DNA of 64,000 nucleotides from Thermodesulfobacteriota bacterium. GTDB lineage: Bacteria > Desulfobacterota > GWC2-55-46. The DNA lies in the NCBI GenBank assembly GCA_030583865.1, contig CP129479.1:1-64000 (forward strand). Direction: 5' to 3'. Under the pieces are notes generated by a model that did no database searches, was not told the origin of the DNA, and worked only from the letters and a program-made list of their open reading frames with translations. Below are positions 1 to 64,000 of this stretch, piece after piece. The stretch's first letter is position 1. Every line of letters starts with the position of its first letter. The translations under genes were made by a program, and so were the position numbers.

Positions 1-945
1 CTGCGCTATCGTCCTTCCGCCCGCCTTCCTTATGTCGCCTATGCCGCCTGCTCCGTCCTCCCCCATGCCGGTCATTATTACGCCGGTTGCGGCAGGCCCG
101 ACCTCTGAGGCCACCGACCGGAAGAGCACGTCTATGGAGGGCCTGTGCCCGTTCTCCGGCACTCCGCCGGAGAGCGCGATTACGTGCCCGGCGGGTGTTT
201 TTTTCAGAGTGGCATGTGCATCGCCCGGCGCAAGCAGTATCCTGCCGGCGGCCACATGGTCTCCGTCCCGCGCCTCGCGAACTTCAAGTCGGCATATGCT
301 CCTCAGCCGTGACGCGAAGGTCCCGGTGAAGCCCGGCGGCATGTGCTGGACTATGACGACGGCGGCGGGTAGGTCGCGCGGGAGCGAGGGGAGCATATAG
401 GTCAGCGCGTTAGGCCCCCCCGTGGATGCGCCTATGGCGACCACCTTTTCAGCCGGCCTCGCCTGTCCCGGACGGGGCGGCGATGACACAGCGGCCGCGC
501 CCCTCCTTGCCTCCAGGCGGAGCCTAGAGGGCAGGCCCTCCTTCGCGGCCACCACCTTCCTGATAAGCTCCTCCGATATAACTCTCATATTGGCCGGGAG
601 AGCCCCCTTCGGTTTCGAGACCACCTCCATGGCGCCGAGCTCGAACGCCTTCATGGCAAGTTCCGCGCCGTGGCGGGTAATGGAGCTCACGACCACTACG
701 GGTATGCTGAAGTCCTCCACCAGGCGGCGGAGAGCCGTGAGGCCGTCCATGCCCGGCATGTCGAGGTCGAGCGTTATCACGTCGGGCCTGTACTTTTCCG
801 CCTTGCTCAGGGCGAACGCGCCATCCATGGCCGTGGCGACAACCTCGATTTCGGAGCTCCTCTCCAGGATGAGCGGGATCATCTTTCTCATCAGGGCAGA
901 GTCGTCCACGACCATGACTTTTATCTTTTCCCTGGACGTTTCCAT
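1..945 (-). CDS. cheB: CheB, protein-glutamate methylesterase/deamidase response regulator (3' end outside window)
   Basis: CheB removes methyl groups from chemoreceptor glutamates and is switched on by CheA phosphorylation. The 315 visible residues begin with a receiver domain (acidic pair DD at 14-15, phospho-acceptor Asp60 in LDLDMPGMDG), then a linker, then the methylesterase domain with the GASTGG serine motif near residue 170, the VQHMP histidine and the GMGEDG aspartate. The gene runs off the left edge, so only the last few dozen residues are missing. ATG at 945 lies 7 bp after the cheA stop, so it is co-transcribed as the last visible gene of the operon. Confidence 0.97.
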   Translation of the reverse strand, partial: METSREKIKVMVVDDSALMRKMIPLILERSSEIEVVATAMDGAFALSKAEKYRPDVITLDLDMPGMDGLTALRRLVEDFSIPVVVVSSITRHGAELAMKAFELGAMEVVSKPKGALPANMRVISEELIRKVVAAKEGLPSRLRLEARRGAAAVSSPPRPGQARPAEKVVAIGASTGGPNALTYMLPSLPRDLPAAVVIVQHMPPGFTGTFASRLRSICRLEVREARDGDHVAAGRILLAPGDAHATLKKTPAGHVIALSGGVPENGHRPSIDVLFRSVASEVGPAATGVIMTGMGEDGAGGIGDIRKAGGRTIAQ

Positions 946-952
946 AATCGCG

Positions 953-2710
953 TCACCCGGCGGCTGCCTGCGTCTGAAAGGCGGGGTCAGGCCCCGGCTG
1001 AGACCGGGAGATGAGTTCGCTTACGTTCAGGAGCAGGGCTATCTTCCCGTTCCCGAGAACCGAGGCGCCGCTCACCACGTTTGACTCCTGGCATTTCCGG
1101 TCTATCGGCTTTATCACGATCTCCCGCTCTCCGGCGAGCGCCTCCACGGGGAGACCTATTCTCCTCGCGCCGTGCCTGACGACGATGACAAAGGCCTTGC
1201 GCTCCCTTATCCAGCGCGCGTCCCGGCTCTCGCGCTCGATGCCGGCCAGGAGGAGCACTCCCTCCCTTGCCTTCAGGAAATCCCTTCCGGCTATGTTTAC
1301 GATGTCGGAAGGCCGCGTCCTGACTATCTCGGCCACCGAGCCGAGGGGCAGGGCGTAGAGGCTGCCGCCTATCCTGGCCAGCACGGCCCTGATTATCGAG
1401 AGCGTCAGAGGGAACCTCAAGGTAAACACGGTCCCCTTTCCGGGGCGCGATGCGACCGAAAGGGTGCCCCGCATCGCCTCCACGCTGGCCCTCGCTATGT
1501 CCATCCCTATCCCCCTTCCGGAAAGGCCGTTAACCTCGCCCGCGGTCGAGAGACCGGGCAGGAAAATGAGCTCCGTCGATTCGCCTTCGCCCATCGAAGC
1601 CGCCTCTTCGCTGCCTATCGCGCCCCTTTCGAGCGCCTTGGCCCTGAGGCGTTCGGTGTCGATGCCCCTGCCGTCGTCCTCGACCTTTATCTCTATCCCG
1701 CCATCATGGTGCGATGCCTCTATTACGATGGTGCCGGCGCGGGGCTTGCCTGCCAGGGCCCTCTCTTCCGGGGGCTCGATACCGTGGTCTACCGCGTTCC
1801 TGAAGATATGCAGGAGCGGCTCCGCAATCATGTCCGCGATGGCCTTGTCCAGCTCCGTTTCCTCGCCCCTGAGCTTGAGATCAATCTCCTTGCCGCTCGC
1901 CTTGCAGTACTCCCTCGCCAGCCTGGGAAAGCGCCTGAAAATGCTTTGGACAGGGACCATTCTTATCGAAAGGACGTTCTTCTGCAGGTCGGAAAGGCTC
2001 CTTGAAATGAACGCTCTGGCCTTCAGGAATCCCTGCACCAGCTCGTCTTTCGGGTATTTGGATTCGAACCTGCCGACCAGCTGCTCGATCATGGAGCGGC
2101 CTGTCACCAGCTCGCCGACGAGGTCCATGAGCTGATCGACCTTGTTGGAGAGGACCCTTATTGAGGAGGAATAGCCGTCCGCGCCGGGCTCCGGGGGCTT
2201 CCTTCCATTCAATTCAGCTTCGGCCTCGTCCGGGACAACGCGCACCGCGGCCCCGGCCTTCCGGCGGTCTTTTCGGGGTCGGGCCGCCGGGCCCGCCTTG
2301 GAAAGCGCGCTTTTCATCCTGGCCATGAGGCCTTCGGGCAAAGCATATTCGACCCCGTTACGGTCCGCCTCGACTGCGGCGTGTATCTCGTCCGCGACTT
2401 CGAGGAGCATCCCGGTTATTACGCTGTCGAAGCCGACTGCCCGCCTGTCGGCGGCCGCCATTATGTCCTCTGCCAGGTGTATGAGCTCCGCTAACCCGTG
2501 TAGGCCCATGGATGACGAGTCGCCCTTCAGGGTATGAAATAGCCTCTTTATGCGCCTTGCTGAATCAACCGGGTCCCCGGCTGATTCCAGCCCGGGTATT
2601 TCGAGCCCGAGCTGCTCGTTTATCTCAAAGGCCTGGAGATAAAAGGTCTCTTTCAGGACCCTGACCTCATCGGCCGTCAGATCAATGTTGTCCTGTCGAG
2701 AGCGCGTCAT
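953..2710 (-). CDS. cheA: CheA chemotaxis histidine kinase
   Basis: CheA autophosphorylates in response to MCP signals and passes phosphate to CheY/CheB-type regulators. An N-terminal HPt domain carries His59 in RLFHTLKGDSSSMG. A linker follows in place of a recognisable P2 domain. Next come the P3 dimerisation helices (from about 180), the HATPase core with LLHIFRNAVDHGIE (N box), VEDDGRGI (G1) and GLSGRGIGMD (G2), and a C-terminal CheW-like domain (about 430-570). At 585 residues it is slightly short, which fits the missing P2. Its start overlaps the cheR stop by 4 bp, indicating translational coupling. Confidence 0.97.
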   Translation of the reverse strand: MTRSRQDNIDLTADEVRVLKETFYLQAFEINEQLGLEIPGLESAGDPVDSARRIKRLFHTLKGDSSSMGLHGLAELIHLAEDIMAAADRRAVGFDSVITGMLLEVADEIHAAVEADRNGVEYALPEGLMARMKSALSKAGPAARPRKDRRKAGAAVRVVPDEAEAELNGRKPPEPGADGYSSSIRVLSNKVDQLMDLVGELVTGRSMIEQLVGRFESKYPKDELVQGFLKARAFISRSLSDLQKNVLSIRMVPVQSIFRRFPRLAREYCKASGKEIDLKLRGEETELDKAIADMIAEPLLHIFRNAVDHGIEPPEERALAGKPRAGTIVIEASHHDGGIEIKVEDDGRGIDTERLRAKALERGAIGSEEAASMGEGESTELIFLPGLSTAGEVNGLSGRGIGMDIARASVEAMRGTLSVASRPGKGTVFTLRFPLTLSIIRAVLARIGGSLYALPLGSVAEIVRTRPSDIVNIAGRDFLKAREGVLLLAGIERESRDARWIRERKAFVIVVRHGARRIGLPVEALAGEREIVIKPIDRKCQESNVVSGASVLGNGKIALLLNVSELISRSQPGPDPAFQTQAAAG

Positions 2711-3585
2711 CCCAGGGCCTCTCCTGAAGACTCTCTTTTCCTGTATGCCGTACCCTTGTTGTGATGGAAGAACTCGAAGTCAGCGTCAATGCCGTGCAGT
2801 GTTTCGCTGTGGCCCAGGAAGAGCCAGCCGCCCGGGACGATGGCCCGCTCGAACCTCCTTATCGCCTTGTCCCTTGTCCTTTCATCGAAGTATATGAGCA
2901 CGTTCCTGCAGAACACCGCGTCAAAGCCGGTTTCGATGATATCGTTCAGCAGGTTGTGATGTATGAACCTCACCGGCTTTCTTATGTCGCCGCTCACCGT
3001 GTATCCGTTGCCGGTTTTCCGGAAACAGGATTCCACGTGCCTCGCTTCCAGGCCTTCCATCCTCTCGGTTGGATAAAAACCGGCCTGGGCTATCTTGAGC
3101 GCCGAAAGGCTCAGGTCCGAAGCGAGTATATTCACGCGCAAGCTCCTCAGGTCGGGGACGGCCTCGTTCAGGATAATGGAAATCGTGTACGGTTCCTGCC
3201 CGGTGGAGCATCCGGCGCTCCAGATATTGATCCTGCAAGACCCGTCCGACCGTTTTCTGGATATTATTTCCGGGAGTACGGCCTCGGCGAAGAAATTGAG
3301 CTGCGGCTTGTTACGGAAAAACGAGGTCTCGTTGATCGTAAGGTCGTCCAGGAAGGTAAGGAGCTCCGCCCCGCCTTTCTCCTCGTCGTTGAGGATGACG
3401 TAATAGCCGTAGAAACTGGGAACGCCGAGGGCCTTCATTCTCCTGAAAGCCTTGTGCTCCACGAAAGGCTTCTTCTCCTCGCCTAGCCAGAGGCCGCTCT
3501 TTTCGTACACAAGCCCCCTCAAGAGCCGGAACTCGTCTGTCGTCGCGCCAGTCAGGCAGGCGCTTGTCATGATTCTCGTCTGCAT
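2707..3585 (-). CDS. cheR: CheR chemoreceptor glutamate methyltransferase
   Basis: SAM-dependent methyltransferase that adds methyl groups to MCP glutamates, opposing CheB. A small N-terminal helical domain precedes the Rossmann domain, which has INIWSAGCSTGQEPYT (SAM loop), INETSFFRN and the FDAVFCRNVLIYF motif. There is no C-terminal TPR. The frame is open to a TTG at 3609, but ATG 3585 has a GGGAG upstream and gives a 292-residue protein of normal CheR size; ATG 3570 is also possible. It sits between mcp and cheA, overlapping cheA by 4 bp. Confidence 0.95.
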   Translation of the reverse strand: MQTRIMTSACLTGATTDEFRLLRGLVYEKSGLWLGEEKKPFVEHKAFRRMKALGVPSFYGYYVILNDEEKGGAELLTFLDDLTINETSFFRNKPQLNFFAEAVLPEIISRKRSDGSCRINIWSAGCSTGQEPYTISIILNEAVPDLRSLRVNILASDLSLSALKIAQAGFYPTERMEGLEARHVESCFRKTGNGYTVSGDIRKPVRFIHHNLLNDIIETGFDAVFCRNVLIYFDERTRDKAIRRFERAIVPGGWLFLGHSETLHGIDADFEFFHHNKGTAYRKRESSGEALG

Positions 3586-3612
3586 TCGTACCGCCGCTCC
3601 CGTTCCCAATAA

Positions 3613-3640
3613 GGCAGGTTGCGGGAAAGCGCAACCTGCT
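3613..3640. other. Hairpin between mcp and cheR
   Basis: A near-perfect inverted repeat (GCAGGTTGCG / CGCAACCTGC, short AAAG-containing loop) sits in the 175 bp between the mcp stop and cheR start. No T-run follows on either strand, so it looks like an intra-operon mRNA-stabilising or attenuating hairpin rather than a full intrinsic terminator. Confidence 0.5.
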
Positions 3641-3760
3641 GCTCAATTCCGTATGGATTGCCGGATTGCGGGACTGTAAAGTAGTGCAATCGTGACTCGC
3701 GCGAATTCACTTCGTGCAAGCCGTCTCGGACAAAGTCCGGGAAGGACTTTTCTGCAACTG

Positions 3761-5704
3761 TCAGTTGGCCACGAGCCTGAACTTCCTGGGCTGCGCCTCC
3801 TCCTGCCGGCACGCGTCGTCCCGTATCGCGAACCTTGCGACCAGCGTGCTGAACGACTCCGACTGCCTGGCCATCTGCTCAGCCGCAGTCGCGAGCTGCA
3901 TCGCGCAGGAAGTGTTGTGCTGGACCATTTCCCGGAGCTTCTCCATACTTTTCACGACCTGTTCGGTGCCTGAGGCCTGCTCGTCCGCCGAGGAGCTTAT
4001 CTCCATCGTTATCTCATTAAGCCTGCTCAGGGCCTTCGATATGGCGCCGCACCCGCTGGCCTGCTCGGCAGTCGCTGCTCCTATCTCCTGCGAGTACCTG
4101 GCCACCTCGGCGACCGATACGTCTATCCTCTTGAGCGAATCGACCACGTCCTCGGAGAGCTTGAGCGCCCTCCCGACCGTCTCTACGTTCTTCTCGACGT
4201 TGTCGACCGCCGCGGAGGTGTCCTTCTGGATTCCGTATATCAGGGTGGATATCTCCGCGGTGCTCTTGGCGGAGCGCTCGGCCAGGTTGCGCACCTCGTC
4301 GGCCACCACGGCGAACCCGAGGCCGTGCTCGCCGGCCCTCGCGGCCTCTATGGCCGCGTTGAGCGCAAGGAGGTTCGTCTGCTCGGCCAAGTCGTCTATC
4401 ACCTCTATTATCTTCCCGATGTCGCCGGTCCTCGCGCCGAGGAGCCTCATGGTGTCGGCGGATTTTCCGATCACGCCCATGATGTTCTTGACCCCGTCCG
4501 ACGAGAGGTCGACTGCCATGCGCCCGGAGGAGACGGCCTCGTTGCTCTGCAGCGCGAGGTCCACGAGCTTCCTGGAGTTTTCCGCCACCCTGGCTATCGA
4601 GGCGATGAGCTCCTCTATTGAGGCCGAGGTCTCGGCCACGAACTGGGACTGCGACTGCATGCCCTTCGCGACGCTCTGGAGGTTGGCGCTCATCTCGTGC
4701 ATCGTGGCCGTAATCTCGTCCACGGCGACCGAGGCTATCTCGCCGTTCTTGCTCGTCTGCTCGCTGGTGTTAGCTATCTCCACCGCCGTTGCCGCGAACT
4801 GCTCCGAGCCGCCCCTAACCTGCGAGACTATCCCGCCGAGTCCCCTGGCCATCCTGTTGAAGGCGTTTCCCAGCACGTCCTTCCCGGACCTGGGCGTGAC
4901 CTCCGAGGTGAGGTCGCCCTCGGCTATGGAGCCGGCCGTCTTCGCGATACCCTGGAGGTAATCGATCATCTCCCGGAAGGCGTTTGCGAGAGAGCCTATC
5001 TCGTCATCGGACTTTACCGCCACGTCGGTTTCTATCTCTCCCCTTGAGACCTTCTCGGCAACGCCGGTAAGCTCCCCTATGGCCCTCGATATGGACCTTG
5101 AGACGAGCAAGGCTGTCAGGAGGGAAATCAACGCGATGGCCGCGCCACCCGCGATTACGGCCAGATAAAGGAAGAGCTTGCCTTTTTTGACCCTTTGGGC
5201 GGCTTCGGCCCTGCTTTCCTCTATTGAGGACAGCAACTCCCTTGCCTTCTCCGCCCCGGGCGCCCAATAGCTCCTGCCGTATTCCCTGAAAAGGTCCGAC
5301 GCCCTCCTGGCCCGCTCGGCGTCGGTCATGGCATATAGCTTTATTGCCGAGGCCCCGGCACCCTCGATATGGCCCCGGAGGTCCCTTATGGCCTCCTTCC
5401 GGCTTTCCTCTGCGCTCAACCTCTCCATTTCGCCTAAAAGGCCCTCTGCCTCCCTTGCCTTTCGGTTCATCTCATCCGCGTGCTCGCCTCCGCCGGTTAG
5501 GATGAACTCGTTCATGCTCGCCTGCATAAGGCTGAGGCTCCCCTGGACCCTGCCTGCCAGCGCCTGCTCTTCCCCGAGCTCGTTCAGTTCGGCGAGCGGG
5601 CCCGCCAGCCTCTCCGACATCAGCAAAACAAGCCCGCTGAACGCCGCGGAAAGGGCTACCAGGATAAGGAAGCTTTTCAGCAATTTCCTGCCGATCTTGT
5701 TCAT
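3761..5704 (-). CDS. Methyl-accepting chemotaxis protein (transmembrane receptor)
   Basis: Inner-membrane chemoreceptor feeding CheW/CheA. TM1 is at about 8-28, followed by a periplasmic, mostly helical sensor region of about 150 residues resembling a four-helix bundle, TM2 at about 178-200, HAMP, and the long cytoplasmic coiled-coil signalling domain. The hairpin tip [19 protein letters not shown] is conserved. There is no C-terminal CheR-tethering pentapeptide; it ends RKFRLVAN. The frame extends to ATG 5716, but GGAGG sits 5 bp before ATG 5704, which is chosen (647 residues). The ligand cannot be inferred. Confidence 0.95.
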
Positions 5705-5734
5705 TATTTCCTCCAAAAAGTCGTCCGGCTTTGA

Positions 5735-6202
5735 TTACGCCGCCGGGACCTGACGGGCCCGGCTTGCGGCGGCCGCGCCCGGATTCAAAAGCTCGTCTAT
5801 GTCTACCAGGACAATAAGCCTGTCCTTGAGCCTCCCCACCCCGGCGACATAGCTTCCGGCCGCGTTCGAAACGGCTTCGGGCGGCGGCTCTATGTCATCC
5901 TTTTCCATTTTGACTATCTCCGAGACCGAGTCCACGAGAAGCCCGGCGAGACCGCCTCCCAGCTCGAGCACCAGTATCCTGTTGGCTTTGACTTCGCCGG
6001 AAGGCGTCTTGCCGAGGCGCCTGCTCATATCGATGACCGGGACTATCCTGCCCCTGAGGTTAATCACCCCCCTGTAGAAATCCGGGGATTCGGGCACGGC
6101 GGTTACTTCCGGGACCCTGACTATCTCCCTGACCCTGTCTATCGGGATCCCGAAGAAATCGTCATTGTTCCTGAAACCCACGAGATGCAGCATGCCTGCC
6201 AC
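5735..6202 (-). CDS. cheW: CheW coupling protein
   Basis: Scaffold that couples the MCP to CheA. It is a single CheW domain of 155 residues with the typical pattern FFGIPIDRVREIVR, VINLRGRIVPVIDM and a GLLVDSVSEIV region. It starts at GTG 6202 with AGGAG 7 bp upstream; that Shine-Dalgarno lies inside the end of the preceding response-regulator gene, whose stop is 1 bp away, so translation is probably coupled. Confidence 0.96.
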   Translation of the reverse strand: MAGMLHLVGFRNNDDFFGIPIDRVREIVRVPEVTAVPESPDFYRGVINLRGRIVPVIDMSRRLGKTPSGEVKANRILVLELGGGLAGLLVDSVSEIVKMEKDDIEPPPEAVSNAAGSYVAGVGRLKDRLIVLVDIDELLNPGAAAASRARQVPAA

Positions 6203-6203
6203 T

Positions 6204-6566
6204 TCAAAGCTCCTTTTGCCTGCAGCCCTCGATGATCTTCCAGAGGTCCGCGAGGTCAGCCGGCTTTTGCAGGAAGAAATCGGCCCCGCTCAATAGCGCC
6301 CTTGACTTGATGCCGGGCGTGGCATCGCTGGTCATGAGCCCTATGCTTATCTCCGGCCTTATCTGCCTTGCCAGCGGTATGGCGGATATTCCGTCGAGGC
6401 CCGGCATGTGCAGGTCCATGATGATACCGTCGTAATCATCCTCCGCTAGGCTCCTGAGGGCGTCGCCCATGTTGAAATGGCTGACTACCTGCACCTTGTG
6501 CTTCTTGAGTATCGATGAAACAAGTGTCGTCATGAAGAGGTCGTCGTCTACGATAAGGTATTTCAT
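6204..6566 (-). CDS. Single-domain response regulator (CheY-like)
   Basis: Stand-alone receiver domain of 120 residues: acidic pair DD near 7-9, phospho-acceptor Asp in IIMDLHMPGLDG, conserved Lys in FLQKPADL. It is the first gene of the chemosensory operon and lies directly behind the sigma54-type promoter at 6581-6597, so it is probably the output or adaptation regulator phosphorylated by CheA. It lacks any DNA-binding domain. Confidence 0.93.
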   Translation of the reverse strand: MKYLIVDDDLFMTTLVSSILKKHKVQVVSHFNMGDALRSLAEDDYDGIIMDLHMPGLDGISAIPLARQIRPEISIGLMTSDATPGIKSRALLSGADFFLQKPADLADLWKIIEGCRQKEL

Positions 6567-6580
6567 AGTCCGTACAGATG

Positions 6581-6597
6581 AGCAATAGCCATGCCAA
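6581..6597 (-). promoter_or_regulatory. Sigma54 (-24/-12) promoter of the chemosensory operon
   Basis: On the minus strand TTGGCATGGCTATTGCT matches the sigma54 consensus TGGCAC-N5-TTGC, with exactly 10 bp between the GG and GC dinucleotides. The predicted start is about 6570, only some 4 nt before the ATG at 6566. Sigma54 promoters need an AAA+ activator, and one is encoded immediately upstream (6728-8077). Confidence 0.75.
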
Positions 6598-6649
6598 TGT
6601 CAAACGATGCGTAAATGCTCGCTTTTTTCCCAGGCTGGGGGATCAGACA

Positions 6650-6684
6650 GGGCATTTTGCCACCCTGTGCAGGGCAGAATGCCC
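6650..6684. promoter_or_regulatory. Candidate activator (UAS) inverted repeat upstream of the sigma54 promoter
   Basis: GGGCATTTTGCC and GGCAGAATGCCC (11 of 12 complementary) are separated by about 11 bp and centred roughly 97 bp upstream of the predicted start, the usual place for an enhancer-binding protein site. It also lies 44 bp past the stop of the activator gene and could instead be a terminator-type hairpin, but no T-run follows. Confidence 0.5.
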
Positions 6685-6727
6685 GATTAAGGGCGGAAAT
6701 GGTGTCGTGGGATTTGCAATGAAGGGG

Positions 6728-8077
6728 TCAGAGGCCGTAAAGACGTATTTTCCTGTAGAGAGTCTTTACGTCTATCTCGAGTATTTCAGCGGCTTTTTTC
6801 CTGTTCCCTTTCGTATGGCCGAGGACCTTCCCGATATGCTCTTTTTCCACCTCGGCCAGGGAAACAAGGACAGGCACTGCGCCCGGCCTGTCCGCATTTG
6901 ATGCATGTACCGGCTCTATATGCAGGTCTGAGGGGCCTATCTCGTCCGAATCGCTTATGATGGCCGCCCGGGTGAGCGCGTTCTGAAGCTCCCTGATGTT
7001 GCCGGGCCAGCTGTGCGTCATGAGCACGCCAAGGGCGGCGGGGCTGATTTTTTTCCTGTAGCCCGCCGGCAGCCTGGAGAGGAGGTCCTCCGCGAGAGGG
7101 GGTATGTCCTCCTTCCTTTCCCTGAGCGGAGGCAGCTCCATGACGACGCTGCTCAACCTGTAATAGAGGTCCTCCCTGAAGCGCCCGTCCGCGGCCATCC
7201 CGGGGAGGTCCCTGTTCGTCGCCGTTACGACGCGCAGGTCCACATGGAGCTCTTTTGTGCCGCCCACCTTGTAGAAGGTCCCCTTTTCGATTACCCTCAG
7301 GAGCTTCGCCTGCATCTCGTAGGGTACCTCCCCTATCTCGTCGAGGAACAGAGTTCCGCCGTCGGCCAGCTCCAGAAGGCCCGCCTTGGAGGTCAGGGCG
7401 CCTGTAAACGCGCCTTTTTCGTACCCGAAGAGCTCGCTTTCGAAAAGGCTCGGCTGTATCGTCGCCGCGTTGAAAATGATAAATGGGGCCGCGGAACGCG
7501 ACGAGTTCTCGTGTATGAACTCCGCGAAAAGCTCTTTCCCGGTCCCGCTCTCCCCGAGTATCAGCACCGGTGCATCGGACCTCGCCACCTTGCCCGCCTC
7601 GCGGAGGAGCTTCGTCACGGACCGGCTCTTCGTTATGATCCTCCCGCGCCCCTCGCTCATCCTCTTAAGGACAAGGCTGTCCTGGCGCAGGAGCCTCTTC
7701 TCAAATGCTTTTCTGATGAGAAAGGCCATTTTTTCAAGGCTGCAGGGTTTGGTAAGGAACTCGTAGGCGCCGAGCCTGATGGCCTCAACCGCAGTTTGCA
7801 GGCTGGTGCACGCGGTTAAGACTATGAATTCGGCGGGTATGGCCTGCTCCGCCGCCCTGCCCAGGACCTCAAGCCCGTTCAGGCCAGGCATGTTTATGTC
7901 GAGGATGCAGACGTCGAAGGGCTCGTCTTCCAGGAGCTTCATTCCCTCCCCGCCGCTCAGGGCGGACGCGACCTTGAAGCCTTCGCGGGCAAGCTCCTCC
8001 TTGAGGACGGAGACGAAAGGCTCCTCGTCGTCGATAATGCAGACCCTCGCGGTCCTTTTAGGAGCGGATACCGGCAT
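6728..8077 (-). CDS. NtrC-family sigma54-dependent response regulator
   Basis: Receiver (Asp60 in CILDINMPGLNG), AAA+ sigma54-interaction domain (Walker A GESGTGKE near 178, GAFTGA loop near 225, Walker B GGTLFLDEIGEV) and a C-terminal Fis-type helix-turn-helix (GNRKKAAEILEIDVKTLYRK). All parts needed to bind an enhancer and open sigma54 promoters are present at the normal length of 449 residues. It overlaps the upstream histidine kinase gene by 20 bp, so the two are a cognate pair. The nearest visible target is the promoter at 6581-6597. Confidence 0.96.
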   Translation of the reverse strand: MPVSAPKRTARVCIIDDEEPFVSVLKEELAREGFKVASALSGGEGMKLLEDEPFDVCILDINMPGLNGLEVLGRAAEQAIPAEFIVLTACTSLQTAVEAIRLGAYEFLTKPCSLEKMAFLIRKAFEKRLLRQDSLVLKRMSEGRGRIITKSRSVTKLLREAGKVARSDAPVLILGESGTGKELFAEFIHENSSRSAAPFIIFNAATIQPSLFESELFGYEKGAFTGALTSKAGLLELADGGTLFLDEIGEVPYEMQAKLLRVIEKGTFYKVGGTKELHVDLRVVTATNRDLPGMAADGRFREDLYYRLSSVVMELPPLRERKEDIPPLAEDLLSRLPAGYRKKISPAALGVLMTHSWPGNIRELQNALTRAAIISDSDEIGPSDLHIEPVHASNADRPGAVPVLVSLAEVEKEHIGKVLGHTKGNRKKAAEILEIDVKTLYRKIRLYGL

Positions 8078-9281
8078 CCTTCCTTCCCCTCGTGAGCGGC
8101 AGGCGTATGGTCACCAGGCACCCCTTGCCAGCGTCGGATTCGACATCCAGGCCGCCATTGTGCCAGCTTATTATCTCATGGGCGACCGTGAGCCCAAGCC
8201 CGGCCCTTGCGTTCCCTTTGGTGGTAAAAAACGGGGTGAAGACGCTCCCCAGGTGTTCGCGTGCTATGCCGGCCCCGTTATCCTCTATCTCAATGATTAG
8301 ATGCGCCTCGTCCCCGCCCTTCCGGAGGGAAGTAGAGACCGTTACCAGGGCGTCCTCCCTGCCCTCGACCGACTCGAGCGCGTTCACAAGGACCGAGACG
8401 ATCGCCTGTCTCAGGAGCGTTTCGTTGGTCATTGCGGCAGGGAGGCCCTGCTGGAAGCGCGTCTCCACGCGAGTCCTTAAAAAACCCTTGCTCGATTTCA
8501 GGATGGATATGAGCTCCTCCAGGATCCTGTTTACGTCCGTCTCGGTCCTTTCGCCGGTTTCGGTCCTGCCGGCGCTCATCAATATCATGGCCACGTCCTT
8601 GCACTTTTCGACCTGCTTCATGGAAATACCGAGATACCGCTCGAACCTCTGAGAAATCTCCCGGTCGCCTATTAAGCCCCTCTCCACTTCCTTTGAGAGG
8701 GACTCCAGGCATACCATCAACGTCGAAAGCGGGTTATTCACCTGGTGCGCTATGCCGGCTGCCAGGTGTCCGAGCGTAAAGAGCCTCTCTTTGGCAAGGA
8801 GCGTCGATTCGAGCCTCCTCTGAATCGTCATGTCCTCGATTATGACGGCGGCATGCGAGACCTCGCCGCTTTCCGACCGGATAGGGGTCTTGGTGACCCT
8901 GTAGTGCCTCTTGTACCCGTTAACCAGGAGCGAGGTCTCCTCGGCCCGGATCACCGCGCCTTTTTCGAAAACCTCCCTGAATTCGGCAGCCATGGCGTCT
9001 ATAGGCTTCGGGGACGCCACGCTGGGCCTGTGCACCATCAGAACCGACACGAGCGGCCTGCCGATGGCCTCCTCCTGTTTGACGCCGTACGGGCCCTCCT
9101 CGCCTTTTTTGTTCCAAAAGGCTATGTTGAGGTCCCTGTCGACTATATAGTATTTGTAGGGCAGTATGTCCAGAGCCCTGGCAAGGAGTTCGATGTCGAA
9201 AGGTATCCGGTCGGCCATGGGAGAAAAGGGTATGCTGGATTTCAAGAAATCCGCAGGAGAACGTGCGAGCCCCCTTGGCAT
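8058..9281 (-). CDS. PAS-domain sensor histidine kinase, partner of the NtrC-type regulator
   Basis: No transmembrane segment is seen, so it is predicted cytoplasmic. A PAS domain (about 30-150: ILPYKYYIVDRDLNIAFWN, then VTKTPIR and IIEDMT) is followed by HisKA with the phospho-His in AAGIAHQVNNPLS and an HATPase domain (N box NALESVEG, G boxes DNGAGI and GLGLTVAHEI). ATG 9281 and ATG 9218 (at MADRIPFD) are both possible starts; neither has a clear ribosome site. A dyad at 9325-9338 lies just upstream. Confidence 0.94.
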   Translation of the reverse strand: MPRGLARSPADFLKSSIPFSPMADRIPFDIELLARALDILPYKYYIVDRDLNIAFWNKKGEEGPYGVKQEEAIGRPLVSVLMVHRPSVASPKPIDAMAAEFREVFEKGAVIRAEETSLLVNGYKRHYRVTKTPIRSESGEVSHAAVIIEDMTIQRRLESTLLAKERLFTLGHLAAGIAHQVNNPLSTLMVCLESLSKEVERGLIGDREISQRFERYLGISMKQVEKCKDVAMILMSAGRTETGERTETDVNRILEELISILKSSKGFLRTRVETRFQQGLPAAMTNETLLRQAIVSVLVNALESVEGREDALVTVSTSLRKGGDEAHLIIEIEDNGAGIAREHLGSVFTPFFTTKGNARAGLGLTVAHEIISWHNGGLDVESDAGKGCLVTIRLPLTRGRKDAGIRS

Positions 9282-9324
9282 TCACTTGATAAAAAGAGCC
9301 TATCTGAAGTAACCAGGTCAGGCG

Positions 9325-9338
9325 GTGATATATGTCAC
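9325..9338. promoter_or_regulatory. CRP/FNR-family-like operator upstream of the kinase gene
   Basis: GTGATATATGTCAC is a perfect GTGA-N6-TCAC dyad, as bound by CRP-type regulators, 44 bp upstream of ATG 9281. A second dyad, TCTCATGTAC paired with GTGCACATGAGA, lies at 9381-9414. No CRP-family gene is in the window. Confidence 0.4.
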
Positions 9339-9464
9339 ATGGCCTGAAAAAGGATGATTCGCCATTTGGAAAAGCTTTGGTCTCATGTACAGGAGCAGGC
9401 AGGTGCACATGAGATATGTTGAACCGATACTTGAAAATAAGGTGGAGCCTGCCTGTAAGAAAAC

Positions 9465-9848
9465 CTATTCTTTTTCGTACTTCTCGATCTCTTCATCGCT
9501 CAGTCCGAAATAATGGCCTATCTCGTGGAGGACTGTCAGGCGTATCTCCTCGATAAGCTCATCTCTCGTAGAGCAGACGGCCTCGATGTTGCGCTTGTAT
9601 AGCACGACCCTTTCGGGGAGCTGGCCGGACGCGCCGCCGCACCACTCCTGCTCAAAGCGGGATATGCCGTGAAAAAGCCCTAAAAGCTCTTCTCGCGGGA
9701 CCCCCGCGCTCTCGGCGTCCTCTTCGGAGGGATAGTCCTCCACGACCACGACGACGTTTTCCATTCGCTTCCTGAACTCGTCGGGGAGGCCATCGAGCAC
9801 GTGAGCGGCAACCGCCCTGAAGTCCGATTCTTTTAGCGTGTAAGCCAT
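9465..9848 (-). CDS. Zincin-like metallopeptidase family protein (PF06262-type)
   Basis: 127-residue protein with a C-terminal HEIGHYFGLSDEEI zinc-binding helix (HExxH plus a downstream acidic residue) after an LTVLHE strand, as in the small zincin-like family PF06262. The preceding RVVLYKRNIEAVC and the N-terminal FRKRMENVVVVVEDYP also fit that family. It is small, without signal peptide or membrane segment, so cytoplasmic. Substrates of the family are not established. It is separated from the kinase by about 180 bp containing inverted repeats, so is probably its own unit. Confidence 0.82.
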   Translation of the reverse strand: MAYTLKESDFRAVAAHVLDGLPDEFRKRMENVVVVVEDYPSEEDAESAGVPREELLGLFHGISRFEQEWCGGASGQLPERVVLYKRNIEAVCSTRDELIEEIRLTVLHEIGHYFGLSDEEIEKYEKE

Positions 9849-9990
9849 CTTTGCTAACTGTATTACTCTTCAAAGCGGAATTCAAGAGCCCTTTGGGCTT
9901 TCGAATGCGCTCGTGCGGAGAGATGCGAAGCAGGGTATATCATTGGAGTATGGCGGAGCAGATGACAGGAAAGCTGGTGAAGATGCCTTA

Positions 9991-10013
9991 AAGGGTGGGC
10001 CGAGCCCACCCTT
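9991..10013 (-). terminator. Strong hairpin downstream of the AbiJ-like gene
   Basis: Perfect 10 bp stem (AAGGGTGGGC / GCCCACCCTT, 3 nt loop) 6 bp past the stop codon at 10019, followed on the minus strand by TTTAAGG. It is consistent with an intrinsic terminator, although the T-run is short. Confidence 0.65.
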
Positions 10014-10018
10014 ACTTG

Positions 10019-10999
10019 CTAGAATGGCATGTCGTCATCAAATGGATCTACTGCCTTCTCGGGAGGCAGCGCCCTCTTTGGCAGCGGCAGGTTCGTGACG
10101 ATGAACAGGTTGAGGATATCATCACGGTCCATGAACATGATCTGCAACCGCTTGGTCGCGTCCAGTTTGTTACCGAGCCAGTTTCTTGCCTGCTTCGTTA
10201 TTTCGCCACCAGCGACGATGAATGCATGGTCAACCAGCACGCGACGATTCAACTCGGGGTCGAATATCTCATGCCCGAGCATCATGTTCACTTGATTGTG
10301 AATCTCTGCAACATTACTGGAATCGTCCTTGCCGATACCAGCAGCGTCCAGCTTGCCCTTTTTCGCTTGGATGCCAAAGTAGAGGACGTGAAGGGTCGGC
10401 AGGGTGTATTTCATCCACACGTCCTTGCCGTATTCCAGCGCCTTATCCTTGTGGCCAGCTGCCGTGATGCGATGGAAACCAAGCTGACGGAACAGCGGCA
10501 ACAGAACTTCCTCAATCAGTTCATCCTCGGAACAATTGTCAAGATAGGCTGTGAGCTGCTCTCGGCGTTCCACTTCCGCTGGCGTCAGCGGGCGATGTGG
10601 ATTCGCCATCTGCGCAACGGTGTTCGTATCGATATGGCGAAGCTGTCCGATACCGTGCTCGTCGTAGAACGCTTCCCAACCTTCGCGCGCTAGTACGATG
10701 TTCAGTGCGGCAAGGGCTTTGCTCCTGTCCGGGTCATCGTCTTGCGCATCGCCTTTGTCGAGCGTGGCACGGATGATTCGGATGAAAGCATCAGGCGGAA
10801 CAGAAGGACTGGAATGCGGTAGCGCCAGCACCTCCTCTAGCCTGCTCGCAACCCATGCCCAACGGGTCGAACCATCGTGAACGTAATCTAGGTCGCAGTC
10901 TTGAAAAAACTCTGTAATGTAGCTGCTTGAGCGATAGCGAAAGTGGTCAGCATCACCACAAACGATGCGGGCAAGTTCTCTGAGGTTTCGATTTTCCAT
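10019..10999 (-). CDS. Putative abortive-infection protein: AbiJ-NTD3-like N terminus with a PD-(D/E)XK nuclease-like C terminus
   Basis: 326 residues in two parts. The N-terminal ~120 residues (ITEFFQDCDLDY, STRWAWVASRLEEVLALP, IIRATLDKGD, ALNIVLAREG) resemble in pattern the AbiJ N-terminal domain 3 seen in defence proteins. The C-terminal half has ALEYGKDVWMKY followed by YFGIQAKKGK, the spaced E/D...D...QxK of restriction-endonuclease (Mrr-like) folds, then IVAGGEITKQARNWL and IMFMDRDDILNLF, as near the end of Mrr-type domains. Codon use is alien: Arg is mostly CGN and Ile ATC, while neighbours favour AGG and ATA. It lies just beyond the 3' end of tRNA-Ser. Function is inferred from motif shape only; domain assignment needs a profile search. 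Confidence 0.6.
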   Translation of the reverse strand: MENRNLRELARIVCGDADHFRYRSSSYITEFFQDCDLDYVHDGSTRWAWVASRLEEVLALPHSSPSVPPDAFIRIIRATLDKGDAQDDDPDRSKALAALNIVLAREGWEAFYDEHGIGQLRHIDTNTVAQMANPHRPLTPAEVERREQLTAYLDNCSEDELIEEVLLPLFRQLGFHRITAAGHKDKALEYGKDVWMKYTLPTLHVLYFGIQAKKGKLDAAGIGKDDSSNVAEIHNQVNMMLGHEIFDPELNRRVLVDHAFIVAGGEITKQARNWLGNKLDATKRLQIMFMDRDDILNLFIVTNLPLPKRALPPEKAVDPFDDDMPF

Positions 11000-11014
11000 T
11001 TCATAAACGAACCC

Positions 11015-11034
11015 GGCCTGCCTCCCGGCAGGCC
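11015..11034. other. Perfect hairpin upstream of the AbiJ-like gene
   Basis: GGCCTGCC-TCCC-GGCAGGCC, an 8 bp perfect stem 15 bp before the ATG at 10999. It could end transcription from the tRNA side (no T-run) or modulate translation of the AbiJ-like gene. Confidence 0.45.
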
Positions 11035-11129
11035 TCTTCCTCGCTCATCGCTCGGCGTTCAGACGCTGTTCGAGTCTTGCTATAATAACCGATATGCGCG
11101 CTGGTAATTCCAGTGCTTCCAATAAACTC

Positions 11130-11214
11130 TGGCGGAGGGTGAGGGACTCGAACCCCCAAGGGCGTTAGCCCGCCGGTTTTCAAGACCGGTGACTTACCAT
11201 TAGCCTAACCCTCC
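11130..11214 (-). tRNA. tRNA-Ser (anticodon UGA)
   Basis: 85 nt cloverleaf with encoded CCA. The acceptor GGAGGGT pairs with ACCCTCC, the anticodon stem CCGGT/ACCGG holds loop CTTGAAA (anticodon TGA), the long variable arm GGGC-TAAC-GCCC is diagnostic of a class II tRNA, and the T loop is TTCGAGT. It reads UCA. Its 3' end faces the foreign-looking gene at 10019-10999. Confidence 0.95.
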
Positions 11215-11274
11215 GGATATGTTGGCGGGGTGGTGCTGGAAAGGTTTGATGCCGGTTTCGTTGCTTTGATTCGC

Positions 11275-11337
11275 TCATTCTGAGCGCATGCGATCCGTTA
11301 TGAGATTCTTTCGGTCGCTTGCGCTTCTCAGAATGAC
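11275..11337. repeat. Imperfect palindromic intergenic repeat (TCATTCTGAG / CTCAGAATGA type)
   Basis: TCATTCTGAGCGCATGCGAT and, facing it, GAGATTC...CTTCTCAGAATGAC form an imperfect palindrome. A related half-copy is at 12868-12894. The rest of the 294 bp between tRNA-Ser and serS (11215-11508) holds no credible gene; it includes a short inverted repeat in CCCCTCCCTGAACG...GGGGAGGG near 11385-11418. Confidence 0.6.
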
Positions 11338-11508
11338 AGGAAAACTACCACGCCGCAAGCAGCGAGATTTCTTTACAGCCTCCCCTCCCTGAACGTGAGG
11401 GGATTTAGGGGAGGGTAGAATCTGTTCCCCCCTCCCTGCCTCCACCATCAAGGGGAAGGAGTCAAATACGATCGCCGCAAACGGCGGGGGAAATTCAATC
11501 TTTATAAA

Positions 11509-12840
<1,332 letters not shown>

Positions 12841-12867
12841 TCAAATTTCGTGCAGCTTGCAAGAGCC

Positions 12868-12894
12868 GAGATTCTTCGCTTCGCTCAGAATGAC
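12868..12894. repeat. Intergenic repeat half-copy
   Basis: GAGATTCTTCGCTTCGCTCAGAATGAC, itself an imperfect palindrome, in the 181 bp between ubiX and serS. It is of the same type as 11275-11337 and of a style dispersed in many bacterial genomes. Confidence 0.6.
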
Positions 12895-12967
12895 TACAAA
12901 AAATTCCTTCAGACGGAAACTTCGGGAATAAGCTACTCGCCTTGCAGCCGGACGCGGCGATTATAAG

Positions 12968-13585
12968 CTAATCCCCTTCCTTTTTCCACCTTTTGAAGAG
13001 GCTGTTCTCGATTCCGAGGACGTCCAGCACCTTTCCCGCGACGAAATCGACCATCTCATCGATGCTGTCCGGCTTGTGATAGAAGGCGGGCATGGCAGGG
13101 AGTATTATCGCCCCGGCCTCGGAGAGGCTGAGCATATTACGGAGGTGGATGGTGCTCAAGGGCGTCTCCCTGGGGACGAGCACGAGTGGCCGCCTCTCTT
13201 TAAGCATGCAGTCCGCGGCCCGCTCGATTATATTGCCGGATATGCCTGCGGCTATCCTTGCGAGCGTGCCCATCGAGCACGGGCAGACTATCATGGCCCT
13301 TACGAGGGCAGAGCCGCTCGCTGCAGAGGCGGCAAGGTCTTTATGCGAAACGAACCCCAGGCGCCCCTTGAGGGGCCGCCCGTACCTATTATTAAGGAAA
13401 TCGCCTATACGCTCCGGCGCGTCAGCTTCACCGCACTCTATCCCCAGCTCCTCCTTGAGGATAATAAAACCCGAAGGGGAGATGACGAGTTCCACGTCAT
13501 CCCCCCTCGAAAGAAGCTCGCCCGCAAGCTTAAGCCCGTACGCGGCGCCGCTTGCCCCTGTAAGGGCCAACAGATATCCAGCCAA
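12968..13585 (-). CDS. ubiX: UbiX flavin prenyltransferase
   Basis: Makes prenylated FMN, the cofactor for UbiD decarboxylases; a UbiD is encoded at 45716-47167. It has the N-terminal flavin-binding pattern LLALTGASGAAYGLKLA, then IVCPCSMGTLARIAAGIS (conserved serine loop), and LVLVPRETPLSTIHLRNM. 205 residues is normal. The likely start is TTG 13585 with GGGAAGTGA upstream. It is not near the other quinone genes, so regulation may differ. Confidence 0.96.
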   Translation of the reverse strand: MAGYLLALTGASGAAYGLKLAGELLSRGDDVELVISPSGFIILKEELGIECGEADAPERIGDFLNNRYGRPLKGRLGFVSHKDLAASAASGSALVRAMIVCPCSMGTLARIAAGISGNIIERAADCMLKERRPLVLVPRETPLSTIHLRNMLSLSEAGAIILPAMPAFYHKPDSIDEMVDFVAGKVLDVLGIENSLFKRWKKEGD

Positions 13586-13676
13586 TCTTTCACTTCCCTT
13601 CGTGCCGCCGGGCTTTTTCCAAGCCGGTCGTAAACCCTGGACTAATAGTTCCGATCTTGACTTCAGCCAAGGGCGG

Positions 13677-15173
13677 TCATTTCCTCGGCTTCACAATCAC
13701 GTAAATCGTATTCCCGCCCCTTTCGACGAGGAAGAGGACGATGTCGTTCTTCTCAGCCTCGTTAAGCGCCCTGCTGTAATCCGCCATGCCTCTTATGGGC
13801 TTCCTGTCTATTTCCTTTACGAGGTCTCCCCTCTTCAAGCCCGCATCGGCTGCCGCGCTGTCGGGCTTTACCGAGCTTATTATTACCCCGTCCGTCTCCT
13901 TCTTGCCGAGGCGCTTGGCTATCTCGGGGGTTATGGGCTGCGCGGATATCCCGAGCCTTTTGTCAGGAGAGCCGTTATCCTGGTTTGCCGCGGGCTCGGT
14001 GATCTCCTCGTCCACCTTGATCCCCACCTTGACGAAGAAGACCCGCTCCTTGCCGTCCCGGAGTACTTTCACTTCCGAGTTCTTGCCAGGAGGCGTGGTG
14101 GCGACAACCCTCGGAAGGTCGCTCAGTTCGTTCACCTGCCTGCCGTCAAAGGATATGATTATGTCGCCGGCCTTCAGGCCCGCCTGGTCCGCCGGCTCGT
14201 TGGGGTTTACCGACGATATGAGCACGCCCCTCGCCTCCTTTACACCGAACGACCTGGCGAGCTCGGGCGTAAGCTCCTGTATGCTCACGCCTATCCAGCC
14301 CCTGGTCACCTTGCCCGTTTCCTTGAGCTGCAGGAGCACTTCTTTCACCATGTTTATGGGCGTTGCGAACCCGATGCCCTGGCCGCCCGCCACTATGGCG
14401 GTATTTACGCCCACGACCTCTCCCTTGATATTGAATAGAGGGCCGCCGGAGTTGCCGGGGTTGATGGAGGCGTCCGTCTGAAGGAAGTTGTCGTACGGGC
14501 CCGCGCCGATTACCCTCCCCTTCTGGCTCACTATGCCTGCCGTCACCGTGCCGCCGAGGCCGAAGGGGTTACCTATGGCGAGCACCCACTCTCCTATCTG
14601 GAGCCTGTCCGAGTCGCCCATGACCGCGATGGGGAGGCTCTCCTCGGGCTTTATTTTTATGAGGGCTATGTCGAGCTTCTGGTCCTGCCCCACCACGGTC
14701 GCCTTGTATTCCTTCTTGTCCTCGGAGAGCGTGACGATTATCTCGGTCGCGTTCTCTATGACATGGAAGTTGGTGAGTATATACCCTTCCGCGTTGAGTA
14801 TGAAGCCCGAGCCCAGGCTCTGGCGCTTCATCTCGCCTCCGGGCGGCTCCTCGAAGAACCTCCTGAAGTCGTCGCCGAAGAATTCCTCGAAGGGGCCCCT
14901 GAATTCGGGGAACGGCATCGTGGGCCTTTCCTTCATTACCTGGGTGGTCGATATGTTCACGACCACGGGGGAGAGCTTCCTTGCGAGCTCAACGAAGTTG
15001 TTGGGCACGGCCCCTGTCACCTGCGGGCTCGAATCCGCGTCCTGCCAGAAGTTCTGGGCCGTGGTGGTGTTCGTCATATCGAAACGGGCCGTGATCATCA
15101 CGCCCGCGACTACCGAGATAATCGCCACAAGCACGATTGTCTTGAGCCCGAAGCCTTTTCTTTTCTGGTTCAT
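13677..15173 (-). CDS. Periplasmic Do/HtrA-type serine protease
   Basis: DegP/HtrA-family quality-control protease of the envelope. A single N-terminal membrane anchor (about 10-30) is followed by the trypsin-like domain with the triad His in ILTNFHVIE, Asp in KLDIALIKI and Ser in NPGNSGGPLFN, then two PDZ domains (about 290-380 and 400-490). 498 residues is standard. ATG 15173 has AGGAG 4 bp upstream. It belongs to a minus-strand stress group with DUF1844, hsp20 and clpB. Confidence 0.96.
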   Translation of the reverse strand: MNQKRKGFGLKTIVLVAIISVVAGVMITARFDMTNTTTAQNFWQDADSSPQVTGAVPNNFVELARKLSPVVVNISTTQVMKERPTMPFPEFRGPFEEFFGDDFRRFFEEPPGGEMKRQSLGSGFILNAEGYILTNFHVIENATEIIVTLSEDKKEYKATVVGQDQKLDIALIKIKPEESLPIAVMGDSDRLQIGEWVLAIGNPFGLGGTVTAGIVSQKGRVIGAGPYDNFLQTDASINPGNSGGPLFNIKGEVVGVNTAIVAGGQGIGFATPINMVKEVLLQLKETGKVTRGWIGVSIQELTPELARSFGVKEARGVLISSVNPNEPADQAGLKAGDIIISFDGRQVNELSDLPRVVATTPPGKNSEVKVLRDGKERVFFVKVGIKVDEEITEPAANQDNGSPDKRLGISAQPITPEIAKRLGKKETDGVIISSVKPDSAAADAGLKRGDLVKEIDRKPIRGMADYSRALNEAEKNDIVLFLVERGGNTIYVIVKPRK

Positions 15174-15239
15174 TGTGCTCCTGTCGAAAATATTGGGGTT
15201 TTTTCGATTCGGCCTGCGGATAAGCTGCGAAGCCCGGGG

Positions 15240-15557
15240 CTATGATGCCAGTTTCACATACCAGAGGCGGAGCTCATGGAGGACCTCGTCGACGAGCTTC
15301 GCTTCTTCCTCGGTGAGGTTTCCGTTCGTCTTTTCCTTCAAGAGCGCGATAAGCTCGATCGTCTGCTTCGCTACCTCCGGCTCTTTTTCCGTCTTCTTTG
15401 TCACCGGGTTTTCGACAAGGCCGAGGTTCATGAGGGCAGAGGTCGAGAGAGAGAGTATGAAAGCGGAGAAATCCAGCGCCGGGAGCGGACCGGCCTTCTT
15501 CCCGCCGCCCTCCTGCCCTTCTTTCTTATGTCCTTCGTCCTTTTCGTTCCGTTCCAT
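15240..15557 (-). CDS. DUF1844 family protein
   Basis: 105-residue hypothetical with a charged, low-complexity start (about 1-25) and the conserved DUF1844 core: LDFSAFILSLSTSALMNLG, then AKQTIELIALLKEKT and EEAKLVDEVLHELRLWYVK. No enzymatic motif is visible and its function is unknown. It lies 11 bp after the hsp20 stop and 66 bp before htrA, so is probably co-transcribed with stress genes. Confidence 0.85.
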   Translation of the reverse strand: MERNEKDEGHKKEGQEGGGKKAGPLPALDFSAFILSLSTSALMNLGLVENPVTKKTEKEPEVAKQTIELIALLKEKTNGNLTEEEAKLVDEVLHELRLWYVKLAS

Positions 15558-15568
15558 TTGAGCGCCTT

Positions 15569-16006
15569 TTACTGCACTTTTATCCTGATGTTCCCGGGTC
15601 CGGTATCTTTCGGCTTGGGGACGGTTATCTTCAGTATGCCGTCCTGGAAGTTCGCCTTGATATCCTTGCTGTCCACGGCATAAGGGAGGCTGAAGGCCCG
15701 CTGGAAGCTCCCGTAAAACCTTTCCATCCTGAAGTAGTTCTCCTCCTTCAGGTTCTTCTCGAACTTCCTTTCCCCCTTGAGCGAGAGCGTATTCTCGCTC
15801 ACCTCCACGCTCACGCTTTCGGACTCCACGCCCGGAAGCTCGGCCTTGAGCACCAGGAAGTCCTCGGTTTCGTATATGTCCACAGGGGGGTACCAGTGGT
15901 TACCCCCGGAAGTCTTGTATTTGAGGAGCGTTTCGTCGAATATGCGGCTCATCCTCTCCTGGAGGAAGAGGAGGTCCTTGAAGGGGTCTTTCTTCTTAAG
16001 GGCCAC
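15569..16006 (-). CDS. Small heat-shock protein, Hsp20/alpha-crystallin family
   Basis: ATP-independent holdase chaperone. The 145 residues hold a short N terminus, an alpha-crystallin domain (about 40-130: DIYETEDFLVLKAELPGVE, LSLKGERKF, FQRAFSLPYAVD, ANFQDGILKITVPK) and a short tail. It starts at GTG 16006 with GAGGTG about 6 bp upstream. The promoter is at 16063-16091. Confidence 0.96.
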   Translation of the reverse strand: MALKKKDPFKDLLFLQERMSRIFDETLLKYKTSGGNHWYPPVDIYETEDFLVLKAELPGVESESVSVEVSENTLSLKGERKFEKNLKEENYFRMERFYGSFQRAFSLPYAVDSKDIKANFQDGILKITVPKPKDTGPGNIRIKVQ

Positions 16007-16062
16007 GGAAGCACCTCGGTTAGAGCCCGGAGCTGACCGGCAAGAAAAAACTCGTAAATCTT

Positions 16063-16091
16063 AATTTATTTTATAATCAAGCATTTGTCAA
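16063..16091 (-). promoter_or_regulatory. Sigma70-type promoter of hsp20
   Basis: Minus strand TTGACA (16091-16086), 17 bp, TAAATT (16068-16063), giving a leader of about 50 nt. No CIRCE element or sigma32-type CCCCAT box is seen. Confidence 0.65.
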
Positions 16092-16183
16092 GGATGCAGA
16101 CGGGCTGAAAACCGCTCTCAGGAGCGCCCGGGCGCGCCCGCGGGCCTCTTCTCAACGGCATCGGTGGCGGTGCCTTCCTTTTT

Positions 16184-16330
16184 AAGGCAACCTCTAAAAA
16201 TTAGAGATTTTTTCCCGCAATCAAGGAAGGCCGGGAATAAAAAGCGGAGCATATATGTCAATATGTGAGCATTTTTATTCCAGGCCTGACACAGAGTCCG
16301 GGAAAAAGATCACGTTTTAGAGGTTGCCTT
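16184..16330 (-). repeat. Gene-end palindromic element, copy 1 (after clpB)
   Basis: 147 bp element with terminal inverted repeats AAGGCAACCTCTAAAA / TTTTAGAGGTTGCCTT and an inner pair (GGGAATAAAAA / TTTTTATTCC type) around a core with GCTCACATAT and CATATATGC. It reads in the same direction as clpB. Its first 21 bp encode the last six clpB codons and the stop. Related copies are at 41033, 55180 and 56018. No open reading frame of its own. With the hsp20 promoter it fills the 303 bp between hsp20 and clpB. Confidence 0.85.
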
Positions 16331-18904
16331 TAGTACGAGCCTGTTGTCCCGGTAGTCTATGAGGACCATGTCGCCCTCGCTGAACTCGCCTTCGAGGAGC
16401 TTGAGGGCAAGCGCGTCCTGGACCTCCTTCTGGAGGAGCCTTTTAAGCGACCTTGCCCCGTAGACCGGGTCATAGCCCTTGTCCGCGAAGTATTCCCTGG
16501 CCGCCGGGGTGAGCTCAAGCCCTATGCTCTTGTCCCGGAGTATCCTCTGGAGGGCCAGTATCTGTATCTCGACAATGGACTTCATGTGCTCCCTGGTAAG
16601 CGGATGGAATATGATGATGTCGTCTATCCTGTTCAGGAACTCGGGCTTGAAGGTCACCCGGAGCACCTCCATCACCCTCTTCCGTATCTCCTCGTACTCG
16701 GACTCCCCGAGCTCGGTTATGTACTGGCTTCCGATGTTCGAGGTCATGATTATGACCGTGTTCTTGAAGTCCACTGTCCTGCCGTGCCCGTCCGTAAGCC
16801 TGCCGTCGTCGAGTATCTGGAGGAGCAGGTTAAACACCTCTGGGTGCGCCTTCTCTATCTCGTCGAAGAGTATGACCGAATAGGGCCTTCTCCTTACCGC
16901 CTCGGTAAGGTATCCGCCTTCCTCGTAGCCGACGTAGCCCGGGGGCGCTCCTATGAGCCTCGCGATGGAGTGCTTCTCCATGAACTCGCTCATGTCTATC
17001 CGTATCATGGCCCGCTCGTCGTCGAAGAGGAATTCCGCGAGCGCCCTTGCCGTCTCGGTCTTGCCGACTCCCGTAGGCCCGAGGAATATGAAGGAGCCTA
17101 TGGGCCTCATTATGTCCTGCAGGCCCGCCCTGGCCCTCCTTACCGCGTCGGACACGGATTTCAGGGCCGCGTCCTGGCCTACGACCCTCCTTCTAAGCCC
17201 CTCTTCCATCTTCAGGAGCTTCTCCTTCTCGGCCTCCATCATCCGGGCGACCGGTATCCCGGTCCACCTGGAGACTACTTCCGCTATGTCCTCGGCGCCG
17301 ACCTCTTCCTTGAGCATCTTCTGGCCGTCCTGGAGGTTCGAAAGCTCGGCCTGGTCGGTTTCGAGCTGCTTCTGAAGCTCGGAGAGCCTGCCATACTTGA
17401 GCTCCGCGGCCTTTCCGAGCTCCCCCGTCCTCTCGGCCTGGGCTGCCTGTATCTTCACTTCCTCTATCTTCTTCCTTGTCTCGCGGATGCGGCCTATGTC
17501 CTCCTTCTCCCGCTGCCAGTGTGCCTTGAGGACGCTACCCTCCTCCTTGAGCCCCGAAAGCTCCTTCTCTATCTTCTCAAGCCTTTCGAGGGAGGCCCTG
17601 TCGGTCTCCTTGGAAAGGGCCTGCTTCTCTATCTCGAGCTGGATCACCTTTCTCTGGATGGCGTCTATCTCCGTGGGCATGGAGTCTATCTCTATCCTCA
17701 GGCGGGAGGCGGCCTCGTCAACGAGGTCTATGGCCTTGTCCGGCAGGAACCTATCGGTTATGTACCTGTTCGAGAGGACCGCGGCGGCTATTATGGCAGG
17801 GTCGGCTATCCTTACGCCGTGATGTATCTCATAGCGCTCCTTAAGCCCCCGGAGTATTGCTATGGTGTCCTCGACGGTCGGCTCCTTGACCTGCACGGGC
17901 TGGAACCGCCTCTCGAGCGCCGCGTCCTTCTCTATATACTTCCTGTACTCGTCAAGGGTGGTCGCGCCCACGCACCGGAGCTCGCCCCTGGCAAGCGCTG
18001 GCTTTAGCATGTTGGACGCGTCCATGGCCCCCTCTGCAGCGCCCGCGCCGACGAGCGTGTGGAGCTCGTCTATGAAGAGTATTATGTCGCCCTGGGACTC
18101 GGTTATCTCGCGGAGAAGGGCCTTTAACCTGTCCTCGAACTCGCCCCTGTACTTTGTCCCGGCTATGAGGGAGCCGAGGTCAAGGGCGAGGAGCCTCTTG
18201 TTCTTCAAGGTCTCCGGCACGTCACCTGCCACTATCCTCTGGGCGAGACCCTCCACTATCGCGGTCTTCCCCACCCCGGCCTCTCCTATGAGGACCGGGT
18301 TGTTCTTGGTCCTCCTGGAGAGGACCTGGATGACGCGCCTTATCTCCTCGTCCCTGCCTATCACCGGGTCGAGCTTATTGGAGCGCGCAAGCTCGACAAG
18401 GTCCCTCGTGTACTTGGAGACGGCCTGGTACTTCTCCTCGGGCATCTGGTCGGTTACGCGCTGGGTCCCCCTTACGGAACTGAGGGCCTTCATTATGGAG
18501 TCCCTGGCCGCGCCGTGCGAGGCGAGTATCCGGGCGGCCTCGCCGGTATTCTCTCCGGCTATGGCCAGGAACAGGTGCTCGACCGAGACGAACTCGTCCT
18601 TCATCTCCCTGGCCTCTTTCATGGCGTTGTCGAGGACCGCCTTGAGCCTCTGAGAAAGATAGACCTCGCCGCCTGCGCCGTATACCTTTGGATAGCGCTT
18701 CATGGCGTCCTCGAGCTGACTCTTCATAAGCCGCGTGTTGACGCCTATTCTCTGGAGGAGAGGAGGTACGATGCCGCCCTCCTGGGAAAGGAACGAGAGG
18801 AGAAGGTGCTCGGGGGCCACCTCCTGCTGCTCCATCGATTCAGCCAGCCTCTGCGCATCCTGCAGGGCTTCCTGCGATTTTATCGTGAACCTGTCGAGCC
18901 TCAT
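16310..18904 (-). CDS. clpB: ClpB protein disaggregase
   Basis: Hexameric AAA+ chaperone that rescues aggregated proteins with DnaK. Order: Clp_N repeats (1-145), NBD1 (Walker [10 protein letters not shown] near 207), coiled-coil M domain (about 400-520), NBD2 (Walker [10 protein letters not shown] near 606, Walker [12 protein letters not shown]), and the C-terminal Clp D2-small domain. 864 residues is typical. The last residues KATSKT and stop are contributed by the palindromic element 16184-16330, so the native C terminus has been replaced or extended. Its promoter is at 18988-19016. Confidence 0.97.
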
Positions 18905-18987
18905 GGCCTCCGCTCCTTTTACCTCCCCCCTCGGATTCGGATGGGGAAAGATATTCTACTCCGGGCCTGCCCGGTCAATTCCAATAT

Positions 18988-19016
18988 AATGTAGGCACAC
19001 CCCCCTGATTTGTCAA
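18988..19016 (-). promoter_or_regulatory. Sigma70-type promoter of clpB
   Basis: Minus strand TTGACA (19016-19011), 17 bp spacer, TACATT (18993-18988), about 80 nt before the clpB ATG. It lies in the divergent clpB/glnE spacer, which also has a hairpin (GGCGGG / CCCGCC near 19023-19043). Confidence 0.65.
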
Positions 19017-19112
19017 GAAAGAGGCGGGTTTAGAGGTCCCGCCGCTACGGAGTGCTATTGCCTTTTCATTTGCGATGTCTTATCATGGTCCGGTCTCGAT
19101 CCCCCAAACCCC

Positions 19113-22100
19113 GTGATGATAGACGAAATACTCAGCAAAGCGGAATCCGAGGCCTCTATTGCGCTCGCCGGCCTCGGCTATGCCGACGGCAGAGGCGCTC
19201 TCAGGAACCTCAGGCTCCTTTCAGGCGGCCCGCTCTCGACCCGCCTGGAGGCTGTCGTGAAGCTGTCCCTGGAGGCGCCCTCGCCCGACGCGGCCCTGAA
19301 CAACCTCGAAGGCGTGGTCGAGGGCTCTGGAGAAAGCGTAAACGCGCTCCCGGACAAGGAGCTTGGGGGGCTCCTCTTCATCTGCGGCTCGTCTTCATTC
19401 CTGTCGGGCATCCTGGCCCGTAACCCGGATTATACCGGGTGGCTCTTCAGGGAAGCCCTCGCCCTTTCCCGGGACGCGGAATCGCTCAGGCTGGAAATAG
19501 AGGAGAGGACCTCGGGCCTTGAATCAGTCGAAGAGGTCTCAAGGGAGATACGCCTTTTCAAGCAAAAGGAGTATTTACGGATAGGCACGAGGGACCTCTT
19601 GAGGGTCGCGGATTTGAGGGAGACCACAAGGGAGCTTTCCGACCTCGCTTCCGCGTGCCTCGAAGCGGCCGTAGCCTTTTCCACGAGGCTCCACACAAAG
19701 ACTTACGGCGCCCCGTTTTACGAGGACGCCGAGGGAGGAAAGAAAGAGGCCGGGTTCGTAGTCATAGGCATGGGGAAGCTCGGCGGGAGAGAACTCAACT
19801 TCTCATCCGACATAGACATAATCTACTTATATTCTTCCGACAAGGGCGAGACCGCCGGGGTCGACGGGAGGCCCGGCTCGGCCATAAGCCTCCATGCCTT
19901 CTTCGTCAAGGTCTCGATGCTCGTAACAAAGCTCATATCGAACGTAACGGACGAGGGGTTCGCCTTCAGGGTCGACCTCGACCTCCGGCCAGAGGGCCGG
20001 AGCGGCGACATCGCGAACTCGCTCCGGAGCGCAGAGGTCTACTACGAGTCCTGGGGCCAGCCCTGGGAGCGCGCGGCCATGATAAAGGCAAGGCCCGTAG
20101 CGGGCTCGACCGGGCTCGGGGAAGAGTTCCTCTCCATGATACGGCCGTTTGTCTACAGGAAATACCTGGACTTCACTGCGATCGACGAAATAAAGACCAT
20201 GAAGGAAAAGATAGACTTAAGCCTCCTTCGGAGGAACCCGGACGCCGTGGACGTGAAGCTCGGGGCGGGAGGCATACGCGAGATAGAGTTCTTCTGCCAG
20301 GCCCTTCAGCTCATACACGCCGGCAAGGACCCGCTAATAAGGGAAAGGAACACCCTCGAGGCCCTTCTTAAGCTCAAGGAGCATAAGTATATAAAGGCCG
20401 ATGAAGCGGAGCGCCTCTCGGCAGGGTACACGTTCCTCCGGGAGCTCGAGCACAGGATACAGATAATCGAGGGCAGGCAGAGCCAGGCGATACCCGCAAG
20501 CGAGGCCGCCCTCTTAAGGCTCGCGAGGATGATGGGTTTCAGCGGCTCGAAAGAAGAAGCAGCCGGCCTTTTCTGGGACGAGTACAGGAAAGTGACCTCG
20601 GGCGTGCACGAGGTCTTCAGGTCGCTTTTCTACAGGTCCGGCGAGGCACCGGCGGTCCCGGAGGAGGTAAGGCTCCTCTTCACGGCCGACCTCCCGGAGG
20701 AAGAGGCGAAATCAAGGCTCCGCGCCCTGGGCTTCGGCGACCCTTCTGCGGCTTACGCGAACCTCAAGCTTCTACGTGACGGGCCGCCGTTCGCGCGCCT
20801 GTCTTCCAGGGCGCGCCTGATGCTCCAGAGGCTCGCGCCCATGTTCCTCCAGAAGGCCGCGGATTCGCCCGACCCTGACAGGAGCCTCGCCCACCTCGAA
20901 AGGTTCATATCGTCCGTAGGCGCCCGCACGACCTTTTATTCACTCCTTTACGAGAACCCCCACGTGCTCGAAGAGCTCATGCGGCTTTTCGGCACGAGCG
21001 TATTTCTCTCGCGGGACTTGATAGACCACCCTGAAAGCCTCGACATCCTCCTCTCGGACGAGCTCTCCATAGCCTACAGGAAGCGCGAGGGGATAATTGC
21101 CGCCTTCCTATCCGAGACAGCACCGGGAAAGGAGTACGAGGATGTTCTCGACGGTCTCCGGAGGCTTAAGAGCCAGGAGCTTTTCAGGATAGGCCTCAAC
21201 GACGTAGGCGGGGCGCTAAAGCCCAGGCAGGTCTCCAACCAGATATCGTTCTTGGCCGAGGCGGCTCTCGGCGCGGCGCTGAAGATCGCGGCGGACGGCT
21301 TGAGGGACCGCTACGGCGACCCACCGGCATCCGGCAGGTTCGCGGTCATCGGCATGGGGAAGCTCGGCGGCAGGGAGCTCATCTACGGCTCTGACCTCGA
21401 TATAGTCTTCGTATACTCGGGAAATGCCCAGGACCGTACCAGCGGGCCCAGGGAAATATCCCTGCACGAATATTACGTGAAGCTCGGGCAGAGGATGATA
21501 AGCGCTCTCACTTTACGGACGCGAGAGGGCTTCGTATTCAACGTGGACGCGCGGCTAAGGCCCTCGGGGAGCGCGGGCCCCCTAGTCGTTTCCGAAGAGG
21601 CGCTCTTTAAATACCACTCCGGCCCGACGCTCGTATGGGAAAGGCAGGCCCTTACCAGGGCCCGCGCCGTTGCCGGGGACATGGGATTCGGCCGCGGCAT
21701 CGTATCCGGCCTCTGGGAGATCCTCTACTCAAAGCCCCTCACAGCGGCCGATGTCGAGGAGATGCTCCGGATAAGGAAGCGGATGGAGGTTGAAATTGCC
21801 AAGGAGGATGCGGGACGGTATAATATCAAGACCGGGTCAGGCGGCATAGTCGATATAGAATTCCTGGTGCAGGCGCTCCAGTTGAGATACGGCTCTACAA
21901 ACCCAGCCCTCAGGACCTCCTATACCCAAAAGGCGCTACTGAGGCTCCGGCGCGCAGGGTTCATCCCGGAGGACGGCTTTCGTTTCCTCTCGGGCGCATG
22001 GTCATTCATGCGGCTTATAGAGACGAGGCAGCGCATTGTCCATGACAGGCCGGAGGGCTACCTCGTGAGGGGCTCGGAGGAGCTTACCACCCTTGCGAAG

Positions 22101-22250
22101 AGGACCGGCTACTCCGGCCCGGATGCCGCGGAAAGGCTCCTCAAGGATTACGCCGGCTTTGCCGAAAGGGTAAGGGATTCCTATTCAATGGTCCTCGAAG
22201 GGCTCAAGACGCCCCCTCCCCCGCGGGACGGGAAGGACGGTAAAGAATGA
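19113..22250 (+). CDS. glnE: GlnE, glutamine synthetase adenylyltransferase/adenylyl-removing enzyme
   Basis: Bifunctional enzyme that adds or removes AMP on glutamine synthetase according to nitrogen status. Two nucleotidyltransferase domains are visible, each with the GMGKLGGREL motif followed by a DxD: SSDIDIIYLY (near 225; deadenylylation half) and GSDLDIVFVY (near 760; adenylylation half). Each is followed by a GlnD-UR-type helical domain (GAGGIREIEFF and GSGGIVDIEFL). 1045 residues is slightly longer than the usual 950. The start is GTG 19113 or ATG 19116. Its stop overlaps the next ATG. Glutamate dehydrogenase follows downstream, making a small nitrogen group. Confidence 0.96.
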   Translation: MMIDEILSKAESEASIALAGLGYADGRGALRNLRLLSGGPLSTRLEAVVKLSLEAPSPDAALNNLEGVVEGSGESVNALPDKELGGLLFICGSSSFLSGILARNPDYTGWLFREALALSRDAESLRLEIEERTSGLESVEEVSREIRLFKQKEYLRIGTRDLLRVADLRETTRELSDLASACLEAAVAFSTRLHTKTYGAPFYEDAEGGKKEAGFVVIGMGKLGGRELNFSSDIDIIYLYSSDKGETAGVDGRPGSAISLHAFFVKVSMLVTKLISNVTDEGFAFRVDLDLRPEGRSGDIANSLRSAEVYYESWGQPWERAAMIKARPVAGSTGLGEEFLSMIRPFVYRKYLDFTAIDEIKTMKEKIDLSLLRRNPDAVDVKLGAGGIREIEFFCQALQLIHAGKDPLIRERNTLEALLKLKEHKYIKADEAERLSAGYTFLRELEHRIQIIEGRQSQAIPASEAALLRLARMMGFSGSKEEAAGLFWDEYRKVTSGVHEVFRSLFYRSGEAPAVPEEVRLLFTADLPEEEAKSRLRALGFGDPSAAYANLKLLRDGPPFARLSSRARLMLQRLAPMFLQKAADSPDPDRSLAHLERFISSVGARTTFYSLLYENPHVLEELMRLFGTSVFLSRDLIDHPESLDILLSDELSIAYRKREGIIAAFLSETAPGKEYEDVLDGLRRLKSQELFRIGLNDVGGALKPRQVSNQISFLAEAALGAALKIAADGLRDRYGDPPASGRFAVIGMGKLGGRELIYGSDLDIVFVYSGNAQDRTSGPREISLHEYYVKLGQRMISALTLRTREGFVFNVDARLRPSGSAGPLVVSEEALFKYHSGPTLVWERQALTRARAVAGDMGFGRGIVSGLWEILYSKPLTAADVEEMLRIRKRMEVEIAKEDAGRYNIKTGSGGIVDIEFLVQALQLRYGSTNPALRTSYTQKALLRLRRAGFIPEDGFRFLSGAWSFMRLIETRQRIVHDRPEGYLVRGSEELTTLAKRTGYSGPDAAERLLKDYAGFAERVRDSYSMVLEGLKTPPPPRDGKDGKE

Positions 22251-24745
22251 AAAGCGAACTGGGAAATATGGGGCTCCCGAGGCTCCTTCATCTCATATAT
22301 CTCAAGCAGGACGAGACCGCGGTCCTCGACATCATGAAGGAACCCGTGAAGAAGCGTTTCTTCTTCAGGCGGGGCCTTCCGGTGGCGGCGAGCTCGAACG
22401 TGCTCGGAGAGGTGCTCGGAAGGCTCCTCATGCAGGAGGGGATAATCTCCGAGAAGGAGTATGAGGGCTCGCTCGAAGCCGTCCTCCGTGAACGGAAGCG
22501 CCACGGCGAGGTGCTCATATCCATGGGTCTCCTTACGAAGGAGAAGCTGGAAGAGTTCCTGCGGCTTCAGCTCAAGAGGAGGCTCCTCAGGGTTTTCGAC
22601 TGGGAGGAGGGCTCCTACAGGTACGTGAAAGCGCCCATCCCGGACGGGCTTCCCGATAACCCGCTCCATCCGGCAGAGCTCATTCTCGAAGGCATAAGCC
22701 TCGGCTTCTACCCGGCTTCGAACATCAAAAAGGAGCTGGGGCCCTGCATGGACAGGCGCCTTTCGCTCCATGAGGGCGAAGGCCCTTACAAGCTTCAGGA
22801 CTTCCATTTCAACCTGCAGGAGATGCGGTTCATAGAGGCCCTCTCGGGCGGGAAGACGCTCGAGGACGCGCTCGGCTCATCGGACCTGCTGCGTCACCGC
22901 GCCCTGTCCATCGCCCTCTCGCTTGTGATTACCGGACTCCTCAAGGACGGCGGCGCAACTGACGGGCCATATGAGCTCAGGGAATCGGCCCCTGAGGCCC
23001 GCCCTCCCGAGGCGCAGGTGGATTCCCAGCTCAATGCCGAACTCCTTTTCATGCGCGCCAAGGCCGCCCTTCATAAAAAGGACTTCCTCTCGGCCATCGG
23101 CATGCTCAAGGACATAACGACAATCTCGCCCGGCGAGGGCGAGTACTGGGCCGCCCTGGGCTGGGCCATTTATAACGACGACCCCGGAAGGATCGCCGAA
23201 TCAGAGAGGCTCCTCAAGGACTCGATAGACCTCAATAACGACCTCGACGGCGCGTGGCTCTACCTCGGAAAGGTCTTTCTCGCGCAGGGCCGTTCCGAAG
23301 AGGCCGAAAAGGCGTTCTCAACCGCTTTCTCCAAGAACCCCTGGAATACGGAAGCGCTCTCAGAGCTCAAGAGGCTCTATCTAAACAGCCGGGCCCCCCG
23401 TGAGGCCGGGCCTTTCGCGGGCTTCCCGGCCGAGCCGCCCCTTTCAGGGGCAGAGGCCGGTCCGCTCGATGCGCTCGTAAAGGCCGTAAGAAAGCACTCG
23501 GGCCCGGTGCTCCTCGAGGGCGAGCCGGGGGCCGGGAAGACCACCGTGCTCCTTGAGCTCCTTAAAAGGGTTTCCCAGGACAAGGTCCTTGCCGCCCTCA
23601 TACAGAGGCCCCAGGCAAAGGAGTTCGATTTCGTGAAGGGGCTTAACACCGAGCTGGGCTCAAGTAGCGATGCCAGGACCGTAAAGGACCAGCTCCTTAA
23701 CCTCGGGATGCGGGTCTCCCAGAATAAGATCCAGGGCGGCCACAGCCTCATTATAATTGACGACGCGGACTCTCTTTCACCCGGCTGCCTCAAGCTCGTC
23801 CAGTATCTTACAAGGCTTAAGACCCTGCAGATTATCCTTTCCGCCGGGCCCGGCCTGGCGGAAAGGCTCAAGGACCCTGCCTTCAAGGAGCTCGACGAGA
23901 GGCTCTCGACCAGGGTCAAGCTTAGCGGGATGACCCGGGAGGAGACCTCTCTCCTTATAGAATCCCGGGTAAGGTCCGCAAAGGGAGAGGCCGCCGTACG
24001 CGTCGCCCTCTCCGCGCCAGACCCGGGAGAAATATTTGAGAAGACCGGCGGCATTCCCGGGGCCGCTCTTAAAGAGGCTGCGGCCGTTTTCAAGAGGACC
24101 GTGCCCAAGCCCCTTGAGAAGGCAGCGGCTCCGCTCACCGGAGCCGCTGCGATTGAGCCGGGGCCCGGGGATACGGAAGTGGTTTTGCCGGAAGCGCCCG
24201 TTGAAAGAAGGCCTCAAAACCACGAGCACATTGAGCTGATGGAATACGAGCACGTCCTTGAGCCGGCGGCCCTTGAACCCGTTAGCGAGGCCAGGTCTGA
24301 AACCACCCCGCATGAAAAGGCGGCGGCTGCAGCGGAGGCACCGGCGCCCGCCGCGCCCGCCATGCAGGAGGCAGCGTCCGCTCAGTCATCGGCTCCTCAG
24401 AAACCCCTTCCCAAGAAAGAGGCACCGGGCCAAAAGGAGACCCCTGTTAAGACCGGGCCCGCAAAAAATAACGCATCGAGTGCTGTCCTCTGGGTAGTCC
24501 TCTTCCTCGTTGCCGCGATCGCCGCAGGCTACTTCATATGGACCTTCTGGTCAGGCAACGCGGCGGAAAAAAAGGAGCCGGTGGCCGTGCCTGCCCCGTT
24601 CGAGGAAAAATTCCCCGGGCCGCAAGGCGGGCCTGTACAGGCCGATTTCGAAAAAGTCCTGCCCGGGGAAACCCCGGAGACAAGTCCCGCCAACGCGGAA
24701 GCCGCCGACCCCTCCCTTGACACGGCGCCTCGGGATGGTGAATAG
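22247..24745 (+). CDS. DUF4388 - TPR - ExeA-like ATPase - transmembrane protein
   Basis: 832-residue multidomain protein without a named homologue known to me. The N-terminal DUF4388/PATAN-like region (about 1-130: GNMGLPRLLHLIYLKQDETA, KKRFFFRRGLPVAA, LGRLLMQEGIISEKEYE) is followed by TPR-type repeats (about 260-370). Next comes an ATPase with Walker A GEPGAGKTTVLLEL near 427 and Walker B LIIIDDADSL near 505, resembling ExeA/GspA. A Pro/Ala/Glu-rich linker (about 620-740) leads to one membrane span (VLWVVLFLVAAIAAGYFIW near 750) and an acidic tail. It overlaps glnE by 4 bp (ATGA). It might be a membrane-tethered regulatory or assembly ATPase; this is inference. Confidence 0.8.
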   Translation: MKSELGNMGLPRLLHLIYLKQDETAVLDIMKEPVKKRFFFRRGLPVAASSNVLGEVLGRLLMQEGIISEKEYEGSLEAVLRERKRHGEVLISMGLLTKEKLEEFLRLQLKRRLLRVFDWEEGSYRYVKAPIPDGLPDNPLHPAELILEGISLGFYPASNIKKELGPCMDRRLSLHEGEGPYKLQDFHFNLQEMRFIEALSGGKTLEDALGSSDLLRHRALSIALSLVITGLLKDGGATDGPYELRESAPEARPPEAQVDSQLNAELLFMRAKAALHKKDFLSAIGMLKDITTISPGEGEYWAALGWAIYNDDPGRIAESERLLKDSIDLNNDLDGAWLYLGKVFLAQGRSEEAEKAFSTAFSKNPWNTEALSELKRLYLNSRAPREAGPFAGFPAEPPLSGAEAGPLDALVKAVRKHSGPVLLEGEPGAGKTTVLLELLKRVSQDKVLAALIQRPQAKEFDFVKGLNTELGSSSDARTVKDQLLNLGMRVSQNKIQGGHSLIIIDDADSLSPGCLKLVQYLTRLKTLQIILSAGPGLAERLKDPAFKELDERLSTRVKLSGMTREETSLLIESRVRSAKGEAAVRVALSAPDPGEIFEKTGGIPGAALKEAAAVFKRTVPKPLEKAAAPLTGAAAIEPGPGDTEVVLPEAPVERRPQNHEHIELMEYEHVLEPAALEPVSEARSETTPHEKAAAAAEAPAPAAPAMQEAASAQSSAPQKPLPKKEAPGQKETPVKTGPAKNNASSAVLWVVLFLVAAIAAGYFIWTFWSGNAAEKKEPVAVPAPFEEKFPGPQGGPVQADFEKVLPGETPETSPANAEAADPSLDTAPRDGE

Positions 24746-24802
24746 TTAAGAGGGGCTTTTCCGCCCCGTGCCGTGCAAAGATTTTAATTTTCCGGGGGGA
24801 CC

Positions 24803-26050
24803 ATGGCTGAAAAAAGCGTTTTCGAGGAGGTGCTTCTGGCCCTTGAGAAGGCGAACAGGCATCTCAATCTCCCCAAATCGGTATATGAAAGGCTTAAGAC
24901 CCCGAGGCGCTCCCTTATCGTCTCGGTCCCCGTGGAGATGGACGACGGCTCAATAGCGAACTACACGGGCTACAGGGTGCAGTACGATTTCGCGAGGGGG
25001 CCCGCAAAGGGCGGCGTCCGCTTCCATCCCAAGGTCGACCTTGACGAGATAACCGCGCTCGCGGCGCTCATGACATGGAAATGCGCCCTGGTCGATATAC
25101 CCTTTGGCGGCGCAAAGGGCGGAGTTGCCTGCGACCCGACGGGCTTAAGCAAGCGCGAGCTCGAAAGGCTCACCAGGAGATACACCTATGAGATTGGACT
25201 TCTCATAGGCCCGGAATCCGACATACCCGCGCCGGACGTCTATACGGACGAACAGGTCATGGCGTGGATGATGGACACCTATTCCATGATGAAGGGGTAC
25301 TCGGTCCCCGGGGTCGTGACAGGCAAACCCGTAAGCCTCGGCGGCTCGCTCGGGAGGAGCAAGGCGACGTCCTCGGGGCTGGTGACAACGGTCATCGAGG
25401 CGCTCGACCACCTGGGCATGGAGGTCCGGGGCCTGACAGCGACCGTGCTCGGCTTCGGGAAGGTAGGATTGAACGCGGCAGCCATCCTCGAGGAGGCCGG
25501 CGCAAGGATAATCGGCGTTGCCGACTCCAAGGGGGCGGTCTACAACCCGCAGGGGCTCGATGTGAAAGAGCTCGTCAGGCATAAACGCGACACAGATACC
25601 GTGCAGGGCTTCAGGGGCTCCGAGGACCTTACAATCGACGAGCTTATATCGATAGAGACGGACCTCCTCGTGCCCGCGGCGCTCGAAGGGCAGATAAACG
25701 CCTCGAACGCTCATCTCGTAAAGGCCAGGGTCCTCGCGGAGGGCGCGAACAGCCCCCTTACCGCCGAAGCTGACGAGCTGCTTGGCTCAAAAGGCGTCTT
25801 CATCATCCCCGACATACTGGCGAACGCTGGCGGTGTAGTGGTCTCTTATTTCGAATGGGTGCAGGGCCTCCAGAGGTTTTTCTGGAACGAAGCGGAAGTG
25901 GGGTCCCGACTTTCCGCGGTCATGAAGAAGGCGTTCCACGAGGTCCTTTCCCTCTCAAGGGACAAGGGGCTGGACATGAGGACCGCCGCCATGGCCCTGG
26001 GGGTCAAAAGGGTTGCGGACGCGGTCCAGATACGGGGGCTCTATCCCTGA
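24803..26050 (+). CDS. Glutamate dehydrogenase (Glu/Leu/Phe/Val dehydrogenase family)
   Basis: Interconverts glutamate and 2-oxoglutarate plus ammonia. The N-terminal dimerisation domain has KGGVRFHPKVD and LVDIPFGGAKGG (catalytic Lys region, with the proton-relay Asp in PAPDVYT). The Rossmann domain follows with VLGFGKVGLNAA, ADSKGAV, LAEGANSPLT and IIPDILANAGGVVVSYFEW. 415 residues is typical of NAD(P)-type GdhA/RocG enzymes. It is 57 bp after the DUF4388 gene and may share a transcript with glnE. Confidence 0.93.
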   Translation: MAEKSVFEEVLLALEKANRHLNLPKSVYERLKTPRRSLIVSVPVEMDDGSIANYTGYRVQYDFARGPAKGGVRFHPKVDLDEITALAALMTWKCALVDIPFGGAKGGVACDPTGLSKRELERLTRRYTYEIGLLIGPESDIPAPDVYTDEQVMAWMMDTYSMMKGYSVPGVVTGKPVSLGGSLGRSKATSSGLVTTVIEALDHLGMEVRGLTATVLGFGKVGLNAAAILEEAGARIIGVADSKGAVYNPQGLDVKELVRHKRDTDTVQGFRGSEDLTIDELISIETDLLVPAALEGQINASNAHLVKARVLAEGANSPLTAEADELLGSKGVFIIPDILANAGGVVVSYFEWVQGLQRFFWNEAEVGSRLSAVMKKAFHEVLSLSRDKGLDMRTAAMALGVKRVADAVQIRGLYP

Positions 26051-26341
26051 CCGGCCGGAGTCCTCACAAGGCATTTTTTGGGCTGACCCGATGGGCGCAG
26101 CCACCCTTTCCAGGCTTAACTACCTGATAAATTTTTGTTTTTCGAGATATATAAATTTCTTTTCGCCTGCCCTTCAAAACCCTTGAAATCACCCTTCCAC
26201 TCTGATAAATTGGCTCCCTACGAAAAGGCCCCAGTTATCAACATCTGTGAATAACCCTGTGAATATCTTCCGGCGGTAAAGCAATCGTTCTGGCCTCGTT
26301 TGCCCCTCTTTCTTCCAGAGCTGCCGGAACCCGTGGTGCAA
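26051..26341. other. dnaA upstream region with DnaA boxes (part of a bipartite origin)
   Basis: 291 bp gene-free stretch. It holds an AT-rich segment (about 26119-26165) and three DnaA-box-like 9-mers: TTATCAACA (26235-26243), the reverse of TTATTCACA (26246-26254) and a weaker ATATTCACA (26258-26266). It probably also carries the dnaA promoter, so dnaA may be autoregulated. Confidence 0.7.
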
Positions 26342-27673
26342 ATGGATTCCGAAGCTATCTGGAAAAACTGCCTCAAATCGATCGAGACCCATGTAAGCCC
26401 GCAGCACATTGCCACGTGGTTCAGGCCCATACGGGTGCTGGGCGGGAGCTCATCCCATATAGAGCTCGAGGTGCCGAACCGTTTCTTCCTCGAGTGGATA
26501 AAGGAGCACTATCTCTTGCTCCTGGAGGACGTCCTCCGGAAGGTGTCGAAGAAGGGCCTTGAGCTTGCCTGGTCCGTAAGCGACGAGCCGCAGGCCGCTG
26601 CCCCCAGGAAAAAAGAGAAGGAAAGCGGCAAGGCACCGAGGCAGACGGGCTCGACACTCAACGGCAAGTACACATTCGACAACTTCGTCGTCGGGAAGGC
26701 CAACGAGTTCGCGCACGCCGCGTGCTCGGCCGCCGCCGGTAACCTGGGGAGCAAGTACAACCCCCTTTTCATCTACGGCTGCGTCGGCCTTGGAAAGACC
26801 CACCTCCTCCAGGCGATAGGCCACAAGGTCCTCGCCCACAATCCCGGCGCAAAGGTCTGCTATTACACCTCGGAGCGCTTCGTAAACGACTTCATAAACT
26901 ACGTGAGCCGCCAGAAGATGAGCGAGTTCAGGAGCAGGTTCAGGAACGTCGACGTCCTGCTTATAGATGACATCCAGTTCTGGGCCGGCAAGGAAGGCAC
27001 GCAGGAGGAGTTCTTCCACACCTTCAATACGCTTTACGAGAACCACAAGCAGATAGTGGTGACAAGCGACAAGTTCCCCAAGGACTTGAACGGCCTCGAG
27101 GAGCGGCTACGGTCGCGTTTCGAGTGGGGCCTTGTCGCTGACATACAGCCGCCTGACACCGAGACCAAGATCGCGATACTCAGGAAAAAGGCGAAGGCCG
27201 AGGGAGTCAAGCTCCCGGACGACGTCGCGGGGTGGCTCTCCGAGGTAAGCGGCTCCAACGTCCGCGAGCTCGAAGGGTTCCTCAACAGGATAATCGCGGT
27301 ATCGAGCCTTACGAACCGGGATATAGACCTCTCTATGGCGAAGGAGGCCCTCAAGAACCTCATAAAGGAGATGGAGGAGAAGGTCTTCACCATAGACGAA
27401 ATCCAGAAGGCCGTCGCCTCTTTTTATGATATAAAGCCCTCGGAGCTCAAGAGCAAGAGAAGGCACCAGAATATCGCGCTCCCGAGGCAGATAGCCATGT
27501 TCCTCGCAAGGGAGTACGGCGGCTTCTCTTACCCTGAAATAGGCTCGTCTTTCGGCGGCAAGGACCACTCGACCGCCATACACGCCTGCAAGAAGATCGA
27601 AAAGGCGATAAAGGAGAACGGCGAGGTAAAGCAGGCCGTGCGGTCTTTGAAACAGAACCTCGGCATAAGATAG
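26342..27673 (+). CDS. dnaA: DnaA chromosomal replication initiator
   Basis: Binds DnaA boxes and melts the origin. Domain I (WKNCLKSIETHVSPQHIATWF), a short linker, the AAA+ domain III (Walker A GCVGLGKTHLLQA, Walker B VDVLLIDDIQF) and domain IV with the signature GGKDHSTAIHACKKIE are all present. The frame is open to 26300, but homologues begin at MDSEAIW, so ATG 26342 is chosen (443 residues). It is flanked on both sides by DnaA-box clusters. Confidence 0.98.
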   Translation: MDSEAIWKNCLKSIETHVSPQHIATWFRPIRVLGGSSSHIELEVPNRFFLEWIKEHYLLLLEDVLRKVSKKGLELAWSVSDEPQAAAPRKKEKESGKAPRQTGSTLNGKYTFDNFVVGKANEFAHAACSAAAGNLGSKYNPLFIYGCVGLGKTHLLQAIGHKVLAHNPGAKVCYYTSERFVNDFINYVSRQKMSEFRSRFRNVDVLLIDDIQFWAGKEGTQEEFFHTFNTLYENHKQIVVTSDKFPKDLNGLEERLRSRFEWGLVADIQPPDTETKIAILRKKAKAEGVKLPDDVAGWLSEVSGSNVRELEGFLNRIIAVSSLTNRDIDLSMAKEALKNLIKEMEEKVFTIDEIQKAVASFYDIKPSELKSKRRHQNIALPRQIAMFLAREYGGFSYPEIGSSFGGKDHSTAIHACKKIEKAIKENGEVKQAVRSLKQNLGIR

Positions 27674-27964
27674 CGCTTTCAGGCTCTTGGGCATCATCCC
27701 AACAGCTTTATCAACACCCCGTGGTCTTCTTGTTGGTATGCCGGGATGTGGTGTTGGTAAATTAGGGGCCTCTGTTGATGGATTTTCGGGGGCGGTAAAA
27801 GGTTGGCGGGGGCGTCTCTTTTACGAACAGCTGAGCGCCGCGGCTTCGCCTTTTCTTTCAGTTACTTTGGCGGTTATCAACACATTAACAGGGCCTACTA
27901 CTATCTACTACTCTCTAAGAGATTATAGAGAGATAGAATACAAATCCAAAGACAGGAGAACAGG
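27674..27964. other. oriC: oriC core: DnaA boxes, GC spacer and DnaA-trio-like unwinding tract
   Basis: The dnaA-dnaN spacer. DnaA boxes are TTATCAACA at 27708-27716 and 27874-27882, with reversed weaker ones at 27752-27760 (TTACCAACA) and 27773-27781 (CCATCAACA). After the 27874 box come 12 bp ending GGGC and then the tract CTACTACTATCTACTACT (27895-27912), the arrangement described for the basal unwinding system of Bacillus subtilis (box, GC-rich spacer, DnaA-trios). An AT-rich stretch to 27950 would be the melting region. Confidence 0.82.
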
Positions 27965-29068
27965 ATGAAGTTCACTATCGGTAAGCCAGACTTCATAAAG
28001 GTGCTCCAGAGGATACAGGGCATAGTTGAGAAAAGGAACACCATGCCCATACTCGCTAACGTGCTCTTGGACGCCTCAAAAGGCAAGGTGACCATCATGG
28101 CTACCGACCTGGAGGTCTTCATAAGGGACTCGGCGCAGGCAGGGGTTTCCGAAGAAGGCTCCGTAACGGTGAACGCGCGGAAGGTCTTTGAGATAGCCAA
28201 GGAGCTCCCCGGCGACCAGATAGACGTATCCACCGGCAAGGAAGACAAGCTCACCCTCAAGGCCGGAAAGGCAAGGTTCAACATCATGGGGCTCCCGGCA
28301 AAGGAGTTCCCATCGTTCCCCGACCCGGAAGAGGGGTCGCTGCAGCCGATAGACGGCGGGACCATGAGGAACATGATAGACAAGACCTCATTCGCGGTAT
28401 CGACAGACGAGACGAGGTATAACATAAACGGCTTCCTCCTAGAAAGGGAGGACGGCAGGATAAAGATGGTCGCGACAGACGGGCACAGGCTCGCCCTTAT
28501 CATGAGCGAAGGCGACAATATAGCAAAAGGCCAGAAGGAAGGGGTCCTCCTTCCGAGAAAAGGCGTAATGGAGATGAAGAAGGTCCTCGATGAGAAGGAT
28601 GGGGAGTTCTTCCTCGGCATAACCCAGAAGAACGCGGTCATGAAGAGAGAAAATACCGTAATCACGGTACGCCTCCTTGAAGGCGAGTTCCCGGACTACA
28701 GGAGGGTAATCCCCAAGGACAACGACAAGGTGGTGAGCGCGAAAAGGGAGGAACTGCTTTCGTCTCTCAAGAGGGTCTCCATACTTTCGACCGACAAGAT
28801 AAAAGGGGTCAAGTTCAGCTTCTCGAACTCGAAGCTGGTATTGTCGTCATCAAGCCCCGATATAGGGGAAGCCACAGAAGAGGTCGACATAAAATATTCG
28901 GAAGACGATATCGATATAGCCTTCAACGCCCGCTATTTCATAGACGTCCTGGAGGCGCTGAAGGAAGAAGATGTAACCATAAACCTCAAGGACTCTCTTT
29001 CGCCCGGCATCATAAGGCCTGCCGGAGGCGAGGACTATACCTACATAATCATGCCCATGAGGCTCTGA
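27965..29068 (+). CDS. dnaN: DNA polymerase III beta subunit (sliding clamp)
   Basis: Ring-shaped processivity clamp. 367 residues make up three repeated clamp domains; visible landmarks are MPILANVLLDASKG, ATDLEVFIRD, VATDGHRLAL and the C-terminal DYTYIIMPMRL. ATG 27965 has AGGAGAACAGG upstream. recF and gyrB, usual followers, are absent; rpmH comes next. Confidence 0.98.
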   Translation: MKFTIGKPDFIKVLQRIQGIVEKRNTMPILANVLLDASKGKVTIMATDLEVFIRDSAQAGVSEEGSVTVNARKVFEIAKELPGDQIDVSTGKEDKLTLKAGKARFNIMGLPAKEFPSFPDPEEGSLQPIDGGTMRNMIDKTSFAVSTDETRYNINGFLLEREDGRIKMVATDGHRLALIMSEGDNIAKGQKEGVLLPRKGVMEMKKVLDEKDGEFFLGITQKNAVMKRENTVITVRLLEGEFPDYRRVIPKDNDKVVSAKREELLSSLKRVSILSTDKIKGVKFSFSNSKLVLSSSSPDIGEATEEVDIKYSEDDIDIAFNARYFIDVLEALKEEDVTINLKDSLSPGIIRPAGGEDYTYIIMPMRL

Positions 29069-29077
29069 TGCGCGCGC

Positions 29078-29100
29078 ACGGGAAAAGCTGCTTTTTCCCG
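29078..29100. terminator. Hairpin after dnaN
   Basis: CGGGAAAA-loop-TTTTTCCCG stem starting about 10 bp beyond the dnaN stop. The T residues are within the stem rather than after it, so termination is likely but not certain. Confidence 0.45.
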
Positions 29101-29156
29101 GAAAGGCCATGCCGCAGACACTCAGGTTTTAAGGACAGCTTTTTGACCGAAACCGC

Positions 29157-29185
29157 TTGACATTCAATGACATCCTGTGTCTAAA
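29157..29185 (+). promoter_or_regulatory. Promoter of the rpmH cluster
   Basis: TTGACA (29157-29162), 17 bp, TCTAAA (29180-29185), giving a leader of about 65 nt before rpmH. Confidence 0.55.
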
Positions 29186-29256
29186 TAACGGTTTGACCAG
29201 GGCCCTGCCCCGCTAAAACAGCACACACAGAGAACTAAAAAGAAAAGGGACACGCC

Positions 29257-29412
29257 ATGCCGAAAAGGACATTTCAGCCGAGCAATAAAAGGAGACTCAG
29301 GACCCACGGGTTCCTTACGAGGATGGCCACAAAGGCCGGAAGGGCCGTAATAAAGAGGAGAAGGGCCAAGGGAAGGAAGCGCCTTTCTGTTACCGTAAGC
29401 TCCAGTAAGTAA
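29257..29412 (+). CDS. rpmH: Ribosomal protein bL34
   Basis: 51-residue highly basic large-subunit protein: [39 protein letters not shown], all L34 signatures. It is encoded between dnaN and rnpA as in most bacteria. It is too short for simple gene calling but unmistakable. Confidence 0.97.
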
Positions 29413-29568
29413 GCGCGGCCGTTCTGCCCCGGACCCCACCGGGGGCATCCGGAGGACCGGGATTCAAGGAAACACGCCCCCGGTCGCCCAAAGCCGGCAG
29501 GTGAAGGGCGCACGTTTGTTATGAAAGCCGTCGGCTTTCCGGCTGGAATTTAAAAGGGAGCCGGGCGG

Positions 29569-29931
29569 ATGAAGGGAAAAGAAGGGTCTTCCTTTTCAAA
29601 GGAGGAGCGGCTTCTCCGGCCCGAAGACTTTAAAAGGGTACGGAAGAGCGGAAAAAGGCTCTCAACCAGGAGCTTCAATCTGTATTTCCTTCCGAACGGG
29701 CTCGGCATGAGGAGGCTCGGGATCGCGGTGAGCGCCAAGACCGGAGGCGCTGTCAAAAGGAACAGGATAAAGAGGCTCCTCCGCGAGTTCTTCAGGCAGA
29801 ACAAGCCCCTCTTTCCGGACTCGACCGACATATTTATCTCGGTAAAGACCCTCGAGCACGCAGCCGGGCTCAGATGCGTGGAGGGGGAACTTAAAAAAGC
29901 GCTCGGCCCGCCGGGGCCGGCTTCCGGATAG
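29569..29931 (+). CDS. rnpA: Ribonuclease P protein component
   Basis: Protein subunit for tRNA 5' maturation. The 120 residues include [17 protein letters not shown], the RNR-type signature ([15 protein letters not shown]) and IFISVKTLE. The 156 bp from the rpmH stop to this ATG is longer than usual and holds an 8 bp hairpin (GAAAGCCG / CGGCTTTC) shortly before the start. The ATG follows GGGAGCCGGGCGG. Confidence 0.95.
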
Positions 29932-29933
29932 AA

Positions 29934-30188
29934 ATGCTCAAGCAACCCCTCATATTCCTTATTTCCCTTTACAAGACCCTGATCTCTCCGGTCCTTCCGC
30001 CCTCCTGCAGGTTCTACCCGAGCTGCTCGGAATACGCCAGGGCCTCCATAGAGGCACACGGCGCCCTCAAGGGGCTTTACCTCGGCATAAGAAGGCTTTT
30101 GAAGTGCCACCCGTATCACGAGGGCGGATACGACCCGGTGCCTCCCGCAAGGGAAAAACAACTTAACAGGACGCCACAGCATGGATAA
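29934..30188 (+). CDS. yidD: YidD membrane protein insertion efficiency factor
   Basis: 84 residues with the family core [20 protein letters not shown] and [33 protein letters not shown]-type end. An amphipathic N terminus allows membrane association. It begins 2 bp after rnpA and overlaps yidC by 8 bp. Confidence 0.95.
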
Positions 30189-31740
30189 GAAAGTCTGGAT
30201 CGCCTTGATACTCTCTATGGCGGTGCTGTTCTTCTACCCTTATTTCATACAGCAGTTCTACCCAGCCCAGGAAACGCAAAAGACCGCGGAAGAGGCTGCG
30301 CCTGCGGAGCGGCAGGCCCGCGAGGCGGCCCCGGCCGTTCCCGCGCCCCCGCCGGTAAAAGAGGTGCGTACGGTTGTCGAGACCCCGCTCTTCAGCTCCG
30401 TGCTTTCCAGTAACGGCGGCAGCATAATGAGCTTTGAGCTCAAAAGGTACAGCGAAGGACTTGAGGACGAGCGCATAGTAAACGCCTCGGAGAAGGTCGG
30501 AAAGCGGGAATCCTTTGCCACGCGCATTGAGATAAACGGGACAATGGAGAACATAAGCTTCTCGCCTTCGGCAGAGGCGCTCTCCATAGATGAATCACAG
30601 GAGGCCGAGCTCGTCTATAAAGGGACCTCCTCCACGGGCCTTATTATTGAAAAAAGGTATCTCTTCTCAGGCGACGCTTACCTCATTGATACCGGGCTAA
30701 AGGTCACGAACCCAACCGGCAATACGATCTCCGTAAGGGCCGAGACGGTCCTCTTCGCCGACGTCTCAGGCACCGACGACACGGGCTACCACCAGGGGCC
30801 TGTCATAAAAACCGCGGACAAGCTCATAAGGCAGGACGAGGGAGACCCTGCCGCGGCCGGCACAGGGAGGATAAAGTGGCTGGGCCTGGAGGACAAGTAT
30901 TTCCTCTCGGCGCTCATACCGCAGGCCGATAAGCAGGTATCGTGGACCGCGGAAGCGCCGGCGCCCGGCCAGTCCAGGGTGGCTCTCCAGCTCCCCCTGA
31001 CGCTCGCCCCGGGCGAGACCGCTTCTTTCAGCTACGGCTCCTTCATAGGCCCCAAGGAGTACGACAGGCTAGTCAAGCAGGGCCTCGGCCTCGAGGAGTC
31101 GATAGAGTTCGGCTGGTTCGACTGGCTCGCAAAGCCCTCGCTGGTGATACTGAACTTCTTCAACAGGTTCCTCGGCAATTACGGCCTCTCTATAATAGCG
31201 CTCACGGTCATAATAAAGATACTCTTCTACCCGCTTACGAAAAAGAGCCTCAACTCCATGCGCGAGATGCAGAAGATGCAGCCCCAGCTCGCGGCTTTGA
31301 AGGAAAAGCACAAGAACGACAAGGAGAAGATGAACAAGGAGCTCATGGAGCTCTATAAGCGGAACAAGATAAACCCGCTCGGCGGCTGCCTGCCCATGAT
31401 GCTTCAGATACCCGTGTTTATCGCGCTCTACGAGGTGCTTTACGTAGCGATAGAGCTCAGGCACGCGCCGTTCTTCCTCTGGATACAGGACCTTTCGGCC
31501 AAGGACCCTTATTACATAACTCCCATACTCATGGGCGCGACCATGTTCGTGCAGCAGAAGATGACGCCCACGGCCATGGACCCGGCGCAGCAGAAGATAA
31601 TGATGTTCCTGCCTATCGTATTCACGTTCATGTTCCTGACTTTCCCCTCGGGACTCGTGCTTTACTGGCTCGTGAATAACGTCCTCACGATAGGCCAGCA
31701 GTATTACATATACAAGACGCCGGTAAAGGCAAGGGCCTGA
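30181..31740 (+). CDS. yidC: YidC membrane protein insertase
   Basis: Inserts and folds inner-membrane proteins with or without SecYEG. It has an N-terminal membrane anchor (4-22), an Ala/Pro/Glu-rich linker, the large periplasmic beta domain (about 60-310, the Gram-negative form), then the conserved five-TM core (from about 335) with the positively charged [16 protein letters not shown] hairpin and [19 protein letters not shown]. 519 residues. It is followed by a strong terminator. Confidence 0.97.
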
Positions 31741-31793
31741 GGCATAGAAGGACAGGTGATTCCGGGGAGGTCCGGACCAAAGCCGAAGAGAAA

Positions 31794-31821
31794 CCCCGGC
31801 CCCCAAGGGCCGGGGTTTTTT
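31794..31821 (+). terminator. Intrinsic terminator after yidC
   Basis: CCCCGGCCC-CCAA-GGGCCGGGG stem followed by TTTTTT, 54 bp after the yidC stop and before mnmE. Confidence 0.9.
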
Positions 31822-31849
31822 ATTACGCACGAGGACATACGAAAACGCC

Positions 31850-33229
31850 ATGAAAGAAGGAATAGCCGACACCATAGCGGCCGTAGCGACCGCCCCGGGG
31901 CCGGGCGGCATAGGGGTCATAAGGATAAGCGGGCCGGACGCCCTCGCCGTCGGGCTCAGGCTTTTCAGGCCCGGCACCGGCGGCTTGAAAGAAAGATATC
32001 TTCATCTCGGACGCATAACCTCGCCCGAGGGCGAGCTCCTGGACAGGGGCTTCCTGGTATTTATGAAGGGGCCCGGGTCCTATACCGGCGAGGACGTGGT
32101 GGAGCTCCACTGCCACGGCGGGCCGCTTCTTTTAAGGCAGGTCCTTTCAGCCGCGCTTTCCGCGGGCGCGCGGGCCGCGCTCCCCGGCGAGTTCACGAAG
32201 AGGGCTTTCCTCAACGGGAAGATGGACCTTGCCGAGGCAGAGGCGGTCTCGGACATGATAACGGCCGAGACAGGGCTTTCGCTTGCGGCCGCGCGCGGCA
32301 GGCTTGAGGGCGGGCTATCAAGGAAGGTCGGCTCCATAAAAGGACCGATGGTCTCGCTTCTCGCCCGGCTCGAGGCTGAGCTCGATTTCCCGGGCGAGGA
32401 GGTCGATACCCTTTCGGACGAGGCGATGGGCGCCTCGATTTCAGCCGCGATGGAGTCGCTTCTGAAGATGCTCAAGACCTTCGACGAGGGGGCGGCGATA
32501 CGCGAAGGCGTGAAGGCGGTTATCCTGGGGAGGCCCAATGCGGGGAAATCGAGCCTGCTGAACGTGCTCCTCCAGGAGGAGCGGGCCATAGTGACAGAGC
32601 TCCCCGGCACCACGAGGGATGTGATAGAAGCCGTCCTCGACATGAGGGGCATCCCCGTCAGGATCATGGACACGGCCGGGCTCAGGGAGCCGTGCGACCG
32701 CGCCGAGGCGATCGGCGTAAGGCTCGCGAGGGAGAAGACAGCCGAGGCAGGGCTTGTCATTTATGTAGCCGACCTGTCCGGCGCGTTCGGCGAAGACCTC
32801 GCCATACTCGAAGGGCTCACGGGGAAAAGGGTCGTTATCGCCGCGAACAAGAAAGACCTGCCGGGCGCAAAGGCCGGTGAAGCGGAAAAGGCCTTTGCAG
32901 GAAGGCCGCTCGTCTTCATATCCGCCCTCAGGGAGGAAGGTATCGAGGAGCTTAAGGACCTCGTCTACAAGGAGGTCGCCGGGCACCCGTCGGGCGCACA
33001 CTCCGTAGCTCCGGGCGAGCTCGTTGCCTCGGCCCGCCACAGGGACTGCCTTTCAGGCTCGCTACTGGCGCTTGGCAGGGCCGTGGAGGCGGTCCGTTCC
33101 GGCCTTCCAAGGGAGTTTGTAGCGGCGGACATGCGGGAGGCCGTGGATTCGCTCGGAGCGATAACCGGCGAGACCACGCCGGATGACGTACTTGATATTA
33201 TTTTCAGCTCGTTCTGCATAGGAAAGTAA
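31850..33229 (+). CDS. mnmE: MnmE tRNA modification GTPase
   Basis: Forms with MnmG the enzyme that makes the 5-carboxymethylaminomethyl group on wobble uridine 34. The N-terminal folate-binding domain (PGGIGVIRISGPDA, FTKRAFLNGKMDL) is followed by helical segments with an inserted G domain (GRPNAGKSS near 224, DTAGLRE, ANKKD) and the C-terminal FCIGK motif. 459 residues. Its partner mnmG is 20 kb away instead of adjacent. Confidence 0.97.
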   Translation: MKEGIADTIAAVATAPGPGGIGVIRISGPDALAVGLRLFRPGTGGLKERYLHLGRITSPEGELLDRGFLVFMKGPGSYTGEDVVELHCHGGPLLLRQVLSAALSAGARAALPGEFTKRAFLNGKMDLAEAEAVSDMITAETGLSLAAARGRLEGGLSRKVGSIKGPMVSLLARLEAELDFPGEEVDTLSDEAMGASISAAMESLLKMLKTFDEGAAIREGVKAVILGRPNAGKSSLLNVLLQEERAIVTELPGTTRDVIEAVLDMRGIPVRIMDTAGLREPCDRAEAIGVRLAREKTAEAGLVIYVADLSGAFGEDLAILEGLTGKRVVIAANKKDLPGAKAGEAEKAFAGRPLVFISALREEGIEELKDLVYKEVAGHPSGAHSVAPGELVASARHRDCLSGSLLALGRAVEAVRSGLPREFVAADMREAVDSLGAITGETTPDDVLDIIFSSFCIGK

Positions 33230-33301
33230 AACAATTTCAATCGATAAATGTTAAAATAGTTTTTATCCGGCCGTGCCGGCGTTTGATACAGCAGAAGGAA
33301 T

Positions 33302-34744
33302 ATGCCGATAGAATATATCTTAATAGGCGTAACGCTCCTACTTATAACCTGCATATTCGCGAGCAAGGCCTCGAGCCTCCTCGGGGTGCCGTCTCTTCTT
33401 ATATTCCTTCTGGTAGGGATGCTGGTAGGCTCGGACGGACTCGGCATCCACTTCGACGACCCTGTGCTCACGCAGGCGATCGGGGTAGTTGCGCTCTCGT
33501 TTATCCTCTTCTCGGGCGGCCTTGACACGAACTGGGAGAGCATTCGCCCTGTCCTCTGGAAAGGAGTCGCCCTTTCGAGCGCCGGGGTGCTCGTAACCGC
33601 GCTCCTCGTGGGCTGGTTCGTCTCAGCTATCACGGAGTTCAGCTTCCTTGAGGGGCTCCTCCTCGGCGCGATCGTCTCATCGACCGACGCGGCCGCTGTC
33701 TTCTCCATACTCCGATCGAGGAACGTGAGCCTCAGAAAGCCGCTTAAGCCGCTCCTCGAGCTCGAGTCAGGCTCCAACGACCCCATGGCGGTCTTCCTTA
33801 CCATCGGAGTCATAGGACTCATAATGACCCCGGGATTCAGGCTCGTTGACATGGTCCCGCTCTTTATCCTTCAAGCGTCCGTGGGCGCGGCCGCCGGATA
33901 CGTGATGGGGAGGATGATGACCTATACCGTCAACAGGCTGCAGCTCGAATACGACGGTCTATACCCGGTCCTCACCCTCTCCTTCGTGCTCCTCATCTAC
34001 GGCGCCTCTGCCGCGCTCGGCGGGAACGGCTTCCTTTCTGTCTACATAGCCGGGCTCGTCATGGGAAAGAGCGACTTCCTGAAGAGGAGGAGCATACTGA
34101 GCTTCCATGACGGCCTCGCGTGGCTCATGCAGATAGGCATGTTCCTTACGCTCGGGCTCCTGGTCTTCCCCTCGCGGCTTGTCCCGATAATCGGCGTGGG
34201 GCTCCTCATATCGGCCTTCCTCATAATCGTTGCGAGGCCGGCAAGCGTGTTCCTCACGCTCTATTTTTTCAAGGTGCCTTTCAGGGACAAGGCCCTGGTC
34301 TCATGGGTGGGACTCCGCGGCGCGGTGCCCATCATACTCGCGACCTTCCCCTTTGTTTCAGGGATTGCAGAGGCGGACCTCATATTTCATATCGTCTTTT
34401 TTATAGTCCTTACCTCGGCGCTCGTGCAGGGAACGACCATCCCGATCATCGCGAAGCTTCTCAAGGTGACAGAGCCGTTCGCGCCCGAGACCTTCCAGAA
34501 GATGGCCGAGCAGCTCAAGAGCGAGCTTACGCCCATCGAGGTGCCGGAGAGCTCGGCTGTAATCGGAAAGAAGGTCGTTGACGCGGGATTCCCCAAGGGC
34601 GTGCTCATAGTCTTCATATGGAGGGACGACAAGTTCATCGTGCCTGACGGAAGGACCGTGCTGGAGAAGAAAGACAAGCTTTTCGTGCTGACCGACAGGA
34701 GCTCTTTCGACAGGATAAAGGCAGTGCTTTCGGAGAAGAGGTAA
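33302..34744 (+). CDS. K+/H+ antiporter, CPA1 NhaP2-type with C-terminal TrkA-C domain
   Basis: Inner-membrane cation/proton antiporter. About 12 hydrophobic segments cover residues 5-395, with SSTDAAAVFSILR and LELESGSNDPMAVFL, the conserved ion-binding Asp residues of the family. A cytoplasmic TrkA-C domain follows (about 410-475: GKKVVDAGFPKGVLIV), typical of NhaP2/KefB-like regulation. Which cation it carries cannot be told. It is convergent with the universal stress gene, 25 bp apart. Confidence 0.92.
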   Translation: MPIEYILIGVTLLLITCIFASKASSLLGVPSLLIFLLVGMLVGSDGLGIHFDDPVLTQAIGVVALSFILFSGGLDTNWESIRPVLWKGVALSSAGVLVTALLVGWFVSAITEFSFLEGLLLGAIVSSTDAAAVFSILRSRNVSLRKPLKPLLELESGSNDPMAVFLTIGVIGLIMTPGFRLVDMVPLFILQASVGAAAGYVMGRMMTYTVNRLQLEYDGLYPVLTLSFVLLIYGASAALGGNGFLSVYIAGLVMGKSDFLKRRSILSFHDGLAWLMQIGMFLTLGLLVFPSRLVPIIGVGLLISAFLIIVARPASVFLTLYFFKVPFRDKALVSWVGLRGAVPIILATFPFVSGIAEADLIFHIVFFIVLTSALVQGTTIPIIAKLLKVTEPFAPETFQKMAEQLKSELTPIEVPESSAVIGKKVVDAGFPKGVLIVFIWRDDKFIVPDGRTVLEKKDKLFVLTDRSSFDRIKAVLSEKR

Positions 34745-34769
34745 GGCCGGGAAGAGGTCCCTTGTTATT

Positions 34770-35699
34770 TCAGGGCTGGACCGGCGAGACGAAGCCGTCG
34801 GGCTTTATCGCCAGGACAGACGAGTTTATCTTTCCGAGTATTCTTTCAGCGGTATTGCCTATAAGGAGACCCGGGAGGCCAGCCCTCCCGACAGTCCCCA
34901 TCACGACGAGTCCGGCCTTCTTCTCCTTCTGCATAGCCGGGATTATGTCCCAGGGACTCCCCTTCACGAGATGCGTCTCGTGCCTCACGCCGCTCAAGTC
35001 CGCCTTTTCTACCATCTCTTTAAGCCATCTCGCGTGCAGCGCGTGGGTCTCATTGAGGTATGCCTCGAGGTCCTGGCTCGACAAAAGGCTCCTTACCCTG
35101 TAGAGGCTCTCGGAGAGGAGCTCCCAGGCATGGATGACGTGGATTACGCCGCCCCATGCCCTTGCAATCGTCGCTGCCGCGTCCAGTATCTTTACGTTAA
35201 GCGCGTTCCTTTCCGGATGGTACGGGTCCGGGTCCACTGCCGCCAGTATCCTTTCGAAATGGCAGCCCTTCGACGGTTTTGTTATCAATACCGGGCAGGG
35301 GCATTTACGGAGAAGGTGCATGTCGTTGCTGCCCAGAAAGGCGCCCCTCAGGGGCCCGGTCTTTTCAGAGCCCTTTACGACAAGGTCGTGCCCGCCCCTT
35401 AATACCTCGCGTATTATCTCTATGAATGGTGTCCCGATAAGGAGCCTCGCCTCGGCGCTTACGCCCGTTGTCGAGAGAGATTCGAGAGAGGATTCCATGC
35501 GCTCGCCGTCTTCTCTCGCGACCCTGTTCCAGAGCTCCATGAAGGAATTGTTGCCCTTGAGGTTCGCTGGCAGGTCCTCAAGCGCGTCGGCGAGCACGAG
35601 AGAGGCCTTCGCGTGTCGCGCGAGCCTGGAAGCGCACTGGAGGGCGATCTCCTGACCCTCCCCTCCCCCTATGGCAAGTATGCTTTCGAGCTTCATCAT
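34770..35699 (-). CDS. Tandem universal stress protein
   Basis: Two UspA domains in one chain (about 1-145 and 150-305). The second keeps the ATP-binding pattern GTVGRAGLPGLLIGNTAERIL followed by SSVLAIKPD; the first has GSNDMHLLRKCPCPVLITKP. Such proteins accumulate under energy or membrane stress. The frame opens at 35714, but homologues start near KLESILAIG, so one of the ATGs at 35699/35696 is likelier. The neighbouring antiporter suggests a shared ion/energy-stress role (inference). Confidence 0.9.
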   Translation of the reverse strand: MMKLESILAIGGGEGQEIALQCASRLARHAKASLVLADALEDLPANLKGNNSFMELWNRVAREDGERMESSLESLSTTGVSAEARLLIGTPFIEIIREVLRGGHDLVVKGSEKTGPLRGAFLGSNDMHLLRKCPCPVLITKPSKGCHFERILAAVDPDPYHPERNALNVKILDAAATIARAWGGVIHVIHAWELLSESLYRVRSLLSSQDLEAYLNETHALHARWLKEMVEKADLSGVRHETHLVKGSPWDIIPAMQKEKKAGLVVMGTVGRAGLPGLLIGNTAERILGKINSSVLAIKPDGFVSPVQP

Positions 35700-35812
35700 G
35701 ATGGAGTATATCATTGCCCCGGCTGTGAGGCAACAGGGACCGGAGAAGCGGCTTTCAAAGAACCGGGCGAAATGATATTATCGGGCCGGATTAACGGATG
35801 AGGAGAAGGAAT

Positions 35813-36202
35813 ATGCTCGCCAGGGTTTTAGCCGCAGTCGTCTTGACCGCAGCTGCAGTAGCGGGCATATTTTATTTCAACTCGCACACGGTAGAGGCGG
35901 GTCCGGAAAATGCGGCTTTCCGGCAGGTCGAGCCATCAAGGGTGTGCATGGTGCAGGACAGAGTCTCTTTCATGGGGAACATCCCCGTGGAGATAGAGGG
36001 TAAGACGTATTACGGCTGCTGCCCGAACTGCGTGGGAAGGCTCCTGTCTGCCGGAGCGCTCCGTTATGCGATCGACCCGTCCACGGGTAGCCAGGTTGAC
36101 AAAGCCGAGGCCTTTATCATTTCAAGGGAAGACGGCACGGTAATGTATTTTGAATCGGAAAAGACGGCCCGCGGTTACCACCAGGCAATGCAAACCATCT
36201 GA
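35813..36202 (+). CDS. Predicted exported Cys-rich (TRASH/NosL-like) metal-binding protein
   Basis: 129 residues. An N-terminal hydrophobic segment (MLARVLAAVVLTAAAVAGIF) acts as signal or anchor. The rest has VCMVQDR and KTYYGCCPNCVGRL, a C...CCxxC arrangement like TRASH/YHS or NosL metal-binding folds, then IDPSTGSQVDKAEAFIIS and MYFESEKTARGYH. Copper or another soft metal is a reasonable guess, not shown. ATG 35813 is chosen because GAGGAG precedes it; an ATG at 35798 is also in frame. Confidence 0.65.
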   Translation: MLARVLAAVVLTAAAVAGIFYFNSHTVEAGPENAAFRQVEPSRVCMVQDRVSFMGNIPVEIEGKTYYGCCPNCVGRLLSAGALRYAIDPSTGSQVDKAEAFIISREDGTVMYFESEKTARGYHQAMQTI

Positions 36203-36243
36203 TAGCAAGCACTTTACGCCTCACTCAAGCCCCGCGCGCCGGC

Positions 36244-37233
36244 TCAGGCGAAGTGGGCCTTCCAGAACGACTCTGCCTCCTCGACATCCGCCCTGCTCCC
36301 GATTATCAGGGGCGTCCTCTGGTGGAGCTCCCCTGGCCGTATCTCCATTATCCTCTCGATGCCGTTGGATGAACGGCCTCCGGCCTGTTCGACGATGAAC
36401 GAGAGCGGGTTGGCCTCGTAAAGGAGTCGTAGCTTGCCGTTACGCGATTTCTTGTCAGCCGGGTAGAGGAAGATGCCGCCCTTAAGGAGGTTACGGTGGA
36501 AGTCCGAGACGAGCGAGCCCACGTACCGGGCGCTGTAGTCCTTGCCGTCCGACTTAAGCTTCTCTATATACGCGCCGGTGCCCGGGAGCCAGTGCTTGCT
36601 GTTCCCCTCGTTTATGCTGAATATCTTTCCCTTCTCGGGGATCCTGATATCCGGGTGCGAAAGCAGGAACTCCCCGACGCTCGGGTCTAGCGTGAAGCCG
36701 TGCACGCCGTGGCCTGTCGTGTAGACCATCATGGTGCTCGAACCGTAGAGGATGTAGCCTGCCGAGACCTGCTCGACCCCGGGTTTGAGGAAGTCGGCGG
36801 TAGTGACCTTCGCGTCGCTGCTGCACCTAAGTATCGAGAAGATGGTGCCCACGCTTACGTTCACGTCTATGTTGGATGAGCCGTCGAGAGGGTCGAAGAG
36901 GAGGAGGTAGCAGCCCCTAGGGTACTTGCCGTCCACGTGGATGATGTCGTCCATCTCCTCTGAGGCCATTGCGGAGAGATGCCCCCCGTGCTCCATGGCC
37001 CTGATGATGGTCTCGTTCGCGAGCTCGTCGAGCTTCTGGACCTCCTCGCCGTGGATGTTGTTGTTGCCCGACGCCCCGAGTATGTCGATGAGGCCCGCGC
37101 GCCGCACCTCCCTTGATATTACCTTTGCGGCGGTTACGAGGTCCGAGAAAAGCGCCGTGAAATTTCCGGTAGAGCCCGGGTGCCGCCTCTGCTCTTCAAG
37201 AAGGAACTTGGTAAGGGTCATCCCGATGGACAT
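36244..37233 (-). CDS. fbp: Fructose-1,6-bisphosphatase, class I
   Basis: Hydrolyses fructose 1,6-bisphosphate in gluconeogenesis. It has the metal-binding motif LLLFDPLDGSSNIDVN, with GTIFSIL and the C-terminal EANPLSFIVEQAGG and RTPLIIGS. The frame extends upstream to 37320, but AGGAGG lies 7 bp before ATG 37233 and homologues begin with MTLTKFLLEEQR-like sequence, giving 329 residues. A promoter with a long leader is at 37397-37424. Confidence 0.97.
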   Translation of the reverse strand: MSIGMTLTKFLLEEQRRHPGSTGNFTALFSDLVTAAKVISREVRRAGLIDILGASGNNNIHGEEVQKLDELANETIIRAMEHGGHLSAMASEEMDDIIHVDGKYPRGCYLLLFDPLDGSSNIDVNVSVGTIFSILRCSSDAKVTTADFLKPGVEQVSAGYILYGSSTMMVYTTGHGVHGFTLDPSVGEFLLSHPDIRIPEKGKIFSINEGNSKHWLPGTGAYIEKLKSDGKDYSARYVGSLVSDFHRNLLKGGIFLYPADKKSRNGKLRLLYEANPLSFIVEQAGGRSSNGIERIMEIRPGELHQRTPLIIGSRADVEEAESFWKAHFA

Positions 37234-37396
37234 GAAGGGCCCTCCTCTGGAGAATTTTCCAAAAGGCTGCTGAAATAGCCCAATCTGCTTGTTGTCTTTA
37301 AAGCTCGTCACTGCGCGCACTAAAAGTACGCCTATGCCTCACTTTTCGACTCCTTGCATCTTGAGCTTTTTGAGCAGCCTTGGGCTGTGCCCCTTG

Positions 37397-37424
37397 ATTA
37401 TATACTGAAATCAGGGGATGTGAA
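37397..37424 (-). promoter_or_regulatory. Promoter of fbp
   Basis: Minus strand TTCACA (37424-37419), 16 bp, TATAAT (37402-37397). The predicted leader is about 155 nt and contains a short inverted repeat around AAAAAGCTCAAG; regulation by the leader is possible but no known riboswitch is recognised. Confidence 0.5.
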
Positions 37425-37467
37425 GCCCTTTTTCGTCCCTTCTTGAAAGCGAACCGAGGTGCGGATT

Positions 37468-38139
37468 TCAGTACGCGCCTGCCTTGAGTTCCGGGAAACG
37501 GAAGCCATCGAGGCTGGCAAGCTCGAAAAGGCCGGGATACTTATCGTCCTCAAGGAGGATCTTCCTTACGTTGCCCTGCCAAAGGGTGTAGAAGAGCTCC
37601 TTTTCCTCTTTTGTAGCCATGCCTCTCATGACCCTGGGCATGAGGTCGTTCATCCTCGGGTCTCCCGAGAGGGCCTGGGGATTGTAGGATATCTGAACCG
37701 CCTTTCCGTTATCCTCCCTCTGGAAGATGAAGGTATTGAACTGGGGGTCTTCGGCGTCGAAGAAAAGCTTGTTGTTCCTGCCGAACCTACCGCCGAGCCC
37801 CTTGAAGCCGGTTGCGCCCGCGGCCCCGGTTATGAGTGAAATTACATGGGCCTGGGGACCATAGGCCAGGTCGCCGGGACCGCCCTTTACAATGACCCGT
37901 ATCTCTCCCCTCACAGGGACTTCTTCACCGTAAAGGGCCTTTAACGCTTTCTGTGTAAGCCTGTATGCGCCTGAAACGGCGGGGCATGAATGGCCGGCCA
38001 CCAGCACGGCATCCGTGTAGTTGATGACGAAAAGCTCGTTCTCGTCCTGAGCGCCGAGGATGTATGCAAGCGGCTCCTTGAGCCTTATGGGCTCGACCTC
38101 GCTAAAAAAATCCTGGCGCCATTTCGTGGTTTTCTTCAT
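37468..38139 (-). CDS. FmdE-like domain protein
   Basis: 223 residues. The N-terminal half matches the pattern of the formylmethanofuran dehydrogenase subunit E-like family: AGHSCPAVSGAYRLTQKALKA (His/Cys metal-binding motif), GEIRVIVKGGPGDLAYGP and VISLITGAAGATG. The C-terminal zinc ribbon of true FmdE is missing. The family is widespread outside methanogens with no settled function. ATG 38139 has AGGAG 5 bp upstream. A good promoter and a perfect palindrome lie directly upstream. Confidence 0.72.
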   Translation of the reverse strand: MKKTTKWRQDFFSEVEPIRLKEPLAYILGAQDENELFVINYTDAVLVAGHSCPAVSGAYRLTQKALKALYGEEVPVRGEIRVIVKGGPGDLAYGPQAHVISLITGAAGATGFKGLGGRFGRNNKLFFDAEDPQFNTFIFQREDNGKAVQISYNPQALSGDPRMNDLMPRVMRGMATKEEKELFYTLWQGNVRKILLEDDKYPGLFELASLDGFRFPELKAGAY

Positions 38140-38153
38140 GAAGGCTCCTCTCT

Positions 38154-38171
38154 TTCGGGCAAATGCCCGAA
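38154..38171. promoter_or_regulatory. Perfect palindrome at the start of the FmdE-like transcript
   Basis: TTCGGGCA-AA-TGCCCGAA, centred next to the predicted +1 (about 38170) and ending 15 bp before the ATG. It could be a repressor operator or a 5' mRNA hairpin. Confidence 0.5.
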
Positions 38172-38176
38172 CAAAA

Positions 38177-38205
38177 ATTTTAGCAAAAACGGGCCTTAAG
38201 TGCAA
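38177..38205 (-). promoter_or_regulatory. Promoter of the FmdE-like gene
   Basis: Minus strand TTGCAC (38205-38200), exactly 17 bp, TAAAAT (38182-38177). It lies in the 353 bp AT-rich divergent spacer 38140-38492. Confidence 0.65.
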
Positions 38206-38386
38206 GTTTAGGGGCGGCCCCGGCCCATATCCGCATTTTTACATAAGAACCATACTAACGCACTGACATTTATCCCCTAAAATTCATCCTGCTTTTTGAA
38301 AGAACAATTTGCCCTTTTCCCTTCCAAAGCTTCGGATAAGCCTATAAAGAGCTTAAAAAAAAGCGCTTCTAAACCGCATATATCTC

Positions 38387-38415
38387 TTGACAAGTTTGAG
38401 TTTGATTTATAAAAT
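38387..38415 (+). promoter_or_regulatory. Promoter of the MerR-kamA operon with repeated AAGTTT half-sites
   Basis: TTGACA (38387-38392), 17 bp, TAAAAT (38410-38415). AAGTTTGA overlaps the -35, TAAGTTTAA follows the -10 and TTGAACTT (inverted) lies around 38444-38451, suggesting an operator array for the MerR-type protein encoded next. The rest of 38206-38386 is AT-rich and shows no gene. Confidence 0.6.
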
Positions 38416-38492
38416 AAGTTTAATTTTATATTTCAGATTATTTTTGAACTTAATAATGTTCCCTTCATTCAAATACAGGAGCAATCATAGGG

Positions 38493-38762
38493 GTGGGCAT
38501 AAGAACTCCGGAACTTCTTTCAAAAATCGATATTCCCAGGCAAAAGCTCTATTACCTTGAGCAGAAGGGGTTTATAAAACCCCGGAAGATCCTCATCGGG
38601 GATAAGGAGTTCAGGGAGTATTCCGAAGAGGACGCAAAGAAGGTCGAATTCATCTGGAAATACCTGAAAAAGGGTTTCAAATACAAGATAGCCTACGAAA
38701 AGGCTATGGAAGAGCTCCAGAACCCGCAGTTGAACCTGGTTAAAACCGAAAAACCCGCTTAG
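38493..38762 (+). CDS. Short MerR-type HTH regulator
   Basis: 89 residues, essentially a winged-helix MerR DNA-binding domain (IPRQKLYYLEQKGFIKP, then FREYSEEDAKKVEFI and KKGFKYKIAYEKA) without the long C-terminal effector domain. GTG start at 38493 with AGGAG about 10 bp upstream. It is followed 17 bp later by kamA, so it most likely controls its own operon. Confidence 0.82.
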   Translation: MGIRTPELLSKIDIPRQKLYYLEQKGFIKPRKILIGDKEFREYSEEDAKKVEFIWKYLKKGFKYKIAYEKAMEELQNPQLNLVKTEKPA

Positions 38763-38779
38763 ACGGTAGGAGGAGCCGA

Positions 38780-39952
38780 ATGGAGGGGCTTTCAATAAGC
38801 TCTGAACCGCCCAGTAGCAAAGCGGCCAAAGTCGCTGTAAGGTCCGACTTGGCCGAGTATATCGAGTGCCCCGCTTCAAGGCCCGAGAGCTGGAACGATT
38901 GGAAGTGGCAGCTCAAAAACCGCATAACCTCCCTTGAGGCGTTGAAAGACCTCATACCCCTTACCCGGCGGGAAGAGGAAGGAATCAAGCGCGCCACCGG
39001 CCGCCTGGCCATGGCCATAACACCCTATTTTCTCACGCTCATCGACAGACAGGACCCCAAATGCCCCATAAGGAAGCAGGCAATACCCAGGCTCGAGGAA
39101 TTCAGCGTCTCTTCCTGCGAGATGGTAGACCCTTGCGGTGAGGACTCCCATTCCCCGGTCCCGGGGCTCGTGCACAGGTACCCTGACAGGGCCCTTCTGA
39201 TAGTGACCGACTCCTGCGCCATGTACTGCAGGTATTGCACGAGGAAGCGGATGGTCGGTGAAGAGCACCCGCCCATGCCCATAGAGCGCTTCGACGACGC
39301 GATAAAGTACATCAAGTCGAAAAGGTCCATAAGGGACATCCTCATCTCGGGCGGCGACCCGCTTATGATGAAGACCGAGGTCCTCGAGGACTATATAAAG
39401 AGGCTCAGGGCCATACCGCACCTTGAGGTGATCAGGATAGGCACCAGGGTGCCTGTGACGCTGCCCATGAGGGTGACAGGCGAGCTAGTCGCGATGCTCA
39501 GGAAATACCACCCGCTCTACATAAGCATCCATTTCTCTCACCCGAAGGAAATCTCTCCCGAGGTCGAGAAGGCCTGCTCCATGCTCGCCGACGCCGGGAT
39601 ACCGCTCGGCAGCCAGACCGTGCTCCTTAAGGGAGTGAACGACAGGCCGGCTGTCATGAAAAAACTCATGCAGGAGCTCCTTAAGATACGGGTCAGGCCC
39701 TATTACATATACCAGTGCGACATGGCCGTTGGCACGGGCCACTTCAGGACGCCTGTCTCTGTTGGCATGAACATAATGGAGGAGCTCCGCGGCCACACGA
39801 CAGGATATGCGGTGCCGACCTTCGTGGTCGACGCGCCCGGGGGAGGGGGGAAGATCCCGGTTGCGCCCACCTACCTGATCTCCCAGGCAAAGGGCAGGCT
39901 GACGCTCAGGAATTACGAGAACAAGATCTATACCTATTCAGAGCCGGAGTGA
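38780..39952 (+). CDS. kamA: Lysine 2,3-aminomutase family radical SAM enzyme
   Basis: Radical-SAM, PLP-dependent migration of the amino group of lysine to give beta-lysine. The CxxxCxxC cluster motif is in SCAMYCRYCTRKRM (about 138-145), LISGGDPLM binds SAM, and APGGGGKIPV carries the PLP-binding lysine. At 390 residues it is closer to catabolic/osmolyte KamA/AblA than to the shorter EpmB, and no EF-P genes are nearby. No beta-lysine acetyltransferase (AblB) is in the window. ATG 38780 has AGGAGG upstream. Confidence 0.88.
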   Translation: MEGLSISSEPPSSKAAKVAVRSDLAEYIECPASRPESWNDWKWQLKNRITSLEALKDLIPLTRREEEGIKRATGRLAMAITPYFLTLIDRQDPKCPIRKQAIPRLEEFSVSSCEMVDPCGEDSHSPVPGLVHRYPDRALLIVTDSCAMYCRYCTRKRMVGEEHPPMPIERFDDAIKYIKSKRSIRDILISGGDPLMMKTEVLEDYIKRLRAIPHLEVIRIGTRVPVTLPMRVTGELVAMLRKYHPLYISIHFSHPKEISPEVEKACSMLADAGIPLGSQTVLLKGVNDRPAVMKKLMQELLKIRVRPYYIYQCDMAVGTGHFRTPVSVGMNIMEELRGHTTGYAVPTFVVDAPGGGGKIPVAPTYLISQAKGRLTLRNYENKIYTYSEPE

Positions 39953-39956
39953 GATT

Positions 39957-40250
39957 ATGAAGAGCGACGACCTCCTGGATGGGCTGGAAGCCGGCGGAAC
40001 TGCCGTTCAAGCCGGGCATGCCGAAGAAGGGCCGCCCGGAAAGACCAGGCCCGCGCGCTTCGAGGACCAGGAGAACTATTTCCTCAACTGGCTTACGGCC
40101 ACGCCCGCCCAGATGAGGACGCTCAAGAGCCTCGAGCTCGACCCTGAACGGAGGCACGAGACCGTGCTCGCGTCCCTCCTCAGGGAACGGAGCAGGAACG
40201 TGGTCCCCTTCAGGCCGGTCTCAAGGAAGACCCGCGTGGACACCGAATGA
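39957..40250 (+). CDS. Hypothetical protein downstream of kamA
   Basis: 97 residues, not recognised. A low-complexity first half (Gly/Ala/Pro-rich) is followed by a charged helix-prone segment (NYFLNWLTATPAQMRTLKSL, RHETVLASLLRERSRNV). No membrane segment. ATG 39957 has GGAG 7 bp upstream and lies 4 bp after the kamA stop, so it is probably translated with kamA. Codon use matches resident genes. Confidence 0.6.
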   Translation: MKSDDLLDGLEAGGTAVQAGHAEEGPPGKTRPARFEDQENYFLNWLTATPAQMRTLKSLELDPERRHETVLASLLRERSRNVVPFRPVSRKTRVDTE

Positions 40251-40309
40251 ATTCAAGCCCTTTTCCGGCCCTGTCCTTGTAAACTCATCCAAGCCCCGAC
40301 ATCCCCGCC

Positions 40310-40338
40310 TTGATTTCCGGCCCTGTTAATACTATATT
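40310..40338 (+). promoter_or_regulatory. Promoter of pyrE
   Basis: TTGATT (40310-40315), 17 bp, TATATT (40333-40338), about 32 nt leader. No PyrR-type or other attenuator hairpin is seen in the short leader. Confidence 0.65.
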
Positions 40339-40376
40339 ATACGGGAGCATATAACCGTAACCGCAAAGGAGCAGGC

Positions 40377-41030
40377 ATGGAAGACTTTTCGCACCAGATA
40401 ATGGATGAGGACTATAAGAAGGAGCTCCTCGACATACTCTATAACAAGTCGTTCAGGTATGACGAGGCCGGGTTCACCCTTTCAAGCGGCAAGAAGAGCA
40501 ACGTCTACATTGACGTCAAGAAGACGGCCCTCTCGTCGGTCGCCATGGAGCTCATCGGCTACGCGTACTTCCAGAAACTGAAGCTCGCGCCCATCGACGC
40601 GGTGGGAGGCATGACCTTCGGGGCAGACCCCATCGCCTACGCCGCGGCCCTCACGTGCACGGTGAGGGGCAAGTACCTCGACGTGTTCGTAGTAAGGAAG
40701 GAGCCCAAGGGGCATGGCACCCAGGCCTGGGTGGAGGGCGACGTGAAATCCGGCGCCAACGTGGTGGTAGTGGAGGACGTGGTGACTACCGGTGCCTCCA
40801 CCATCAAGGCCGTGGAGAAGGCCAAGGAGGCGGGCTACAACGTGCTCCGCGTGATACCCCTCCTGGACAGGGAAGAGGGCGGCGCCGAGAACATCCAGAA
40901 GGCGACCGGCATCAAGGTCGACCCCATCTTCACGTTGTCGGACCTGATGGAGGTCCACAAGAAGAAGATGGAAGAAGAGGAGAAGGAAAGGAAGAAGCAG
41001 GAGAGGGAAAAGGAGAAGCCGGTATTCTGA
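40377..41030 (+). CDS. pyrE: Orotate phosphoribosyltransferase
   Basis: Converts orotate plus PRPP to OMP in UMP synthesis. It has FTLSSGKKSNVYIDVKK, the GGMTFGADPIA loop, and the PRPP-binding VVVVEDVVTTGASTIKA (about 123-138). 217 residues; the last ~25 are an unusual Glu/Lys-rich tail (MEEEEKERKKQEREKEK) beyond the normal fold. The stop is 2 bp before a gene-end palindromic element; the partner pyrF follows 236 bp on. Confidence 0.95.
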   Translation: MEDFSHQIMDEDYKKELLDILYNKSFRYDEAGFTLSSGKKSNVYIDVKKTALSSVAMELIGYAYFQKLKLAPIDAVGGMTFGADPIAYAAALTCTVRGKYLDVFVVRKEPKGHGTQAWVEGDVKSGANVVVVEDVVTTGASTIKAVEKAKEAGYNVLRVIPLLDREEGGAENIQKATGIKVDPIFTLSDLMEVHKKKMEEEEKERKKQEREKEKPVF

Positions 41031-41032
41031 GA

Positions 41033-41173
41033 AGACTCTCTAAAATTGATCTTTTCCCCGGACTCTGCGTCAAGCCGGGAATAAAATTGCTCACATATAA
41101 TCATATATGCTCCGCTTTTTATTCCCGGCCTTCCTTGATTACGGGAAAAATCTCTAATTTTAGAGGTTGCCTT
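41033..41173 (+). repeat. Gene-end palindromic element, copy 2 (after pyrE)
   Basis: 141 bp element starting 2 bp after the pyrE stop. It shares with the other copies the inner arms (CCGGGAATAAAA / TTTTTATTCCCGG), the core GCTCACATATAATCATATATG, CCTTCCTTGATT and the end TTTTAGAGGTTGCCTT. The left outer arm (AGACTCTCTAAAATT) pairs only in its inner part, so this copy is partly decayed. Confidence 0.85.
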
Positions 41174-41184
41174 TGATAAAAGCA

Positions 41185-41221
41185 AAGAGGCCCGGCCCGC
41201 AAGGGCCAGGCCTCTTTTTTT
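41185..41221 (+). terminator. Intrinsic terminator after pyrE/element
   Basis: AAAGAGGCC-CGGCCC-GCAA-GGGCC-AGGCCTCTTT stem followed by a T-run, 12 bp after the palindromic element. Confidence 0.88.
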
Positions 41222-41266
41222 GTATGGGCGGTATCGCATGAAAAATCTGGCCAAGATGGGATTGAC

Positions 41267-41989
41267 ATGAGCCTTTCCCCAAAAGACCGCATCATCTTCG
41301 CCCTGGACGTGCCTGATATCAAGGGCGCGCAAAGATACGTAGACCTTCTCAAAGACCGCGTGGGCGTATTCAAGGTAGGGCTTGAGCTCTTCGTGGCCTG
41401 CGGCCCGGATGTGGTAAGGATGGTGCGCGAAAGGGGAGGGCGCGCCGTTTTCCTCGATTTGAAATTCCACGATATACCGGAGACAGTAAAGGGGGCCGTA
41501 CGCTCGGCAGCCGCCCTGGGCGTTGATTTTATTACCGTCCACGCCTCTGACGGAAGCTCCCTTCTGAAGGCAGCGGTCGAGGCTGCCGGGAAGACGAAGG
41601 TGCTCGGCGTCACCGTTCTTACGAGCCTTTCAAAGGACTCGTTTTCCGAAGCAGGGATAGACGGGGATTTTACGCCCGAATCGCTTGTGCTTTACCGGGC
41701 CGGGGTCGCGAAGGCCTCAAGGTGCGCGGGAATAGTCTCCTCCGGGCTTGAGGCCGGGGCCGTGCGAGAAGCGCTCGGCCCGGATTTTCTCATCGTCACG
41801 CCGGGGGTGCGCATGGCCGAGGACGCCAGGGGTGACCAGAAGCGGATAGTGACGCCGTTCGAGGCCGTCTCTAACGGGGCCGACTATATAGTCGTTGGCC
41901 GCCCCATAAGGGATTCTAAAGACCCGGCCGGCGCGGCGGAAAGGATCGCTTCGGAGATAGAGAAGGCGATGCAGGGGCGGGCCTTATAG
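41267..41989 (+). CDS. pyrF: Orotidine 5'-phosphate decarboxylase
   Basis: Decarboxylates OMP to UMP. The catalytic Lys-Asp-Lys-Asp network is visible in FALDVPD, FKVGLELF and FLDLKFHDIPETV, with the phosphate-binding VVGRPIRDSKDP near the end. 240 residues, TIM-barrel length. It is separated from pyrE by the element and a terminator, so has its own promoter or relies on read-through. Confidence 0.97.
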   Translation: MSLSPKDRIIFALDVPDIKGAQRYVDLLKDRVGVFKVGLELFVACGPDVVRMVRERGGRAVFLDLKFHDIPETVKGAVRSAAALGVDFITVHASDGSSLLKAAVEAAGKTKVLGVTVLTSLSKDSFSEAGIDGDFTPESLVLYRAGVAKASRCAGIVSSGLEAGAVREALGPDFLIVTPGVRMAEDARGDQKRIVTPFEAVSNGADYIVVGRPIRDSKDPAGAAERIASEIEKAMQGRAL

Positions 41990-42029
41990 AAAACCTCGAT
42001 AAGAAAGGTCTGCTTGATTCCCATTTTTG

Positions 42030-42117
42030 CGTCATTGCGGGGAGTGAGGCGACGAAGCAATCTCAAAGCGCCCGATATTCCAAAAGATGAGATTGCCGCG
42101 CTCCGCTCGCAATGACG
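42030..42117. repeat. Imperfect palindromic intergenic repeat (GTCATTGCG / CGCAATGAC type)
   Basis: GTCATTGCGGGGAGTGAGGC ... GACGAAGCAATCTC faces GAGATTGCCGCGCTCCGC ... GCAATGAC, an 88 bp palindrome-like unit of a style dispersed in many genomes. A degenerate relative is at 45632-45702. Confidence 0.7.
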
Positions 42118-42156
42118 AGTACGCCAATGAATCAGAGTTTTCAAATTTTGGAGCTT

Positions 42157-42187
42157 AAGCCCCTCTCTAAAGAGGGGCTTTGTTTTA
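42157..42187. terminator. Bidirectional terminator between pyrF and the convergent gene
   Basis: AAGCCCCTCT-CTAA-AGAGGGGCTT stem with TTGTTTT on the plus side and an A-rich/T-rich flank for the minus strand. Confidence 0.85.
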
Positions 42188-42784
42188 CCCTATTACCGAT
42201 TCGTCCTCGAACCGCGTGTCTTCAACGCTCGCCACGTCGAATTCAAAGCCCTGGGTATAAGGGTGCTCCTCTCCCTCCATAAGGTCCTGTATTATCTCAG
42301 CGTATTGTTCTCTGGCCTCTTCGACGGTTATCCTCTCGTTTACTATGTCGTTGGCCAGGTTCAGGGCCAGGAAGTTGGCCTCCTCGCGGTCGCACATGGC
42401 AGAGACGGTCCCTGAAGTGCGCTCCACGATTACGCTTCCGTCAAACTCCGCGAGCTCGTCGAATTTGTCAGGGGGCACCTGGTAGGGAATGGTCTGGCGG
42501 AGGGTGTCCTCATGTTCCATGGGGAACCTGTGCGTGGCGACGTCCTTATGGAGTACCGTCTCCATCCAGGGCCCGTTCTCGCGCCAGATGAGCCTTGTCG
42601 GCGTAATTTCGTCAGGCTCGCCGTATTTATCGACCATCTGGTTCGCGGCGCTACGCGCCGACTCCGGCCAGTCGGATACGAATTCCTTTGCCGACCTGCC
42701 TTCTATGGCTGTAACGGCGCTCGCGAGACTCGAGAGCGCGATAAAGAGCACCAAAAGGACGGGCAGATGAAGTTTCATTCGCAT
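42185..42784 (-). CDS. Hypothetical exported protein
   Basis: 199 residues with a signal peptide (LHLPVLLVLFIALSSLASAV) and no recognised domain. The mature part is acidic and helix-rich with RSAKEFVSDWPESARSAANQ, GEPDEITPTRLIW, a PMEHEDTLRQTIPYQV segment and INERITVEEAREQYAEI-like helices. The frame opens at 42850 but AAGGAGG about 8 bp before ATG 42784 decides the start. It is probably periplasmic and transcribed alone or with the M23 gene upstream. Confidence 0.75.
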   Translation of the reverse strand: MRMKLHLPVLLVLFIALSSLASAVTAIEGRSAKEFVSDWPESARSAANQMVDKYGEPDEITPTRLIWRENGPWMETVLHKDVATHRFPMEHEDTLRQTIPYQVPPDKFDELAEFDGSVIVERTSGTVSAMCDREEANFLALNLANDIVNERITVEEAREQYAEIIQDLMEGEEHPYTQGFEFDVASVEDTRFEDESVIG

Positions 42785-42882
42785 TGCGGCACCTCCTTTT
42801 CCGTGGGTTGAACATAATAAGAGTATGAAGGAAAAGGTTTGCTGCCTCAAGCTGCCGGAAGTAGATGCGTGGAGGGGAGGGC

Positions 42883-43791
42883 TCAGTTCCTGAAGGAGCG
42901 GTTCATCGCAAGGGACCTTCCGTTGAAGGTGAGGGGGAGGGCCTTTTCAGGCTCGTCCTTAAGGGTCGCGCTTATGTGCAGGTGAGGCTCGAACGAATTG
43001 CCCGAGTTGCCCACCCGGGCTATTATCTGGTTTTCTTTCACTGATTGCTTCTCTTTCACGGTGATGCTCCCCTGTAGGAGGTGAGCCACAAGCACCCTGG
43101 CATTTCCGCATTCGATGATTATGTGGTTTCCATCGGGGTTTTTGATATCCGGCGAGCGCGGCGGGTTGTCGGGCAAACCGTCCCTGACCCCTGTTATTAT
43201 GCCTGAGCAGGGGCTGTAGACGACCTCCCCGTATATTTTATGGAGGTAAAGCTCGGAAGGGAAAAAGCCGGAGGCCCTGTTCCCGAGCATGCCGAGCTTC
43301 ACTATGTCGAGGGCGTAGCGGTCGCCTGCCGATGAATGGAACGGGTTCGCGATACGGCCTGCCCCGCCCTGCAGGACGTAATACCTCCCGTCCTTGAGCG
43401 GAAAAGAGAGCTCGACTGGTTCGTCCTTGATGAACCTGCCCTTGAGGGCGGCGAAATCAAGGGCCAGGAAGATTACGAGCAGTATGATCCTCGGCCTGTA
43501 GCTCGCGCGCCCCCTGCTGTCCCTCCTTCCGAATATGGTCCGGTCCTCGAGCCTGGGAAATGTCTTCACGACCGCGACCGCGAAGAGGAGCGCTATGGCG
43601 TATTTGAGCCACACGCTCGCGAAGGCCCATGTCCCGGCTACCAGGAAGAAGACCACGACAGCGGCGGAGAGGAGCGCGCGGGTGGCCCAATCGGTCCTGC
43701 TCGTGAACTTGCCTTTCCAGAGCCATGCCGAGCAGAGGAGCGGGAACGCTATGGAGAGGAGCGTTATTACCGAGATTACGGCCGGGAGCAT
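42883..43791 (-). CDS. Membrane-anchored M23-family peptidase
   Basis: 302 residues. Hydrophobic segments at about 5-25, 40-75 and 98-118 are followed by an extracytoplasmic M23/LytM-type domain (about 150-290: GDRYALDIVKLG, VYSPCSGIITGV, GNHIIIECGNARVLVAHL, NSFEPHLHISATLKD). The HxH of the zinc site is present (HLH) and GDRYALDIV supplies the Asp-type ligand. Likely acts on cell wall or as an activator of wall hydrolases. It starts 11 bp after the methyltransferase stop region, same strand. Confidence 0.85.
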   Translation of the reverse strand: MLPAVISVITLLSIAFPLLCSAWLWKGKFTSRTDWATRALLSAAVVVFFLVAGTWAFASVWLKYAIALLFAVAVVKTFPRLEDRTIFGRRDSRGRASYRPRIILLVIFLALDFAALKGRFIKDEPVELSFPLKDGRYYVLQGGAGRIANPFHSSAGDRYALDIVKLGMLGNRASGFFPSELYLHKIYGEVVYSPCSGIITGVRDGLPDNPPRSPDIKNPDGNHIIIECGNARVLVAHLLQGSITVKEKQSVKENQIIARVGNSGNSFEPHLHISATLKDEPEKALPLTFNGRSLAMNRSFRN

Positions 43792-43802
43792 CAGCTTGCT
43801 AC

Positions 43803-44486
43803 CTATCTCTTCCTGGCATAGCCCAGATAATTTACGGAGGTGTCCCTGGATATCCTGAACTCGAAGCGGAGCGGGTCGTAGCTCATGCCGACGAGCTCCG
43901 AAAGCTCGACCCCGTTCTCCTCGAGTATTTCCTTAAGCAGAGAAGGCCTGATGAACCGGGCATAGTCGTGCGTGCCCCTGGGGACCATGCCCAGGAGGTC
44001 CTCGGCCACGAAAAGGGCGAGAAAGCGCGCCCGGACGGTTTTATTGATTGTGCCGAAAAAGAAAATGCCGCCGGGCTTGAGCATGGAGAGCGAGTCCCTG
44101 AGGAAGCCCCGGAGGTCGTCGACATGTTCCAATACTTCGGCGCAGACGATGATATCGAAGGAAGGGCCTTCCTTTGCGAGCGCGGCGGGCGAGGCGACCT
44201 TGTAGTCTATCGTGAGGCCCGATTTAGAGGCGTGCTCCCTTGCGGCCTCGATTGCGACGGGCGAGAGGTCGATACCGGCAACTATCGCGCCCTTTTTCGC
44301 GAACTCTTCTGAAAGGAGCCCTCCGCCGCAGCCGATATCGAGGACGGACATGCCCTTAAGCTCTCCGGCGCGGGATTCAAAGTAGCCGAACCGGAGCGGG
44401 TTTATCCTGTGGAGCGAAAAGAGCCTCCCGGCAGGGTTCCACCAGTCAGCGCCGAATTTTTCGAATTTTTGTGATTCGGAGGTCAT
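43803..44486 (-). CDS. ubiG: UbiG-type quinone O-methyltransferase
   Basis: Class I SAM methyltransferase that methylates ring hydroxyls in ubiquinone synthesis. It has FEKFGADWWNPAGRLFSLH and LHRINPLRFGYF-like starts typical of UbiG, SAM loop VLDIGCGGGLLSEEFA (about 50-64), VCAEVLEHV and GGIFFFGTINKT. 227 residues, close to the 240 of E. coli UbiG. It is separated from ubiD-ubiA-ubiC only by a foreign-looking gene. Confidence 0.9.
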   Translation of the reverse strand: MTSESQKFEKFGADWWNPAGRLFSLHRINPLRFGYFESRAGELKGMSVLDIGCGGGLLSEEFAKKGAIVAGIDLSPVAIEAAREHASKSGLTIDYKVASPAALAKEGPSFDIIVCAEVLEHVDDLRGFLRDSLSMLKPGGIFFFGTINKTVRARFLALFVAEDLLGMVPRGTHDYARFIRPSLLKEILEENGVELSELVGMSYDPLRFEFRISRDTSVNYLGYARKR

Positions 44487-44592
44487 GTTATTCTCTTAGA
44501 GAATGTTGGGGTTATTGTTCTTCCCATTCGGTTTCGCTCAGGGCTTCGGCTCACGCGCTCAGAGTACAGTGGCTACCTGTACTCCCCCGCCC

Positions 44593-45543
44593 CTAATTGG
44601 CAAGTTCCTCTAACATTTTGTCAATCTCCAGCCACTTGCCGTCGGACTCTGGCGGTCGCTTAACAGGGGCGACCGTTGTCGCCGGTTTTTTGGCCTTAGC
44701 CGGCGTGGCGGCCAGGCGGAACCCTACATACCGGTCCCGACGGACCGCAGGGCCCCAGCTCCGCACTGAAGTCCGGACGTATTCAGCTATTTCGCTCCAG
44801 GAGCCGCCGCGGTCGACATGATACTGGCCGCTCGCCGGGCCTTGCGGATTATTAAACTGGCTTGAACTATAGTAGCCTTCATGGTAGATATCCGAGACCC
44901 ATTCCCGGACATTGCCGCTCATGTCATACAAACCGAGGCCGTTGGGCTTGAGCCGGCCCACCGGATGGGTCCTGCCGCCTGAATTTTCCTCGAACCAGGC
45001 GTATTCCCGTAGCTTCAGGTCATCGCTCGTGCCCGCCCACTTCTCCATCTGCCCGCCGCTACGCGCAGCATACTCCCACTCTGCCTCGGTAGGAAGCCGA
45101 TATGCGACCCCGGTCTTGCCGCTCAGCACTTTTGTGAACGCCAGGGCCTCTTTCCAGCTTATACTCTCTACGGGGCAGTCGGGGCAATTCTTGTAATAGG
45201 CAAAATAGCTCCCGGTCAGTTCCTCCCACTGCCTCTGCGTGACCTCGTATTTACCTATGTAAAAATCGTCCACGCACACGCGGTGCACGGGCCTTTCGTC
45301 GTCATCTCCGCGCCCGAAGACGTCTCCCATGTCGAAGCAACCGCCCTTTACAAATACCATGCCTTCGAGCGCAGCCTCTTCCGAAGCTTCAGGCCCGCTT
45401 TCCGGCTGGGCCTGAGGGTCGGCCAGGGAACCTTGCGGATAGAAGGTTACGATAGCGAAAGCAAGCACGGTTGGGATATAAATCGAATGTACTCTATTCT
45501 TAAAACCCAGGACAGTAAACGGCCGTTTTTCTTCCTTGCTCAT
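44593..45543 (-). CDS. SUMF1/FGE-fold protein lacking the catalytic cysteines
   Basis: 316 residues: an N-terminal hydrophobic anchor or signal (about 18-38), then a C-type-lectin-like SUMF1 domain (about 60-275) with GGCFDMGDVFG, FYIGKYEVTQRQW, YRLPTEAEWEYAARSGG, NGLGLYDMSGNVREWVSD, DRGGSW and VGFRLA. The active-site cysteines of true formylglycine-generating enzymes are not present after RGGSW, so catalysis of that reaction is unlikely. Arg codons are mostly CGG/CGC, unlike the AGG-rich neighbours, and it interrupts the ubi cluster, suggesting later insertion. Confidence 0.85.
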   Translation of the reverse strand: MSKEEKRPFTVLGFKNRVHSIYIPTVLAFAIVTFYPQGSLADPQAQPESGPEASEEAALEGMVFVKGGCFDMGDVFGRGDDDERPVHRVCVDDFYIGKYEVTQRQWEELTGSYFAYYKNCPDCPVESISWKEALAFTKVLSGKTGVAYRLPTEAEWEYAARSGGQMEKWAGTSDDLKLREYAWFEENSGGRTHPVGRLKPNGLGLYDMSGNVREWVSDIYHEGYYSSSQFNNPQGPASGQYHVDRGGSWSEIAEYVRTSVRSWGPAVRRDRYVGFRLAATPAKAKKPATTVAPVKRPPESDGKWLEIDKMLEELAN

Positions 45544-45631
45544 GGCGCTTGCCTCACGTTGCCGGGTTACGGGAACCGCGGAAGCAGTCGGGTCAGCGAA
45601 GCGCAGCCCAAAAAGCCCCTGCCGTGTTTGC

Positions 45632-45702
45632 CGTCACTGCGAGGGGTACGCGACGAAGCCATACTCATAATTCGTGGATTACTTCGCTTCGTTCGAAACG
45701 AC
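45632..45702. repeat. Degenerate palindromic intergenic repeat
   Basis: CGTCACTGCGAGGGGTACGC ... GACGAAGCC and facing ATTACTTCGCTTCGTTCGAA ... ACGAC, a decayed relative of 42030-42117, located between the SUMF1 gene and ubiD, at the edge of the probable insertion. Confidence 0.55.
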
Positions 45703-45715
45703 ATCAATGGGCCGG

Positions 45716-47167
45716 CTATAACCCGTACTCCTTCCACCTCTTTTCAACAAGCTCCTCTATGCTCCTGTCCATCTCCATCTTCTCACCCCACTTTCTGGTG
45801 ACCTCGGGCGGCTGCTTGTTCGTTGCGTCAATGCCCATCTTCGAGCCGAGGTTATCGAGCGGCGACGAGAAGTCCAGGTAGTCTATGGGCGTATTCTCTA
45901 TGATGAGGGTGTCCCTCTTTGGGTCCACCCTGGTCGATATCGCCCATATGACGTCCGCCCAGTCATGCACGTCTATATCTTCGTCCACGACGATTATGTA
46001 TTTCACGTACATGAACTGCTTCAATACGCCCCAGAGGCCCATCATTATCCTCCGCGCGTGGCCGGGGTATTCCTTTTTAATCGATACGACGGCTATCCTG
46101 TATGAGACCGCCTCCATGGGCAGGCTGAAATCCACCACCTCCGGGAACTGGAGCTTCAGAGAAGGGAGATAGAGCTTGTTCAATACCGTCCCTATTACCG
46201 CGTCTTCCTTGGGCGGCCTGCCCGTGATGGTCGTAAGATAGAGCGGGTCTTTCCTGTGGGTTATGGCCTTAAGGTGAAATACCGGGAAGGGCTCGGGCGC
46301 GTTGTAGTAGCCCGTGTGGTCGCCGAATGGCCCCTCCATCTCAAGCTCCCCGTGGCGTATTTCGCCTTCGAGGACTATCTCCGCTGTCGCGGGCACCTTT
46401 AAGGGCACGGTCTTGCACTCGACGAGCTCGATCGCCTTTTTCCGGAGCACCCCGGCAAAGTGGAACTCGCCCACGTCCTCGGGCACGGGCGTGACGCCCG
46501 CTATGGTGGTAGCGGGGTCGCAGCCTATGGCGACCGCAACAGGCATGGCCCGTCCTTCCTTTTCCCACTCCCGCTGGTGGGTGGCGCCCCCGCGGTGCTT
46601 GAGCCACCTCATTATCGCGCGCTTACGGTCGATATACTGCATCCTGTAGACGCCCACATTGAAGGGCCCGCCTTTGGGAGACTGCGTCACCACAAGCGGC
46701 CAGGTGATGAGGGGGGCCGCGTCTCCCGGCCAGCATTTGATTACGGGTATTTTCGAGAGGTCTGCGTCATCCGTAAGGACGACTTCCTGGCAGGGGCCGT
46801 GCTTCACGGTCCTGGGCCCGAGCGTAAGGACTTTGCCGAAATAGGGTATCTTCTTTACCGCGTCCCAGAGGCCTTCGGGCGGTTGGGGGCGCTGGAGGGC
46901 GGCTATGAAGCCGCCAATCTCCGAAAGCTCTTCCTCGGTAACGCCGAGCCCCAGGGCGACCCTCTCGGCCGTGCCGAAGAGGTTCCCGACAATTGGGATA
47001 TCATGGCCCTTGGCCTTTTCGAATACGACAGCCGGGCCGCCCGCCTTCACGAGCTTCTCCATTATGGCGGATGCTTCGAGGCGCGGGTCGACTTCCGCCT
47101 TTACGCGCTTGAGGAGCCCTCTTTTCTCGAGCTCTCCCAGGAATTCCCTTAGATCGTAATAATGCAT
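45716..47167 (-). CDS. ubiD: UbiD-family decarboxylase
   Basis: prFMN-dependent decarboxylase of polyprenyl-4-hydroxybenzoate. It shows AVVFEKAKGHDIPIVGNLFG, KHGPCQEVV, the PVAVAIGCDPAT stretch, EGPFGDHTGYYN and LTTITGRPPKEDAVIG that mark UbiD. 483 residues fit UbiD. Cofactor supply would come from UbiX (12968-13585). ATG 47167 is preceded by GAGAGGGAAG and lies 8 bp after the ubiA stop. Confidence 0.95.
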   Translation of the reverse strand: MHYYDLREFLGELEKRGLLKRVKAEVDPRLEASAIMEKLVKAGGPAVVFEKAKGHDIPIVGNLFGTAERVALGLGVTEEELSEIGGFIAALQRPQPPEGLWDAVKKIPYFGKVLTLGPRTVKHGPCQEVVLTDDADLSKIPVIKCWPGDAAPLITWPLVVTQSPKGGPFNVGVYRMQYIDRKRAIMRWLKHRGGATHQREWEKEGRAMPVAVAIGCDPATTIAGVTPVPEDVGEFHFAGVLRKKAIELVECKTVPLKVPATAEIVLEGEIRHGELEMEGPFGDHTGYYNAPEPFPVFHLKAITHRKDPLYLTTITGRPPKEDAVIGTVLNKLYLPSLKLQFPEVVDFSLPMEAVSYRIAVVSIKKEYPGHARRIMMGLWGVLKQFMYVKYIIVVDEDIDVHDWADVIWAISTRVDPKRDTLIIENTPIDYLDFSSPLDNLGSKMGIDATNKQPPEVTRKWGEKMEMDRSIEELVEKRWKEYGL

Positions 47168-47175
47168 CTTCCCTC

Positions 47176-48051
47176 TCAGAGGTTCAGGTCGAGGACTATG
47201 AAGGCAAGGATGAGCCCGCCGATGAACGCGTTAGCCTGGAAGCCCCTGGACGCTGCCTCTCGCGTAGCATTCTTCCTTACCGAAGCCGCTACAGCCAAAA
47301 AGAGCGCAAGCGCCACGGCGAGGCCCGAGAAGAATACGGCCCCCAGTCCTGCCAATGCCGCTCCGGCGCCGAGCGCCAGGGCGAAAAGGATATAGAGGAT
47401 AAAGAGCGCCTTGTGGACGGATTCACCGAAGAAGATGGCCGTGGATTTTACGCCCACCCTCCTGTCGTCTTCCCTGTCCATGAGCGCGTAGATCGTGTCA
47501 TACGCTGTAGACCAGAATATGTTGGCGACGAATATCAACAGGGCAGCGGCCCCGACCTCGCCCTTTGCCGCGCTCCAGGCCATTACGGCGCCCCAGCCAA
47601 AGGCCATGCCGAGGACGACCTGTGGAAAATGGCTTACGCGCTTGACGAAGGGATAGGCACCGGCAAGGGCCAGCCCCGCGAAGGAAAGCAGTATGGTGAG
47701 CCGGTTAAGCTGCAGTACCAGCGCAAAGGCGGCGAGAGAGAGAGCTGCGAAGACCAGGGCCGCCTCCTTCACCCTGAGCCTGCCGTTCGCAAGCGGCCTG
47801 GTTCTGGTCCTTTCGACGAACGGGTCGAAGTTCCTGTCAGCTATGTCGTTTATGGCGCAGCCCGCGCTCCTCATGAGGAACGTCCCGGCCGTGAATACGA
47901 AAAGGAGCTTAAGCCCCGGTTCTCCGCCCGAGGCCATAAAGAGGGACCACATCGCGGGCCAGAGGAGAAGGAGCGTGCCCTGCTGCCTGGGAAGCCTGAT
48001 GAGGTCTGATATGGCGTGCAGTTTTTCGACGGCGACCGCGCCCTGGCCCAT
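47176..48051 (-). CDS. ubiA: UbiA 4-hydroxybenzoate polyprenyltransferase
   Basis: Integral membrane prenyltransferase joining a polyprenyl tail to 4-hydroxybenzoate. About eight hydrophobic segments. The two Asp-rich motifs are NDIADRNFDPFVERT and DTIYALMDREDD. ATG 48051 (MGQGAVAV) is chosen over 48075 because AAGGAG lies 6 bp upstream. 291 residues. Start and ubiC stop nearly touch (translational coupling). Confidence 0.94.
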   Translation of the reverse strand: MGQGAVAVEKLHAISDLIRLPRQQGTLLLLWPAMWSLFMASGGEPGLKLLFVFTAGTFLMRSAGCAINDIADRNFDPFVERTRTRPLANGRLRVKEAALVFAALSLAAFALVLQLNRLTILLSFAGLALAGAYPFVKRVSHFPQVVLGMAFGWGAVMAWSAAKGEVGAAALLIFVANIFWSTAYDTIYALMDREDDRRVGVKSTAIFFGESVHKALFILYILFALALGAGAALAGLGAVFFSGLAVALALFLAVAASVRKNATREAASRGFQANAFIGGLILAFIVLDLNL

Positions 48052-48053
48052 GC

Positions 48054-48671
48054 TCAGCTCCTTACCGTCAGGCATGCGAGCTCGGGGCTGAATATCTCCG
48101 CGACAGCGGCCTTGATTGTCCAGCGTTCCGAGCTGCCGTTGAAAAGGACATACCTTCTGGCGAAGAGAGGGGTCTCGGCAGGCGCGCCAAGCTCTAAAGA
48201 AACCGACGGGCTTTTCACGACCCCGATCTCGAGGCGTTCCTTTCCAAAGAGGATGCCGTTTTCGGCAAGCACTCTTCCCAGCGGCTCCGAGTAGTTTTTG
48301 GCCGCGCCCTTGCCGCCTCCGTAAAGGGCCTCGAATAGCCTGGGGTCTATCATGTCCAAGGGGATGAGAGTGCGGGCGTAGATGAGCTTTCTGCCGCCCG
48401 CCTTGAGCCAGACCTCTCTTTCAGCGGCCCTGGCCCCGGGCGCGGCCACGAGACAGGAGGCCTCTTCAGGAGTGAGGAGGGTCTCGCCAGCGAACCTGAC
48501 CTCTGCCTCGACCCGGGCCCTTGTAAGGAGCTCGAGCTCCACGGTCATCGAGCCCTCTGAAAAAAGGAGGAGCTTCTGATGGGGCAGGAGCCCCTCAACG
48601 AAAGGCGAGTTCCGGGCCTCCTCGGCCCCGAGCCATTCCTTGAGGAGAGAATATGAGTACCCCTTGGCCAT
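48054..48671 (-). CDS. ubiC: Chorismate-pyruvate lyase-like protein (UbiC family)
   Basis: Would cleave chorismate to 4-hydroxybenzoate and pyruvate, the committed step for the UbiA substrate. Family-like features are EVWLKAGGRKLIYARTLIP, PLGRVLAENG and PLFARRYVLFNGSSERWTI, in the right order; overall similarity appears modest. 205 residues. The frame opens at GTG 48689, but ATG 48671 fits the protein start; no Shine-Dalgarno is seen and the promoter at 48680-48708 would place +1 about 2 nt before it. Confidence 0.78.
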   Translation of the reverse strand: MAKGYSYSLLKEWLGAEEARNSPFVEGLLPHQKLLLFSEGSMTVELELLTRARVEAEVRFAGETLLTPEEASCLVAAPGARAAEREVWLKAGGRKLIYARTLIPLDMIDPRLFEALYGGGKGAAKNYSEPLGRVLAENGILFGKERLEIGVVKSPSVSLELGAPAETPLFARRYVLFNGSSERWTIKAAVAEIFSPELACLTVRS

Positions 48672-48675
48672 AAGG

Positions 48676-48690
48676 TGTGAAATTATCACA
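48676..48690. promoter_or_regulatory. TGTGA-N5-TCACA dyad over the ubiC promoter
   Basis: TGTGAAATTATCACA is a perfect-armed dyad that covers the -10 box of the ubiC promoter, so a bound regulator would repress. It resembles CRP-family half-sites but the spacer is 5, not 6. Confidence 0.5.
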
Positions 48691-48708
48691 TAGGAGGCCT
48701 TTGGTCAA
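48680..48708 (-). promoter_or_regulatory. Promoter of the ubiC-ubiA-ubiD operon
   Basis: Minus strand TTGACC (48708-48703), 17 bp, TAATTT (48685-48680); predicted +1 near 48673, so the mRNA would be nearly leaderless. Confidence 0.6.
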
Positions 48709-48744
48709 CAAGGCCCCTCAAGACCGGAAGGGGCATCAAGGGCA

Positions 48745-48779
48745 TAAAAAAAGCCGCATCCAAACGGAGATGCGGCTTT
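48745..48779 (-). terminator. Intrinsic terminator of the HTH gene
   Basis: Minus strand AAAGCCGCATC-TCCGTTTG-GATGCGGCTTT followed by TTTTA, 19 bp past the stop codon of the HTH gene and before the ubi operon. Confidence 0.9.
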
Positions 48780-48797
48780 GGTCCAGGCATGGCTTGT

Positions 48798-49277
48798 TCA
48801 ATGGTTCTTTGGGCCCTCTTTTTCCGGCTCGGGCTCCACGGGGAGCTCCGAGGCCTTGAGGAACGCGTCAACGCTGTATTTGATCGCTGCCGCGGTGCTT
48901 TTGTTCGGGCTCCTTAAAATCTTAAGGAGCTTACCGACATATATTATCTCGTCCGGGCTCAGGGCGGAGAGGTCAGGGGCCCTGGTGAACTCCTTCCCGT
49001 ACATCATGGTCTCCTCGGCGGCGGTCATGTAGCCCCTTCCTGATTCGCCGCCCTTTCCCGGCCTGTACATCTCGCCCTCGCCGGATATGAGCCAGTCCAC
49101 GGAAAGCCCGTAGATGTTGGCGAACCTGAGCACGAGGTCGGTCGGCATCTCGCCCCTTTTCTTGTAATTGGAAAGGGCCTGGGGGGTTACTCCGAGCACG
49201 CGGGCCACAGCCGAATCGTTCTTGAGCTTCCCGGCCCAGCGCATCCTTTCTATAATTTCAGAATAGCTTACACCCAT
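48798..49277 (-). CDS. CI-repressor-like HTH regulator
   Basis: 159 residues with an N-terminal phage CI-type helix-turn-helix (about 1-70: DSAVARVLGVTPQALSNYKKRG, LRFANIYGLSVDWLISGEG) and an unassigned helical C terminus (EEIIYVGKLLKILRSPN-like). The peptidase domain of LexA/CI repressors is absent. ATG 49277 has AAGGAG 8 bp upstream; the longer frame to 49358 is not needed. No prophage genes are nearby, so it is a resident regulator, possibly of the downstream ubi operon (inference). Confidence 0.82.
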   Translation of the reverse strand: MGVSYSEIIERMRWAGKLKNDSAVARVLGVTPQALSNYKKRGEMPTDLVLRFANIYGLSVDWLISGEGEMYRPGKGGESGRGYMTAAEETMMYGKEFTRAPDLSALSPDEIIYVGKLLKILRSPNKSTAAAIKYSVDAFLKASELPVEPEPEKEGPKNH

Positions 49278-49584
49278 TAGAATTCTCCTTGCTTGGTTTG
49301 CTTTTATGCTATTTAAGAGATAAACGGAACCGAGCCTTTCAAGGGAGTGAGCAGGCATTCATGCTGTGCTTTTAGCGGTGTGTATAGTGGCAGATTTTAA
49401 ACGCCGCGGGACTTACTCACCCAGTGTTACCTGTCTTTGCGACGAGGCAGATATTTCAACAAATTATAGACCTTTTTAAAGGCGCTGTCAATACCGTTCG
49501 ATAGCCGTTATTGGGCTGAAATAATTCCAATCTGGTCTCATTATCAAACCGCGTGAACCGGTCCTGGAGGGAAGGGGGAAGTCA

Positions 49585-49659
49585 TGGTGGGCGGTACAGG
49601 ATTTGAACCTGTGACTTCCACCGTGTGAAGGTGGCACTCTGCCGCTGAGTTAACCGCCC
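49585..49659 (-). tRNA. tRNA-Val (anticodon CAC)
   Basis: 75 nt including encoded CCA: acceptor GGGCGGT pairs with ACCGCCC, D arm ACTCAGCGGCAGAGT, anticodon stem CCACC/GGTGG with loop TTCACAC (anticodon CAC), T arm with GTTCAAATC. Reads GUG. Confidence 0.96.
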
Positions 49660-49762
49660 GTATTGAAATGAACACATATTTTACAGGCATTGCGGGGCGG
49701 CAGTCAAGAATTACCTTGAAGAGACCGGTCTTCAGGGGGTATATTTTCGTGTACAATGGATT

Positions 49763-50182
49763 ATGAGGGTAATGGGGCTTGACATAGGCAGGAAGACCAT
49801 CGGCGTGGCGCTCAGCGACCCCGCGGGCCTTACCGCGCAGCCAGTGACCACGATAAAGCGGACGTCTTTATCGAAGGACATGGAAGAGGTGCTGGGGCTG
49901 GCGGCGGAGAACGAGGTTACGGCCATCGTTGCCGGGCTTCCGCTCAACATGGACGGAAGCCACAGCTCCCAGACAGAATTCGTGCTTAAATTCATTGAAA
50001 AGCTCAAGGAACGGACCGATATACCCTTAAAGACCTGGGACGAGAGGCTTTCGACCGTTGCCGTTGAGAGGCTCCTCATAGAGAGCGAGATGCGGAGGGA
50101 GAAGAGGAAAGAGGTGGTCGATAAATTGGCTGCCGCCTACATCCTGCAGGGCTACCTGGACAGCCTGAGGAAGGCCGGTTAG
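49763..50182 (+). CDS. ruvX: RuvX/YqgF Holliday junction resolvase family protein
   Basis: 139 residues, RNase H fold: GLDIGRKTIGVALSDPAG, then GLPLNMDGS and KTWDERLSTVAVERLL, with DKLAAAYILQGYLD carrying the last acidic residue. Family members act in 16S rRNA 5' processing or as a resolvase. Possible -10 boxes TATATT (49740) and TACAAT (49752) lie within 25 bp of the ATG, implying a very short leader. It starts 25 bp before mltG after its stop. Confidence 0.93.
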   Translation: MRVMGLDIGRKTIGVALSDPAGLTAQPVTTIKRTSLSKDMEEVLGLAAENEVTAIVAGLPLNMDGSHSSQTEFVLKFIEKLKERTDIPLKTWDERLSTVAVERLLIESEMRREKRKEVVDKLAAAYILQGYLDSLRKAG

Positions 50183-50207
50183 GCCCCCTCAGGAATCAGA
50201 AAACGCG

Positions 50208-51233
50208 ATGCGTAAAAAGATAGAAAAAATAGCGATAATACTGGCGGCAGGCCTCCTTTTGGCCGTCACGCACTTTTACGTGACCTTCCTTACCCCTCCA
50301 TCGAGTGAGCGGGCAATAAAGACGGTGCGTATCGAAAGAGGCATGAGCTTCAGGCTCATTGCCGAAACGCTCGAGCGCGAGGGGGTCGTGCGCGACGCCG
50401 ACACGTTGGGGTACGCGGCCCGCATCCTCGGCGCGTATAAGAAGGTAAAGGCCGGGGAGTACGAGTTCACGACCGACATGACCCCGTTCGAGGTGCTCGA
50501 TTGGCTTGTAAAGGGGCGGATAAAGAGATATTCCGTCACGCTCCCGGAGGGCTATAATATAAAAGAGATGGCCGCGGCGCTAGATGCCGCGGGCCTTGTA
50601 AAGGCAGAGGTCTTCATTGCAAGGGCATTGGACCCGGAGCTTGCGGCCTCGCTCGGCGTCGAGGGCCCGACCCTCGAAGGCTACCTTTTCCCGGACACCT
50701 ACGAGTTCACAAAAGGGCTTAGCGCGGACGAGATAATCTCCAGGATGGTTACGAAGTTCAACAGGGTGTACTCCGAGTTCGAGGACGAGGCCGGGAGGCA
50801 GGGCATGTCCATGAGAAAGGTGGTGACCCTCGCATCGATAATCGAGAAGGAAACAGGAGCGCCTTCCGAGAGGGAACTTATAGCAGGGGTGTTCCACAAC
50901 AGGCTCAGGCAGGGGATCAAGCTCCAGAGCGACCCAACGGTCATCTATTCCGTTCCCGGCTTTGACGGCAAGATACGGAAAAGCCATCTCTCGATGAAGT
51001 CGCCCTACAATACCTACGTGAACTACGGCCTCCCTCCCGGCCCCATCGCGAGCCCGGGGAAGGATTCGATAGCCGCCGCGCTAAGGCCCGCCAAGACCGA
51101 CTACCTCTACTTCGTCTCGAAAAACGACGGCACGCACCAGTTTTCAAGGACGCTCGTTGAGCACAACAGGGCCGTGGACGAATTCCAGAGGCGGGTGAGG
51201 GTATCAGCAAAGTCAGTAGAAGAAAAACCGTAG
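50208..51233 (+). CDS. mltG: MltG endolytic murein transglycosylase
   Basis: Cleaves nascent glycan strands to set their length. It has an N-terminal membrane anchor (about 8-24), a LysM-like region (GMSFRLIAETLEREGVV) and the YceG catalytic domain (about 100-330) with ASIIEKETGAPSERELIAGV (catalytic Glu), FHNRLRQGIKLQSDPTVIY and NYGLPPGPIASPG. 341 residues is normal. It is in an operon with ruvX, the common arrangement. Confidence 0.95.
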   Translation: MRKKIEKIAIILAAGLLLAVTHFYVTFLTPPSSERAIKTVRIERGMSFRLIAETLEREGVVRDADTLGYAARILGAYKKVKAGEYEFTTDMTPFEVLDWLVKGRIKRYSVTLPEGYNIKEMAAALDAAGLVKAEVFIARALDPELAASLGVEGPTLEGYLFPDTYEFTKGLSADEIISRMVTKFNRVYSEFEDEAGRQGMSMRKVVTLASIIEKETGAPSERELIAGVFHNRLRQGIKLQSDPTVIYSVPGFDGKIRKSHLSMKSPYNTYVNYGLPPGPIASPGKDSIAAALRPAKTDYLYFVSKNDGTHQFSRTLVEHNRAVDEFQRRVRVSAKSVEEKP

Positions 51234-51258
51234 CCCAGGATTGAGGCAGAGAAAGGCC

Positions 51259-52269
51259 TCAGTATATCCTCCCCTTGAAGCCGCTGGAAACCCTCGCTAC
51301 CCCGTCCTCGTCCACAATCAGGCCCTCGACGCCTTCCAGCCGCTCGATAAGCTCCATGCCCCTGGCCGGCCCCATGACGAAGACCCCGGTCGCGAGCGCG
51401 TCGGCTGTGGTGGGGTCCTCGGCCGCGAGCGTGACGGCCTGCGCGCCCCTTGCAGGGAAGCCGGTCCTGGGGTCGAGTATGTGATGGTATCTAACGCCGT
51501 CCTTCTCGAAGAACCTCTCATAGTCCCCTGATGTAGGCGCGGCGCCGTTCTCAATATACAGCTCTCCCAAGAGGCCCTCTTTTCTCGGGTGCTTTATGCC
51601 TATGGTAAAGGGCTTGCCGTTGTCCTGAAAGACGACCATGTCTCCGCCGGCGCGCACTATCCCCCTTGCCACACCCCTTGCCCTGAGTTCCTCTGCCGCG
51701 TTCCCGATTATATACCCTTTCGCTACCCCGCCGAGGTTAAGCGACATGCCCTCCCTTGCAAGGGCTATACTCTTCGCGTTCTCGTCGAGCATCACGCCCC
51801 TGTAGCCCACAAGCCCGAGGAGCCTTTCGACCTCCTCTTTTGAAGGTACGATGCCTTTCTCCCCCGAAGGGCCCCAGACCCCTGCAAGCGCGCCCACAGT
51901 GGGGTCGAATGCGCCGTCCGTAAGCACCGCTACCCGCAGGGCCTCCTTTGCGACCTCGAATGTATCGGGCGATACCGGAAGAGGGCCCTTTCCGGCATTC
52001 CGGTTTATTCTTGAAATATCGCTATCCGGCCTGTAGGAGCTTAAAAGGGCTTCGAGCCTCTCTATTTCCCGGAAGGCTGCGTCCACGGCCTCGTCGAAAC
52101 GCTCCTTTTCTCCTTCCATGAGAGTCATCTCGACAAGCGTACCCATCGCTGGCCTAGCGTAGTTGACGGCCTCCGGCCTTTTCCTCCATATGAGGAGGAT
52201 CGATACTGCAAGGAGGAGGAATACCGAAAGAGCGACAATAGAGTATTTCCAGAAGCCCTTTTTATCCAT
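51259..52269 (-). CDS. apbE: ApbE-type FAD:protein FMN transferase
   Basis: Periplasmic enzyme that links FMN to Thr/Ser of proteins such as NqrB/C or RnfG. It has an N-terminal membrane segment (about 8-28) but no lipobox cysteine, then ARPAMGTLVEMTLM, SSYRPDSDISRINRN, FDPTVGALAGVWGP, SLNLGGVAKGYIIG, RAGGDMVVF, HHILDPRTGFPA and DPTTADALATGVFVMG. 336 residues. No Nqr/Rnf genes are in the window. Confidence 0.94.
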   Translation of the reverse strand: MDKKGFWKYSIVALSVFLLLAVSILLIWRKRPEAVNYARPAMGTLVEMTLMEGEKERFDEAVDAAFREIERLEALLSSYRPDSDISRINRNAGKGPLPVSPDTFEVAKEALRVAVLTDGAFDPTVGALAGVWGPSGEKGIVPSKEEVERLLGLVGYRGVMLDENAKSIALAREGMSLNLGGVAKGYIIGNAAEELRARGVARGIVRAGGDMVVFQDNGKPFTIGIKHPRKEGLLGELYIENGAAPTSGDYERFFEKDGVRYHHILDPRTGFPARGAQAVTLAAEDPTTADALATGVFVMGPARGMELIERLEGVEGLIVDEDGVARVSSGFKGRIY

Positions 52270-52316
52270 GACTCAAATCCTTCAAAAGTTTCTTATCGCA
52301 TCTATCAACGGCAAAT

Positions 52317-52344
52317 AAAAAGCCGGGCCCTCAGGCCCGGCTTT
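52317..52344 (-). terminator. Intrinsic terminator of the DksA-like gene
   Basis: Minus strand AAAGCCGGGCC-TGA-GGGCCCGGCTTT followed by TTATTT. Confidence 0.88.
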
Positions 52345-52445
52345 GATGCGCCTTATGGCAGGAAGTGCGGCTTGGGCAGGCCGTAAAGCCTTTGCCGGAC
52401 TTTCCTTATGGACATAACCCGGGGGAACCCGCCGTTTCGGAAGTG

Positions 52446-53051
52446 CTAAAACTCCTCTTCCTCGCTTTCGGTCCTCTCCATGATGCCGAGGCCGGTCTCC
52501 TCCTCGAACCTCCCCCGTATTTTCTGCTCCTTCTCCATCTTGGACATGCACTCGACGCACACCCTCGTTGCCGGAAGGGCCCGGAGCCGCTCCTCGGCGA
52601 CCGGCTCGCCGCACTCCTCGCAGACCCCGTAGCTGTTGTCGCGGAGGCGCTCAAGGGCGTCCTCGATCTCCGAGAGCTTCTCCCTGTCGCGGTCACCGAG
52701 CATGAGGGCGAGCTCCCTTTCACGCTCGTTGCTGGCTATGTCGTATATGTCGCCTATCTCGTACTTGAGGACGTTGCTTTCGCTACGGACCTTTTGGGAG
52801 ACCTCTTGAAGGATCTTGTTCTTCGCGTCCAGGAGCTTCTGGGATATCTCTTTCTTGAACGGCACCTTGCCTGCTTTCGGCTTGGTTTCTTTCTTTGCTG
52901 TGTTGCTGCTGGTCCTTTTTGCCATTTGTTTCTCTTCCTTTGGTGATTTCGAGGAAGCCTTGCCGGCGGAAGCTTTAGGAGCCCCGGCCAGCGGCGCCCC
53001 TTTTTTCACTGGTTTCACGGCTTTTTTGGTTTTTTCGGCTGTTTTTGGCAT
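52446..53051 (-). CDS. DksA/TraR family zinc-finger regulator with basic N-terminal extension
   Basis: RNA-polymerase-binding type regulator: long helices (about 65-145: LDAKNKILQEVSQKVRSES, ELALMLGDRDREKLSEIEDA) followed by a C4 zinc finger (CEECGEPV ... CVECM) and an acidic tail. The first 42 residues are Lys/Ala-rich. Two starts are possible: ATG 53051, only about 2 nt downstream of the predicted transcription start, or ATG 52925 (MAKRTSSN), which has GGAAGAG in front and gives 159 residues. Lys/Ala-rich extensions occur in relatives, so the long form is listed. Confidence 0.87.
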   Translation of the reverse strand: MPKTAEKTKKAVKPVKKGAPLAGAPKASAGKASSKSPKEEKQMAKRTSSNTAKKETKPKAGKVPFKKEISQKLLDAKNKILQEVSQKVRSESNVLKYEIGDIYDIASNERERELALMLGDRDREKLSEIEDALERLRDNSYGVCEECGEPVAEERLRALPATRVCVECMSKMEKEQKIRGRFEEETGLGIMERTESEEEEF

Positions 53052-53059
53052 AAGTTGGA

Positions 53060-53087
53060 AGTATACAGTTTTTTAAAATGTTGTCAA
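53060..53087 (-). promoter_or_regulatory. Promoter of the DksA-like gene
   Basis: Minus strand TTGACA (53087-53082), 16 bp, TATACT (53065-53060); +1 expected at about 53053, 2 nt before ATG 53051. Confidence 0.75.
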
Positions 53088-53234
53088 TGGATTTTGGGCT
53101 CGCTCCATTGCAGCGGAATCTTGCCTGTAAACTCAAAAACCCTGTTTGGCCGCAGCCAAAATATAAGCTGGCCGAAGCTTGGGGGAATAAATAATTATAC
53201 CAAAAACGAGGGCCCCATCAAAGCCTCTTAGGGA

Positions 53235-53262
53235 TTGACACTCATTTCATCGCTAATATAGA
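53235..53262 (+). promoter_or_regulatory. Promoter of mnmG
   Basis: TTGACA (53235-53240), 16 bp, TATAGA (53257-53262; TAGAAT at 53259 is an alternative), leader about 25 nt. The remaining spacer 53088-53234 shows one small hairpin (TTTGGC / GCCAAA near 53144) and no gene. Confidence 0.65.
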
Positions 53263-53293
53263 ATGATAAAATCCGAAAGGCTATTTTTCAGAG

Positions 53294-55174
53294 ATGATTT
53301 TTGACGTCATAATAATCGGGGCCGGACACGCCGGGTGCGAGGCAGCGCTTGCGGCCGCAAGGACCGGGCTCTCGACTCTAGTCCTCACGATGAACCTGGA
53401 TACCATAGGCCAGATGTCCTGCAACCCGGCAATAGGCGGCATTGCAAAGGGACACCTGGTCAAGGAGATAGACGCGCTCGGCGGCGAGATGGCCAGGGCC
53501 ATAGACGATACCGCCATCCAGATGAGGACCCTTAACGACAGCAAGGGCCCTGCTGTCCGGGCCACCAGGGCGCAGGCTGACAGGGCCCTTTACAGGCAGA
53601 GGATGAAAAGGGCCCTTGAGGGGACGCCCAACCTCCACCTTAGGGAAGGGGTTGTCGAGGCTGTCATCACTGGACCCGGCACGCGCGGCCCGCTTTCAGC
53701 CAAAGGGGTTCGCCTCTCCACAGGGGAAGAGCTCAATGCGGGCGCGGTCATAGTCACAACCGGCACGTTCCTCAAGGGCCTCATACACATTGGCATGAAT
53801 AGTTTTCCAGGCGGCAGGGCAGGCGACCCGGCCAGCAACTCCCTTTCCGGGTCTCTCTCATCACTGGGCCTCAGGCTCGGGCGCTTGAAGACCGGCACCT
53901 GCCCGAGGCTAGACAAGAGGAGCATCGATTATTCAAGGACCACGCTGCAGGAGCTTCAGGACCCGGCTGAATTCAAGCCCTTTTCCTTTTCATCGCCGCC
54001 TTTCACGCGGGAGCAGGTCCCATGCCATATAACCTATACCAACGAGGAGACCCACAGGGTAATAAGAGAAAACCTGGCGCGCTCACCACTATATAGTGGG
54101 GTTATAGAAGGTATAGGCCCAAGATATTGCCCATCTATAGAGGACAAGGTAGTCAAGTTCCCTGAAAGGGCAAGACACCAGGTCTTTCTTGAGCCAGAGG
54201 GCCATGATACGGTTGAGGTCTATCCGAACGGCCTGTCCACCTCCCTTCCCATAGACGCGCAGAAAGCCTTTCTAAAGACCATACCCGGACTTGAGAAGGC
54301 CGAGATTCTGAGGCCCGGTTACGCGATAGAGTACGACTACGTTGAGCCGACCCAACTCAAGCTATCGCTTGAGGCAAAAGAAATAGAGGGGCTTTTTCTT
54401 GCCGGACAGATAAACGGGACTTCCGGGTATGAGGAGGCGGCAGCGCAGGGGCTCATGGCCGGGATAAACGCCTCATTGAAGCTAAGGGGCAAGACCGCGC
54501 TCATACTCGACAGGGCAGATGCCTACATAGGTGTCATGATAGACGACCTCGTCACCAGAGGCACAGGAGAACCATATAGGATGTTCACCTCCAGGGCAGA
54601 ATACCGGCTTCTTCTTCGTGAGGACAATGCTGACCTCCGTCTCAGGGAAAAGGGTTTCGAGGCCGGGCTTGTCACACCTGAAACACACGGGGTATTTCTC
54701 GAAAAAAGCAATAAAATCAATCGGTTGAACGCATTTCTGGACTCGGCCCGGTTTAATCCCACGAGGGAGGCGAGAGAGGCCCTCATGGCCCTCGGAGGCG
54801 GCGAGCTCCAGAAATCCGTTACCCTGAGGGAGCTCCTCCGGAGGCCCGGCATAAGCCTCAGGGATGTGCTCAAGCTAGCCAAAAGCGAATTCCCGGTATC
54901 CGATGAGATTGCAGAGGCTGTTGAGATCGAGACCAAGTACGAGGGCTATATAAAAAGGCAGGTGGAGGAGGCAGGCAGGTTCAGGAAGATGGAGGGGATA
55001 AGGATACCCGAGCTTTCCTATGAGGGCGTTGCGGGCCTCTCCGCAGAGATACGGGAGAAGCTTCAGAAGGCGAGGCCCTCTTCCATAGGGCAGGCCAGCA
55101 GGATATCAGGCATGACGCCAGCCGCCATTTCCATGCTGATGGTGCATCTGAAAAAGATCGGCGCCTATAGATAA
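53294..55174 (+). CDS. mnmG: MnmG tRNA uridine-5-carboxymethylaminomethyl modification enzyme
   Basis: FAD-dependent partner of MnmE. It has an FAD-binding Rossmann motif [19 protein letters not shown], the GidA signatures [20 protein letters not shown] and [36 protein letters not shown], and the helical C-terminal MnmE-binding region. 626 residues is standard. It begins the mnmG-rsmG-parA-parB-bactofilin cluster. Its stop is 5 bp before palindromic element copy 3. Confidence 0.98.
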
Positions 55175-55179
55175 TAGAT

Positions 55180-55319
55180 AGTCTGCCTCTAAAATAGCTC
55201 TTTTTCCTGACCTCTGTGTCAGGGCGGGAATAAAAATGCTCACATATTCTCATATATGCTGCGCTTCTTATTTCCGCCCTTCCTTGATTTCAAAAAATAA
55301 CTGATTTTAGAGACAGACT
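55180..55319 (+). repeat. Gene-end palindromic element, copy 3 (after mnmG)
   Basis: 140 bp with outer arms AGTCTGCCTCTAAAAT / ATTTTAGAGACAGACT (15 of 16 complementary), inner arms GGCGGGAATAAAAA / TTCTTATTTCCGCC and core GCTCACATATTCTCATATATG. The arm tips differ from copy 1 (AAGGCAA) yet still pair with each other. Confidence 0.87.
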
Positions 55320-55327
55320 GAAATAAA

Positions 55328-55343
55328 TGTTCCACGTGGAACA
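55328..55343. other. parS: parS site 1
   Basis: TGTTCCACGTGGAACA, a perfect 16 bp palindrome matching the parS consensus TGTTNCACGTGNAACA bound by ParB. It is between mnmG and rsmG. Confidence 0.9.
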
Positions 55344-55362
55344 TCTCAGGGTATTTTGAACC

Positions 55363-56016
55363 ATGATAGATAGCGAAAAGCTCGAAATCCTGAATAAAGG
55401 GGCGCTTGAGCTTGGCATAGGGCTTGACGAAGGGCAGGGAGGCGCCTTTCTCGCCTATCTCCGGGAGCTCAAGACATGGAATAAGAGAATAAACCTTACC
55501 TCGATAGAGGATGATAGGGAGATCCTTATAAAGCACTTCCTCGACTCTCTCACGCCCGCGCGCTTCCTCTCGGGAATAAAATCCGTGCTCGATATGGGCG
55601 CTGGTGCGGGATTTCCCGGCATACCGCTTAAGATAGCCATGCCGGACCTTCAGGTGACCCTACTCGATTCAGTCCTTAAGAAGGTGAGCTTCATGCGCCA
55701 TGTTATAAGAACACTGGGGCTAAATGGCATAGAGGCCATCCATGCCAGGGCCGAGGCAAATGAGCTGAAAACAAGGCTCGCCGGCTCATTCGATTGTGTA
55801 ATATCGAGGGCGTTCTCGGAGTTGACGGCTTTTTCAGCCCTGGCCCTCCCTTATTTAAAGCCCAACGGCATGCTCCTGGGAATGAAGGGGCCCGCTGTGA
55901 TTGACGAGCTTGAGGCCATAGGCGAGATACGCGGCTTTTCCAGGCCAGAGGTCCATGAGGCTCGAATCCCGTTCTCAAACAGGGTCACACGTCTGGTCAT
56001 AATGCGGAAGTTATAA
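55363..56016 (+). CDS. rsmG: RsmG 16S rRNA (guanine-527-N7) methyltransferase
   Basis: Methylates G527 of 16S rRNA. It has KTWNKRINLTSI, a HFLDSL motif, SAM loop VLDMGAGAGFPGIPLKI (about 70-86) and DCVISRAFSELTAF. 217 residues is normal. It lies between mnmG and parA with parS sites and palindromic elements on both sides. Confidence 0.96.
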   Translation: MIDSEKLEILNKGALELGIGLDEGQGGAFLAYLRELKTWNKRINLTSIEDDREILIKHFLDSLTPARFLSGIKSVLDMGAGAGFPGIPLKIAMPDLQVTLLDSVLKKVSFMRHVIRTLGLNGIEAIHARAEANELKTRLAGSFDCVISRAFSELTAFSALALPYLKPNGMLLGMKGPAVIDELEAIGEIRGFSRPEVHEARIPFSNRVTRLVIMRKL

Positions 56017-56017
56017 C

Positions 56018-56158
56018 GGCTGCATCTAAAAATAATTATTTTTCCTTATCTCTGTGTCAGGGCGGAAATTAAAATGCTCACGTATTCCCATATATGCTGC
56101 GCTTTTTATTTCCGCCCTTCCTTGACCTCAGAAAAATTCTCAATTTTTAGAGGCACCC
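56018..56158 (+). repeat. Gene-end palindromic element, copy 4 (after rsmG)
   Basis: 141 bp starting 1 bp after the rsmG stop. Outer arms GGCTGCATCTAAAAAT / ATTTTTAGAGGCACCC (14 of 16), inner arms GGGCGGAAATTAAAA / TTTTTATTTCCGCCC, core GCTCACGTATTCCCATATATG, then CCTTCCTTGA as in all copies. Confidence 0.87.
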
Positions 56159-56161
56159 TAA

Positions 56162-56177
56162 TGTTCCACGTGGAACA
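56162..56177. other. parS: parS site 2
   Basis: TGTTCCACGTGGAACA, identical to site 1, 4 bp after the palindromic element and upstream of parA. Confidence 0.9.
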
Positions 56178-56199
56178 ATCGGCTTAATTTCGCCAAAGA

Positions 56200-56215
56200 T
56201 GTTCCACGTGGAACA
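56200..56215. other. parS: parS site 3
   Basis: TGTTCCACGTGGAACA, identical to sites 1 and 2, 38 bp from site 2 (centre to centre). Confidence 0.9.
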
Positions 56216-56292
56216 TCTACGGGTTCTTTTCCCTTGAAATCACCAGGCCCGATGTTTTAAACTCACCTGACGAACTCTCGAAAGAAGGCGCA

Positions 56293-57081
56293 TTGGGAAA
56301 AGTAATAGCCATAGCGAACCAGAAGGGTGGGGTGGGTAAGACCACTACCTCAGTAAACCTTTCCGCGACCCTTGCCGTTGCCGAAAAAAAGGTCCTGCTA
56401 ATAGATTTCGACCCGCAGGGGAACGCAACGAGCGGCCTGGGGCTCGACAAAAGGGGCTCCAGGGGCATCTATAACGCCATGATCGGGGAGGCGGACCTCA
56501 AGACCCTCATCAAGGATACCGAGCTCAGGTATCTCAAGATAGTGCCCTCCTCAATAGACCTTACCGGCGCAGAAATAGAGCTTATAGACGACCAGGCACG
56601 TGAATACAGGCTGAGGGACACGATAAAGACCGTAAAGGACCTCTTCGACTATATAATAATAGACTGTCCGCCATCCCTGAGCCTTCTTACGGTCAACGCG
56701 CTCGTGGCGGCTGATTCGGTCCTCATACCCCTCCAATGCGAATATTATGCCCTTGAGGGCATAAGCGACATATCCCGCACCATAGACCTCATAAAGGCCA
56801 AGCTCAACCCCGGCCTACAGATAGAGGGCGTACTCCTTACCATGTTCGATGCGAGGAATAACCTTACGCACCAGGTGGAGGAGGAGATACGGGCCCATTT
56901 CGGTGCCAAGGCCTTCAAGACCGTCATACCCAGGAACGTGAGGCTCTCAGAGAGCCCTTCTTTCGGAAAGCCCGTGATACTCTATGACATCCAGTCCAAG
57001 GGCGCGGTCAGCTACATGGAGCTCGTAAAGGAGCTGGTCCTTGGCGCTGGCGTAGATTCACCAATAAAATCAAGCACTTAA
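56293..57081 (+). CDS. parA: ParA/Soj chromosome-partitioning ATPase
   Basis: Deviant Walker ATPase that binds DNA nonspecifically and drives ParB-parS segregation. KGGVGKTTTSVNLSATL (signature Lys plus P-loop), LLIDFDPQGNATSG, YIIIDCPPSLSLLTVNAL. 262 residues. The start is TTG 56293 with AAGAAGG upstream; no in-frame ATG or GTG precedes it after the last stop. Confidence 0.97.
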   Translation: MGKVIAIANQKGGVGKTTTSVNLSATLAVAEKKVLLIDFDPQGNATSGLGLDKRGSRGIYNAMIGEADLKTLIKDTELRYLKIVPSSIDLTGAEIELIDDQAREYRLRDTIKTVKDLFDYIIIDCPPSLSLLTVNALVAADSVLIPLQCEYYALEGISDISRTIDLIKAKLNPGLQIEGVLLTMFDARNNLTHQVEEEIRAHFGAKAFKTVIPRNVRLSESPSFGKPVILYDIQSKGAVSYMELVKELVLGAGVDSPIKSST

Positions 57082-57098
57082 CCGAACAAGAGGCACGT

Positions 57099-57971
57099 AT
57101 GCTGAATAAGAAAAAGGTCCTTGGAAGAGGGCTCGGCGCCCTCATTGGCGAGGCTTCCCCATCGGAGAGGCCCGCGCCCGCCGCAGCCAGTAACGAGAGG
57201 TTCCGGATATGTCCGGCAACCGACATAAGCCCGAACAAATCCCAGCCGCGAAAGCACTTTGACGAGACGGCGCTCAATGAGCTGGCCGACTCCATAAGGG
57301 AGAAGGGCATAATAGAGCCCCTTGTCGTAAGGAGGGCCCTTGAGGGCTATGAGCTCATAGCCGGGGAGAGGAGGTGGCGGGCCGCGCGGATCGCGGGCCT
57401 TAGCGAGCTGCCGGTGGTCGTTGTCGAGGCCGGGGACGAGGAGAGCCTTGAGCTCGCGATAATAGAGAACATACAAAGGGAGGGGCTTAACCCCGTAGAG
57501 GAGGCCGAGTCGTACAGGAGCCTCATGGGCTTCGGCCTTTCGCAGGAGGAGGTCGCGAAAAAAGTCGGCAAGGACAGGGCGACAGTCGCAAACTACCTCA
57601 GGCTTCTTAAGCTCCCGCACGAGGTGAGGGAGGAGATAGTAAAGGGCAATCTCACAATGGGACACGCGAGGGCGCTCCTTTCGCTTGAAAGCCACTCGGC
57701 GCAGGCCGAGCTCTGCAGGCAGATAATCACGAAGGGTCTTTCAGTACGCGAGGCCGAGGCCCTTTCCTCTGCCCCGAAAAAGGAGAAGGCCGGAAGGCCC
57801 GCAAAGGACGGCGGGAGCGGGAATACGGAGCTCGAGGACGAGCTCCGGGGGATATTCGGCACAAGGGTGGCGCTAAAGGACAGCAAGGGGAAGGGGAAGA
57901 TAGAGATAAGCTATTTCTCCGTTGACGAAAGGGAGAGGATACTTGATCTCCTCCGCTCGGCCGGCGGCTGA
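57099..57971 (+). CDS. parB: ParB/Spo0J parS-binding CTPase
   Basis: Loads at parS and spreads as a CTP-driven clamp. It has an N-terminal KVLGRGLGALIGE (ParA-stimulating), the CTPase region with GERRWRAARIAGL and ENIQREGLNPVEEA, an HTH (LSQEEVAKKVGKDRATVANYL), and a C-terminal dimerisation segment (IEISYFSVDERERILDLL). 290 residues, 17 bp after parA. Three parS sites lie just upstream of parA. Confidence 0.97.
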   Translation: MLNKKKVLGRGLGALIGEASPSERPAPAAASNERFRICPATDISPNKSQPRKHFDETALNELADSIREKGIIEPLVVRRALEGYELIAGERRWRAARIAGLSELPVVVVEAGDEESLELAIIENIQREGLNPVEEAESYRSLMGFGLSQEEVAKKVGKDRATVANYLRLLKLPHEVREEIVKGNLTMGHARALLSLESHSAQAELCRQIITKGLSVREAEALSSAPKKEKAGRPAKDGGSGNTELEDELRGIFGTRVALKDSKGKGKIEISYFSVDERERILDLLRSAGG

Positions 57972-58082
57972 TGTGACCCGGGTCCTTGCATTCCTTTCCG
58001 GCACCCCTTATAACAAACCCCGAACGAGCCCGTTTGCGTGAATTAAATCGAACAGGCCCAGCATGGAATAAGGAGGTCCCTG

Positions 58083-58541
58083 ATGTTCCGAAAGGAAAAG
58101 GACAGGAATGAGAAGAGCAAGACCGCTGTAGCGGGCGATATCACCGGCTTTATCGGCAAGGGCGTTGCCATGGAAGGGAGGCTCTCGTTTGAGGAGACGA
58201 TGCGGGTCGACGGAAGCTTCAAGGGCGACATCTCGGCCCCCTCGGGCGCGCTCGTGGTGGGAGAAGGCGCCCATATCGAAGGGGATATAAGGGTCGGCAC
58301 GGCTGTCATCTCCGGGACGGTCAAGGGGAAGATAGAGGCGGCCCAGAGGGTGGAGCTCAAGTCCCCGGGCAACATGGCCGGAGAGATAAAGACCCCGACC
58401 CTCATCATCGAGGAAGGCGTCGTCTTTGACGGCACCTGCACCATGTTAAGGAAAGACGGCACTGCACGGGAGACGGTCGAGTACGGCGAGGTCCCGCAGG
58501 AGGCGACCATAGTAGGTGGCTGGGCCGGGCCGTCCTCATAA
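58083..58541 (+). CDS. Bactofilin (polymer-forming cytoskeletal protein)
   Basis: 152 residues with the bactofilin beta-helix (about 20-120: FIGKGVAMEGRLSFEETMRV, DGSFKGDISAPSGALVVGE, IEGDIRVGTAVISGTVKGKI) and short disordered ends. Bactofilins polymerise spontaneously; in Myxococcus xanthus they position ParABS. Location 111 bp after parB supports a link to segregation or cell shape (inference). ATG 58083 follows AAGGAGG. Confidence 0.93.
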   Translation: MFRKEKDRNEKSKTAVAGDITGFIGKGVAMEGRLSFEETMRVDGSFKGDISAPSGALVVGEGAHIEGDIRVGTAVISGTVKGKIEAAQRVELKSPGNMAGEIKTPTLIIEEGVVFDGTCTMLRKDGTARETVEYGEVPQEATIVGGWAGPSS

Positions 58542-58550
58542 GGAGTTTCG

Positions 58551-59984
58551 ATGAAGGATGAGAGCCAGGCAGGGTCCGGCCGTACAGGTGGAAAGGACCT
58601 CTGGGCCCTGCTCGCGATCGCGGCTATAGTCTTTGCCGCGAAGTTCAACACGATAACCCTGCCCTTCCACTGGGACGAGCTCGGGGCATATGTCTCTCCT
58701 GCCTACTGGCTCTCCCAGGCGGGCCTCTACCGCGCCCTTCCGGGCCTTCACCCTCACGAGGCCTTCTTCGGACACCCGTTCGCGCTTTATCTCACCCTCG
58801 CGGCTCTTTTCAAGGCCTTCGGCGCGTATCAGATAACCGCACATGTTTTCATCCTGGCCATGGCAACACTGGGGCTCTGGTATACCCTTTTGCTCGGCAA
58901 GCTCCTACACGGCTGGATGGCCGGGGCGATAGCAGCCATCTTCCTCTTCCTCTTTCCGATGTATTTTGCCCAGGCCGGGATAGTGACCGGAGACATCGTC
59001 GTCACTTCCCTTGGCGTAGCAACGGTCTATTACGCGCTCCTGAAAAAACAGCTTCAATATGTCGCCTTCGCGACCGTCCTCCTCCTTACAAAAGAGAGCG
59101 CGATGGCCATAGTCGCGAGCGTAATCGCATACCTCCTCATAACCGATCCGTCTGCCCGGAATTGGAAGGCCGTGGCCGTCTACTGCGCCCCGATTGCCCC
59201 CTTCATACTTTTTTTCGCGGCACAGAAGGCCGCAACCGGGCAATTCCTCCCAAACCCCTATTTCACCCACAACAGCTTCGCCGAGTTCGGGTTCGAAGAT
59301 GCGGTGAGGAATTTCAAGAACGTCGTCTACTTCGGCTTCTACATGCAATACAGGGTGGTACTCTTCGCCGCCATACTCCTTAACTTCGTGGTGTACGGGT
59401 CCCGCGCATTCCGGAGGGAGCACCTGCTCTTCTTCTTCCTTTTCGCTTCCTTCGTCGCCGCACATACCTTCATATACTATATAGGCAGGTACATATTGCC
59501 GGTCCTGCCATATTTCGCGATAATGGCGGCAGCCTCGATCGTGATGCTCGCAAGGACAAGGGCCGTGGCGGTTTTGGCGGCAGCGCTTATAATCGTGCTA
59601 TTCATAACCAGGATGCACGGGCGCGACGACGGCTGCCTGAGCTGCGAGGCTGACCTGCAGTATACGGATATTGTAAAAGTCCACAAGGAGGCGAGCGTCT
59701 TCCTCGAGGAACACCACCCCGGAAAGAGGGTCCTTACAAACTGGCCCCTTTATCACGCGTTCACCAGGCCGTATCTCGGGTATGTCCGCAATCCGCTTCA
59801 AACGGTCTTTTTCGAGTCCGCGGACAGAACGGGCCCCGACGATTACGATATAATCGCCTATACTCCCCAGAGCATCGATTCGAGGGCGGGACTCAAGGAG
59901 CTTGCAGAGCGCGAAGGGATGGTCTCCGCCGGGGCGTTTGCCAGGAACGGCAAGACCGTTGAAATCTATATCAGGCCTGAATAG
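58551..59984 (+). CDS. Membrane glycosyltransferase, ArnT/PMT (GT-C) type
   Basis: 477 residues with about 11 hydrophobic segments and the GT-C hallmark acidic residues in the first extracytoplasmic loop (FHWDELGAYVSP). The C-terminal ~100 residues form a soluble domain. Such enzymes use polyprenyl-phosphate sugars; donor and acceptor cannot be told here. It lies 9 bp after bactofilin, possibly co-transcribed, and 6 bp before the CLC gene. Confidence 0.8.
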   Translation: MKDESQAGSGRTGGKDLWALLAIAAIVFAAKFNTITLPFHWDELGAYVSPAYWLSQAGLYRALPGLHPHEAFFGHPFALYLTLAALFKAFGAYQITAHVFILAMATLGLWYTLLLGKLLHGWMAGAIAAIFLFLFPMYFAQAGIVTGDIVVTSLGVATVYYALLKKQLQYVAFATVLLLTKESAMAIVASVIAYLLITDPSARNWKAVAVYCAPIAPFILFFAAQKAATGQFLPNPYFTHNSFAEFGFEDAVRNFKNVVYFGFYMQYRVVLFAAILLNFVVYGSRAFRREHLLFFFLFASFVAAHTFIYYIGRYILPVLPYFAIMAAASIVMLARTRAVAVLAAALIIVLFITRMHGRDDGCLSCEADLQYTDIVKVHKEASVFLEEHHPGKRVLTNWPLYHAFTRPYLGYVRNPLQTVFFESADRTGPDDYDIIAYTPQSIDSRAGLKELAEREGMVSAGAFARNGKTVEIYIRPE

Positions 59985-59990
59985 GATGCG

Positions 59991-61343
59991 ATGCAGAGGA
60001 AAATCAAGGAAGAGACCGTAATATTCATAAGCGTCCTCAAGTGGATATTTCTTGCCACGGTCGTAGGCGCGATCGTCGGCCTCTCCACCACTCTTTTCGT
60101 CAAATCCCTGAATTTCGGGGCGGAGCTCGCGGCCCGTTACGATTATTTTTTCGTCATAATGCCCCTCGGCCTCCTTGCGAGCGTCCTCATAATAAAGTAC
60201 GTCTTTCCGCAGGCTGCCGGACACGGCGCGAACATGGTCATATCGAGCATCCACAAGAACGACGGCAAGATAAGACCGCTCGTCATACCCGTGGAGTTCA
60301 TCCGCACCTTCATAACGCTCTCCACCGGCGGCTCTGCCGGAAAAGAAGGGCCGAGCGCGCAGATAGGAGCGGGGCTCGCGTCGCTCGTAGCCGACCTCCT
60401 CCGGTTCGACGGCTCGGACAGAAGAAAGCTCGTCATCTGCGGCATAAGCGGCGGCTTCTCCTCTGTCTTCGGCACCCCGCTCGCCGGCGCGATATTCGGC
60501 ATGGAGGTCCTTTTCGTGGGGAGCATACGCTACGAGGTGCTCCTCCCTTCGTTCGTCGCCGGGATCATAAGCTACCAGGTCTCGTCATGGATGGGCCTTA
60601 CCTATTTCTACAACCCCATTACATTCATACCTGTTTTCAGCGAGGCCTTTTTCATAAAGGTCATAATCGCAGGGGCCCTCTTCGGCCTCTGCTCCTTTCT
60701 GCTCGTAGAGACGCTACGGCTCGGGAAGAAGGCCTCTAACGCCATAAGCCTCAGGGAGGAATACAAGGCGCTCCTTGCCGGGAGCGCCCTCGTGGTCCTG
60801 AGCTTTATCTTCTCGGGCAAGTACCTGGGCCTGGGCCTCGACGTGATACAGTCGGCCCTCGAGGGCGGGGAGGTCCCCTGGTACGCGTTCATCATGAAAT
60901 CGTTCTTCACCTCCGTGACCTTGAGCTTCGGCGGCAGCGGCGGCATCGGCACGCCCATATTCTTCGTCGGGGCGACGGCCGGGTCCGCCTTTTCGAGGCT
61001 CCTCGACATGGACCCGGCCATGCTCTCGGCTATCGGGTTCGTGGCGCTCCTTGCCGGGGCAGCCAACACGCCCATAGCCGCGAGCATAATGGCGGTCGAG
61101 CTATTCGGGGCCGAGGTCGCGCCCTACGCGGCCGTCGCATGCGTCATAAGCTACATTATCACCGGGCACAGGTCCGCTTACCCTTCGCAGGTCCTGGCTG
61201 TAAAGAAATCCGGCTCCATAGCGATCGAGGTCGGGGCCGAGGTCTCCGGCACGAAACCGGATGTCGAGTACAGGGACCGGAGCGTGATAGGGATTATCAG
61301 GCAGATACTTGAAAAAAGCCGGAACGGCCGCAGTGGACCCTGA
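59991..61343 (+). CDS. CLC-family chloride channel/transporter
   Basis: 450 residues, about 10-12 membrane helices. CLC signatures are present: GGSAGKEGPSAQIGAG (with the gating Glu), FSSVFGTPLAGAIFGME, GGSGGIGTPIFFVGA and ANTPIAASIMAVELFG. The gating Glu in GKEGP is kept, as in Cl-/H+ exchangers. No CBS domains. It is co-oriented with the glycosyltransferase. Confidence 0.93.
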   Translation: MQRKIKEETVIFISVLKWIFLATVVGAIVGLSTTLFVKSLNFGAELAARYDYFFVIMPLGLLASVLIIKYVFPQAAGHGANMVISSIHKNDGKIRPLVIPVEFIRTFITLSTGGSAGKEGPSAQIGAGLASLVADLLRFDGSDRRKLVICGISGGFSSVFGTPLAGAIFGMEVLFVGSIRYEVLLPSFVAGIISYQVSSWMGLTYFYNPITFIPVFSEAFFIKVIIAGALFGLCSFLLVETLRLGKKASNAISLREEYKALLAGSALVVLSFIFSGKYLGLGLDVIQSALEGGEVPWYAFIMKSFFTSVTLSFGGSGGIGTPIFFVGATAGSAFSRLLDMDPAMLSAIGFVALLAGAANTPIAASIMAVELFGAEVAPYAAVACVISYIITGHRSAYPSQVLAVKKSGSIAIEVGAEVSGTKPDVEYRDRSVIGIIRQILEKSRNGRSGP

Positions 61344-62016
61344 AATAATAAGGGGCCTCAGATGGCCCGCCGACAAAGAGCGTATCAGGGATATACAGGC
61401 CGAAATAGCCAAGAGGAAAAATATAACGCCCTTGAGGAGGCGTCCGTGCCTGGTAGCGGGCATTGACGCCTCTTTTTTGGATGATAAGATTATTAGTGTA
61501 GCCTCGCTCTTAAGCTTCCCCGCTCTTGAACCGCTCGAAGAGAGCATCGTTGTTGGAAAAGCCGAGTTCCCGTACATTACGGGCCTCCTCTCCTTCAGGG
61601 AGGGGCCTGCAGTGCTGGACGCGCTCAAGGGCTTGAAGAGAAGGCCGGACCTCATCATCTTCGACGGACAGGGCATAGCGCATCCGCTGGGTCTCGGGAT
61701 TGCGGCGTTCATGGGCGCGCTCTTGGACGTGCCCTCCATAGGCTCTGCAAAAACTAGGCTTGTTGGAGAGTACAAAGAACCCGGGCAGAAGAGAGGCGAT
61801 TTTTCCGACCTGGTATATAAGGGGACGGTCGTGGGCGCGGTCGTCCGGACCAGGGATAGCGTAAAGCCCCTCTTCGTATCCCCGGGGCACAGGATAGATG
61901 TAGCGGGCTCTGCGGAGATGGTGCTTGAATGCGCCCCGCGCTTCAGGATTACAGAGCCGGTCAGGAGGGCGCACCTCCTTGCGAGGAAAATGAAGAGGGA
62001 GCTAATGAGAAAGTGA
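61333..62016 (+). CDS. nfi: Endonuclease V (deoxyinosine repair)
   Basis: Cuts near deoxyinosine in DNA. It has VAGIDASFLDDKI (catalytic Asp), EFPYITGLLSFREGPAVLDA (PYIP-like wedge region), LIIFDGQGIAHPLGLG and PSIGSAKTRLVG. The frame opens at TTG 61309, but GTG 61333 (MDPEIIRGLRW) fits better and gives 227 residues; it overlaps the CLC gene by 11 bp. Confidence 0.92.
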   Translation: MDPEIIRGLRWPADKERIRDIQAEIAKRKNITPLRRRPCLVAGIDASFLDDKIISVASLLSFPALEPLEESIVVGKAEFPYITGLLSFREGPAVLDALKGLKRRPDLIIFDGQGIAHPLGLGIAAFMGALLDVPSIGSAKTRLVGEYKEPGQKRGDFSDLVYKGTVVGAVVRTRDSVKPLFVSPGHRIDVAGSAEMVLECAPRFRITEPVRRAHLLARKMKRELMRK

Positions 62017-62088
62017 GGATTTTGGGATTCAGTTTGGAAAAACATGCTCTTTGCAAAAGGCCTTTTAACGCGCTGCCGCGCTCTTTTT

Positions 62089-62226
62089 GGGCATAAGGCT
62101 CCGCTCCCTTTCCGCCTCCATCCTCCGGGCTCGGCCCTTAAGTCGCTCGGCCCTTTGGGGCCTCGCTCCTGCTGCCCCGCCTCGCCCGCCCCTCCTCCAT
62201 CCCTATGTTCGCTCCGCCTTATGCCC
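62089..62226 (-). repeat. GC-rich structured element, left copy
   Basis: 138 bp bounded by a perfect 11 bp inverted repeat GGGCATAAGGC / GCCTTATGCCC. Strongly strand-asymmetric (pyrimidine-rich on plus, purine-rich on minus) with internal hairpins such as GGCCC-TTT-GGGGCC. Read on the minus strand it shares AGGAGCGA, GCGACTT and the arm sequence with the right copy, including flank CGCGG..AGCGCG..AAAAGGCC. No open frame is convincing. Confidence 0.65.
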
Positions 62227-62292
62227 TGGGTTGTTTTAAATGCAAAAACAAAAGTGCTGTAAAAGTCCTTTTTTGTCTTGAAACAAACCCCG

Positions 62293-62417
62293 GAGGGTAA
62301 GGCGAGCGTAGCATAAGGGAGGAAGAGCGTGAACGGGCCGGGGAAGCCAGGAGCGAAGCGACTTTGGGGGTCCGTTCACGGGGTGGGGGAGGGGGTTAGC
62401 AAGCGAGCCTTACCCTC
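62293..62417 (+). repeat. GC-rich structured element, right copy
   Basis: 125 bp bounded by GAGGGTAAGGC / GCCTTACCCTC (11 bp, perfect) and containing a nested stem GTGAACGGGCC / GGTCCGTTCAC (62329-62339 with 62369-62379). The loop has CAGGAGCGAAGCGACTTT. The flank CGCGCGGAAGCGCGGAAAAGG mirrors the left copy. Together the two copies form a divergent pair filling the 465 bp gene-free stretch 62017-62481. Confidence 0.65.
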
Positions 62418-62481
62418 GAAAACCGCGCGGAAGCGCGGAAAAGGCCGCTTTTCGAAAAAAAGCTACTGAACAGGAGCCATC

Positions 62482-62985
62482 ATGGCAAACGTAATCATGC
62501 TCATCGAGAACGGGTTCGAGGACGTTGAGGCCCTGTATCCCTTCTACAGGATGCAGGAGGCGGGCCACAAGGTCACTGTAGTGGGACCGAAGCCGGGCAC
62601 ATACAAGAGCAAGCACGGCTATCCGATCGAAGCCGTAAAGGGGGCAGGGGAGGTGCGGGCCGCGGATTTCAAGGGCCTCATCATACCCGGAGGACAGGCG
62701 CCGGACAGGATGAGGATACACGAAGACATGGTAAGGCTCGCAAGGGAGGCGGTCGAGAAGGGGCTTGTTGTGGGCGCCATCTGCCACGGCGCGCAGCTCC
62801 TCATAGAGGCTGACGTGCTCAGGGGCAGGAGGGCGACCTGCTATATATCCGTCAAGACCGACGTCATAAACGCGGGCGCCGTGTACATGGACGCTCCTGT
62901 CGTTGTGGACGGCAGGCTCGTCACCTCAAGGAACCCCGGCGACCTGCCCGTCTTCGGCAGGACCCTCGCCGAGATGCTGGGCTAG
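62482..62985 (+). CDS. DJ-1/PfpI family protein
   Basis: 167 residues, single class I glutamine-amidotransferase-like fold: LIENGFEDVEALYPFYRMQ (acidic residue), FKGLIIPGGQAPDRMR and VGAICHGAQLLIEADVLRG with nucleophile Cys at the elbow, followed by DAPVVVDGRLVTSRNPGDL. Members act as chaperone/deglycase-like or protease-like proteins; activity cannot be told. ATG 62482 has GGAGCC close upstream. Confidence 0.92.
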   Translation: MANVIMLIENGFEDVEALYPFYRMQEAGHKVTVVGPKPGTYKSKHGYPIEAVKGAGEVRAADFKGLIIPGGQAPDRMRIHEDMVRLAREAVEKGLVVGAICHGAQLLIEADVLRGRRATCYISVKTDVINAGAVYMDAPVVVDGRLVTSRNPGDLPVFGRTLAEMLG

Positions 62986-64000
62986 CCGGAAATACCGGCC
63001 GGGAGGGGCCCACTTTCCTTCCCGTCCGTCACAAGGCCGGGCGAGGGCTTTCCGATAAGGTACCCTTGCGCGTAGTCCACCCCGAAGGACCTGAGTATCG
63101 AAAGCGTCTTTTCGTTCTCGACGAACTCGGCGATGGTCTTTATCCGGAGGCCCCGGGCCATCTCGGTCATCGCCTTCACAAGGACCTGGTCATCGGGGTT
63201 CTCGTCGAGCTTCCTTATGAAAGAGCCGTCTATCTTGATGTAGTCGACCGGCATCTCCTTTAGATAGGTAAAAGAGGTGAAGCCCACGCCGAAATCGTCT
63301 AAGGAGAACCGGCAGCCGGTCTCCTTCAGCGATTTCACGAACCTGATGGCCTTTTCGAGGTCGCCTATCGCGGCGGTCTCGGTTATCTCGAATACGAGCA
63401 TTTCAGGCTCAGCCCCGGTCTCCATTATCTTCCGTTTTATGAAATCAAGGAGCTCCGCGTCGCCCAGGTCCTTTCCGGAAAGGTTCATGCCGAAGGATAG
63501 GCCGCGCCCCGCTTTCATCTCTTCCGCCTGCGTGCGCATCGTCTTCTCTATGATGACCCGGTCTATGAGGCCCACAATGCCGAACCTCTCGGCGATGTCT
63601 ATGAACGCGCCCGGCAGGAGCACCTTCCCGTCCTCCGAGACGAGCCTCGCCAGGGCCTCGTAATGGTGTATCCCGTCAGTTTTCAAATCCAGTAGGGGCT
63701 GGAACCAGGGCACGAACCGGTTCTCCCTTATGCCCTTGAATATCCTTTCCTTCCACGCGAGCCTCGAATGCATCTTTTCAAGGTCCTGGTCCTCGGGCCG
63801 GTAGGCGTGGGTCCTGTTCCTTCCGAGCTCCTTTGCGCGGTACATGGCGGCGTCCGCCTTAGAGAGAAGCTCTTTCATGTGGAGTCCGTGGTCGGGGTAG
63901 AAGGCAACACCGGCGCTTACGGTAAGCGTGCTCGACGCCTCCGTGAAATAGAAGCCCTCGACCTCGGCCCTGACCGACTCGATTAATTCCATGCCCCTTT
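62982..64000 (-). CDS. GGDEF-EAL diguanylate cyclase/phosphodiesterase (5' end outside window)
   Basis: The visible C-terminal ~339 residues hold the end of a GGDEF domain (TVSAGVAFYPDHGLHMKELL, KADAAMYRAKELGRN) and a complete EAL domain (HYEALARLVSEDGK, NLSGKDLGDAELL, EITETAAIGD, LDDFGVGFTSFTYL, VDYIKIDGSFIRKL, EFVENEK). All usual EAL metal/catalytic residues are visible, so c-di-GMP hydrolysis is plausible. The GGDEF motif and N-terminal sensor lie beyond the right edge. It is convergent with the DJ-1 gene, overlapping by 4 bp at the stops. Confidence 0.94.
   Translation of the reverse strand, partial: RGMELIESVRAEVEGFYFTEASSTLTVSAGVAFYPDHGLHMKELLSKADAAMYRAKELGRNRTHAYRPEDQDLEKMHSRLAWKERIFKGIRENRFVPWFQPLLDLKTDGIHHYEALARLVSEDGKVLLPGAFIDIAERFGIVGLIDRVIIEKTMRTQAEEMKAGRGLSFGMNLSGKDLGDAELLDFIKRKIMETGAEPEMLVFEITETAAIGDLEKAIRFVKSLKETGCRFSLDDFGVGFTSFTYLKEMPVDYIKIDGSFIRKLDENPDDQVLVKAMTEMARGLRIKTIAEFVENEKTLSILRSFGVDYAQGYLIGKPSPGLVTDGKESGPLPAGISG

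Follow-up and report, generated by a model that had tools for sequence, protein, structure and literature searches.

What is a lone, foreign-looking gene doing beside the tRNA-Ser gene of a Thermodesulfobacteriota bacterium, and how did it come to be there? The window, that is, the whole stretch of 64,000 nucleotides that was analysed, lies at the start of contig CP129479.1, and the host genome consists of this one 2.75-Mb contig. A sequence-only reading had singled out the gene as a possible single-gene defence system joining an AbiJ-like N-terminal region to a restriction-endonuclease-like core. The analyses described here lead to a similar answer, held at a probability of about 0.62: the gene encodes a horizontally acquired, single-gene anti-phage effector, an infection-triggered DNase that acts by abortive infection. 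The features on which the argument draws are collected in Table 1.

Table 1. Features of the two-domain gene and its flanks, numbered by position in the window.
Feature	Coordinates	Strand	Remarks
Two-domain gene	10019..10999	-	326 aa, stop codon included; homologues 60-91% identity
N-terminal AbiJ-NTD-like domain, residues 1-139	10583..10999	-	alpha+beta; common to HEPN, AbiJ and TIR-like proteins
HDGSTR motif, residues 41-46	10862..10879	-	H41, G43 and R46 invariant in 70 family members
C-terminal PD-(D/E)XK (Mrr-like) nuclease domain, residues 140-308	10076..10582	-	AF2 model, fold matches
D193, predicted metal-binding Asp of GKD	10421..10423	-	invariant, 70/70
Q211-A-K213, predicted (D/E/Q)xK catalytic motif	10361..10369	-	invariant, 70/70
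Ancestral start codon, used by homologues	11002..11004	-	now out of frame
tRNA-Ser(tga), resident flank	11130-11214	-	same place in congener locus L099
Hairpin GGGTGGGC/GCCCACCC, 3' side of inserted stretch	9992..10012		congener has hairpin at corresponding place

The reading frame begins with ATG, has no internal stop and, as had been described, lies next to the 3' end of the tRNA gene, which faces it from 130 bp upstream. Its codon usage is the most divergent of the 47 ORFs of at least 150 aa that the window alone provides for comparison (rank 1 by excess divergence), which bears out the earlier statement that it is the clearest outlier of the region. The share of CGN among arginine codons is 0.78 against 0.38 for the pooled window ORFs, that of ATC among isoleucine codons 0.74 against a median of 0.33, and that of ATA 0.11 against a median of 0.57, while GC3 is 0.62 against a median of 0.75. 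Second place is taken by the ORF at 11653-12966(+), which is the antisense of serS.

Comparison with relatives likewise indicates a foreign gene. It was not found in the other 29 genomes of the family that were searched, and in the phylum sample a full-length homologue occurred in one other of 395 genomes; a resident gene kept at the same locus throughout the lineage is thus not what was seen. In a congener (G029, locus L099), serS, the tRNA-Ser gene and, downstream of them, the metallopeptidase gene stand in the same order as in the window, and the two-domain gene is absent from the matching slot. The aligned gap between tRNA and metallopeptidase gene is ~155 nt there and ~1.24 kb in the window, giving a net insertion of ~1.1 kb that holds the two-domain gene alone. 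The nearest proteins (91% aa identity) come from Bordetella, Ramlibacter and Pseudomonas, and in the family tree the window protein groups with proteins of these genera and of Brachymonas (small-group support 92/96). The gene was therefore acquired horizontally by this lineage. Transfer as part of a longer element was rejected, since DNA homology to the nearest relatives is confined to the ORF and ends at its borders (10016-10021 to 11004).

The part that the tRNA gene was thought to play stood up less well. The gene does adjoin the tRNA 3' end, as an integrated element might, but a duplication of that end and an integrase were both looked for at the locus and neither was found, so the tRNA-Ser gene is a neighbour rather than a demonstrated att site. 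At the other border of the insertion, the hairpin in Table 1 is a REP-like dispersed element: its pattern, AGGGTGGGC-NNN-GCCCACC, has 5 sites in the genome against 0 for a reversed control pattern. A second, perfect hairpin (GCCTGCC/GGCAGGC, window 11012-11031) lies just upstream of the start codon of the gene and is absent from relatives.

The C-terminal half contains the predicted 'GKDV...IQAKKGK' core, in which D193, Q211, K213 and K216 are invariant in all 70 homologues. More broadly, G191-K-D193 and Q211-x-K213 are unchanged throughout, and D193...Q211-x-K213 fits the (D/E)..(D/E/Q)xK motif given for Mrr-cat domains (PMC3874153). The whole-protein AF2 model, built from 70 sequences, reached pLDDT 81 and pTM 0.54, with a low-confidence loop (181-191) just before D193. 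Its best structural match was AspBHI (Z 10.0, rmsd 3.6, 133 residues aligned), followed by MspJI (Z 9.2), the LlaBIII nuclease (8.9), FokI (8.6), the Avs4 nuclease (8.2) and Shedu (8.2); all of these cover residues ~140-310, and such Z scores, near 8-10, speak for the fold and not for activity. Foldseek placed FokI and MspJI at the top. The restriction-endonuclease fold that the sequence-only reading had proposed was thus recovered by structure prediction, although Pfam Mrr_cat (PF04471) gave no significant match (4 of the 70 members, best E 0.01, the window protein P0001 itself not among them). On the modelled fold and the invariant catalytic triad, this half is a predicted PD-(D/E)XK nuclease of the Mrr/MspJI type, and it would be expected to cleave DNA.

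The N-terminal half, modelled alone (AF2, residues 1-126), gave pLDDT 92 and pTM 0.87, and no PDB fold, SRA-like readers included, matched the model above Z 3.0. The same domain was recognised in front of several other effectors. A 281-aa protein (L105:1486-2331(+); hhalign profile E 1.2e-15) is HEPN-like, with the RxxxH-type motif RNLVHP; it has no Pfam family and adjoins a type I methylase gene. In L131, a divergent copy of the domain, whose N-terminus matches the Stk2 kinase model (8.6e-9), is joined to the AbiJ C-terminus Abi_C (PF14355, 4.5e-20; PADLOC AbiJ, 5e-27). Two more proteins, L130:961-1845(-) and L148:2986-3960(+), carry it before a C-terminus that is tentatively TIR/deoxyribosyltransferase-like, with a weak match to a PADLOC TIR effector (~1e-5) and PHROG matches of unknown function. 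The latter protein sits on an IMG/VR viral contig. Within the family itself, 10 of the 70 members matched the Stk2 model (PADLOC PDLC02375; best 7e-5), and in one member, scanned alone, profile positions 4-63 aligned with residues 6-65. The residues G15, Y22, R23, F31, F32, G43 and R46 are common to all effector types.

An AbiJ-type module is therefore present, as had been suggested, but its assignment to AbiJ_NTD3 (PF18860, a model of ~167 positions) was rejected. Pfam gave no significant match (11 of 70 members listed, best E 0.0062), and the profile alignment, although its hhalign score of 33.6 exceeds the maximum of 19.2 among 100 shuffles, covers only the last ~44 of ~130 residues. The pattern noticed at first is thus a shared sub-motif. 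A true AbiJ_NTD3 protein (L103:1105-2010(-); PF18860 E 1.5e-58) is encoded elsewhere in the congener that has the empty site.

In the mechanism that we propose, the Mrr-like PD-(D/E)XK domain would be a metal-dependent DNA nuclease that stays inactive while the cell is at rest; on sensing a cue of infection, the AbiJ-NTD-like module at the N-terminus would switch the nuclease on, and the activated nuclease would degrade phage and/or host DNA, so that the infection is aborted. Computed support for this reading comes from the two domains, the nuclease fold with its invariant triad, the interchangeable effectors on the N-terminal module, the lack of a partner gene, the mobility of the family, the acquisition by this lineage and the strong purifying selection. 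From these we infer cleavage of DNA, a sensing role for the N-terminal domain, a trigger, and an outcome in which infection is aborted and not directly restricted. Sequence divergence is in keeping with it: mean pairwise identity is 55% in the N-terminal domain and 80% in the nuclease, and the nuclease has the higher value for 2413 of 2415 pairs, a difference that one would predict if a sensor were attached to a conserved enzyme.

The strongest competitor is a type IV, modification-dependent restriction enzyme, in which the N-terminal domain would read modified DNA and the Mrr/MspJI-like domain cut nearby without suicide of the host. The module at issue is also found on HEPN-like RNases and TIR-like domains and resembles the N-terminus of Stk2, and none of these would need a reader of DNA modification. 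LlaBIII, FokI and Avs4, moreover, have the same nuclease fold and work without modification dependence. What this explanation has in its favour is that the nearest nuclease folds, AspBHI and MspJI, belong to modification-dependent enzymes (PMC3874153) and that a methyltransferase partner is missing; none recurs in the ~92 loci surveyed, and classical restriction-modification was rejected on that ground. Exchange of the module among DNase, RNase and TIR-like effectors and its likeness to the Stk2 N-terminus argue for an infection sensor over a DNA-modification reader, and hence for a triggered DNase; the type IV alternative appears unlikely.

The present start of the gene raises a different doubt. 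Homologues begin with MKWK or M-x-FK, and DNA homology in the window extends to an ATG at 11004, which is out of frame because the A-run at 10992-10995 is one base shorter. The present ORF opens at the in-frame ATG at 10999, five bases after the ancestral start, with the loss of about three N-terminal residues. This deletion could weaken the copy. It might even mark a decaying passenger whose function was lost when the 1-nt deletion shifted initiation downstream, an idea favoured by the missing M-x-(W/F)-K start, which is conserved in homologues. Decay seems improbable, however, as 326 codons remain open and the dN/dS against close relatives is 0.03-0.07, a rough ratio given that dS is near saturation; relative to its close homologues the window copy is under strong purifying selection. 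A homopolymer sequencing error in this one-contig assembly would also explain the missing base.

Horizontal acquisition of a putative triggered DNase agrees with the wider occurrence of the family. Among GTDB relatives, 128 candidate stretches were confirmed by tblastn, the best 80 of the 128 being 62-91% identical. Members were found on 46 PLSDB plasmids, of which 24 are predicted to be conjugative, on 10 IMG/VR contigs, and in 191 of 5426 complete E. coli genomes (blastn). The E. coli copies examined (L149:15001-15981 and L151) lie within a prophage, with rspB and ydfJ on either side, and the prophage copy is downstream of a small integrase gene of 603 bp; WP_023147794.1 is a prophage-borne E. 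coli protein of this family. The deposited phage genomes and PHROGs gave no match. In one E. coli genome the gene is interrupted by ISEcp1, and frame-disrupted relatives occur in Geminicoccaceae and Devosia assemblies (L027 and L079).

Profile searches assigned no housekeeping fold to the protein. Pfam, NCBIfam and PADLOC returned no significant match for P0001, a sequence search of the PDB returned none for P0001, the family profile drew no credible match there, and four member accessions, used to search the literature, turned up nothing. Matches to Type_III_YscX and Pan3_PK fell below the cut-off and were dismissed as chance.

The suggestion that the gene stands alone also held across the family. 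No neighbouring family recurs in more than 7 of the ~92 loci, and an operon partner was rejected, the only candidates being lineage-specific blocks, a type I restriction-modification system in a few Rhodobacteraceae and VapBC in enterobacteria. Known defence genes do stand alongside: five of ten adjacent large genes, picked by size without a matched control, encode PADLOC defence proteins (DRT1a, MzaA, two type I REases and Ppl). Together with the plasmids and prophages, the survey of homologues thus showed a defence-like distribution. A toxin nuclease that stabilises its carrier element by addiction or plasmid maintenance could account for the nuclease fold and for the position beside VapBC on enterobacterial plasmids, but it is very improbable given that no small antitoxin partner is conserved in the 92 loci, that VapBC is already a complete pair by itself and that the window copy is a chromosomal single-gene insertion.

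Although Pfam, NCBIfam and PADLOC lack a model for it, the family is conserved at 60-91% identity across several phyla. Complete E. coli genomes carry it, as do conjugative plasmids of enterobacteria, so that it could easily be tested in laboratory E. coli. As the N-terminal module is common to other defence effectors, its trigger would tell what several uncharacterised single-gene systems detect. A bolder proposal, which we put forward tentatively and at less than even odds, is that the N-terminal domain acts as a shared sensor of infection, responding to a conserved cue and driving at least five chemically different killers, namely a DNase, two types of HEPN RNase, a kinase and a TIR/deoxyribosyltransferase-like enzyme. 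In that case the present family would represent the DNase form of the system, encoded by a single gene and distributed over several phyla, whose presence in E. coli prophages and on clinical Klebsiella plasmids has escaped notice.

Comparison with known systems places the family between several of them. With the modification-dependent MspJI/AspBHI enzymes it has a (D/E)..QxK-type motif in common and, at Z 9-10, the fold of the nuclease domain, whereas identity is as low as 9-13%, the N-terminal domain differs and no SRA-like domain was recognised in the window protein. Its likeness to AbiJ_NTD3 lies in a helix pair with 'LN..L..xG.E', while the alignment leaves out its first ~70 residues and with them YRSS...FF...HDGSTR. 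Lactococcus-type AbiJ (Abi_C/HEPN) is linked to it by the divergent N-terminal copy in L131, but has a HEPN RNase as effector. Stk2, another single-gene anti-phage protein, is alike over ~60 N-terminal residues, but its effector is a Ser/Thr kinase. The closest precedent is the combination of AbiJ-NTD1 with an MRR-type REase, an architecture predicted in 2013 from single examples with no function given (Anantharaman 2013, PMC3710099). In that work AbiJ-NTD1, whose alignment includes residues 1-140 of Bcep1808_2091, is also listed with AbiJ HEPN, other HEPN, STY kinase and deoxyribosyltransferase-like partners, and the partners of the present module (AbiJ HEPN, other HEPN, kinase-like, REase and TIR-like) agree with that list. 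The N-terminal domain is therefore a candidate AbiJ-NTD1, an identity suggested by the partner list; a Pfam model for NTD1 did not turn up. The kind of architecture was thus already known, and the family is best read as an unannotated member of it; what is new is that a conserved, mobile family for which the libraries have no model is now defined, together with a pair of occupied and empty sites and evidence that its N-terminal module has been combined with exchangeable effectors.
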